Shown here piece by piece: positions 1-41,277 of a stretch of DNA of 41,277 nt; the stretch's first letter is position 1, and every line of letters begins with the position of its first letter. The notes beneath the pieces are model-generated. The model did no database searches. It was not told where the DNA came from and was given only the letters and a program-made list of their open reading frames with translations. The stretch comes from Eubacteriales Family XIII. Incertae Sedis bacterium (lineage in GTDB: Bacteria; Bacillota; Clostridia; Peptostreptococcales; Anaerovoracaceae): the NCBI GenBank assembly GCA_031276515.1, contig JAISMX010000040.1:1-41277 (forward strand), in the 5' to 3' direction. Position numbers and translations under genes: made by a program.

Positions 1-615
1 TCTATATTTTTTTAATTTTGATACGGATACCCGATCCCCATTTTTTTCAGATATTTTAAGCATATAATCATAAGCTGTTTTTACCGACTCAAATTGATTC
101 GATACTTGAGAAATACCAATGTACGCATAAAAAAGATCCGGGCGCAAAGAAGCGACATAAGCCCCAATCAGGCTGCCCCAGGATGATCCCATAAGATATA
201 TTTTTTCTTTGTCGAATCGTTTGCGCAAATAGTTTGCAACTTCGATTGTGTCATTTATCATCTGATTTAGGGTCATGGTTTCTCCGGGAATTTTCGGATG
301 ATAGGATATGCCCGCCCCACGTTCTTCCCACCAGCAAATAGTACACTCCTGTTCCAACAAAATTCTAAACTTTGAACCGAAAGCATATTCCGGTATACCG
401 GGACCGCCATGCACATATAAGATCACCGGATTTTTACTGTTTCTTCCTCGTATAATCATTCCTTGACTCATACCGCCAATAATCATGTGAGTGATTTCTG
501 AAACGCTTTCCGGAAGCATTTTGCCGTTTTCATCACGGAATGGATTGATTTTTCCCAATTGTATTACCTCTTGCATATCAAGCGCAGTGTTTTTTTCGTT
601 TGCGTTTACGGTCAT
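1..615 (-). CDS. Alpha/beta hydrolase (proline iminopeptidase-like), 3' end truncated by window edge
   Basis: Read by hand on the minus strand: MTVNANEKNTALDMQEVIQLGKINPFRDENGK...VILYVHGGPGIPEYAF...WWEERGAGIS...IYLMGSSWGSLIGAYVASLRPDLFYAYIG. HGGPG oxyanion motif and GSSWGS nucleophile elbow. Missing from the ORF track because no stop lies in the window. Confidence 0.8.
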   Translation of the reverse strand, partial: MTVNANEKNTALDMQEVIQLGKINPFRDENGKMLPESVSEITHMIIGGMSQGMIIRGRNSKNPVILYVHGGPGIPEYAFGSKFRILLEQECTICWWEERGAGISYHPKIPGETMTLNQMINDTIEVANYLRKRFDKEKIYLMGSSWGSLIGAYVASLRPDLFYAYIGISQVSNQFESVKTAYDYMLKISEKNGDRVSVSKLKKYR

Positions 616-804
616 CTCGATTCACATTCCTATGGACACAGTATAGCACAAGATGGCCAATATGCGCAACGCAACCCTTTCTTTTCCGGCAATTCGTGAA
701 ACGCAAGGGGGCGTGTGCAGAGCGCGCGGCGCGAAGCGCTTGCAAACGCCGGATTCCGTCCCCAAAAAACATAAAAATTCTCTCGAAAAAAATCAAAAAA
801 TGTC

Positions 805-833
805 TTGCAATATTTTTATTCGTGTAATATACT
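805..833 (+). promoter_or_regulatory. Sigma-70-type promoter of the S10 operon
   Basis: TTGCAA (805-810), 17 bp spacer, TATACT (828-833), about 115 bp upstream of rpsJ. Confidence 0.6.
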
Positions 834-947
834 GAAAAGGCTTGCGAAGAAAACCGCCGAAAAAGCGGCTTTTCGGCGCGCGGGACGCGGCAAACGGCGC
901 GCCGGCGCACGCGGCGAGACGGAAAGGTGCGAAAGCGGGAGGATGCA

Positions 948-1259
948 ATGAGCGAAAAGCAAAAGATCAGAATCAGACTGAAGGCCTACGACCACAAGAC
1001 GCTGGATCAGTCGGCGGCGCGCATCGTGGAAACGGCGAAAAAAACGGGCGCCGACGTCTCCGGACCCATTCCCCTTCCCACGGAGAAGGAGGTCGTGACG
1101 GTGCTGCGGGCCGTTCACAAGTACAAGGACTCCAGAGAGCAGTTCGAGCAGCGCACGCACAAGCGCCTGATCGACATTTACCATACGACTCCCAAGACGG
1201 TGGATTCGCTGATGAAGTTGGATCTGCCGGCCGGCGTGGATATAGAAATCAAATTATAA
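948..1259 (+). CDS. rpsJ: 30S ribosomal protein S10
   Basis: [47 protein letters not shown]; internal start chosen after GGGAGG RBS. Confidence 0.97.
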
Positions 1260-1349
1260 GACTTGTTTTTCACCTTAGTATGATTGACGCGCGCGCGAAA
1301 CGCGGCGCGAGCGGCAATCCGCTGCAAGAAAGGAATCGCAACCGGAATC

Positions 1350-1988
1350 ATGAAGACAATCTTGGGCAAGAAAATCGGGATGACGCAGATATTCGCGGAG
1401 AACGGCGAGGTCGTCCCCGTAACGGTCATCGAAGCCGGCCCCGTGTCGGTGATCCAAATCAAAACGAAGGAGACCGACGGCTACGACGCCGTGCAGGTCG
1501 GATACGGAGAGGTGAAGGAGCAGCGGCTCAACAAGCCGGAAAAGGGGCATTTCGCCAGATGGCGGGCGCCTTTCAAGAAGCACCTCGCCGAGATTCGTCT
1601 CGGCGAAGGCGAGAGCTACGAGCCGAACGCGGTCATCACGGTCGCCGACTTCGAGGCGGGAAGAAAGCTCGACGTCACGGGCATTTCCAAGGGCAAGGGT
1701 ACGCAGGGCAACATCAAGCGGCACGGCCATCACAGAGGACCCACGACGCACGGCTCGAAGCACAAGAGGCTGGCCGGCGCTCTGGCCGCCGGAACCTACC
1801 CCTCCCGCGTGTTCAAAGGCAACAAGGGCCCCGGCAGAATGGGCCGCGATACGGTCACGGTTCAAAACCTCCTGCTCGTGAAGGTCATACCGGAGAGGAA
1901 CCTCCTGCTCGTCAAGGGCGCGGTTCCCGGCAACAAAGGCGGCTTGCTGCGCATTCGATATGCGGTAAAAGGACAGGAGGATAAGTAG
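1350..1988 (+). CDS. rplC: 50S ribosomal protein L3
   Basis: MKTILGKKIGMTQIF...GTQGNIKRHGHHRGPTTHGSKHKR; start trimmed from ORF 1284. Confidence 0.97.
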   Translation: MKTILGKKIGMTQIFAENGEVVPVTVIEAGPVSVIQIKTKETDGYDAVQVGYGEVKEQRLNKPEKGHFARWRAPFKKHLAEIRLGEGESYEPNAVITVADFEAGRKLDVTGISKGKGTQGNIKRHGHHRGPTTHGSKHKRLAGALAAGTYPSRVFKGNKGPGRMGRDTVTVQNLLLVKVIPERNLLLVKGAVPGNKGGLLRIRYAVKGQEDK

Positions 1989-1990
1989 CG

Positions 1991-2647
1991 ATGGCAAAGG
2001 TACAGGTATTGACCATGTCCGGCGAGGCCGCGGGAGAGATTGAATTAAAGGATGAAGTCTTCGGCGTTGAAATCAACCAAAACGCCGTGTATGCCGTGGT
2101 CAAGAACTATCTGGCGAACCAAAGGCAGGGTACGCAATCCGCCAAGACGCGCGGCGAGGTTCGGGGCGGCGGCAAGAAACCCTTCCGTCAGAAGGGTACG
2201 GGCCGCGCGCGTCAGGGCAGCCGCGTATCGCCGAATCACATCGGCGGCGGCGTCGTGTTCGCGCCCAAGCCGCGCGACTACCGCTACACCCTGCCCAAGA
2301 AGCTGCGGCGGCTCGCGATGCGCTCGGCGCTGTCCTCAAAGGTCGCGGAAAAGGAGATCATCGTGCTGGACAGCTTGCACTTTGAGGCCCCCAAGACGAA
2401 GGACATGATCCGCGTTCTCGAAAACATCGGCGCCGCGAAAAAATCCTTGATCGTGCTGCCGGAAAAGGATGAAAACGTCATCCGTTCCGCGCACAACATC
2501 CCCGGCGTGCGAACGGCTCTCGTGACCACGATGAACGTGTACGAGATCATCCATCACACGAGCTTCATCGTCACGAAGGACGCCGTGGCCGGAATCGAAA
2601 CGCTGTTTTCCAAAAAGGATAGGTTCGAGGAGGTGTCGTCCGTATGA
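1991..2647 (+). CDS. rplD: 50S ribosomal protein L4
   Basis: [31 protein letters not shown] motif. Confidence 0.97.
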
Positions 2648-2934
2648 AATTGGCCTACGATATCATATTGAAGCCCGTAATCTCCGAGAGGAGCATGGAC
2701 GAGGCGCAGAACAAAAAATACACATTTAAGGTGGCGGTCGACGCGAACAAGACGGAAGTCAAACACGCGCTTGAGGAGATCTTCGGCATAGAGGTCAAGA
2801 AGGTCAACATCATGAACGTGAAAGGCAAGGTCAAGCGCATGGGCAAGAACGTCGGACGCACCGCCGCTTCCAAGAAAGCGATCGTAACCCTTACTCCCAA
2901 GAGCAAGGAGATCGAATTCTTCCAGGGCTTGTAA
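2644..2934 (+). CDS. rplW: 50S ribosomal protein L23
   Basis: [43 protein letters not shown]; 4 bp overlap with rplD. Confidence 0.97.
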
Positions 2935-2951
2935 AAGGAGGGACGCGCGAT

Positions 2952-3785
2952 ATGGGCATAAGAAAATACAATCCGACCACCCCGGGACGCAGGGGCATGA
3001 CGGTTCTCACCTTCGATGAGATTACGACGGACAAGCCGCACAAGCCGCTTACGGTTACGCTGAAAAAGCACGCGGGCCGGAACGTGCGCGGCAAGATCAC
3101 CGTCCGCCACAGGGGCGGCGGCGTGCGCCACAAGTACAGGATCATAGATTTCAAGAGGAAAAAGGACGGCGTGCCGGGCCGCGTCGCGACGATAGAGTAC
3201 GATCCCAACAGGAGCGCCAACATCGCGCTGATCTTTTACGCGGACGGCGACAAGCGCTACATCATCGCGCCGAACAAGCTCAAGCCCGGCGACACGGTCG
3301 TATCGGGTCCGGACGCGGACATCCAGATCGGAAACGCGCTCCCGCTGAGCAACATACCCGTCGGCACCGTCATACACTGCATAGAGATGAAGCCCGGCAA
3401 GGGCGCGCAGATGGTGCGCGCGGCGGGCAACGGCGCGCAGCTCATGGCCAAGGAGGGCGATTACGCCTCGGTGCGGCTCCCCTCGGGCGAGGTCAGGCGC
3501 GTGCGCATAGAGTGCAGGGCCACCATCGGCGAGGTCGGCAATCTCGATCACGAGAACGTCAAGCTCGGCAAGGCCGGCAGAAAGCGCCACATGGGCTGGA
3601 GGCCCACCGTCAGAGGCAGCGTCATGAACCCGAACGACCATCCGCACGGCGGCGGCGAAGGCAAGGCGGGCATCGGGCGCGTCGGCCCCGTGACGCCGTG
3701 GGGACGCCCGGCGTTGGGGTACAAGACGAGGAAGAAGAATAAGCCTTCTGATAAATACATAGTCAAGAGGCGCAACCAGAAATAA
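2952..3785 (+). CDS. rplB: 50S ribosomal protein L2
   Basis: [18 protein letters not shown]...[34 protein letters not shown]. Confidence 0.98.
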
Positions 3786-3807
3786 GTAACCAAAGGAGCG
3801 GGGAATC

Positions 3808-4089
3808 ATGAGCAGATCCTTGAAGAAGGGCCCATTCGTACATAAGAAGCTGCTGAAAGTCATAGACGCGATGAACGCGGCCAACGAGAAGAAGGTGATC
3901 AAGACCTGGTCGAGGCCTTCGACGATCTTTCCGCAGATGGTCGGACACACGATAGCCGTTCACGACGGGCGGCGCCACGTGCCGGTGTACATCACCGAGG
4001 ACATGGTGGGCCACAGGCTCGGCGAATTCGCCCCCACGCGCAACTATCGCGGACACGCGTCGGACAAGTCGTCTAAGGTCAGAAGATGA
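3808..4089 (+). CDS. rpsS: 30S ribosomal protein S19
   Basis: [16 protein letters not shown]...[17 protein letters not shown]. Confidence 0.98.
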
Positions 4090-4158
4090 GCCGGAAGGCT
4101 TGGAACCGCGTTCCAAACCCCTTTTCACGGCGGTGAAACGATATATTTTCATGCGGAT

Positions 4159-4527
4159 ATGGGCCGAAAGGCCGCAATGGAGGCAAATATGGAAGCAAGG
4201 GCGATTGCCAAATACATCCGAGTCTCTCCGATCAAGCTCAAGCCCGTCGTCGATCTGGTGCGGGGCAAGGACTTGAAGGAAGCGTTGACCATACTCAAAT
4301 TTACCCCCGGAAAGGGTTCCGAAATCGTCGAGAAGGTTGTGAAATCCGCCGCGGCGAACGCGGAGAACAACTTCGACATGAACCCGGACGACCTGTACGT
4401 GGCGGAGGTGTACGCAAACAAGGGTCCCACGATGAAAAGATGGCGCGCGGGCGCGCAGGGCAGGGCGTCCAAAATTCTGAAAAGAAGCAGCCATGTGGGC
4501 GTCACGCTGAAGGAGAAGGAGAGCTGA
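4159..4527 (+). CDS. rplV: 50S ribosomal protein L22
   Basis: [27 protein letters not shown]...[20 protein letters not shown]; true start may be an internal Met (4177 or 4189). Confidence 0.95.
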
Positions 4528-4528
4528 T

Positions 4529-5440
4529 ATGGGTCAGAAGGTAAGCCCGCACGGTCTGAGAGTGGGGATCATAAAAGACTGGGATTCCAAGTGGTATGCG
4601 GACAAAGCGCATTTCGCGGATTTTCTGATCGAGGACAACAAAGTCAGGGAATACGTCAAAAGAAAACTCTATGCGGCGGGCGTATCGAGGGTTCTGATCG
4701 AGAGAGCGGCCGACAACAAGATCAAGCTGACGGTGCTCACGGACAAGCCGGGCATGGTGATCGGCCGGTCGGGCGACGGCGTCGATGAGCTGCGCAAGCC
4801 CATCGAGAAGATGACGAAAAAATCCGTCTCCATCAACATAGTGGAAATCCGCAGGGCCGAGCTCGACGCCAAGCTCACGGCGGAGAACATCGCGCAAGCG
4901 CTGGAAAAGAGGATATCCTTCAGGCGGGCCATGAAGCAGGCCATCGGACGCACGATGAAAGCCGGCGCCAAGGGCGTCAAGGTTCTCGTCGCGGGACGTC
5001 TCGGCGGCGCGGAAATCGCGCGGAGCGAAAAATACAGCGAGGGCAACGTCCCCCTGCACACGCTCAGGGCGGACATAGATTACGGATTCGCCGAAGCGGA
5101 CACGACCTACGGAAAGATCGGCGTCAAGGTGTGGATCAACCACGGAGAGATACTCGAAAAGGGCCTCAAAAACCCGATTCCCGAGGAGAAGCGCGAAGCG
5201 AGCGGAGGCCGGCGCGAACGAACGGATCGCGGCGAGCGCCGTCCGCGCAGGGACGGAGATCGCCCGCGCGGCGACCGCCCGCGCAGGGACGGCCCCGGCC
5301 GAAACGCGCGCGACGGCAGACCCGAGATTTCGCGGGCCGTGAATCCCAGAATGCGAAAGGCTCCGCCAAAGCCCGCTCCCGCGCCCGCGGAAGCCGCTCC
5401 CGCGGAAACCGCCGGACCCGAGACGGCGCCTAAGGAATAG
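4529..5440 (+). CDS. rpsC: 30S ribosomal protein S3 with long low-complexity C-terminal extension
   Basis: [25 protein letters not shown]...[22 protein letters not shown]; followed by an R/G/D-rich then P/A/E-rich tail. Confidence 0.96.
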
Positions 5441-5479
5441 GAAGAACAACGCAGAACAGTTGAAGGAGGTACAACTATC

Positions 5480-5914
5480 ATGTTGATGCCAAAACGCGTA
5501 AAGCGCAGAAGGGTTCATCGCGGCAGAATGAAAGGCGTGGCCACGAAGGGCAATACGATCACATACGGCTCGTTCGGATTGATTGCGACGGATCGCGGCT
5601 GGATCACTTCCAACCAGATAGAGGCGGCCCGTATCGCGATGACGCGATCCATCAAGAGGGGCGGCAAGGTGTTCATCAAGATCTTCCCGCACAAGTCGGT
5701 CACGAAGAAGCCCGCCGAGGTTCGCATGGGTTCCGGCAAGGGCGCGCCCGAATTTTGGGTGGCGGTCGTGAAGCCGGGCCGCGTCATGTTTGAGCTCGAG
5801 GGCGTCACCGAGGCCCAGGCGCGAGAAGCCATGCGGCTTGCGGCTCACAAACTCCCTGTAAAGTGCAGATTTGCCTTGAAGGGCGAAGAATTGGCGGAGG
5901 GCGGTGAAGCGTAG
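5480..5914 (+). CDS. rplP: 50S ribosomal protein L16
   Basis: [24 protein letters not shown]...[35 protein letters not shown]. Confidence 0.97.
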
Positions 5915-6118
5915 ATGAAAATAGAGAAGATCAGGGAACTGAGCGCCGCGGAACTCAGCAACGAGCTTGTGAAGATGAAGAAGGAATTGTTCAACCTGCG
6001 TTTCCAGCACGTGACGGGGCAGCTCGAAAATCCCATCAAGATGCGCGATGTCAAAAAAGCCATAGCCCGGGTGAAGACCGTGATCCGGGAGAATGAGATC
6101 AAAAACGCGAAGGCCTGA
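5915..6118 (+). CDS. rpmC: 50S ribosomal protein L29
   Basis: [57 protein letters not shown]. Confidence 0.96.
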
Positions 6119-6129
6119 TACGAGGGAGG

Positions 6130-6402
6130 ATGTGCAAGATGGTGGCGGAAGACAGAAACAGGAGAAAGACCAGAGTCGGCCTTGTCGTGAGCGACAAGAT
6201 GGACAAGACCATAGTCGTCGCGGTCGAGGACTTCGTCAGGCATTCCCTGTACGGAAAGGCCGTGAAGCGGACGAAGAAATTCAAGGCGCATGACGAGGAA
6301 AACCAATGCAACATCGGCGATAAGGTGAGAATTATGGAGACGAGGCCGCTGTCCAAGGACAAGCGCTGGCGCCTTGTGAACATAGTCGAAAAGGTGAAAT
6401 AG
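6130..6402 (+). CDS. rpsQ: 30S ribosomal protein S17
   Basis: [28 protein letters not shown]...[23 protein letters not shown]. Confidence 0.97.
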
Positions 6403-6413
6403 GAGGCGTCACA

Positions 6414-6782
6414 ATGATTCAGACGGAAACCAGACTGCGCGTCGCCGACAATTCCGGAGCGAAGGAAGTCCTTTGCATCCGCATTCTCGGCGGAACCGGC
6501 CGCAAGTACGCGAACATCGGCGACATCATCGTGTGCGCCGTCAAGCAGGCCACGCCGGGCGGCGTCGTCAAGAAGGGCGAAGTCGTGAAAGCGGTCGTGG
6601 TGAGAACCAAGACCGGCGCCCGCCGCGCGGACGGCAGCTATGTGAAGTTCGACCAGAACGCGGCCGTCATCATCAAAGAGGACAAGAATCCCGTCGGCAC
6701 CCGCATATTCGGCCCTGTGGCGAGGGAACTTCGCGAGAAGAGCTTTATGAAAATCGTGTCCTTGGCGCCGGAAGTATTGTAG
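6414..6782 (+). CDS. rplN: 50S ribosomal protein L14
   Basis: [27 protein letters not shown]...[24 protein letters not shown]. Confidence 0.98.
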
Positions 6783-6795
6783 GAGGTGCGAGGCG

Positions 6796-7101
6796 ATGCG
6801 AATTAAAAAGGACGACACCGTACAGGTCATTACGGGCAAGGACAAGGGCAAGCGGGGCAAGGTTCTGAAGGCGATGCCCAAGATACACAAGATCATCGTG
6901 GAAGGCGTGAACGTTCAGACGAAGCACGCGAAGCAGACGCGGAAGGCCCCGAGCGAGATCAAACATCAGGAAGGTCCGATCGACGTGTCAAACGTCATGT
7001 ACTACGACGGCAAGGCGAAGGCGCCGACGCGAATCGGTTACCGCTTTGAGGACGGCAAGAAGATCAGGATTTCCAAAAAAACGGGCGAGGCCATCGATTA
7101 G
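6796..7101 (+). CDS. rplX: 50S ribosomal protein L24
   Basis: [44 protein letters not shown] (KOW motif). Confidence 0.97.
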
Positions 7102-7118
7102 GAAGGGAGGAATGTGTC

Positions 7119-7661
7119 TTGGCGGCAAGAATGAAAGAAGCATATCTGAAAGAAGCCTTTCCTGCTTTGCGCGAAAAGTTTCATTACAAAAATCCGATGC
7201 AGGTTCCAAAATTGGAAAAGATCACGATCAACATGGGCCTCGGGGAAGCGAAGGACAACGCGAAGCTCATGGAGACGGCCGTGGAGGAGCTTGCGCTCAT
7301 CAGCGGACAGCGTCCCATCGTGACGAAAGCGAAGAAGTCAATAGCGAACTTCAAGGTGAGACAGGGCATGTCCGTGGGCTGCAAGGTTACGCTCCGGGGC
7401 GAAAACATGTATCTGTTCGCGGACAAGTTCTTCAATATCGTGCTGCCCCGCGTGCGCGACTTCAGAGGGGTGAACAAGAACTCCTTCGACGGGCGCGGCA
7501 ACTACGCGCTCGGCGTCAAAGAGCAGTCCATATTTCCCGAGATCGTCTACGACAGGGTGGACAAGGTCAAGGGCATGAACATCATCTTCACGACTTCGGC
7601 AAAAACCGACGAAGAAGCCGCCGCGCTGCTGTCTTTGCTCGGTATGCCGTTTGAGAAATAG
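7119..7661 (+). CDS. rplE: 50S ribosomal protein L5
   Basis: TTG start; [20 protein letters not shown]...[21 protein letters not shown]. Confidence 0.97.
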
Positions 7662-7673
7662 GGAGGAAAGGTC

Positions 7674-7859
7674 ATGGCAAAGACTTCTCAAAAGGTCAGA
7701 CAGCAGAGAAAACCCAAGTTTCCGACGCGGGCGTACACGAGATGCCGCATATGCGGACGGCCGCATTCGGTGCTCAGGAAATACGGCATATGCAGGATCT
7801 GTTTCAGGGAACTTGCGTATAAAGGAGAAATTCCCGGCGTCAAGAAGGCGAGCTGGTAA
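7674..7859 (+). CDS. rpsN: 30S ribosomal protein S14 type Z (zinc-binding)
   Basis: [40 protein letters not shown]; two CxxC motifs. Confidence 0.97.
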
Positions 7860-7878
7860 TAGGTACATTAGGAGGTGC

Positions 7879-8283
7879 ATGGCAGTGACAATGACTGACC
7901 CCATTGCGGATATGCTCACAAGGATCCGGAACGCGAATACGGTGGGACACACGACCGTGGACGTTCCCTCGTCGAAGATGAAGAAATCCATAGCCGGAAT
8001 TTTGTCGGCCGAGGGTTATATCAAGGGCTTCGACGTGATCGAGGACGACAAGCAGGGCGTGTTGCGCATTCAGATGAAGTACGGCGCCGGCAAGGAAAAG
8101 GTGATCAGCGGCATCAAGAAAATATCGAAGCCGGGATTGAGGGTGTACGCCAAGGCGGACGACGTACCCAAGGTGCTCGGCGGTCTTGGCATAGCCATTA
8201 TTTCCACTTCCAACGGCGTAATCAGCGACAAGGAAGCCCGCAAACTCGGCGTGGGCGGCGAAGTGATCTGTTATGTTTGGTAG
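7879..8283 (+). CDS. rpsH: 30S ribosomal protein S8
   Basis: [35 protein letters not shown]...[27 protein letters not shown]; start trimmed from ORF 7651. Confidence 0.97.
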
Positions 8284-8294
8284 GAGGAACGGAA

Positions 8295-8837
8295 ATGTCG
8301 AGAATCGGTAAAATGCCCGTCGAGATCCCCGCCGGCGTAGAGATCAAGGTGGACGCGGACAATACGGTTTCCGTGAAGGGTCCAAAAGGGGAGCTGAAGG
8401 AGAAGATCAGCAAGCTGATCGGCGTCGAATTGAAGGACGGCGCGATTCTTGTGACGCGCGCGGGCGACGACAAGGCCGCTCGCTCCGCTCACGGGCTGTC
8501 GCGAAGTCTCATCGCCAACATGGTGACGGGCGTCACGGCGGGTTTTGAAAGAAAACTGCAGATCAGCGGGGTCGGCTACCAGGCCGAAAAGAAGGGAGAC
8601 GCGCTCGTTTTGAGCCTCGGCTACTCCCATCCCGTCGAACTCAAAGACCCCGAAGGAATTTCGACGGAGACGCCGAGCCCCACGGAAATCCTCGTGCGGG
8701 GGATCAGCAAGTCCGAGGTGGGCAACTACGCCGCCGTCGTGCGGGCCTGGCGTCCCCCGGAGCCTTACAAGGGCAAGGGCGTTCGCTATGAGAAAGAAGT
8801 GATCCGCAGAAAAGAAGGAAAGACCGGCAAGAAGTAG
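8295..8837 (+). CDS. rplF: 50S ribosomal protein L6
   Basis: MSRIGKMPVEIPAGVEIKVDADNTVSVKGPKGEL. Confidence 0.97.
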   Translation: MSRIGKMPVEIPAGVEIKVDADNTVSVKGPKGELKEKISKLIGVELKDGAILVTRAGDDKAARSAHGLSRSLIANMVTGVTAGFERKLQISGVGYQAEKKGDALVLSLGYSHPVELKDPEGISTETPSPTEILVRGISKSEVGNYAAVVRAWRPPEPYKGKGVRYEKEVIRRKEGKTGKK

Positions 8838-8851
8838 GAGGATGAGATAAG

Positions 8852-9217
8852 GTGGCGAAGGAAAGCAGAAACGACAAGCGCCTCGCGCGGCACAGGCGGA
8901 TCAGAAAGACCTTGCGCGGCACTCCCGAAAAGCCGAGGATGTGCGTGTTCAAAAGCCTGAAAAACATGTCCGTTCAGATCATAGACGACGTGAGCGGCTC
9001 GACGTTGGTAACGGCTTCCACGTTGGAAAAGGATATACGCGCCAAGATCAAAAGCGGCGGCAACAAAGAGGCCGCGGGGCTGGTCGGCGAGGCCATAGCG
9101 AAAAAATCGATAGAAAAAGGCATCCGCGAGGTCGCGTTCGACAGGGGCGGCTTCCTCTACCACGGCAGGGTGAAGGAGTTGGCCGACAAGGCGCGCGAAG
9201 CCGGGCTGAAATTCTAA
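8852..9217 (+). CDS. rplR: 50S ribosomal protein L18
   Basis: GTG start; [34 protein letters not shown]...[25 protein letters not shown]. Confidence 0.97.
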
Positions 9218-9229
9218 GGAGGGCATGTT

Positions 9230-9739
9230 ATGATACGGCAGAATACCATCGACGCGTCCGGCATGGAGCTCAAGGAGTCCATAGTCAGCATCAGGCGCGT
9301 CGCCAAGACGGTGAAGGGCGGCAGAAACATGCGGTTCAGCGTGACCGTCGCGGTCGGCGACGAGGCGGGACACGTGGGTGTCGGACTCGGAAAGGCGCGC
9401 GAGATACCGGAGGCCGTCCGCAAGGCCATAGAGGACGCGAAGAAGAAGCTGATACGCGTTCCGATGGTCGGCACCACGATTCCCCACAGGTCGCTCGGCA
9501 TATTCGGCGCGGGTCAAGTGCTCATTATCCCCGCGGCGCCCGGCACGGGCGTCATCGCGGGCAGTTCGGTGCGCACGGTGCTCGAACTCGCGGGCGTGAA
9601 GGATGTGCGCGCCAAGTCCATCGGCTCGAACAACGCGGGCAACATGGCCGGCGCGACGATAGAAGGCTTGCGCGAGCTCAAGACCGTCGAACAGATCAGC
9701 AGACTCAGAGGCAAGACGAAGGAAGAAATCTTAGGATAG
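9230..9739 (+). CDS. rpsE: 30S ribosomal protein S5
   Basis: [41 protein letters not shown]...[35 protein letters not shown]. Confidence 0.98.
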
Positions 9740-9752
9740 GAGGTTGGGCGAA

Positions 9753-9947
9753 ATGTCGGACAAGCTCATCAGAATCAAGCTCACGAAGAGTACCATCGGC
9801 GCCCTTCCCACCCAGAGGAGGACGGTCGAAGCGCTGGGGCTGCGGAAGATGCAAAGCGAGGTCGAATTGCCGGATACGCCGCAGACGCGCGGCGCCGTCC
9901 GGAAGGTCAGGCATCTCGTCACGGTGACGGACGCGCCGGACGCGTAG
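9753..9947 (+). CDS. rpmD: 50S ribosomal protein L30
   Basis: MSDKLIRIKLTKSTIGALPTQRRTVEALGLRKMQSEVELPDTPQTRGAVRKVRHLVTV. Confidence 0.95.
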   Translation: MSDKLIRIKLTKSTIGALPTQRRTVEALGLRKMQSEVELPDTPQTRGAVRKVRHLVTVTDAPDA

Positions 9948-9972
9948 CGGATAAGCAGTAAGGGGAAAGACT

Positions 9973-10473
9973 ATGAAATTGCATGAATTAAGAAAGCCGG
10001 CCGGCTCGACGAAGGCCCCCAAACGCAAGGGAAGAGGCAGGGCGACGGGTCAGGGCAAGACCGCCGGCCGCGGCATGAACGGCCAGAATTCGAGGAGCGG
10101 CGGCGGTACGCGGCCGGGCTTTGAGGGCGGTCAAATGCCTCTGTACAGGCGCATACCCAAGAGAGGCTTCACGAACATATGGAAGAAAGAGTACGCGATC
10201 GTGAACGTCGGAGATCTCAATCGCTTCGAGGACGGCTCGGTGATCACGCCGGAACTTCTGCTCAAATACCGCATCGTGCGGAAACCGCTCGACGGCGTAA
10301 AGATTCTCGGCGAAGGCAGCCTTGAAAAGAAGCTCACCGTAAAGGCGCACAAATTCAGCAAGAGCGCCTTGGAGAAGATCGAGGCCGCGGGCGGCAAGGC
10401 GGAGGAACTCGAGGTTCCCGCCGCCAAGGAAGGGACCGAGGCCGCCGGCAAGGCAGAGGTGGTCTCGGTATGA
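9973..10473 (+). CDS. rplO: 50S ribosomal protein L15
   Basis: [66 protein letters not shown]. Confidence 0.97.
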
Positions 10474-11759
10474 ATATGCTAAAGACGGTCGTGCAGGCGT
10501 GGAAGGTCGTCGACATACGGAGAAAGATGATCTTCACGCTCCTGATGCTACTCGTGTTTCGCGTGGGCGCCAACATACCCATACCCTTTATCGACAGGAG
10601 CCAGCTCGAAGGCTTGCTCGGCGGAGACGGAGGAGAAGGACTCTTTCAATTTTTCAACCTGTTTTCCGGCGGCGCGTTTAGCAATTTCACGATCTTTGCC
10701 CTGAGCATTACGCCCTACGTCACGGCTTCCATCATATTGCAGCTCTTGACCATAGCCATTCCGTACTTGGAAGCATTGGCAAAGGAGGGGACGGAAGGAA
10801 GAAAAAAAATCGCCCAGTACACGCGCTACCTCACGGTCATTTTGGCCTTCATTCAGGCCATAGGCATGACGCTGGGGCTGTTCCGCCCGGCGCTCACCCG
10901 CACGGACGTCTTCTCGCTCGCGGTCATCATACTGGCGCTGACGGCGGGAACGGCTTTCCTGATGTGGCTCGGCGAGCAGATCAACGAAAACGGCATAGGC
11001 AACGGCATATCGCTGATCATCTTCGGCGGCATCATCGCGCGCGCGCCCGCGGCCGTCTACGATTCCTTCGTGCAGTACAGGGCGGGGCAGGTTTCGCTGA
11101 TCTCCCTCGTTCTCTTCGCGGTCTTCGCGCTCATCGTCATCGTGGGCATCGTCGAGGTGCAGCAGGGCCAGCGGCGCATACCGGTGCAGTACGCCAAGCG
11201 CGTCGTCGGCCGGAAGATGTACGGCGGACAGAGCACGCACATTCCGATCAAGGTCAACCAAGCGGGCGTCATCCCCGTGATCTTTGCGCTCTCGATCCTG
11301 CAGTTTCCGCTCACGATTCAGTACTTCATGTCTCCCACTTCCGCTTTCGCGGAATGGGTGACGAAGTGGCTGTCGCCGGCGGGCAATCCCGGCGTGTGGT
11401 TCTACGGGGCGCTGAACGTCGTCTTGATTATGTTCTTCACGTATTTTTACACGGCCGTCACCTTCAATCCCAAGGAGGTTTCGGACAACATGCGGGCGAA
11501 CGGAGGCTTTGTTCCCGGCATTCGGCCCGGATGGGCGACGACGGAATATCTGAACAGGGTTATGACGCGGATCACCTTCGTCGGCGCCGTGTTCCTCGCC
11601 GTGGTCGCGACCATTCCCACGCTGATACAGAGCTTGACCGCGTTGGAGATCAGCTTCGGCGGCACCTCGCTGCTCATAGCGGTGGGCGTCGGTCTCGACA
11701 CGATGAAGCAGCTCGAATCGCAGATGGTCATGCGCAATTACCAAGGATTCCTGAAATGA
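10470..11759 (+). CDS. secY: Protein translocase subunit SecY
   Basis: 429 aa polytopic; [67 protein letters not shown]. Confidence 0.97.
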
Positions 11760-12418
11760 CGAAGCAAAGCAAGAATCTCATCCTGCTGGGCGCGCCGGGT
11801 TCGGGCAAGGGTACGCAGGCCGCGAAGCTCACGAAGCGCTTGGGCGTCCCCGCCATTTCCACAGGAGATATATTCAGGGAAAATATAGCGAAGGGAACGG
11901 CGCTCGGCAAGGAAGCCAAATCCTATATGGACAGGGGAGAGCTGGTACCCGACGCGGTGGTGATCGCCATCGCGCTGGACAGGCTCGACGCGCCGGACTG
12001 CAAGGACGGTTTTCTGCTCGACGGCTTCCCGCGGACGACGGCGCAGGCGGACGCCTTGGGCGCGCATCTCGCCGCGTCCGGCAGGGCGATCGACAGGGTT
12101 CTCCTGATGGACGTTTCGACGGAGGAACTCGTGCGGAGGATCACGGGGCGCCTCGTGTGCAAGGCTTGCGGCGCGTCCTATCACGAGACGGACATCCCGC
12201 CCGCGCGGGAGGGTCTGTGCGACGCCTGCGGAGGCGCGCTCACAAAGCGCGGCGACGACGAGGAAGCGACGGTCAGGAACCGCATCGAGGTGTACAACGC
12301 GAACACCGCTCCGCTCGCCGCCTACTACGAGGAGAGAAAGCTTCTCGTCCGCGTGGCGTCCGGCGCGGCGACTCCCGACGCCGTATTCGCGGACATCGTC
12401 AAGGTCTTGGGCGAATGA
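11756..12418 (+). CDS. adk: Adenylate kinase (zinc-lid type)
   Basis: [38 protein letters not shown]; lid Cys motif VCKACGASYH...LCDACGGAL; ATGA overlap with secY; start trimmed from ORF 10964. Confidence 0.96.
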   Translation: MTKQSKNLILLGAPGSGKGTQAAKLTKRLGVPAISTGDIFRENIAKGTALGKEAKSYMDRGELVPDAVVIAIALDRLDAPDCKDGFLLDGFPRTTAQADALGAHLAASGRAIDRVLLMDVSTEELVRRITGRLVCKACGASYHETDIPPAREGLCDACGGALTKRGDDEEATVRNRIEVYNANTAPLAAYYEERKLLVRVASGAATPDAVFADIVKVLGE

Positions 12419-13164
12419 TCATCATCAAATCGTCCGAGGAGATACGGCTGATGCGGGAATCGGGCAAGGTGACGGCTTTCGTGCTGCGCTCGCTCGCCGA
12501 GCTGATCAAGCCCGGGATCAGCACGAAGGACATAAGCGATTACGTCGAGGAAACGATATTGAAAAACGGCATGACGCCGACTTTCAAAGGATACAACGGC
12601 TATCCCGCCGGCGCCTGCGTTTCCGTAAACGAAGAGGTGATTCACGGGATACCGAGAAGCTCGCGGCTGCTGCGCGAAGGCGACATCGTCAGCGTGGACA
12701 TCGGATCCACGTGGAAGGGCTACGTCAGCGACGCGGCGCGGACCTATGCGGTTGGAGCGGTAAGCGATGCGGCGCGCCGTCTCATCGACGTCACGGAAGC
12801 CTGTTTTTTCGAAGGGCTTGCGTTTTGCCGCGTCGGGTGCAGGCTGTCGGATATCTCGCACGCGATTCAAAGCAAGGCCGAATCGGAAGGGTTTTCGGTC
12901 GTGCGGGATTTTGTGGGACACGGCATCGGGCGAGATATGCACGAAGAGCCGCAGATTCCCAATTACGGCAAACCCGGAAGGGGGCCGAGGCTCGCGAAGG
13001 GCATGGTGTTCGCCATAGAGCCCATGGTCAGCGCGGGTTCCCACGAGGTGGAGGTGCTTTTGGACAATTGGACGGCCGTGACGAGGGACGGAAGTTTGGC
13101 GGCGCACTATGAGAATACCGTGGTGATCACGGAAGACCGGCCGGAACCGCTTACGCTGGAATAA
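12415..13164 (+). CDS. map: Methionine aminopeptidase type I
   Basis: [24 protein letters not shown]...[20 protein letters not shown]...[23 protein letters not shown]...[23 protein letters not shown] overlap with adk. Confidence 0.96.
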
Positions 13165-13180
13165 AGGAGTCTTATACATT

Positions 13181-13402
13181 ATGGCGAAAAAGGATGTCAT
13201 AGAGGTGTTCGGCGCCGTGATAGAGGCCCAGCCAAACGCCATGTTCATCGTAAAGCTGGAAAACGGCCATGAAATTCTCGCGCATATCTCGGGCAAGATA
13301 CGGATGAACTTCATCCGAATCCTGCCGGGAGACCGCGTCAAGGTTGAATTGTCGCCTTACGACCTGACAAGGGGCCGTATCACGTGGCGCGACAAGGGAT
13401 GA
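13181..13402 (+). CDS. infA: Translation initiation factor IF-1
   Basis: [73 protein letters not shown]. Confidence 0.97.
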
Positions 13403-13418
13403 TGGTAGGAGGAGCAAG

Positions 13419-13532
13419 ATGAAGGTCAGAAGTTCGGTAAAGCCGATTTGCGAGAAATGCAAGGTGATCAAGCGCAGGGGCAAGGTCATGGTGATCTGCG
13501 AAAACCCCAAACACAAGCAGACACAGGGTTGA
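13419..13532 (+). CDS. rpmJ: 50S ribosomal protein L36 (zinc-binding type)
   Basis: Read by hand (too short for ORF track): [49 protein letters not shown]. Confidence 0.97.
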
Positions 13533-13557
13533 ATCTTTTGGAAAGGAGAATTTTGGC

Positions 13558-13935
13558 ATGGCGCGTATAGCCGGTGTAGACTTACCACGCGACAAGAGAA
13601 TCGAGATCGGGCTGACGTATATCTACGGCATAGGCCGCTCGACGGCGACCGAGATTTTAAAAAAGGCCGGCGTCAATCCGGACACGAGAGTAAAGGATCT
13701 CTCGGAGGATGAGGCCGGTTCGATCAGAAAGATCATAGATTCCGATTACATGGTGGAAGGCGACCTTCGCAGGGAGGTCTCGCTGAACATCAAGCGGCTC
13801 ATGGAGATCGGCTGCTACAGGGGCATCCGTCACAGGCGGGGACTCCCCGTGCGGGGCCAGAACACGAAGACGAACGCGAGAACGCGGAAGGGTCCCAAGA
13901 AGACCGTGGGCAGGAAAAAGAAGGCCGCGAGGTAA
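13558..13935 (+). CDS. rpsM: 30S ribosomal protein S13
   Basis: [30 protein letters not shown]...[28 protein letters not shown]. Confidence 0.98.
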
Positions 13936-13947
13936 GGAGGCGATACA

Positions 13948-14346
13948 ATGGCTAAGGCTATGAAAAAGACCGTTCGCAAGAAGAGGAGAGAACGCAAAAA
14001 TATAGAAAGAGGCCAGGCGCACATCCAGTCCACATTCAACAACACGCTGGTGACGCTCACGGATCTCTCGGGCAACGCCCTCTCGTGGTCAAGCGCGGGT
14101 TCGCTGGGCTTCAAGGGCTCGCGGAAATCCACGCCTTTCGCCGCGCAGATGGCGGCGACGGAGGCCGCGAAGGGTGCGATGGAGCACGGCTTGAAGAACA
14201 TCGAGGTGTACGTCAAGGGGCCGGGCTCGGGGCGCGAGGCGGCGATCCGGGCGCTCCAGTCGGCGGGTCTCGAAATCAGCATGATCAAGGACATCACGCC
14301 GATTCCCCACAACGGATGCAGACCCCCCAAGAGAAGAAGAGTGTAA
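13948..14346 (+). CDS. rpsK: 30S ribosomal protein S11
   Basis: [47 protein letters not shown]...[18 protein letters not shown]. Confidence 0.98.
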
Positions 14347-14367
14347 GCCAAAGGAGGTGGATTTTAT

Positions 14368-14988
14368 ATGGCCAGATATACGGACGCTTCCTGCAGGCTT
14401 TGCAGGCGGGAAAGCCAGAAGCTGTTTTTGAAAGGCGAGCGCTGCTACAGCACGAAGTGCGCGCTCGAAAAGAGGAACTTCCCTCCCGGCCAGCACGGGC
14501 AGGGCAGGAAGAAGACCTCGGACTACGGATTGCAGCTGCGCGAGAAGCAGAAGGCAAAGCGCTTCTACGGGATGCTCGAAACGCAGTTCCGGAATACCTT
14601 CGACAAGGCCGCGCGCAAGAAGGGCATCACGGGCGACAACCTGCTGATCATGTTGGAGACGCGCATGGACAACGTCGTGTTCCGCATGGGCTTCGCCTCG
14701 TCGAGGAAGGAAGCGAGGCAGCTCGTCACGCACGGACACTTCCTCGTGAACGGGAAGAAGCTCGACATCCCCTCCGCCGAGGTCAAACCGGGCGCCGTCG
14801 TCAAGGTGAAGGAAAAGAGCCAGAGTTCGCCCAAGTTCAAGGAGATCAAGGACATGTCGATTTCCGTACCCGCGTGGATCAGCGTGGATGTGGAGAAGCT
14901 GGAAGGCAGGGTGCTCGCCCTGCCGAGACGAGAAGAAATAGATACGCCCGTCGCAGAGCACCTGATCGTTGAATTGTATTCCAAGTAA
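14368..14988 (+). CDS. rpsD: 30S ribosomal protein S4
   Basis: [49 protein letters not shown]...[10 protein letters not shown]. Confidence 0.98.
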
Positions 14989-15072
14989 TATATTCGCTTC
15001 GCCGCGCGCGTCGCGGCGGATCGGCCGTTCGGCCTCCGGCGATTTTCGCGGGCCGTAAAGGGGGTTTTGCGC

Positions 15073-16020
15073 ATGATAGAAATAGAAAAACCGACCATAG
15101 ACTGCATTTTTTCGGATTCAGACACGAATTACGGGAAGTATGTGGTGGAACCCCTCGAGAGGGGTTACGGAACCACACTTGGCAACAGTCTCAGGCGGAT
15201 ACTCCTGAGCTCGCTTCCCGGAACTGCGGTCACCTCCGTGAAAATAGACGGGATTTTGCACGAGTTTTCGACGATCCCGGGCGTAAAGGAAGATGTTACC
15301 GAAATCATCCTTAATTTGAAAAGATTGGCCGTGAAGATCACGGGAGAACCCTTCAAGCAGGTGTTTATCAACGCCAAAGGCCCCATGGAGGTCACGGCGG
15401 GCGATATCGGCGTGGACGGAGAGGTGGAGATTTTCAATCCCGAGTTGCACATTGCGACGCTTGAGGAAGGCGCCTCGCTCTCGATGGAGATCAACCTCGC
15501 GCGCGGCCGGGGCTATGTCAGCGCCGAGCAGAACAAGACGGAAAACATGCCCATCGCGGTCATACCGGTGGATTCCATCTACAGCCCCGTGCGCAAGGTC
15601 AACTTCAACGTGGACAACACGCGCGTCGGGCAGGTGACGGACTACGACAGGCTGAGCCTGGAAGTGTGGACGGACGGCAGCGTTTCGCCCGGCGAGAGCG
15701 TTTCGATCGGCGCGAAGATCATGCAGGATCACTTGAAGCTTTTCATAGACCTGACGCACGGCGCCGAAACCATGGAAATCATGGTGGAAAAAGAGGAAGA
15801 TCAGAAGGGCAAGGCGCTCGAGATGACCATAGAGGAGCTCGAGCTTTCCGTCAGGTCGTTCAACTGCCTGAAGCGCGCTTCCATCAACACCGTCGAGGAG
15901 CTGACGCACAAGACGGAGGACGACATGATGAAGGTGCGGAACCTCGGCAAGAAGTCCCTCGAGGAAGTCAAATTTAAGCTGGAAGAACTCGGTCTCGGTT
16001 TGAAGCCGGGCGAGGAATGA
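15073..16020 (+). CDS. rpoA: DNA-directed RNA polymerase subunit alpha
   Basis: [51 protein letters not shown]-terminal [51 protein letters not shown]. Confidence 0.98.
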
Positions 16021-16088
16021 ATTGCCGCTCAAATGGATCGTGGTGTTTGAACGGTGACAATAAATAGACAGAAAGGGGTGTGACGAAG

Positions 16089-16430
16089 ATGCCCGGATAC
16101 AGAAAATTGGGCAAACCGACCGCGCACAGAAAGGCCATGCTGCGAAACCTCGTGACGGATCTGCTGCGGGAGGGCCGCATCAGCACGACGGAGTGCAGGG
16201 CCAAGGAGGCCGGACGCGCGGCGGAGAAGATGATCACGCTGGGCAAGCGTGGCGACCTGCACGCGCGGCGGCAGGCGCTGGCCTACATATACGACGAGAC
16301 CGTCGTGAAAAAGCTGTTCGACGACATCGCGCCCAAGTACGCGGAGCGAAACGGCGGCTACACGCGCGTGCTGAAGCTCGGACCCAGGCGCGGCGACAGC
16401 GCCGAGACCGTGTTCTTGGAATTGGTCTAA
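16089..16430 (+). CDS. rplQ: 50S ribosomal protein L17
   Basis: [40 protein letters not shown]...[26 protein letters not shown]. Confidence 0.97.
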
Positions 16431-16434
16431 GCTT

Positions 16435-17466
16435 GTGGAGCGCGCGCCCGCGGGTCTGAAAGGCCGCAGCTTTCTGAGCTTGCTCGACTTCACGCCCTTG
16501 GAGCTTCGCCGGCTTCTAAATCTGTCGGCGCGGCTCAAAGCGCGGCGCCGGGCGGGCGGAGCGGGCGGTCTTTTGGCGGGCAAGAACATCCTGCTGCTCT
16601 TCGAAAAGACTTCGTCGCGCACGCGATGCTCCTTTGAGCTCGGCGCGGCGGAGGAAGGGGCGCGCGTCACCTACGTCGGCCCCGGCACTTCCCAGTTCGG
16701 AAAGAAAGAATCGCTTGAAGACAGCGCGCGCCTCTTTGGGCGCTTTTACGACGCAATCGGTTTCAGGGGCTTCGGCAACCATGAAACGGTGCGCGATTTG
16801 GCGCGCTTTTCGGGCCTTCCCGTGTGGAACGGCCTGACGGACGACGACCATCCCACGCAGGTCTTGGCCGATCTCCTCACGATAGAGGAGCACGCGCGCA
16901 AGCCGCTCGCCGAAACCAAAATCGTATTCTGCGGCGACACGCGCAACAACATGGCCTACGCGTGGATATACGGCTGCGCGCGCATGGGCATGCGCTTTGT
17001 CGCCTACGGGCCAAGGGAATTGGCCCCCGACCCCGCCGTGCTCGCGCGGGCCGAAGCCGCCGCGCCGGGCGCGAAGCTATCGTTTTCCGACGATCCGGCC
17101 TGCCTCGAGGGCGCGGACGTGATCTACACGGACATCTGGGCGTCCATGGGCGAGGAGGATCGCGTCGCCGAACGCGTGAAGCTGCTCGCGCCCTTCAAGG
17201 TGACGGAGGAGTCGCTCGCGCGGACGGGCAATCCGGACGTGCTGTTCATGCACTGTCTGCCCGCCTTTCACGACTTTGAAACGGGCTTCGCGGCGGAGTG
17301 GCGCGCGCGCGGCCTCGACATACGCGAGGTCGAGGATTCGGTGTTCCGGGGGCCGCGCTCGGTCGTGTTCGACGAGGCCGAAAACAGGCTGCACACGATC
17401 AAGGCCGTGATGGTCGCGACGCTCGCGGAGCGCGCGGATTCGGTTTTTTCCGAGCATTCCGGATAG
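16435..17466 (+). CDS. argF: Ornithine carbamoyltransferase
   Basis: GTG start; KTSSRTRCSFE carbamoyl-phosphate motif, HPTQVLADLLT, DIWASMGEE, FMHCLPAFHD ornithine motif. Anabolic or catabolic role cannot be told from sequence alone. Confidence 0.9.
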   Translation: MERAPAGLKGRSFLSLLDFTPLELRRLLNLSARLKARRRAGGAGGLLAGKNILLLFEKTSSRTRCSFELGAAEEGARVTYVGPGTSQFGKKESLEDSARLFGRFYDAIGFRGFGNHETVRDLARFSGLPVWNGLTDDDHPTQVLADLLTIEEHARKPLAETKIVFCGDTRNNMAYAWIYGCARMGMRFVAYGPRELAPDPAVLARAEAAAPGAKLSFSDDPACLEGADVIYTDIWASMGEEDRVAERVKLLAPFKVTEESLARTGNPDVLFMHCLPAFHDFETGFAAEWRARGLDIREVEDSVFRGPRSVVFDEAENRLHTIKAVMVATLAERADSVFSEHSG

Positions 17467-17479
17467 CGTTAACCGTTCC

Positions 17480-19321
17480 TTAATTGAAAAATCTGTTTGA
17501 AATTACTTCCTGTCCCAATTCTCGTTCCGTCAACACGGAGTCGCGAGCCATATTCATCGCGCGTTCCACGATGTTCTCCAATTCTCGAATATTGCCCGGC
17601 CAATCGTATTCCATGATGTAGTTCATCGCCGCGGGCGTAAAACCCCGGACGCGCAGATCCATTTTCCGGTTGTGTTCTTGGATGAAATGTTCCACCAAGA
17701 CGGGGATGTCCTCTTTCCTCTGACGCAGAGCCGGCATATGAAAAGAGAGCACGTTGAGACGATAGTAAAGGTCTTTGCGAAAACTGCGATTTTCGATGTG
17801 TTCCGCGAGGTTTACATTGGTGGCCGCGATGATTCTCACGTCCACGTGTTTCGGCGCTTTGCCTCCTATGCGCAGAATTTCTCGCGTTTGAATAACGCGC
17901 AGCAAAAGAACCTGAATATCCAAAGGAATATCCCCGATCTCATCGAGGAAAATCGTACCGCCGTCGGCGAGTTCAAATTTTCCGGGACAACCGTCTTTGT
18001 TGGCGCCCGTGAAGGCTCCCGGCTCGTAACCGAACAGCTCGCTTTCCACGAGACTGCGCGGGAGCGAGCCGCAGTTGATCGCGACGAAAGGGAATTTCGC
18101 GCGCGGGCTCGCGTTGTGAATGGACTGGGCGAATATGTCCTTGCCCGTCCCGCTTTCACCGAGTATGAGAACGTTGCTTTCGCTGTGCGCCGCCAATTCG
18201 CCGAGCCGCTTAATGTCTTGTATGAGGTCGGAGACGCCCAGGATCCTGTCGAAATCGCAGTGTGCCACAAAACCGCCGACTTTTGACGCGATTTTTGTGA
18301 AGGTCTTGCGTTCCTCCATCATCAAAATAATTGAAATTCGATTGCCGTGTTCATCGTTCAGGACAGAGGCGGATATGGAAAGGTTGAGGGCGATTCCCAT
18401 ATTGTTCGTCACATTGAGCTCGCGGTGCGTTACGTTTTGCGTCAGCGACATAATGTCAAGCGTCGCCGTCTCCATTCTCAAAAGATTGCGTATGTTGACG
18501 CCCGTTATCGAAGATTCTTTTATCGAAGATTCCCTGAGTTTGAGCATGTCGTTCGCGCTCTTGTTGGCCTGTGTGATCACGCCGTTGTTGTCGATCATGA
18601 GCAATCCCTGCGACAGGGATTGTATCGTGGTGGAGAGTTTTTTGTTTATGAGGGATATTTCATTGTTGATTTCCAGCATCCGGAATTCTTTTTCAATCCC
18701 ATCGGCGGCGACGCAAACCATTGCGAAGGTATGCGGCGTCATGGCCGCGGACGGGCCGATTACGGCGATCACTCCGAGCAAATCGCCAAGTTTGCTCTTG
18801 ATCGGCGCGGCGTAACACACGTATCTGTGATGCGGTTGAATGAAATGTTCCTCGCCTATGATCTGAATGGGTTTTCCCGTCGCTATGCAAGTGCCGATTC
18901 CGCAGGTGCCGGATGTGCGTTCGCTTCGATTGCAGCCGATTGTGAGAGAGCTTTTCTCCGCGTGCTGTCCGATTTCCCCAAAGAGGCCCACCAAATCGAC
19001 GACATTGCCTTCTCTGTCGGACAAAGCGATCAGAAAATCCGAACCTTCGAGCATTGCGAACAGCTTCGTAAAGTAGGGATGGGTGAGAGAAATCAGCGTT
19101 TTGTTTTCTTTGAGTGCCGCTTCGAGGCGTTCCGGCGAAAGCAATTGGTCGCTTACCTCAAAGGGAGATACGCCAAATTCCTTGCTGCGTTTCCATGAAT
19201 GAAAAATGAAGGGCTTTATGCCCGGAGGCGTCTTTTTGGGAAAAGGCGCGTCGCCGGCGACATAAGTCTCCCATAAACGCGCAATCCCGCAATCTTTATC
19301 GCGATACGTTTTTTTATCCAT
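17480..19321 (-). CDS. Sigma-54-dependent transcriptional activator (AcoR-like GAF-PAS-AAA+), apparently without C-terminal Fis HTH
   Basis: N-terminal GAF-like RSERTSGTCGIGTCIATGKPIQIIGEEHF; Walker A GESGTGKD; GAFTGA loop; GGTIFLDEIGDIPLDIQVLLLRV; ends YDWPGNIRELENIVERAMNMARDSVLTERELGQEVISNRFFN*. Start at 19321 (MDKKTYRDKDC) after GGGGATTGAGG. Confidence 0.93.
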   Translation of the reverse strand: MDKKTYRDKDCGIARLWETYVAGDAPFPKKTPPGIKPFIFHSWKRSKEFGVSPFEVSDQLLSPERLEAALKENKTLISLTHPYFTKLFAMLEGSDFLIALSDREGNVVDLVGLFGEIGQHAEKSSLTIGCNRSERTSGTCGIGTCIATGKPIQIIGEEHFIQPHHRYVCYAAPIKSKLGDLLGVIAVIGPSAAMTPHTFAMVCVAADGIEKEFRMLEINNEISLINKKLSTTIQSLSQGLLMIDNNGVITQANKSANDMLKLRESSIKESSITGVNIRNLLRMETATLDIMSLTQNVTHRELNVTNNMGIALNLSISASVLNDEHGNRISIILMMEERKTFTKIASKVGGFVAHCDFDRILGVSDLIQDIKRLGELAAHSESNVLILGESGTGKDIFAQSIHNASPRAKFPFVAINCGSLPRSLVESELFGYEPGAFTGANKDGCPGKFELADGGTIFLDEIGDIPLDIQVLLLRVIQTREILRIGGKAPKHVDVRIIAATNVNLAEHIENRSFRKDLYYRLNVLSFHMPALRQRKEDIPVLVEHFIQEHNRKMDLRVRGFTPAAMNYIMEYDWPGNIRELENIVERAMNMARDSVLTERELGQEVISNRFFN

Positions 19322-19343
19322 TGTCCTCAATCCCCTTTTTATC

Positions 19344-19371
19344 ATTATAGCACATATGTGCCAAGTGGCAA
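19344..19371 (-). promoter_or_regulatory. Sigma-70-type promoter of the activator gene
   Basis: On minus strand TTGCCA, 16 bp spacer, TATAAT (plus coordinates -35 19366-19371, -10 19344-19349); overlaps the inverted-repeat cluster. Confidence 0.6.
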
Positions 19372-19396
19372 TATCTTTGGCACGTATTGGCACATA
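19355..19396. promoter_or_regulatory. Inverted-repeat operator/enhancer cluster
   Basis: Perfect 10-bp arms TATGTGCCAA (19355-19364) and TTGGCACATA (19387-19396), with additional half-sites GTGGCAA (19365-19371) and TTGGCAC (19377-19383). Confidence 0.6.
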
Positions 19397-19523
19397 AATA
19401 TATTTGGCGGCGGTATTTTTGTGAATAATTCGACAATTGAGAAACGCAAAACGCGACAATCGCTTGCCGGCAAACAATAATTTTTATTGAAAAACAAATG
19501 CTTCGCAGAGATTCAGTCAATAT

Positions 19524-19540
19524 CCGGCACGAAAGTTGCG
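19524..19540 (+). promoter_or_regulatory. Sigma-54 (-24/-12) promoter
   Basis: CCGGCACGAAAGTTGCG: GGCAC N5 TTGC with exactly 10 nt between GG and GC; 52 bp upstream of the M24 gene start. Confidence 0.75.
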
Positions 19541-19591
19541 TCATGTTATGCTTCAAAAGCTACTGTCTGTTTGCTTGTGAGGAGGGAAAAA

Positions 19592-20797
19592 ATGTCAGAA
19601 GGCTTTGCGGATTTCGAAATCACAAAAGAAGAATTTTACGGCCGACATCAAAAGTGCAGGGAATTCATCGAGGACAGGGGCTTGAAAGGGCTCGTCGTCG
19701 TATCCCCGGCGTCCGCTCCCGAAAACCTGAAATACCTGTCCAATCTCAATCTGGTGGGCGTTGATATACCGTCTTGGGCGGGCGGTTATGGCGCGGGCGG
19801 CGAATACGCGGCAATCCTGATCGGCCCCGGCTCGGAACCCACGCTGGCCATAGCCCATCATTGGTACGAGGATGTCGCGTCTCGTCAAAGCGTCGTTTCG
19901 GATATTCGAGCGAGTACCGATCTGTGGGGTCTCATAGCCGAAATCGCGGCGGAAAAGGGCATGGATCGGGGTCGCGTCGGCGTGGCGGTGGACGGGGTTC
20001 CGCTCCTTCAATACAACGCGTTGACGAAGACTCTGCCGGGCGTGGAATGGGTGGACTGCGACGACGCGCTGATCAAGCTCAAGGTCATTAAGAGCCCGGC
20101 GGAGATAGCCGTAATAGAAAGCTGTGTCGACAGGCAATGCGCCGCGCTGGCGCCGGTTGTGGACATGGTTAAGGACGGGATGCGGGAGTGGGAATTGTCC
20201 TTGGAGATCAAGCGGCGTTTGATGGAAAACGGGGCGGAATACGCGACCTGTCTGTACGTTCAAAGCGGCCCCAACACGGAAATGGCGCTTACGAGCCCGC
20301 AATCGAGCCCCAGGCGGGTCGGAATCGGAGAAATGGTTTCATTTTCCATCTTTTCGGTCTATCGAGGCTACACCGCCGGACTCGACAGGGCGACGGTTTG
20401 CGGAAAACCGAGCGACAAGCAGAAGCGGCTCGCGGAGATCGAATTGGAGGGATGCCAACGCGCGATAAGCCTGATCGAACCCGGGCGTCCCTGTTCGGAA
20501 TTCATGAAGCTTGTATACGAGGACTGCGTTGTTCCCAAACTCGAACAATACGGATTTTCGGACTATCTCATACAGGGTTACGTCGGACACGGAGTGGGCC
20601 TTTCCATCACGGAAAGACCTCTGTTGACGCGCGCCGACGACATGGTTCTCAGCCCCGGAATGGTGATCGACGTCGAACCCGGCATTTATGTAAAGGGCGG
20701 AGCGATGGGACTTCGAACCGCCCAAATCGTTGCGGTTACGGAAACGGGATCGAGGGTATTGACAAAGCTGCCGCCCAGAGTCGGCACTCTGGTTTAA
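19592..20797 (+). CDS. Peptidase M24 (creatinase/prolidase-fold) family hydrolase with degenerate metal site
   Basis: MSEGFADFEITKEEFYGRHQKCREFIEDRGLKGLVVV (creatinase N domain-like); YVGHGVGLSITERPLLTRADDMVLSPGMVIDVEPGIYVKGG; start trimmed to ATG after GAGGAGGG. Confidence 0.88.
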   Translation: MSEGFADFEITKEEFYGRHQKCREFIEDRGLKGLVVVSPASAPENLKYLSNLNLVGVDIPSWAGGYGAGGEYAAILIGPGSEPTLAIAHHWYEDVASRQSVVSDIRASTDLWGLIAEIAAEKGMDRGRVGVAVDGVPLLQYNALTKTLPGVEWVDCDDALIKLKVIKSPAEIAVIESCVDRQCAALAPVVDMVKDGMREWELSLEIKRRLMENGAEYATCLYVQSGPNTEMALTSPQSSPRRVGIGEMVSFSIFSVYRGYTAGLDRATVCGKPSDKQKRLAEIELEGCQRAISLIEPGRPCSEFMKLVYEDCVVPKLEQYGFSDYLIQGYVGHGVGLSITERPLLTRADDMVLSPGMVIDVEPGIYVKGGAMGLRTAQIVAVTETGSRVLTKLPPRVGTLV

Positions 20798-20803
20798 GGA
20801 GCG

Positions 20804-20846
20804 GTTCAAAAATGACCCGCATATTGCGCTTGCCGTATTTTTGAAC
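20804..20846 (+). other. Intercistronic inverted repeat
   Basis: GTTCAAAAAT (20804-20813) / ATTTTTGAAC (20837-20846), 23-nt loop. Confidence 0.5.
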
Positions 20847-20889
20847 TGTTTCTAAGTGTGTTGTTTAAATAAAGGAGGAGGTGAGAAAG

Positions 20890-21084
20890 ATGCCCGTTGT
20901 GCAAATCGAACTTTTCGGAAACAAGACCTTGGACCAAAAACGCGTGCTTGTGGATAAGGTAACCCAAGCGATCGCGGATTCGCTGAACTATCCCACGGAC
21001 TGCATTACAATCATTCTGCGGGAAATGAAAAAAGACGAATATGCGTTGGGCGGCAAATTGTATATCGATGATCCGAAATATTGA
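20890..21084 (+). CDS. 4-oxalocrotonate tautomerase-like protein
   Basis: MPVVQIELFGNKTLDQKRVLVDKVTQAIADSLNYPTDCITIILREMKKDEYALGGKLYIDD; Pro after initiator Met, RBS GGAGGAGG. Confidence 0.88.
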   Translation: MPVVQIELFGNKTLDQKRVLVDKVTQAIADSLNYPTDCITIILREMKKDEYALGGKLYIDDPKY

Positions 21085-21120
21085 TGGACGATGCGATCGC
21101 CAAGAAAGATGAGGTTTGAA

Positions 21121-22437
21121 ATGAAGAGAAGCAAATTGTTGATCTCGATTGTGATTCTGTGTACGTTCGCTCTCGCGTTTGCGGGTTGCGGAGGCGGGAA
21201 CGAAAGCGCAAGCAACGAGGAAGCCGCGACCGAAACCGCCGCGGAAGGCGAGGGCGAAGGCGAAGGCGCCGGCACTGCGGACGCGATCAAAATCGGCGTC
21301 ATATTGCCGTTCTCGGGTCTGACCGCGACGGTTGGCGCGGACGTTCGCAATGGCCTCGAATTGGCCATCAATGAAATCAACGAAGCCGGTGGCGTCAGTT
21401 CCATGGGCGGCGCCAAGTTCGAATTGATCTTCGCCGACAGCAAGGGCGATCCGAAGACCGGCATGTCGGAGGCGGAGCGCCTGATTCTGAAAGAGGAAGT
21501 CGCGGTGTTGATGGGCGCGTACCACAGTTCGGTCACTTTTACCGCGTCTGAGATCGCGGAAAAATATCAGTGTCCCTTCCTGACATTGGTGGCGGTCGCC
21601 GACGACATCACCAATCGCGGCTTCAAATACACCTTCCGGATCAACGCCAGATCGAGCGACTGCACGAAGCTCCCGCCGGAGTTCGTCACGAGACTCGGCG
21701 AGACGACGGGCGTCAAGGCGAAAACGGTGGCCATCATCTACGAGGATTCCGAGTGGGGGCAGACGAACGCGGCGCAGTGGCGCGAAGGTTTGGCGGCCCA
21801 AAATCTTGAAATCGTGCTCGACGAGAGCTATCCCGCCAGCACGACCGATATGGTCCCCCTCGTAACGAAGGTCAAAAACGTGAAACCGGATCTTCTGTTC
21901 TCGGCCATAATGGTTTCGGACGGAATTCTTCTGGCGCAGACCTTGGATCAAATGGATGTGAATCTGATGGGTTGGTTCGGCGGCGGCAGCGGCGAACTGG
22001 ACGTCTCATACGTTCCCGCGGTGGGAGATATCGCCGACGGCATGTTCTCGCCCACAGGCGCTTGCGACGATATGCTCGACACGAAGGTGGGTTTGAAGGA
22101 ATTGAACGAAGCGTTCATCGCCAAATACGGCGGCGACAGCATCAGCAACGGCGCCGCGGTCGCCTATTGCAACGGCTATGTCCTCTTGGACGTGTTCGAG
22201 CGGGCGGGTACGACCGATCACGAAGCGATTCGGCAGGCGTTTGTGGATACGGACATCCAGGGCGGCAAAGCCGTCAGCGGCATGACCATGGATCGAATCG
22301 TCTTCGGCCCGGACGGTCACAACAGCGAGAGCTTTATCGTCATGGTGCAGTTGAGCGGCGGCAAATGGAAGGTCGCATATCCGGAAAATCTTGTAAAGCC
22401 CGATTTTACGGTCAAGTGGCCTCTGGGTGAAATATAG
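21121..22437 (+). CDS. Branched-chain amino acid-type ABC transporter substrate-binding lipoprotein
   Basis: Lipobox LAFAGC; IKIGVILPFSGLTATVGADVRNGLELAINEINEAGG; SKGDPKTGMSEAERLI. Confidence 0.92.
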   Translation: MKRSKLLISIVILCTFALAFAGCGGGNESASNEEAATETAAEGEGEGEGAGTADAIKIGVILPFSGLTATVGADVRNGLELAINEINEAGGVSSMGGAKFELIFADSKGDPKTGMSEAERLILKEEVAVLMGAYHSSVTFTASEIAEKYQCPFLTLVAVADDITNRGFKYTFRINARSSDCTKLPPEFVTRLGETTGVKAKTVAIIYEDSEWGQTNAAQWREGLAAQNLEIVLDESYPASTTDMVPLVTKVKNVKPDLLFSAIMVSDGILLAQTLDQMDVNLMGWFGGGSGELDVSYVPAVGDIADGMFSPTGACDDMLDTKVGLKELNEAFIAKYGGDSISNGAAVAYCNGYVLLDVFERAGTTDHEAIRQAFVDTDIQGGKAVSGMTMDRIVFGPDGHNSESFIVMVQLSGGKWKVAYPENLVKPDFTVKWPLGEI

Positions 22438-22466
22438 GGTACGAAGCACAAATCGGCTCTTCATGT

Positions 22467-22492
22467 CCGCAGGCGGGGCGTCTCGCCTGCGG
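22467..22492 (+). other. Strong intercistronic hairpin between substrate-binding protein and permease genes
   Basis: CCGCAGGCG (22467-22475) / CGCCTGCGG (22484-22492), 8-nt loop, no long U tract. Confidence 0.6.
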
Positions 22493-22563
22493 CTTGATTA
22501 CGGCTTTTCGAACGAGTGGTTTTCCCGCAATAAAGACAAAAATGGAAGTAAGGAGAAGCGACT

Positions 22564-23433
22564 ATGCTTACGCAGGGCTTGGTAAACGGAATTTTGATGG
22601 GAGGGCTTTACGGAATCGCGGCGCTTGGCTTGAGTTTGATTTACGGCGTGCTCAACGTCGTGAACTTTGCCCACGGCGGTTTGTTGATGACGGGCATGTT
22701 CTTGGGATACTGGTTGTGGGTGTTCACGCAATTCAATATATATTTCATATTGATTCCGGTTTTTCTGGGCTTGTTCCTTCTTGGAATGCTGATAGAGAGT
22801 TCCATCATAAATCCGGTTTTGGCGAGAGAAAAGGAACAGCACGTCAACATCATCTTCATCACATCCGGCGTGATGATGGTTTTGGAGAATCTGGCGCTTT
22901 TGCTGTTTGGCCCCGAATATCGCGTCGCGGACACGTCCGTGAGCGGATTGACGCTGAAAATGGGCGAAATCGTCGTGAGCACGCCCAGGGTGCTCGGTTT
23001 CATCCTCGCGGCCATTCTTGCGGCAGCCGTCCATTCCATGCTGAGAATGACGGATTTGGGCAGGGCGATACGAGCTACGGCGGACGACGAGGACGCGGCG
23101 GCGGTCGCCGGCATCAACACGCGCAAGGTGTTTAATTTCGCGTTCGCCCTCGGATGCGCCATCACGGGCGTCGCGGGCGCTCTTTTGATACCGATTTTCT
23201 ATGTGCAGCCCACCGTTGGCGGCGTATTCAACGTCAAAGCCTTTATCATCGTGGTTCTGGGCGGAATGGGAAGTCTCAACGGCGCCATGATCGGGGGCCT
23301 CATCGTCGGTCTGATCGAATCGCTTGTGACGCTCTATTATCGGAACACCATGGCGGACATGGTCGTTTTCTTGATTTTCATCGTATTCTTACTGTTCCGT
23401 CCATCCGGATTGTTGGGCAAAAAGGAGGCTTGA
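22564..23433 (+). CDS. livH: Branched-chain amino acid-type ABC transporter permease (LivH family)
   Basis: LVNGILMGGLYGIAALGLSLIYGVLNVVNFAHGGLLMTG; FRPSGLLGKKEA at C-terminus. Confidence 0.92.
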   Translation: MLTQGLVNGILMGGLYGIAALGLSLIYGVLNVVNFAHGGLLMTGMFLGYWLWVFTQFNIYFILIPVFLGLFLLGMLIESSIINPVLAREKEQHVNIIFITSGVMMVLENLALLLFGPEYRVADTSVSGLTLKMGEIVVSTPRVLGFILAAILAAAVHSMLRMTDLGRAIRATADDEDAAAVAGINTRKVFNFAFALGCAITGVAGALLIPIFYVQPTVGGVFNVKAFIIVVLGGMGSLNGAMIGGLIVGLIESLVTLYYRNTMADMVVFLIFIVFLLFRPSGLLGKKEA

Positions 23434-23434
23434 G

Positions 23435-24448
23435 ATGAGAGTACCGGGTTTGGGGAAGCAGTATTTAAAATGGATTCTTGTCGCTCTCATCGTCATCCTG
23501 CTTCCGCTTGTCATACGCGATCCATTTTCCATCCATATAGTGATCATGGTGCTGTTCATGGCGTATCTCGGCATGTGCTGGAATCTGATGGGCGGTTTGG
23601 CGGGACAGTTTTCGCTGGGACACAGCGCGTTTTTCGGTCTCGGCGCGTACACGTCCACGATCTTGTTCTACAATTTGGGAATCAGCCCTCTCGTCGGAAT
23701 CTTTGCGGGCGGAATTGTCGCGGCCGTCGCCAGCCTTTTTGTCGGATATTCGTCTCTCCGCTTAAAGAACCATTATTTCGCTCTTGCGACCCTGGCGTTT
23801 TCGCAGGTTTTGCGCGTTTTTTTCGTCGACACGCGAGAGCTTTTCGGTTTGGAGGTGCGCGGCGCGCAGGGACTGCTGCTGCCCTTGGTCGGGAATTCGC
23901 CCTTGATGCTGCAATTCGATTCAAAGACGGGCTACTATTACTTCATCGTCATACTGGTCTGCGTCATTTTGGTCGTCAGCAAAGCGGTGATGGACTCCCG
24001 TCTCGGATATTACTTGAAAGCCACGCGCGACCAAGAGCAGGCGGCCGAGTGCGTCGGGGTGCGCACCACGCGCGCCAAGGTGAGCGTTGGGGCGATCAGC
24101 GCCTTTTTTACGGCTCTCGGCGGAACGTTTTACGCGCAGTTTCTGTATTACATCGACCCGGGCGTATTCGGCCTTTCCTGGGGAATAGAGATTTTATCCA
24201 TCGTCATCATCGGCGGCATCGGCTCTTTCTGGGGACCCCTGCTGGGCGCGATCATCCTCGTTCCGCTCGGCGAAGTCACGCGGATCTATCTGAGCGGCAA
24301 TCTGGCGGGTCTGCATTTGGTGATTTACGGTCTGGTCATCATATTGGTGATGCTTTTGATCCCCAAAGGGATTGTCAGTCTGCTCGATTGGAAGAAATTC
24401 ATAAAGAAAGGGGGTGGCGGCGATGGAACAGTGCTTGCGCGTGAATAA
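23435..24448 (+). CDS. livM: Branched-chain amino acid-type ABC transporter permease (LivM family)
   Basis: WNLMGGLAGQFSLGHSAFFGLGAYTS; ATRDQEQAAECVGVRTTRAKV; GGIGSFWGPLLGA. Confidence 0.92.
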   Translation: MRVPGLGKQYLKWILVALIVILLPLVIRDPFSIHIVIMVLFMAYLGMCWNLMGGLAGQFSLGHSAFFGLGAYTSTILFYNLGISPLVGIFAGGIVAAVASLFVGYSSLRLKNHYFALATLAFSQVLRVFFVDTRELFGLEVRGAQGLLLPLVGNSPLMLQFDSKTGYYYFIVILVCVILVVSKAVMDSRLGYYLKATRDQEQAAECVGVRTTRAKVSVGAISAFFTALGGTFYAQFLYYIDPGVFGLSWGIEILSIVIIGGIGSFWGPLLGAIILVPLGEVTRIYLSGNLAGLHLVIYGLVIILVMLLIPKGIVSLLDWKKFIKKGGGGDGTVLARE

Positions 24449-25154
24449 TATCACAAAGAAATTCGGCGGAATGCTTGCCCTGAAAGACGTGAGCTTTCAA
24501 ACCGAAACGGGAGAGATACTCGGCTTGATCGGGCCGAACGGCGCGGGAAAGACGACATTGTTCAACATCATCTCCGGCGTGCTGCGGCAGACCGAGGGAG
24601 AGATCCTTTTTCACGGGAAATCGGTGTCGCATATGGCGCCGCACAAAATCTGCAAGTTGGGAATCGCGCGCACATTTCAGATCGTGAAACCCTTTTACAG
24701 CATGACGCTGCGAGACAATGTCGCCGTCGGCGTTATGGCGGTCGGCCACAGCAAAAACAAGGCCTTGGAAAAAGCGGATGAGGTTCTCTCCTTTCTGGGA
24801 CTGGATCAAAAATCCGACAAATTCCCCGGAGAGTTGACGCTGGCGGAGAAAAAACGTCTCGAATTGTCGCGCGCGCTCGCGACCGATCCCAAACTGCTCA
24901 TTCTCGACGAGGTGATGGCGGGCCTAAACACCAGAGAAATGCTGGATTTTACCGAGATCATCAAGACGATCCGGCAGAGAGACATCACGATCATCATGGT
25001 CGAGCATGTCATGCAGGCAATTCTGACGCTTTGTCACAGGGTCGTCGTTCTCAATTTCGGAGAGATATTGGCCATCGGCACGCCGGAGGAGGTCATCAAC
25101 GATCCGAAGGTGATAGAAGCTTATTTGGGGGACGGATACAATGCTCAAAATTGA
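24423..25154 (+). CDS. livG: Branched-chain amino acid-type ABC transporter ATP-binding protein (LivG family)
   Basis: LRVNNITKKFGGMLALKDVSF; GPNGAGKTTLFN; LTLAEKKRLELSRALATDPKLLILDEVMAGL; overlaps livM by 26 bp. Confidence 0.93.
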   Translation: MEQCLRVNNITKKFGGMLALKDVSFQTETGEILGLIGPNGAGKTTLFNIISGVLRQTEGEILFHGKSVSHMAPHKICKLGIARTFQIVKPFYSMTLRDNVAVGVMAVGHSKNKALEKADEVLSFLGLDQKSDKFPGELTLAEKKRLELSRALATDPKLLILDEVMAGLNTREMLDFTEIIKTIRQRDITIIMVEHVMQAILTLCHRVVVLNFGEILAIGTPEEVINDPKVIEAYLGDGYNAQN

Positions 25155-25875
25155 GAATATGCATTCCGGTTACAAAGATGTTCCCGTTTTGCGAGAAGTG
25201 TCCCTGTTTGCGGGAGAAAACGAGATCATCGGCGTCGTCGGGTCCAACGGGGCGGGCAAAACGACGCTCTTGAAGACGATCATGGGCCTGATTCATCCGA
25301 CGGCCGGCAAGATCGAATTTCGCGGCGAGGACATCGCTTCCCTGGGGACGCATCAGATTTCGGACCTCGGCTTGGGATTGGTGTTCGAGGGTCGCAGGTT
25401 GTTTACCGGCATGACGATCGTCGAGAATCTCATGGTGGGCGGCGGCACGAAGCGAACCAAGCCGTATCGGCGGGACAAGATGGCCGAGGTTTTTGACCTG
25501 TTTCCGATCTTGAAGGAGAGAAGGAAGCAATTGGCCGGCTCTTTGAGCGGAGGCGAGCAGCAGATGCTCGCGATCGCCAGGAGTTTGATGGGTTGTCCCA
25601 AACTGCTCATGATAGACGAGGTGAGCCTCGGTCTCGCGCCGCGCGTTGTGGAATCGATCTATGAAATGCTGAATGTGATCAAAAAGGCGGATATGACGCT
25701 GATCGTCGTCGAGCAGAACATCAATCTGTGTCTCAATTTCGCCGACCGCGCCTACGTTATGGAAAACGGAAGAATCGTGGCGGAAGGCGGCGGAAAGGAA
25801 CTGTTGCAAGATCGCGGAATCAGAGACAAATATATGGGAATAAAGCCGCTGTCCGATGCGGAACGCGGCGCGTAA
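25141..25875 (+). CDS. livF: Branched-chain amino acid-type ABC transporter ATP-binding protein (LivF family)
   Basis: GSNGAGKTTLLKTIMGLI; GLVFEGRRLFTGMTIVENLMVGG; SLSGGEQQMLAIARSLM; overlaps livG by 14 bp. Confidence 0.93.
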   Translation: MLKIENMHSGYKDVPVLREVSLFAGENEIIGVVGSNGAGKTTLLKTIMGLIHPTAGKIEFRGEDIASLGTHQISDLGLGLVFEGRRLFTGMTIVENLMVGGGTKRTKPYRRDKMAEVFDLFPILKERRKQLAGSLSGGEQQMLAIARSLMGCPKLLMIDEVSLGLAPRVVESIYEMLNVIKKADMTLIVVEQNINLCLNFADRAYVMENGRIVAEGGGKELLQDRGIRDKYMGIKPLSDAERGA

Positions 25876-25910
25876 AACGTAAAACCGCCAAGGGAGAAAG
25901 GAGAACCAAA

Positions 25911-26684
25911 ATGACGAACTTCAAAGATCGCACAGTGCTCGTGACCGGCGCTTCAAAGGGAATAGGCTACGTCATAGCCAAATCGTTTGCGCAGCGCGGC
26001 GCCAAGGTCGCGCTGAACGCGACAAATCAAGAGCGCTTGCGGGAGGCCTGTGAATCCCTGCGCAAGGAGACGGGCGGCGAAATTTTCGCGGCGCCGGGAG
26101 CGGTGCAGATCGCGGGCGATGCGAAGAAGATCATAGAGGACACGATCGCGCATTTCGGACAAATAGACATTCTCGTCAACAATGCGGGCGTATATCCGAC
26201 CTGCGAGGTCCGTCGCATCACCGAAGAAGAATGGGATCGCGTAATGGCGATCAACGCGAAGGGAAGCTTCTTGATGTGCCGGGACGTCGTCAACCATATG
26301 ATCGACAAAGGCATCCGGGGCCGCATCATCAATATATCTTCCGGAAATTACAAGTCGGCCATGATTGGATTCGCCCATTACTGCGCGTCGAAGGCCGCCG
26401 TGGTGATGCTGACCAAGACGCTCGCTTTGGAGGTCGCCCATCTGGGCATCACCGTGAACAGCGTGTCGCCCGGGATCGTCGATGTGGGCGCGAGCGAAGA
26501 AATCATGCCGCAGGCCTACAAGGACGCGTTTTGCAAGCAGGTTCCGAACGGCCGGCTCGGATTGCCCGAGGACATCGCGGCGGCCACGATTTTCTTGGCG
26601 TCCGACGCGGCGAACTACATCAACGGAGACGTCATACATGTGGACGGCGCGCTTGGCGCCGGAAGATACACGGTAAAGAAATAA
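25911..26684 (+). CDS. Short-chain dehydrogenase/reductase (SDR)
   Basis: VLVTGASKGIGYVIAKSFAQRGAKVAL; NNAGVYP; YCASKAAVVMLTKTLALEVAHLGITVNSVSPGIV; start trimmed from ORF 25728. Confidence 0.92.
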   Translation: MTNFKDRTVLVTGASKGIGYVIAKSFAQRGAKVALNATNQERLREACESLRKETGGEIFAAPGAVQIAGDAKKIIEDTIAHFGQIDILVNNAGVYPTCEVRRITEEEWDRVMAINAKGSFLMCRDVVNHMIDKGIRGRIINISSGNYKSAMIGFAHYCASKAAVVMLTKTLALEVAHLGITVNSVSPGIVDVGASEEIMPQAYKDAFCKQVPNGRLGLPEDIAAATIFLASDAANYINGDVIHVDGALGAGRYTVKK

Positions 26685-26724
26685 GAAAGGCAAAATCGTT
26701 CCTTTTGCCCCCGTAGGAGGTTTC

Positions 26725-27711
26725 ATGAACAACGTTTTTGCGAAAACACAAAAGGCGCGGCTGCTAAATTTTTACCGAGTCATGTATCGGATGCGCAGAT
26801 TTGAGGAAGAGGTCTTCGAGTTTTATAAAAAGGGGATGATGCCCGGTCTTGCGCATTTGTATTTGGGCGAAGAAGCCATTGCCGCCGGCGTCTGCGCCGC
26901 GCTGAACGAATCGGATTATATCGGAAGCTCGCACAGGGGCCATGGGCATCTCGTCGCGCGCGGCGCGCGGCTCGACAAGATGATGGCGGAAATCCTCGGA
27001 AAGAAGGACGGCTACTGCAAAGGCAAAGGCGGTTCCATGCACATCATGGCGATGGACAAGGGCATATTGGGCGCGAACGGGATTGTCGGCGGGGAAATTC
27101 CCATTGCGACGGGCGCCGCTTACGCCGCGAAATACAGAGGAACAAAGCAGGTGGCCGTTTCGTTTTTTGGAGATGCCGCGAGCAATGAGGGTACCTTTCA
27201 CGAGAGCGTCAACATGGCGGCGGCTTGGGATCTTCCCGTCATTTACGTAATTGAGAACAATTTGTACGGCATTTCGGTCGACATTCGCGATGTGACCAAC
27301 ACCGAAAACCTTGCGGACAGGGCAAAAGCCTACGGGATTCCGGGCGTTGTGGTGGACGGCATGGATGTGATCGCGGTTTTCGAGGCGAGCGCGAAAGCCG
27401 TGAAACGCGCGCGCGACGGCAAGGGTCCCACGATCATCGAATGCAAGAGTTATCGTTGGCAGGGACACCACGTGGGCGACCCCGGCGAATACAGATCGAG
27501 GAAGGACAAGAACGAGAAGGCGCTGTGGATGGAGCGCTGCCCGGTGAAGAACTATCGCGCGCGGCTTTTGTCCCGCGGCGATTCGATAGACGAAAAGGAT
27601 TTGCTCGACATTGAAGCGAGCGTCGAAGAAGAAATAAAGGACGCGGTGCGCTTTGCGTCGGACAGTCCGTATCCCGACGCGTCGGAAGCGTTTGAGGACC
27701 TCTTCGCGTAG
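26725..27711 (+). CDS. acoA: Acetoin/2-oxoacid dehydrogenase E1 component alpha subunit (TPP-dependent)
   Basis: YRMRRFEEEVFEFYKKGMMPGLAHLYLGEEAIAAGVCAAL; GYCKGKGGSMHIM; FFGDAASNEGTFHESVNMAAAWDLPVIYVIENNLYGISVD. Confidence 0.9.
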   Translation: MNNVFAKTQKARLLNFYRVMYRMRRFEEEVFEFYKKGMMPGLAHLYLGEEAIAAGVCAALNESDYIGSSHRGHGHLVARGARLDKMMAEILGKKDGYCKGKGGSMHIMAMDKGILGANGIVGGEIPIATGAAYAAKYRGTKQVAVSFFGDAASNEGTFHESVNMAAAWDLPVIYVIENNLYGISVDIRDVTNTENLADRAKAYGIPGVVVDGMDVIAVFEASAKAVKRARDGKGPTIIECKSYRWQGHHVGDPGEYRSRKDKNEKALWMERCPVKNYRARLLSRGDSIDEKDLLDIEASVEEEIKDAVRFASDSPYPDASEAFEDLFA

Positions 27712-27758
27712 ACGGCGGAAAAGGGTCCGCGCATCAAACGAGAGGCATTGCGCCGCCG

Positions 27759-27785
27759 CGCGCGGCATGAAAGAAACGCCGCGCG
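27759..27785 (+). other. Intercistronic GC-rich hairpin between E1-alpha and E1-beta genes
   Basis: CGCGCGGC (27759-27766) / GCCGCGCG (27778-27785), 11-nt loop. Confidence 0.4.
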
Positions 27786-27818
27786 TGATTTGCCGCGCAA
27801 AGCGAAACGGAGGCGAAA

Positions 27819-28799
27819 ATGGCAAAGGAGATTCTTTACAGGGATGCGATCCGCGAGGCGCTCGATGAGGAGATGGAGCGGGACGAGAACGTGCTGCTGC
27901 TCGGAGAAGATGTGGCGTACATCGGCGGAAATTTCAAGACCTCCGTCGGACTTTACGACAAGTACGGGGATCTGCGCGTAAAAGACACGCCCATATCCGA
28001 AGCCGGGTTTCTCGGCATGGCCGTCGGCATGGCGTTGACGGGTCTCCGCCCCGTGGTCGAGCTGATGTTTTCGGATTTTCTGCTGGTGGCGGGCGATCAA
28101 GCGTTCAACCAGATGGCGAAGATCCGCTACATGTCGGGGGGACAGGCGACCGTGCCGATGGTCGTGCGAATGCCCATAGGCGCGGGCCGATCTTCGGCGG
28201 CGCAGCATTCGCAGAGCATGCAGGCCATGGCCGCGCATTTCCCGGGCGCGAAGGTGGTCTTGCCCTCCACGGCGCAGGAGGCGAAGGGTCTCCTGAAAAC
28301 GGCCGTGCGAGACGACAATCCCGTGCTGTTTTTTGAACACAAGATGGAGTACTCGAATAAATTCGTCATAGACGACGAAGTCGAGCCCATTCCGTTCGGG
28401 AAGGCCAACATCGTCATGGAAGGCCGCGACGTGAGCATAGCGGCGACATCCTCTCAGGTCATGAAGTCCGTTCGCGCCGCGGAAAAATTGCGGTCCGAAG
28501 GCATATCGTGCGAAGTGATCGATTTGAGGACCTTGGTTCCCTTCGACAGAGAAAGCGTAATCGAATCGGTGAAAAAGACGGGAAGGCTGCTGGTGGTGGA
28601 CGAGGCTTACGAGTTTTGCGGAGTGGGCGCCGAGATTGGCATGAATGTGATGAAAGACGTGTTCTACTATCTCGACGCGCCCATAGGGCGGATTTCCACG
28701 CCCAACGTCCCGCTTCCCTTCAGTCCCGCTCTCGAATTCCCGATCCTGCCCTCCGAAGAGAAGATCCTGCGGGCTGTGCTTTCCTTGATGGGCAAATAG
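27819..28799 (+). CDS. acoB: Acetoin/2-oxoacid dehydrogenase E1 component beta subunit
   Basis: MAKEILYRDAIREALDEEMERDENVLLLGEDVAYIGGNFKTSVGLYDKYG...DTPISEAGFLGMAVGMALTGLRPVVELMFSDF. Confidence 0.93.
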   Translation: MAKEILYRDAIREALDEEMERDENVLLLGEDVAYIGGNFKTSVGLYDKYGDLRVKDTPISEAGFLGMAVGMALTGLRPVVELMFSDFLLVAGDQAFNQMAKIRYMSGGQATVPMVVRMPIGAGRSSAAQHSQSMQAMAAHFPGAKVVLPSTAQEAKGLLKTAVRDDNPVLFFEHKMEYSNKFVIDDEVEPIPFGKANIVMEGRDVSIAATSSQVMKSVRAAEKLRSEGISCEVIDLRTLVPFDRESVIESVKKTGRLLVVDEAYEFCGVGAEIGMNVMKDVFYYLDAPIGRISTPNVPLPFSPALEFPILPSEEKILRAVLSLMGK

Positions 28800-28815
28800 A
28801 GTTTGGTGGAAAATT

Positions 28816-29877
28816 ATGGAAAACGGCAGATTGAAGATTACGCCGCGCGCTCGGAGCGCCGCGCTTCGGCGGGGGATTGCGGCGAATGAAATTCCCGCTT
28901 CCGGCACGGGTTTTGCGGGAGGCGTATGCGAAAAGGACATATTGCGATTGCCCGCCGGCGAAGGCCCGAAAGAAGAAGCGCCGAACGGCGATGTTTTCGC
29001 GCTTCGCTGTACGCCGCTCGCGCGGCGGGTCGCCGCGTCGAAAGGCGTTGACATCTCGAAAATCGCGGGAAGCGGCGCGCGCGGCAAGGTGATGAAAGCG
29101 GACGTCGAGTCCGCCGTTTCCGCCCGGCAATCCGCGAAAGAAGCCGCGGAGCTTCCCGCCGCGCGGACTTCGGACGGCAAGGCGATTCGGGAAACCAAGC
29201 CCTACGCGGGCATACGCAAGATAATCGGAACGCGTCTCGCGTCAAGCAAATTCACCGCGCCGCACCTGTATTTCACGCAGAAGGTTGACATGAAAGCCCT
29301 GCTCGCGCTCAGAAAACAGGTGAACGCGATTCTGACGAACAAGGCTTCCGTCACGGATTTCATCGTGCGCGCGGTCGCGCGCTGTTTGATCAAATATCCC
29401 GACATGAACGCGTCGCTCGCGGGGGACGTCATTGAGCTGTACGAAAGCGTAAATGTGGGCGTTGCCGTAGCGGCGCCCGCGGGTTTGATCGTTCCCGTGC
29501 TGCGCGATTGCGAAAAGAAATCGCTCGAGCGGATCGCGGAGGAATCGGCCGCTTTGGTGGCGAAGGCGCGAGACAATAAATTGAAACCCGACGAGTACAG
29601 CGGAGGCACCTTCACCGTTTCCAACCTCGGCATGTTCGGCATCGAAAACTTCACCGCCATAATCAATCCGCCGGAATCGGCCATACTCGCCGTGAGCGCC
29701 ACGAAGGATGAGGTCGTCGCCGCGGACGACGGCAGCGGAGGCAAAACGGTCGACATCCGGCCAATGATGCATATCACGCTGACCGTGGACCACAGGATCA
29801 TCGACGGCTTATTGGCGGCGCGCTTCGTGACGGACGTAAAGACGATTCTCGAAAACCCGCTCGAAACGCTTATATAA
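28816..29877 (+). CDS. acoC: Dihydrolipoamide acyltransferase E2 lacking a lipoyl domain, with two N-terminal peripheral subunit-binding domains
   Basis: Two E3-binding-like segments (ITPRARSAALRRGIAANEIPASGTGFAGGVCEKDIL; CTPLARRVAASKGVDISKIAGSGARGKVMKADVE); catalytic DHRIIDG; no lipoyl DK motif. Confidence 0.88.
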   Translation: MENGRLKITPRARSAALRRGIAANEIPASGTGFAGGVCEKDILRLPAGEGPKEEAPNGDVFALRCTPLARRVAASKGVDISKIAGSGARGKVMKADVESAVSARQSAKEAAELPAARTSDGKAIRETKPYAGIRKIIGTRLASSKFTAPHLYFTQKVDMKALLALRKQVNAILTNKASVTDFIVRAVARCLIKYPDMNASLAGDVIELYESVNVGVAVAAPAGLIVPVLRDCEKKSLERIAEESAALVAKARDNKLKPDEYSGGTFTVSNLGMFGIENFTAIINPPESAILAVSATKDEVVAADDGSGGKTVDIRPMMHITLTVDHRIIDGLLAARFVTDVKTILENPLETLI

Positions 29878-29925
29878 TTCTATTGCCCGGCGCCGGCAAA
29901 GCAAGGAAAAGGGAGGATGTTTCAA

Positions 29926-31683
29926 ATGGTTGAAGCCATTATAATGCCCAAATTGGGTTTCAATATGAGCGAAGGCAAGCTCGTGTGCTGGTATAAAAAA
30001 GAAGGCGATGCCATCGGCAAAGGAGAGCCGTTTTTTTCCATTGAAACGGACAAAACGACGATCGACGTGGAGGCGACGCGGGACGGCATCGTCCGCAGTC
30101 TTCTTTTTCGCGAGAACGAAACGGTCCCCGTAATGCTTCCGATAGCGATCGTTTCCGACGCGGACGAGAATATTGAGGCCGAATTGAAAGCCGCCAAGGA
30201 GCGTTTGGCGGGCATCTCCTCGCCCGGACAAACGCCTTCGCTTTCCGCGTCCGGCGCGCCTTCGGTTCCCGCGCGATCGGATCAACCCGCGCCTTCCGGC
30301 GGCGCGCGCCGCAGGGAGTATGACGTCATTGTCATCGGAGGGGGTCCCGGGGGCTACGTGGCGGCAATCAGATCCGCTCAACTCGGGAAACGCGTCGCTT
30401 TGGTCGAAAAAGACAAAATGGGAGGCGTCTGTTTGAACCGAGGCTGCATTCCCACAAAGACCTTTCTGCGCGGCGTCGAAGCGCTGAGAGAAGTGAGAGA
30501 TTGTGAGCGATACGGCGTTTCCTGCGCGGACGCGCATCTGGCCGGCATCGATATGGAAAAATTGCAAAAACGGAAAAACGAAATCGTCGCCCAATTGGTC
30601 GGGGGCGTGGAAAGCCTCTTGAAAAAGAACGGCGTGGAGAAGTTCGACGGAACCGGCGCGATAGTTGACGCGAATTCCGTGGAAGTAAACGGAAAAACAT
30701 ACACATCGGAACACATCATAATCGCCACGGGTTCCCTTGCAAAGACACTTCCGGTTCCGACGGACGACGACATGCGTCCGCTCACGTCGGACGACCTGCT
30801 TTCAATGACGGCCTTGCCGCAGGACATGCTGATCGTCGGCGGCGGTGTGGTTGGCGTGGAATTGGCGTATTTTCTCGTTTCCGCGGGCGTCAAGGTGAGA
30901 ATCGTGGAGTTTTTGGATCGCATATTGCCGATGATCGATGAGGAGATCGCCGAATTGGCCTCGAAAAAACTCAAAAACTTGGGCGTGATCGTGGACACGG
31001 GAGCGCGCGTGACGAGGATTGCCGAAGGCGCCGTCTTCTTTGAGAGCGATGGACGCGAACACAGGGCGGAGACGCGGAATGTGCTGATGGCCGTCGGCAG
31101 GGAGGCGAATCTCGGCGGGATCGATTGCGAGAAGCTCGGAATAGAGCTTGATCGCGGCGCCATCGCCACGGACGCGTCCCTCAGAACATCCGTTCCGAAC
31201 ATTTTCGCGATTGGCGACGTCAACGGAAAGAACATGCTTGCGCACACGGCTTCGATGGAGGGGATTGTTGCGGCCGAAACCATTGCGGGCCATGCATGCG
31301 CCATGAATTACGACAGGATTCCAAGCGTCGTTTACTTGCGTCCGGAGTTGGCGAGCGTTGGCTTGACCGAGGAGCGGGCGCGCGAAAAATACGCGTCCGT
31401 GAAGGTCGGGCGTTTTCCTTTGGCCGCGAACGGCAAGGCGAAGGTGGCGGGCGAGAGCGAGGGTTTGGCAAAGATCATAATCGAGGAAGAATACGGAGAA
31501 ATCGTGGGCGCGCATCTCTACTGCGCCCACGCCACGGATATGATCGCGGAAATCGTAACCGCAATGAACCTTGAAGCGACGGCGGATGAGATTGCGATGA
31601 CGGTGCATCCGCATCCGACGATTTCCGAAGTCATTCAGGAGGCGGCGCACGCCATCCGCGGGAAAGCGATTCATTTCGCCTGA
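29926..31683 (+). CDS. acoL: Dihydrolipoamide dehydrogenase E3 with N-terminal lipoyl domain
   Basis: Lipoyl domain MPKLGFNMSEGKLVCWYKKEGDAIGKGEPFFSIETDKTTIDVEA; FAD GGGPGGYVAAIRSAQLG; redox disulfide GGVCLNRGCIPTK; C-terminal HPHPTISEVIQEA. Alternative start 29917. Confidence 0.93.
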   Translation: MVEAIIMPKLGFNMSEGKLVCWYKKEGDAIGKGEPFFSIETDKTTIDVEATRDGIVRSLLFRENETVPVMLPIAIVSDADENIEAELKAAKERLAGISSPGQTPSLSASGAPSVPARSDQPAPSGGARRREYDVIVIGGGPGGYVAAIRSAQLGKRVALVEKDKMGGVCLNRGCIPTKTFLRGVEALREVRDCERYGVSCADAHLAGIDMEKLQKRKNEIVAQLVGGVESLLKKNGVEKFDGTGAIVDANSVEVNGKTYTSEHIIIATGSLAKTLPVPTDDDMRPLTSDDLLSMTALPQDMLIVGGGVVGVELAYFLVSAGVKVRIVEFLDRILPMIDEEIAELASKKLKNLGVIVDTGARVTRIAEGAVFFESDGREHRAETRNVLMAVGREANLGGIDCEKLGIELDRGAIATDASLRTSVPNIFAIGDVNGKNMLAHTASMEGIVAAETIAGHACAMNYDRIPSVVYLRPELASVGLTEERAREKYASVKVGRFPLAANGKAKVAGESEGLAKIIIEEEYGEIVGAHLYCAHATDMIAEIVTAMNLEATADEIAMTVHPHPTISEVIQEAAHAIRGKAIHFA

Positions 31684-31741
31684 GCGGGAATTCGGAAAGC
31701 GCAAAATGCCGCCAAATTCCCGCGCAGACAAAAGCTTTTTT
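31684..31741 (+). terminator. Rho-independent terminator-like hairpin closing the dehydrogenase operon
   Basis: GCGGGAATT (31684-31692) / AATTCCCGC (31715-31723) then AAAAGCTTTTTT; lies between convergent genes. Confidence 0.5.
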
Positions 31742-34011
31742 CACGGAGTCTGTTTTGTGATGTGGAGCGTGAAGACGGCCTCGTCGCCGCCGTTTGCGGG
31801 ACCCTTGAGGTTTAAGGCGATCGTGGTCGTCGAGCCTTCTCCCTCAACCAAGTTTATGGTCCGCTTCTCGCCGCTGCGTATGGCGGCGCTCTTTCCGTCC
31901 TGCGTGAGCGTGGCCGTGAATTCCGCGCCGAAGCCGAAGGACACGTTCACGCTCTTGTAGTTGGCGGGTACGGTGCATGCGTAGGTCTTGCCGTCGGCCC
32001 CTCCGGCCGTCGGATTTTCGGGCGTCGCTCCCGACACGTACACGCTGTCCGGCAGAGGTGCGTTTTCGCGCACGGTGATCGTGTATCGCTGCTTGCTCTT
32101 GCCCGACTCGGAGGTTTCGACGACGATGGTGTGCGGAATTCCCGGCGTCGCGGGCAGTTCTATGCGCTCCGAGTTCGCGCCGCTCGCCACGATGCGCCCG
32201 TTCACGATGATGTCCGTGGACGCGTATGCCGTGGGCCGCACGACGATGTGGGAGCTGCCGTTGCTCACGGCGACGCTCGGGTAATCGCGCGCGTTCGCGT
32301 CGAAAGCGAAGCCGCCGGTGACGCGGCCGCCATCCACGGCGATGGAGAGACCCGTCAATCCTCCGGATTGCGTCGTCTTCTCCACGATTCCCGTGTAGGA
32401 GACGGAGGAGAGCGCCCCGGACGGACCTTCCAGACAGGCGTAGACGCGGTATTTGGTGTTCATCGATATCGCGGCGCTCGTCGCCGTGTACGTGTTCTCC
32501 ACGTTCGGAACGCTGCCCTTGTCCACGACCTTCTGGTTTTCGTTGGCGGTTCCCGCTTTGACCTTTTCGGGCGTGGGCGGCAGCGCGCCGCCGCTCTCGG
32601 CCACGGCGATCCAGTGGAAGGTCCCCTTCGCGTTGACGCTGACCGTTATTTCGAGCGCATTGCCGGCGTTGATGCCGGCGTTCAAACTGCGGATGGTCGG
32701 CGTGCCGACGCCGGCGGTCGTGAAGGATCGCGCTTCGACCCTGGAAAATTCATTCGCGTTCTTGGAAACATAACCATAAACATCATAGGATGTTCCAACT
32801 TTGAGTTCCGTTATGTCGATGTTCAGGCTCCTGTTCCTTTCGATGGGAACACTGCCCGATTTCAATGCCTTGTCTCCGCCCCTGTCGTTGCCGGCGGCGA
32901 TGTTCGTCTGCGACGGCCTGCCCGCGCTGTTCTCAACGAGCACCCAGTAGAAGGTTCCTTTTTCGGTGGAGCTGACGGTCAGGAGGGCGGTTTTTTCGGT
33001 GATCGTCCCGACGCTGAAATTGCTGATCCAGTTTTCGCCGATGTCGGCTTCGTCCTCGGTGTTGAAATGCAGACTGCGCACGTTGGAGAGTTTGCCGTCG
33101 CCGCCCTTCACGGTCGCGTACATCGTGTAAGGCTTCGCGGCCGTGAGCCCGTCCATGGTGACGGACGCCCGCTCGTACGCCTTGACCTTGACGCTGCCCT
33201 TCTTGAAGGCGGCCGCGCCGGCGGAGTCCTTGCCCTGCGATATCTGCTGCGCCGTCGGTTCGGAACGCGGTTTTTCGAGCAGAACCCAGTACAGGGTGCC
33301 GCCGGTTCGCGATGTGGCGTTTACGACCGCGCGCACGTTGTCGTAATCCGAAATGGCGAATTCCGTGATGGCCCTGGAATCTTGATCTATGCCCAACACC
33401 TTGTTGATGACTTTGACGGTTTCCGCCCGCGTCAGATTGCGATTGGGATAAAAATTGCCGTCGGGATAGCCGGTCAGATAGCCCTTGGTGTAGGCGGAAT
33501 TGACGGCCTCCGTCGCCCAGGCGCCTATCTCTTTCGCGTCCAAAAGCCCCTTTGGCGTCTTCTTCGTGCTTTCGCCCGGCGATATCCGAAAGAGCACCGT
33601 CGCGACCTCCTGACGCGTGATGGGGCTGTCCGGGGCGAACCACGTGCCGCCGTCGTAGCCCGCTATGTAGCCGGCCGCGGCGGCCTTTCTCACCTCATCG
33701 TAATACCATTCGTGCGGAGGCACGTCGACGAAGGCGATGTTGCCGAAAGCCGTATAACCCATCGCCGCGTTGATTACCTTGACGAACTCGGAGCGCTTGA
33801 TGGCCGCGTCGGGCAGGAATCGGCCGTCGGCGTAGCCGTTGATGTAGCCTCGGTCGACGGCGCTGCGGATTTCCTCGTCGGCCCAGTGTCCCACCGTGTC
33901 CACGAAATTGGACGCGCCATGAGCGGACGTTCCGGGCCAAAGCGCGGCGGCCGGCGCGGACGCGAGCAGAGAGAGGGCGGCGATTGACAAGATTCTCGAA
34001 ACTGTTTTCAT
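31741..34011 (-). CDS. S-layer homology (SLH) domain surface protein with tandem Fn3-like repeats and C-terminal cadherin-like beta-sandwich
   Basis: Signal peptide MKTVSRILSIAALSLLASAPAAALW; three SLH domains (FVDTVGHWADEEIRSAVDRGYINGYADGRFLPDAAIKRSEF, etc.); three repeats sharing GT(F/L)(Y/H)W(V/I). Confidence 0.9.
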   Translation of the reverse strand: MKTVSRILSIAALSLLASAPAAALWPGTSAHGASNFVDTVGHWADEEIRSAVDRGYINGYADGRFLPDAAIKRSEFVKVINAAMGYTAFGNIAFVDVPPHEWYYDEVRKAAAAGYIAGYDGGTWFAPDSPITRQEVATVLFRISPGESTKKTPKGLLDAKEIGAWATEAVNSAYTKGYLTGYPDGNFYPNRNLTRAETVKVINKVLGIDQDSRAITEFAISDYDNVRAVVNATSRTGGTLYWVLLEKPRSEPTAQQISQGKDSAGAAAFKKGSVKVKAYERASVTMDGLTAAKPYTMYATVKGGDGKLSNVRSLHFNTEDEADIGENWISNFSVGTITEKTALLTVSSTEKGTFYWVLVENSAGRPSQTNIAAGNDRGGDKALKSGSVPIERNRSLNIDITELKVGTSYDVYGYVSKNANEFSRVEARSFTTAGVGTPTIRSLNAGINAGNALEITVSVNAKGTFHWIAVAESGGALPPTPEKVKAGTANENQKVVDKGSVPNVENTYTATSAAISMNTKYRVYACLEGPSGALSSVSYTGIVEKTTQSGGLTGLSIAVDGGRVTGGFAFDANARDYPSVAVSNGSSHIVVRPTAYASTDIIVNGRIVASGANSERIELPATPGIPHTIVVETSESGKSKQRYTITVRENAPLPDSVYVSGATPENPTAGGADGKTYACTVPANYKSVNVSFGFGAEFTATLTQDGKSAAIRSGEKRTINLVEGEGSTTTIALNLKGPANGGDEAVFTLHITKQTP

Positions 34012-34068
34012 AAATCGATCTCCGTACCAAAGCAAGCGCGTCGCGGCGACATGAGAGACGCGCTCGCG

Positions 34069-34404
34069 TCATCCGACGACGGCGCGGATGCTCCTCTGCA
34101 TCTTGAGCCGTTCCGCTTCCACGTTGATCCGCACCGTCATGTTGCCTATCGCGGATCGTATGTCGGCGGGGTTTTCTATGGGTTCTTCCACCGAGAACAT
34201 GGGAACACCCGTATCGCGGGATTCTATAACGCCACGCACCGCGGTTTTGTTGCATTTTTTGATCGCGGCGATGGACGGCGCGTACAGCACGCTTTCGACC
34301 TCGATGCGCGGGAGATGCGACATGTAATTGCCCAAGGCGGCGACCAGCAGGCCGTCGTGATATATTTCTACGCGAATGTTTGCGTTTGTCCTTTCCTCTT
34401 CCAT
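34069..34404 (-). CDS. Hypothetical protein (111 aa)
   Basis: MEEERTNANIRVEIYHDGLLVAALGNYMSHLPRIEVESVLYAPSIAAIKKCNKTAVRG...; directly preceded by a good promoter. Confidence 0.65.
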   Translation of the reverse strand: MEEERTNANIRVEIYHDGLLVAALGNYMSHLPRIEVESVLYAPSIAAIKKCNKTAVRGVIESRDTGVPMFSVEEPIENPADIRSAIGNMTVRINVEAERLKMQRSIRAVVG

Positions 34405-34410
34405 GATTCT

Positions 34411-34439
34411 ATTATACCGCATCGGCGCGGGATTGTCCA
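34411..34439 (-). promoter_or_regulatory. Sigma-70 promoter placed for leaderless transcription of the 111-aa gene
   Basis: Minus strand TGGACA (plus 34434-34439), 17 bp, TATAAT (plus 34411-34416); -10 ends 6 nt before ATG. Confidence 0.65.
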
Positions 34440-34481
34440 CAGCCGGGCGCGACGTTCGGCTCGATCGTTTACAAAGGTCGT

Positions 34482-35288
34482 TTACAAACGCAGGGCCGGC
34501 GCGTCGGAGACGGAAGGCGGATTGGGCCACAGCAAGCGCACGACATCGTTGACAATGGCGGGAATGCCGCCGGCGCCCGGATTCTCCGGGATGAAGCGTT
34601 CGATGACCGGAAGAAAGTTCGCGAGATCGTTTCTTGTGATGTTGTGCCACACCGGGTATATGTCATTGTACTCGGAGGACAGTTCGTCGTACAGGCATCG
34701 TATGCCGGAAACCTGCCAGCCGATGCGCACGAAGGCGCGGGAGAGGATCGCGATGCCGAATTTGTATTTTGTGATGCCGTTTCGTATCCTGTCTTCGAGA
34801 TCGTCTCCGGGTTCCAGCATGAAATCGTCGTGGAAAACGGGCAGGCCTTCGGCTTCGAGCGCGCGCGCGAGCGGCAGAGCCATGCTTTCGCGGTCCTTGT
34901 AGTAATGCAGGATGAAAGCTCGCAGCTTATAGCGCTTTACCGCTTCGGCGAAGTTGTTGACGGGGGCGTTTTTTTCGGAAACCCGCTCGCATATGGAGGG
35001 TTCAACCGCGACCGGCGCGCCGCCGTCTGCGGGGAGGAATCGCACGGAAGCGCGGATCTTGGAGAAAAAGCTGCCCGAGTCGATGATCGTAAACCAATGC
35101 CCGCTTTCCGGCAGAATGACCTTGAAAGGCGAACGCTCTATGTAACCGCCCGTGAAGCGGTGCGGCTTGTTCTCTTTGTAGAAGGCGTAGTTTTCCTCGT
35201 TCATGACCAACACGTTGGCCGCGTAGCCGAGCGTCACTTCCGCCGTGCCGCCGTCAACCGTTCCAAGGTCGTACAATAGATAGCGCAT
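34482..35288 (-). CDS. DUF1883-TIR domain protein
   Basis: N-terminal MRYLLYDLGTVDGGTAEVTLGYAANVLVMNEENYAFYKENKPHRFTGGYIERSPFKVILPESGHWFTIIDSG (DUF1883-like); C-terminal TIR-like LRAFILHYYKDRESMALPLARALEAEGLPVFHDDFMLEPGDDLEDRIRNGITKYKFGIAILSRAFVRIGW...YPVWHNIT; GAGGAG RBS. Confidence 0.82.
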   Translation of the reverse strand: MRYLLYDLGTVDGGTAEVTLGYAANVLVMNEENYAFYKENKPHRFTGGYIERSPFKVILPESGHWFTIIDSGSFFSKIRASVRFLPADGGAPVAVEPSICERVSEKNAPVNNFAEAVKRYKLRAFILHYYKDRESMALPLARALEAEGLPVFHDDFMLEPGDDLEDRIRNGITKYKFGIAILSRAFVRIGWQVSGIRCLYDELSSEYNDIYPVWHNITRNDLANFLPVIERFIPENPGAGGIPAIVNDVVRLLWPNPPSVSDAPALRL

Positions 35289-35311
35289 AGTCTCTCCTCG
35301 AATCAATTCAA

Positions 35312-35830
35312 TCAGACTTTCCGATACAAGCGGCGGCTCGCCGCAACGCCGCCGCGCGCCGCTTCAAAGGCCGGCGCGTAGATGTTCATGAAGTTCTCCA
35401 CGAGGCGCGCCTCCGCCTTTGTCAGGTCGTACTCCCACATACCGTTCACGTTTCGCATATTGCTGCCGTCGCCGGCGTTGTAGGCTTCGAGTTTGTCGCC
35501 GTAACGGTCGAACAGGATCTCGTACATGCGCCTGCGGTCGGGAGAGCGCTGCGAAACGTAGTCCACGAGCAGCCTTTCGGATTGCCCCGACATGGCCCTG
35601 CCGTGGGCGGCGTCCCTGATCGCGGACGCCTCTATGAGTTTCTCCCATTCGTCCTCGCGCAGGGGGATGTCCTTCTTTGTCGGAATTTTGCTCCAATTTG
35701 GCTTGCCGGGCGGTCGGTCTCCCATTCTTCTGCGCACGACGCGGCAGCGAATCTCGCCGCTCGCGCCCGCGCCGTCCTTGCCGCGAAAGCTCGGGATGGG
35801 CGCCAATTTGTCCCTTGACAACACGCGCAT
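35312..35830 (-). CDS. Hypothetical protein (172 aa) encoded directly upstream of the TIR gene
   Basis: MRVLSRDKLAPIPSFRGKDGAGASGEIRCRVVRRRMGDRPPGKPNW...; 23 bp from the TIR gene on the same strand. Confidence 0.65.
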   Translation of the reverse strand: MRVLSRDKLAPIPSFRGKDGAGASGEIRCRVVRRRMGDRPPGKPNWSKIPTKKDIPLREDEWEKLIEASAIRDAAHGRAMSGQSERLLVDYVSQRSPDRRRMYEILFDRYGDKLEAYNAGDGSNMRNVNGMWEYDLTKAEARLVENFMNIYAPAFEAARGGVAASRRLYRKV

Positions 35831-35904
35831 TGTGAAAAAATCCTTTCCGGCTGCGGGGAAGGCGCGCGGATTGCGCACACTCCCGCCCTGAGACCTTGTT
35901 TGAT

Positions 35905-35939
35905 AATAGTATATTACTATTTTATCGCGCGTATTTCAA
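35905..35939 (-). promoter_or_regulatory. Promoter with operator-like inverted repeat for the hypothetical/TIR gene pair
   Basis: Minus strand TTGAAA (plus 35934-35939), 17 bp, TAATAT (plus 35911-35916); AATAGTA-TAT-TACTATT inverted repeat 35905-35921 covers the -10. Confidence 0.55.
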
Positions 35940-35948
35940 TAGGCAATC

Positions 35949-35978
35949 TTGAAAGCGCCGGCGCCGGCGTGGTATACT
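35949..35978 (+). promoter_or_regulatory. Promoter of the aromatic acid exporter-family gene
   Basis: TTGAAA, 18 bp spacer holding the palindrome GCCGGCGCCGGC, TATACT. Confidence 0.45.
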
Positions 35979-36072
35979 GATTCATCGGACTTTCGCAGCG
36001 CTTTGCGCCGCGACGGGGAACGCGGGCGCAAGTTTTATTGTAAAATATGGGGTATTGAGGAAATTTATTGGA

Positions 36073-36585
36073 ATGAGCGATCAAAACGAAAAAAAACATC
36101 CTCTGATGGTCGGCATGCGGACGCTGAAGACGGCGCTGTCCGTGCTCATCTGCATGGCGGCGTATCACCTCGCGGCGCCACTGGGCCACACCACGGATTT
36201 CGACGCCTTTTTGGCGTGTACGGCCGCCGTCATCTGCATGCAGGACAGCTTGGAAAAATCCTTCAAAAGCGGGCGCAACCGCATGGCGGGTACGGGAATC
36301 GGCGCTCTGCTCGGCATGATATTTCTGTATATCGACATGTTTTTCAGCAACGAATACTTGGTTCTCGCGATGACGGCGCTCGGCGTCGTCGTGCTCATCA
36401 CCGTCTGCAATCTGCTGCGACTGAGCGAGGCCATCGTCATAGCCTGCGTGGTGTTCCTGATCATCGCGCTGGGGCAGACCGTGACGGGACCCTTCGTGTC
36501 GAGCGTGCAGCGCCTTCTCGACACCGCCGTGGGTGTGGGGATTGCCATCGCGGTGAATCATCTCGTGAAAAAACCCAATAAGTAA
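36073..36585 (+). CDS. Aromatic acid exporter family (FUSC/ArAE_1-like) membrane protein
   Basis: MRTLKTALSVLICMAAYHLAAPLGHTTDFDAFLACTAAVICMQDSLEKSFKSGRNRMAGTGIGALLGMIFLYID...VQRLLDTAVGVGIAIAVNHLVKK. Confidence 0.75.
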   Translation: MSDQNEKKHPLMVGMRTLKTALSVLICMAAYHLAAPLGHTTDFDAFLACTAAVICMQDSLEKSFKSGRNRMAGTGIGALLGMIFLYIDMFFSNEYLVLAMTALGVVVLITVCNLLRLSEAIVIACVVFLIIALGQTVTGPFVSSVQRLLDTAVGVGIAIAVNHLVKKPNK

Positions 36586-36619
36586 TGTCCGGAGCGTGAA
36601 AATATTTAAATTTTTGCGC

Positions 36620-36648
36620 TTGACAAGGCGGGCGGAGAGCGATATAAT
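36620..36648 (+). promoter_or_regulatory. Perfect consensus sigma-70 promoter of metY-like gene
   Basis: TTGACA (36620-36625), 17 bp, TATAAT (36643-36648). Confidence 0.85.
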
Positions 36649-36674
36649 CATATAAATCAGATATGTTTTATATG
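36649..36674. promoter_or_regulatory. Operator-like inverted repeat at the transcription start region
   Basis: CATATAAA (36649-36656), 10-nt spacer, TTTATATG (36667-36674). Confidence 0.5.
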
Positions 36675-36757
36675 TTATATGCGGAAAGCACAGCACAGCG
36701 CAGCCTTCCCTTCGGCGCTCACGGGCGGAAAGGGGGAAGCGGAGAAAGGAAAGAGAA

Positions 36758-38047
36758 ATGGCCGAAAAGAACACCGCGTCTTGGGCATTTGAAACCAAGC
36801 AAATCCACATCGGGCAGGAATTCGCCGACCCCACAACGGACGCCAGAGCGGTTCCCATCTACCAGACCACGTCCTTCGTGTTCCACAACGCCGACCACGC
36901 GGCGGCGCGCTTTGGACTCGCCGACGCGGGCAATATCTACACGCGCCTGACCAATCCGACCCAAGACATACTCGAAAGGCGCGTGGCGGCGCTCGAAGGC
37001 GGTTCGGCGGCCTTGGCCGTGGGCTCCGGCGCGGCGGCGCTGACCTACGCGATCTTGAATCTGGCGCGGGCCGGGGATCACATCGTGTCCGCCAAAACCA
37101 TCTACGGAGGCAGCTTCAACCTGCTCGACCAGACGCTTCCGAGCTACGGCGTCACGACCACATTCGTGGATCCCGACGTGGAAGGAAGTTTCCAAAACGC
37201 CATTCGGTCGAACACCAAGGCCATCCTGATCGAATCGCTCGGCAATCCCAATTCCAACGTCATCGACATCGAGAAAGTGGCGAAGATCGCCCACGACAAC
37301 CGCATTCCCCTCATCGTGGACAATACCTTCACATCGCCCTATCTGCTTCGCCCCTTCGAATACGGCGCGGACATCGTGGTTCATTCCGCCACGAAATTCC
37401 TCGGAGGACACGGCACGACGTTGGGCGGCGTCATCGTCGAGAGCGGCAAATTCGATTGGGAAGCGAGCGGCAAATTTCCGCAGATCACCGAGCCCAACGC
37501 GAGCTACCACGGCGTTTCGTTCTCGGCCGCCGCGGGTCCCGCCGCCTTCGTGACGCGCATTCGCGCCGTGCTGCTGCGCGACACGGGCGCGGCCCTCGCG
37601 CCGTTCAACGCTTTCCTGCTGCTGCAGGGCATAGAAACGCTTTCGCTGCGCGTCGAAAGGCACGTGGAAAACACGCTCAAGGTCATCGACTATCTGAAGA
37701 CCCGGCCCGAGGTCGAGCGCATCAATCATCCCTCCCTGCCGGATCAGCCGAGCCACGCGATCTATAAGAAGTATTTTCCGAATGGCGCGGGCTCGATTTT
37801 CACCTTTGAAATCAAGGGCGGCGCGGACGAGGCCAAGGCTTTTATCGACAAGCTGCAAATATTCTCGCTGCTCGCCAATGTCGCGGACGTCAAATCCCTC
37901 GTGATTCACCCCGCGAGCACGACGCATTCGCAGCTGTCGGCGGAGGATCTTCTCGATCAGGGCATCAAGCCCAACACCGTGCGGCTTTCGATAGGCACGG
38001 AGAATATAAAAGACATCATCGCGGATCTCGACCAAGCCTTCGCGTAA
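36758..38047 (+). CDS. metY: O-acetylhomoserine sulfhydrylase (PLP-dependent Cys/Met metabolism)
   Basis: WAFETKQIHIGQEFADPTTDARAVPIYQTTSFVFHNADHAAARFGLADAGNIYTRLTNPTQDILERRVAALEGG; VHSATKFLGGHGTTLGGVIVESG. Confidence 0.93.
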   Translation: MAEKNTASWAFETKQIHIGQEFADPTTDARAVPIYQTTSFVFHNADHAAARFGLADAGNIYTRLTNPTQDILERRVAALEGGSAALAVGSGAAALTYAILNLARAGDHIVSAKTIYGGSFNLLDQTLPSYGVTTTFVDPDVEGSFQNAIRSNTKAILIESLGNPNSNVIDIEKVAKIAHDNRIPLIVDNTFTSPYLLRPFEYGADIVVHSATKFLGGHGTTLGGVIVESGKFDWEASGKFPQITEPNASYHGVSFSAAAGPAAFVTRIRAVLLRDTGAALAPFNAFLLLQGIETLSLRVERHVENTLKVIDYLKTRPEVERINHPSLPDQPSHAIYKKYFPNGAGSIFTFEIKGGADEAKAFIDKLQIFSLLANVADVKSLVIHPASTTHSQLSAEDLLDQGIKPNTVRLSIGTENIKDIIADLDQAFA

Positions 38048-38056
38048 GCCAAGTAT

Positions 38057-38110
38057 GCAAACGCCGCGTCTGCTTTGCCCGGTCGCGGACAAAATCAACG
38101 CGGCGTTTGC
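38057..38110 (+). terminator. Terminator-like long-stem inverted repeat after metY
   Basis: GCAAACGCCGCGT (38057-38069) / ACGCGGCGTTTGC (38098-38110), 13 bp perfect, followed by GCGGTTTTGATT. Confidence 0.55.
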
Positions 38111-38151
38111 GCGGTTTTGATTGGTGTCTTTAGAACTGTGACGCGCAGCGG

Positions 38152-38976
38152 TCACTCGGTCAAAAAGGCTTCCAACTCGGCGTTGAATGCGTCCGGCGCA
38201 TCCAAAAACGGACCGTGTCCGCAACCGGGGAAAAGCACGAGTTTGCTGTTTTTGATGTTCTGCTCCATATACTCGCCGTGCGCGCGGGTATGCAGCAAGC
38301 CGTCGCCGCCGAAAGCGAGCAGGGTCGGCACCGCAATGTCCTTCAACACGGGGCGAAAATCCTCGACCGACATGGAGAGCCACATGAAAGCCATCACGTG
38401 CGGCACGTTCTTTCTCGCCTCGCCCAAGGACCACTTGAACAGTTCGGAATCCTTGGGATAGCCCTTGCCAAAGATGTTGGGCGTAAAGTGTTCGACGAGG
38501 GTGTTCCAATCCGCGGCGATCATAGACAGCCAATTCAGGTTGTCGGCGTGGGTAAACGAGCTCATCGTACCCAACTTCCATTCGTCGTCGGTGATCAGCT
38601 TCGGTATCATGTCGATGATGCACAGCTTGTTTATGTATTGGCATCCGAATTTGCGGATATACGCAAACAGCGTGCTCGTTCCCATCGACCAGCCGACCAA
38701 GTTCGCCTTGTCAATGCCCAAGCCCTCGATCAATTCGTGCAGATCTTCCCCGAAACGGGCGAGGTTCATGTTTTGCTCGGTCACCTCTCCCTTGTCGGAT
38801 TCTCCGTGTCCGCGCAGATCGTAGGCGACCACCCGGTATTTCTTTGAAAAATACGCAACCTGTTTCTTGAAGTATTTCGAGTTGCACGACCAGCCGTGGA
38901 TGAAAATGAGAGGCTCTCCTTTTCCGTGTTCTTCGTAATACAGTTTGCAACCGTCCGCCGTGGTGAAATAGCTCAT
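38152..38976 (-). CDS. Alpha/beta hydrolase
   Basis: MSYFTTADGCKLYYEEHGKGEPLIFIHGWSCNSKYFKKQ...YDLRGHGESDKG...NLVGWSMGTSTLFAY...FPGCGHGPFLDAPDAFNAELEAFL. Confidence 0.88.
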   Translation of the reverse strand: MSYFTTADGCKLYYEEHGKGEPLIFIHGWSCNSKYFKKQVAYFSKKYRVVAYDLRGHGESDKGEVTEQNMNLARFGEDLHELIEGLGIDKANLVGWSMGTSTLFAYIRKFGCQYINKLCIIDMIPKLITDDEWKLGTMSSFTHADNLNWLSMIAADWNTLVEHFTPNIFGKGYPKDSELFKWSLGEARKNVPHVMAFMWLSMSVEDFRPVLKDIAVPTLLAFGGDGLLHTRAHGEYMEQNIKNSKLVLFPGCGHGPFLDAPDAFNAELEAFLTE

Positions 38977-39095
38977 TTGAAACTCCTTTCTCCAATAAAC
39001 GCGTTCTTGCGTGTGCCGGAAAAACATCCGAACACGCAAGGACAGGTATTCCGTCCCCTCCCGCGGCGTTTTTTGCGCAAGGCGTCCGCGGGCGG

Positions 39096-40001
39096 TTATT
39101 CGGCTTCCGGTGTGGCGTTCTCCTTGGCGGGCGCGGCTTTTGCGTCCACGGCGTCGCTGCCAAGGCGCTCCCGCAGCGCGTCGATGAGCAGGTTGTCGGG
39201 CGGCGAGATGATCTTCGGGCGCGAGATGAGCAGTTCGACGCGGCGGTTCAGCTTGCGGCCCTCCGGCGTGTCGTTGCTCGCGATGGGCCGCGTCTCTCCG
39301 TAGGGGCGCACGCTAAAGCGCTCCGAGCTGAGGTCGCCGTCCTCAAGAAGCGCGGCGAGGAAGTTCACGGCGCGCGCCAAGCTCAGATACCAGTTTGAGG
39401 GATAGCGGGCGGAGTTCGACGGGACGTTGTCCGTGTGGCCCGCGACGACGACCTCCAAAGGCTCCTCCGGCGTCTGGTTCGCCTGAATCAGATCGGCCAG
39501 CATGCCGACCTGCGCGTACATGGTCGGCGTAAGCTCCGCGCTGCCCGACTCGAACCACACGTCGTTCTTCAGCACGACGAGCACGCTTTCGCCCTGAAAT
39601 TCGACGGCGATGGTGTTTTCGAGGTTGTTCTCCGTCACGTATTCCGACAAGGACTCGAACAGATTGCCGAGCTGCATGGCGGCCGCCTCGGCGGCGGCCT
39701 GTTCGGCCTCGGCCCGCGCCTGCGCCTCCTCGTTCTCCTTGCCGGCTTCGGGATAGGGGAGTTTTAAATCGCCCATGTCGCCCGAGCCGTCTCCGCCGAT
39801 GCCTTGAGACATGACATCGCTGAAATAGCCGTTGAAGGCCGTGTAGAAGGCTTCCGCGATGGAGTTGTATTTCTCCTCATTGACCGAACTCGACGCGAAG
39901 AGTACGATGAACAGCGCGAGCAGCAATGTGAGCAGATCCGCGTAGGGAATCAGCCAGCTTTCGTCGGCGTGTTCCTCGTGCTGTTCATGTCTCTTTGCCA
40001 T
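39096..40001 (-). CDS. motB: Flagellar motor protein MotB (OmpA-family C-terminus)
   Basis: WLIPYADLLTLLLALFIVLFASSSVNEEKYNSIAEAFYTAF (Asp in single TM); VVAGHTDNVPSNSARYPSNWYLSLARAVNFLAALLE. Confidence 0.9.
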   Translation of the reverse strand: MAKRHEQHEEHADESWLIPYADLLTLLLALFIVLFASSSVNEEKYNSIAEAFYTAFNGYFSDVMSQGIGGDGSGDMGDLKLPYPEAGKENEEAQARAEAEQAAAEAAAMQLGNLFESLSEYVTENNLENTIAVEFQGESVLVVLKNDVWFESGSAELTPTMYAQVGMLADLIQANQTPEEPLEVVVAGHTDNVPSNSARYPSNWYLSLARAVNFLAALLEDGDLSSERFSVRPYGETRPIASNDTPEGRKLNRRVELLISRPKIISPPDNLLIDALRERLGSDAVDAKAAPAKENATPEAE

Positions 40002-40105
40002 ATCGTTTCTCCTGTGATGCGAACCGAAGCGCTTGCCGCGAAACGCGGAAAAATCCGCGCGTCGGTTAAAAAGTCACGTCTATGGGAATTGGACGCGACC
40101 CCGAG

Positions 40106-40870
40106 CTAACTTGTTTCGCGTTCGCGCGCGGAAATGTAGTTGGAAAGATTGTCCTTCAGCATGCGCGGGTTCATGCCGCGGCATATGCCGACGATGCCCT
40201 CCATGATGATGGTGCGCACCAACACCTCCTGCTTCGTCTTGCGCTTGAGCTTGTTGGCCATGGGATGCCACAGCACGTAGCCCGTGAAAATGCCGAGCAG
40301 CGTCGCGATGAAGGCGGCGGCGATCGCGTGTCCGAGGGCCTCCGTGTCCTCCATGTTGCCGAGCGCCGCGATCAGCCCGAGCACGGCGCCGAGCACGCCC
40401 AGGGTCGGCGCGTAGGTACCGGCCTGGGTGAATATGTTGGCGTTGGCCGCGTGCCGGCCCTCCATCGCCGCGATGTCGGCTTCCATGGATTCGGCGAGCT
40501 GGTCGCTGTCCACGCCGTCCACGAGCAGCTGCAGACCGCGCGTCAGAAAGGGGTCGCTCTCGTCCGCTATGCGCGCTTCGAGCACCAGCAGACCTTCCCG
40601 CCTGGCCATTTCCGCGAATTCGAGTATCTTCTCTATGGCCTCCTGCGGCGACATGAATTTGGTGCCGCCGAATATGATCCCAAACAATCGACCGATATTT
40701 TTCAGCTCGTTCATCGGTGTGGCGATGGTCACGGCGCCCACCGTTCCCATGATGATGATCAGGAATGCGGCGGGGTTCAACAGATTATCGAGAGCCACGC
40801 CTTTGAGAACCATTCCCACGCCGACCGCCAGAACGCCGATGATAATGCCGGCAAGTGATGATATATCCAC
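40106..40870 (-). CDS. motA: Flagellar motor stator protein MotA
   Basis: MDISSLAGIIIGVLAVGVGMVLKGVALDNLLNPAAFLIIIMGTVGAVTIATPMNELKNI; GTYAPTLGVLGAVLGLIAALGNMEDTEALGHAIAAAFIATLLGIFTGYVLWHPMANKLK. Confidence 0.92.
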   Translation of the reverse strand: MDISSLAGIIIGVLAVGVGMVLKGVALDNLLNPAAFLIIIMGTVGAVTIATPMNELKNIGRLFGIIFGGTKFMSPQEAIEKILEFAEMARREGLLVLEARIADESDPFLTRGLQLLVDGVDSDQLAESMEADIAAMEGRHAANANIFTQAGTYAPTLGVLGAVLGLIAALGNMEDTEALGHAIAAAFIATLLGIFTGYVLWHPMANKLKRKTKQEVLVRTIIMEGIVGICRGMNPRMLKDNLSNYISARERETS

Positions 40871-41077
40871 GTGATTTACACTTCCTTTCCTTCGGCAGGA
40901 ACAAAAATCGCCAAAAAGCGCAAAATGACACCTTTGCGGTTTGGAACAAACGGAAACGAGGCTTCGCCATGCAAAGCACTCGTTTATATTTTACCTTGAT
41001 TTGTTATGATTGTCAATCGCCGCGCGCAGGTTTTAAAAATACTCGACCGCTACGGTTACATAGGCGGGGCCGACGGC

Positions 41078-41277
41078 TTATTCGTCTGCTTTTTGTTCGT
41101 CCGAAGCGCTCCCGCCGGCGGCTCGCGCCTTTTTCCGCCGCTTCACGCATTCCGTCAGCAGATACTCGATCTGTCCGTTCACGGAGCGAAACTCGTCCTC
41201 CGCCCAGGCGGCGATCTCCGCGTAGAGCCGGCCGGACAGCCGCAGCGGTATCTGTTTCTTTTCTCCGTCCTTCTTTT
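41078..41277 (-). CDS. Arc-like ribbon-helix-helix protein, 5' end outside window
   Basis: Read by hand: KKDGEKKQIPLRLSGRLYAEIAAWAEDEFRSVNGQIEYLLTECVKRRKKARAAGGSASDEQKADE*. Confidence 0.7.
   Translation of the reverse strand, partial: KKDGEKKQIPLRLSGRLYAEIAAWAEDEFRSVNGQIEYLLTECVKRRKKARAAGGSASDEQKADE

Follow-up and report, generated by a model that had tools for sequence, protein, structure and literature searches.

The textbook E2 acyltransferase of a 2-oxoacid dehydrogenase complex carries one or more lipoyl domains. The E3 proteins of Alcaligenes and Neisseria and the E1 protein of Zymomonas have been named as exceptions to this rule, and in the PDH complex of M. hyopneumoniae blotting and mass spectrometry have revealed that the E3 subunit (PdhD) is lipoylated at K42 (PMC7873978). 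The E3 proteins of Neisseria (P64k) and of Alcaligenes eutrophus possess an N-terminal lipoyl domain, just as the E3 described here does, and a full-length neisserial E3 with such a domain has been structurally solved (PDB entry 5u25). The E2 proteins of Neisseria and A. eutrophus retain their own lipoyl domains, unlike the E2 of the operon that we analyzed.

This E2 has the same length and layout as the proteins covered by the NCBIfam model NF011416 (PRK14843, dihydrolipoamide acetyltransferase, 347 positions), on which it aligns end to end (residues 1–353 on positions 1–347); however, with 234 bits it falls far short of the equivalog cut-off of 429 bits and hence represents a different subfamily with the same layout. 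The start of the model (about positions 6–90) matches the region with tandem peripheral subunit-binding domains (PSBDs) in other E2 proteins. NF011416 is built on the streptococcal E2 that lacks a lipoyl domain and is paired with a lipoyl-bearing E3; Hakansson and Smith are said to have worked on the pneumococcal E3. The actinobacterial OdhA/KGD proteins, in which an acyltransferase domain without a lipoyl domain of its own is fused to E1, resemble fusions found among the relatives of our operon, but they differ from them as 2-oxoglutarate enzymes with a homodimeric E1, an N-terminal CAT domain, and lipoyl groups provided in trans by E2p (PMC10415282). E3-borne lipoyl domains are already established, and the operon described below is a further member of this known arrangement.

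A Four-Gene Operon for a 2-Oxoacid Dehydrogenase Complex

The stretch of DNA that we analyzed (the window) comprises the 41,277 nucleotides of a contig from an Eubacteriales Family XIII Incertae Sedis bacterium. Four consecutive genes on its plus strand form one operon and encode E1alpha, E1beta, E2, and E3; all four are intact and their motifs are conserved. E1alpha (26725..27711), the alpha subunit of a ThDP-dependent 2-oxoacid/acetoin dehydrogenase, matches PF00676 with 302 bits and TIGR03182 with 370.6 bits, the latter below the cut-off of 393.85. E1beta (27819..28799) contains PF02779 and PF02780 and exceeds the cut-off of NF006667 (393 versus 321 bits). E2 (28816..29877) is a protein of 353 amino acids, and E3 (29917..31683), a dihydrolipoyl dehydrogenase of 588 amino acids, matches TIGR01350 above its cut-off (538 bits). 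Judged from the sequence, the ATG at 29926 suits both the ribosome-binding site and the start positions of related proteins better than the E3 start at 29917.

Upstream of the operon lie a branched-chain-type ABC transporter (21091–25872) and a short-chain dehydrogenase (25911–26681); an AcoR-like regulator with GAF and sigma-54 interaction domains (17483–19477, minus strand) is divergent from these transporter and dehydrogenase genes. Downstream, a gene convergent with the operon (31744–34035, minus strand) encodes a surface protein that combines S-layer homology domains with a cadherin-like domain. A scan for sigma-54 promoter patterns gave nothing above chance. E1alpha does not reach the cut-off of any curated PDH model listed, and no family assignment settles the substrate; the predicted functions of the upstream genes fit an AcoR-controlled acetoin system without proving which substrate is used.

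The E2 Protein Possesses Two PSBDs and Lacks a Lipoyl Domain

The sequence-only reading had described E2 as two tandem E3BD-like segments followed directly by a CAT domain with DHRIIDG, without a lipoyl domain, and Pfam, profiles built from relatives, and an AlphaFold2 model all bear out this anatomy. Pfam matches in the E2 open reading frame are limited to 2-oxoacid_dh and E3_binding, the latter in two separate stretches, and no match to Biotin_lipoyl (PF00364) was found at E ≤ 1. The CAT domain (29191..29871, residues 126–352; PF00198, 270 bits) carries the DHxxxDG motif as DHRIIDG. Hence, E2 shows the CAT domain and the at least one PSBD (here two) that characterize a 2-oxoacid dehydrogenase E2, but it lacks the at least one lipoyl domain of the textbook protein. 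As the earlier reading had also asserted, there is no space for such a domain in front of the gene: its reading frame is closed nine codons 5' of the ATG, and E1beta ends at 28799. Therefore, no lipoyl domain has been overlooked there, and together with the Pfam scan the closed frame rules out a hidden or divergent lipoyl domain either within or 5' of E2.

The second PSBD (PSBD2; 29008..29109, residues 65–98) is of the canonical type with the signature GxGxxGK(I/V)MKxD and scores 49.5 bits with Pfam when scored alone. PSBD1 (28834..28944, residues 7–43), a diverged type of the E3_binding fold with the signature GTGxxGG(I/V)xEKD, scores 21.7 bits (E = 2.5e-4), slightly below the gathering score of 23.7. 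With a profile that represents the first PSBD in 18 relatives and leaves out the window, PSBD1 reaches 59.2 bits, compared to 15.7 bits with the relatives' PSBD2 profile; conversely, PSBD2 scores 63.0 bits with the PSBD2 profile and 23.8 bits with the PSBD1 profile. Two same-genus genomes yielded a match, and in both of them, as in other genomes of the family, the equivalent of PSBD1 exceeds the Pfam cut-off. In the AlphaFold2 model, both segments (pLDDT mostly 80–95) show the same succession of elements: a helix, then short helical turns, a strand of one residue, and a second helix. A Foldseek search with the N-terminal model of E2 returned only PSBDs as credible matches, whose E-values (about 0.015 or worse) are poor because a PSBD is tiny; which of the two was aligned is not given. 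PSBD1 is a genuine PSBD, and the relatives' profile, the same-genus and family genomes, and the AlphaFold2 model rule out a chance match. Neither a divergent lipoyl domain nor a single E3_binding match was the outcome of these analyses.

The Lipoyl Domain Is Located on E3

The sequence-only reading had looked for a lipoyl domain solely in and 5' of E2, and the next gene carries one. The N-terminus of E3 contains a Biotin_lipoyl domain (29935..30147, residues 8–77; PF00364, 48.8–49.9 bits) with the expected lipoyl-lysine motif ETDKT, which is conserved in relatives and whose predicted lipoyl-lysine is encoded at 30052–30054. As in M. hyopneumoniae PdhD, the domain is fused to the E3 N-terminus; lipoylation of the window's E3 is predicted. 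The M. hyopneumoniae enzyme differs in being a mycoplasma PDH. Since E3 carries this domain, the complex is predicted to retain its swinging arm, located on E3.

In the 1.93-Mb assembly, which is 77% complete, there is one other PF00364 match; it contains the biotin motif EAMKM, and we therefore rejected it as a second lipoyl-type protein. E3 thus provides the only recognizable lipoyl arm of the 2-oxoacid dehydrogenase type in this assembly, which also encodes a single E2. Because the assembly is incomplete, a separate lipoyl protein may be encoded elsewhere in the genome. LplA is present as a 333-codon frame on contig 97, and LipA is found on contig 52, where it is cut by the contig end.

Lipoyl-Less E2 Proteins Are Common among Related Operons

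We typed 65 distinct related operons with profiles built for this analysis. E2 lacks a lipoyl domain in 17 of them, each time with a lipoyl domain on the adjacent E3 (17/17); another 23 operons bear lipoyl domains on both E2 and E3, 25 on E2 only, and not one of the 65 lacks the domain altogether. A lipoyl-bearing E3 accompanies 17 of 17 lipoyl-less E2 proteins but 23 of 48 lipoyl-bearing ones (Fisher p = 7e-5, a value that ignores kinship). The domain is likewise on E3 in seven more operons with a lipoyl-less E2, among them a copy from the same genus and two fusions from within the family. An independent-pairs test on the CAT tree yielded no contrary pair, with too few pairs for significance on its own. 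The lipoyl state of E2 changed at least six times on the CAT tree and seven times on a tree built from four proteins for another set. A three-protein tree places the window in a lipoyl-less clade of seven rows (support 100/99), i.e., with five Clostridiales Family XIII metagenome bins and one Clostridiales bin. Judging from these operons, an E3-borne arm combined with a lipoyl-less E2 is common among the relatives of this bacterium. No relatives were found among viral contigs.

Two PSBDs are present on E2 in 59 of the 65 operons, and relatives whose E2 bears a lipoyl domain likewise have two. Tandem PSBDs are hence the norm in this E2 family, whether or not a lipoyl domain is present, and do not replace it. 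The anatomy of E2 given in the sequence-only reading stands, but the oddity that this reading had implied is not supported: the arm is on E3, and a pair of PSBDs is not peculiar.

In the 23 operons with both domains (e.g., L138, L139, and L035), the E2 and E3 lipoyl domains are on average 84% identical within an operon, compared to 56% between operons, a difference that suggests repeated events of copying or gene conversion inside the operon. Two operons (L166 and L167) encode an E3 with two tandem lipoyl domains next to a lipoyl-less E2.

E1beta–E2 Fusion Proteins among the Relatives

Four relatives of the window (L067, L073, L189, and L191) encode E1beta–PSBD–CAT fusion proteins of about 630–650 amino acids. 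L067 (3975–5888) and L073 (897–2792) were both tested with Pfam, which confirmed the fusion; L193 and L190 are duplicate fetches of L067 and L073, respectively. Each fusion has a single PSBD, which by profile is of type 2 (PSBD2 versus PSBD1 profile: 56.8 versus 15.0, 55.8 versus 24.2, 55.5 versus 14.9, and 40.5 versus 20.0 bits for L067, L073, L189, and L191, respectively), and the lipoyl domain is on E3 only. L073 is sister to L071, an unfused operon with two PSBDs (99/98); L067 and L189 are placed near the window, and L191 lies far off at the end of a long branch. Four fusion events are needed on the tree; at least three is a safe count, with L067 and L189 possibly sharing one. Forcing L067, L073, and L189 into one clade was rejected (AU p = 2e-47). 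Our search of the open-access literature, which has partial coverage and from which subscription journals are mostly absent, found no paper on an E1beta–E2 fusion of this form or on tandem PSBDs, so that it says little about novelty.

Proposed Working of the Complex

We consider it highly probable that the operon encodes a working 2-oxoacid/acetoin dehydrogenase complex of the acoABCL type with its swinging lipoyl arm on E3. The domain layout, the operon, the co-occurrence, and the repeated change of state are observed in the sequences; lipoylation and catalysis are inferred. LplA and/or LipA would lipoylate the lysine of the ETDKT motif in the N-terminal domain of E3, E1 would acylate this E3-borne arm, CoA would receive the acyl group through the CAT domain of E2, and the arm would be reoxidized by the flavin core of E3. 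The M. hyopneumoniae complex, with its lipoylated E3, works in this manner. E2 would serve as the core scaffold and bind the peripheral enzymes through its two PSBDs, so that docking of E3 would bring in the arm as well. The ancestor probably combined a lipoyl–PSBD–PSBD–CAT E2 with a lipoyl-bearing E3, a state in which the arm on E2 would have been redundant, and this arm would subsequently have been lost.

Actinobacterial OdhA, which uses the lipoyl groups of E2p in trans (PMC10415282), offers a precedent for a complex that receives its arm from another protein such as GcvH or a second E2, leaving the lipoyl domain of E3 unused in the cycle. For our operon we regard this as very improbable, since we see a single E2 in the genome and no lipoyl motif in any PF00364 domain outside E3, and since every operon with a lipoyl-less E2 has kept the E3 lipoyl domain, whose conservation would be surprising for an idle domain. 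Even harder to credit is a decaying complex, or a truncated or misassembled E2 that has lost its lipoyl domain without compensation. The score of PSBD1 slightly under the Pfam cut-off is what such decay might produce, but PSBD1 reaches 59 bits with the profile of its own type, and the four genes are all intact and retain conserved motifs. Moreover, the same-genus genome L187 has an identical E2 layout and other relatives from separate assemblies share it; these relatives rule out an assembly error and already largely refute decay.

The assignment of the two PSBDs is a more even matter. PSBDs tether E1 and E3, and the single PSBD of the E. coli complex binds either E1p or E3 (PMC8421416); the two domains of our E2 could accordingly be interchangeable, with the pair merely raising occupancy. 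We hold this to be possible but rather doubtful, as two clearly distinct PSBD types exist in the clade and type 2 alone survives in the E1beta–E2 fusions, both of which suggest a division of labor. PSBD1 is gone exactly when E1beta is covalently attached, and given that PSBDs tether E1 and E3, this suggests PSBD1 as the socket for E1; we lean slightly toward PSBD1 docking E1 and PSBD2 docking E3. This assignment of PSBD1 stays inferential because the deletion that joined the genes could have removed PSBD1 mechanically, its loss then being a by-product. In the wider proposal, each PSBD of the tandem pair is a socket dedicated to one enzyme, with E1 docking on PSBD1 and the lipoyl-bearing E3 on PSBD2, and fusion of E1beta to E2 has repeatedly made PSBD1 dispensable; we give this proposal an even chance of being correct.

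If the sockets are indeed dedicated, the stoichiometry of these complexes would be fixed and E3 would bring in the swinging arm; this clade would then possess a two-socket E2, in contrast to Gram-positive PDH with its one PSBD, for which the partners compete. The E1beta–E2 fusions represent a natural test of which PSBD pairs with which enzyme, a question that complexes with a single PSBD cannot answer. More broadly, the swinging arm appears to move freely between subunits, and annotating a lipoyl-less E2 as defective would be wrong if the E3 encoded with it is not inspected.
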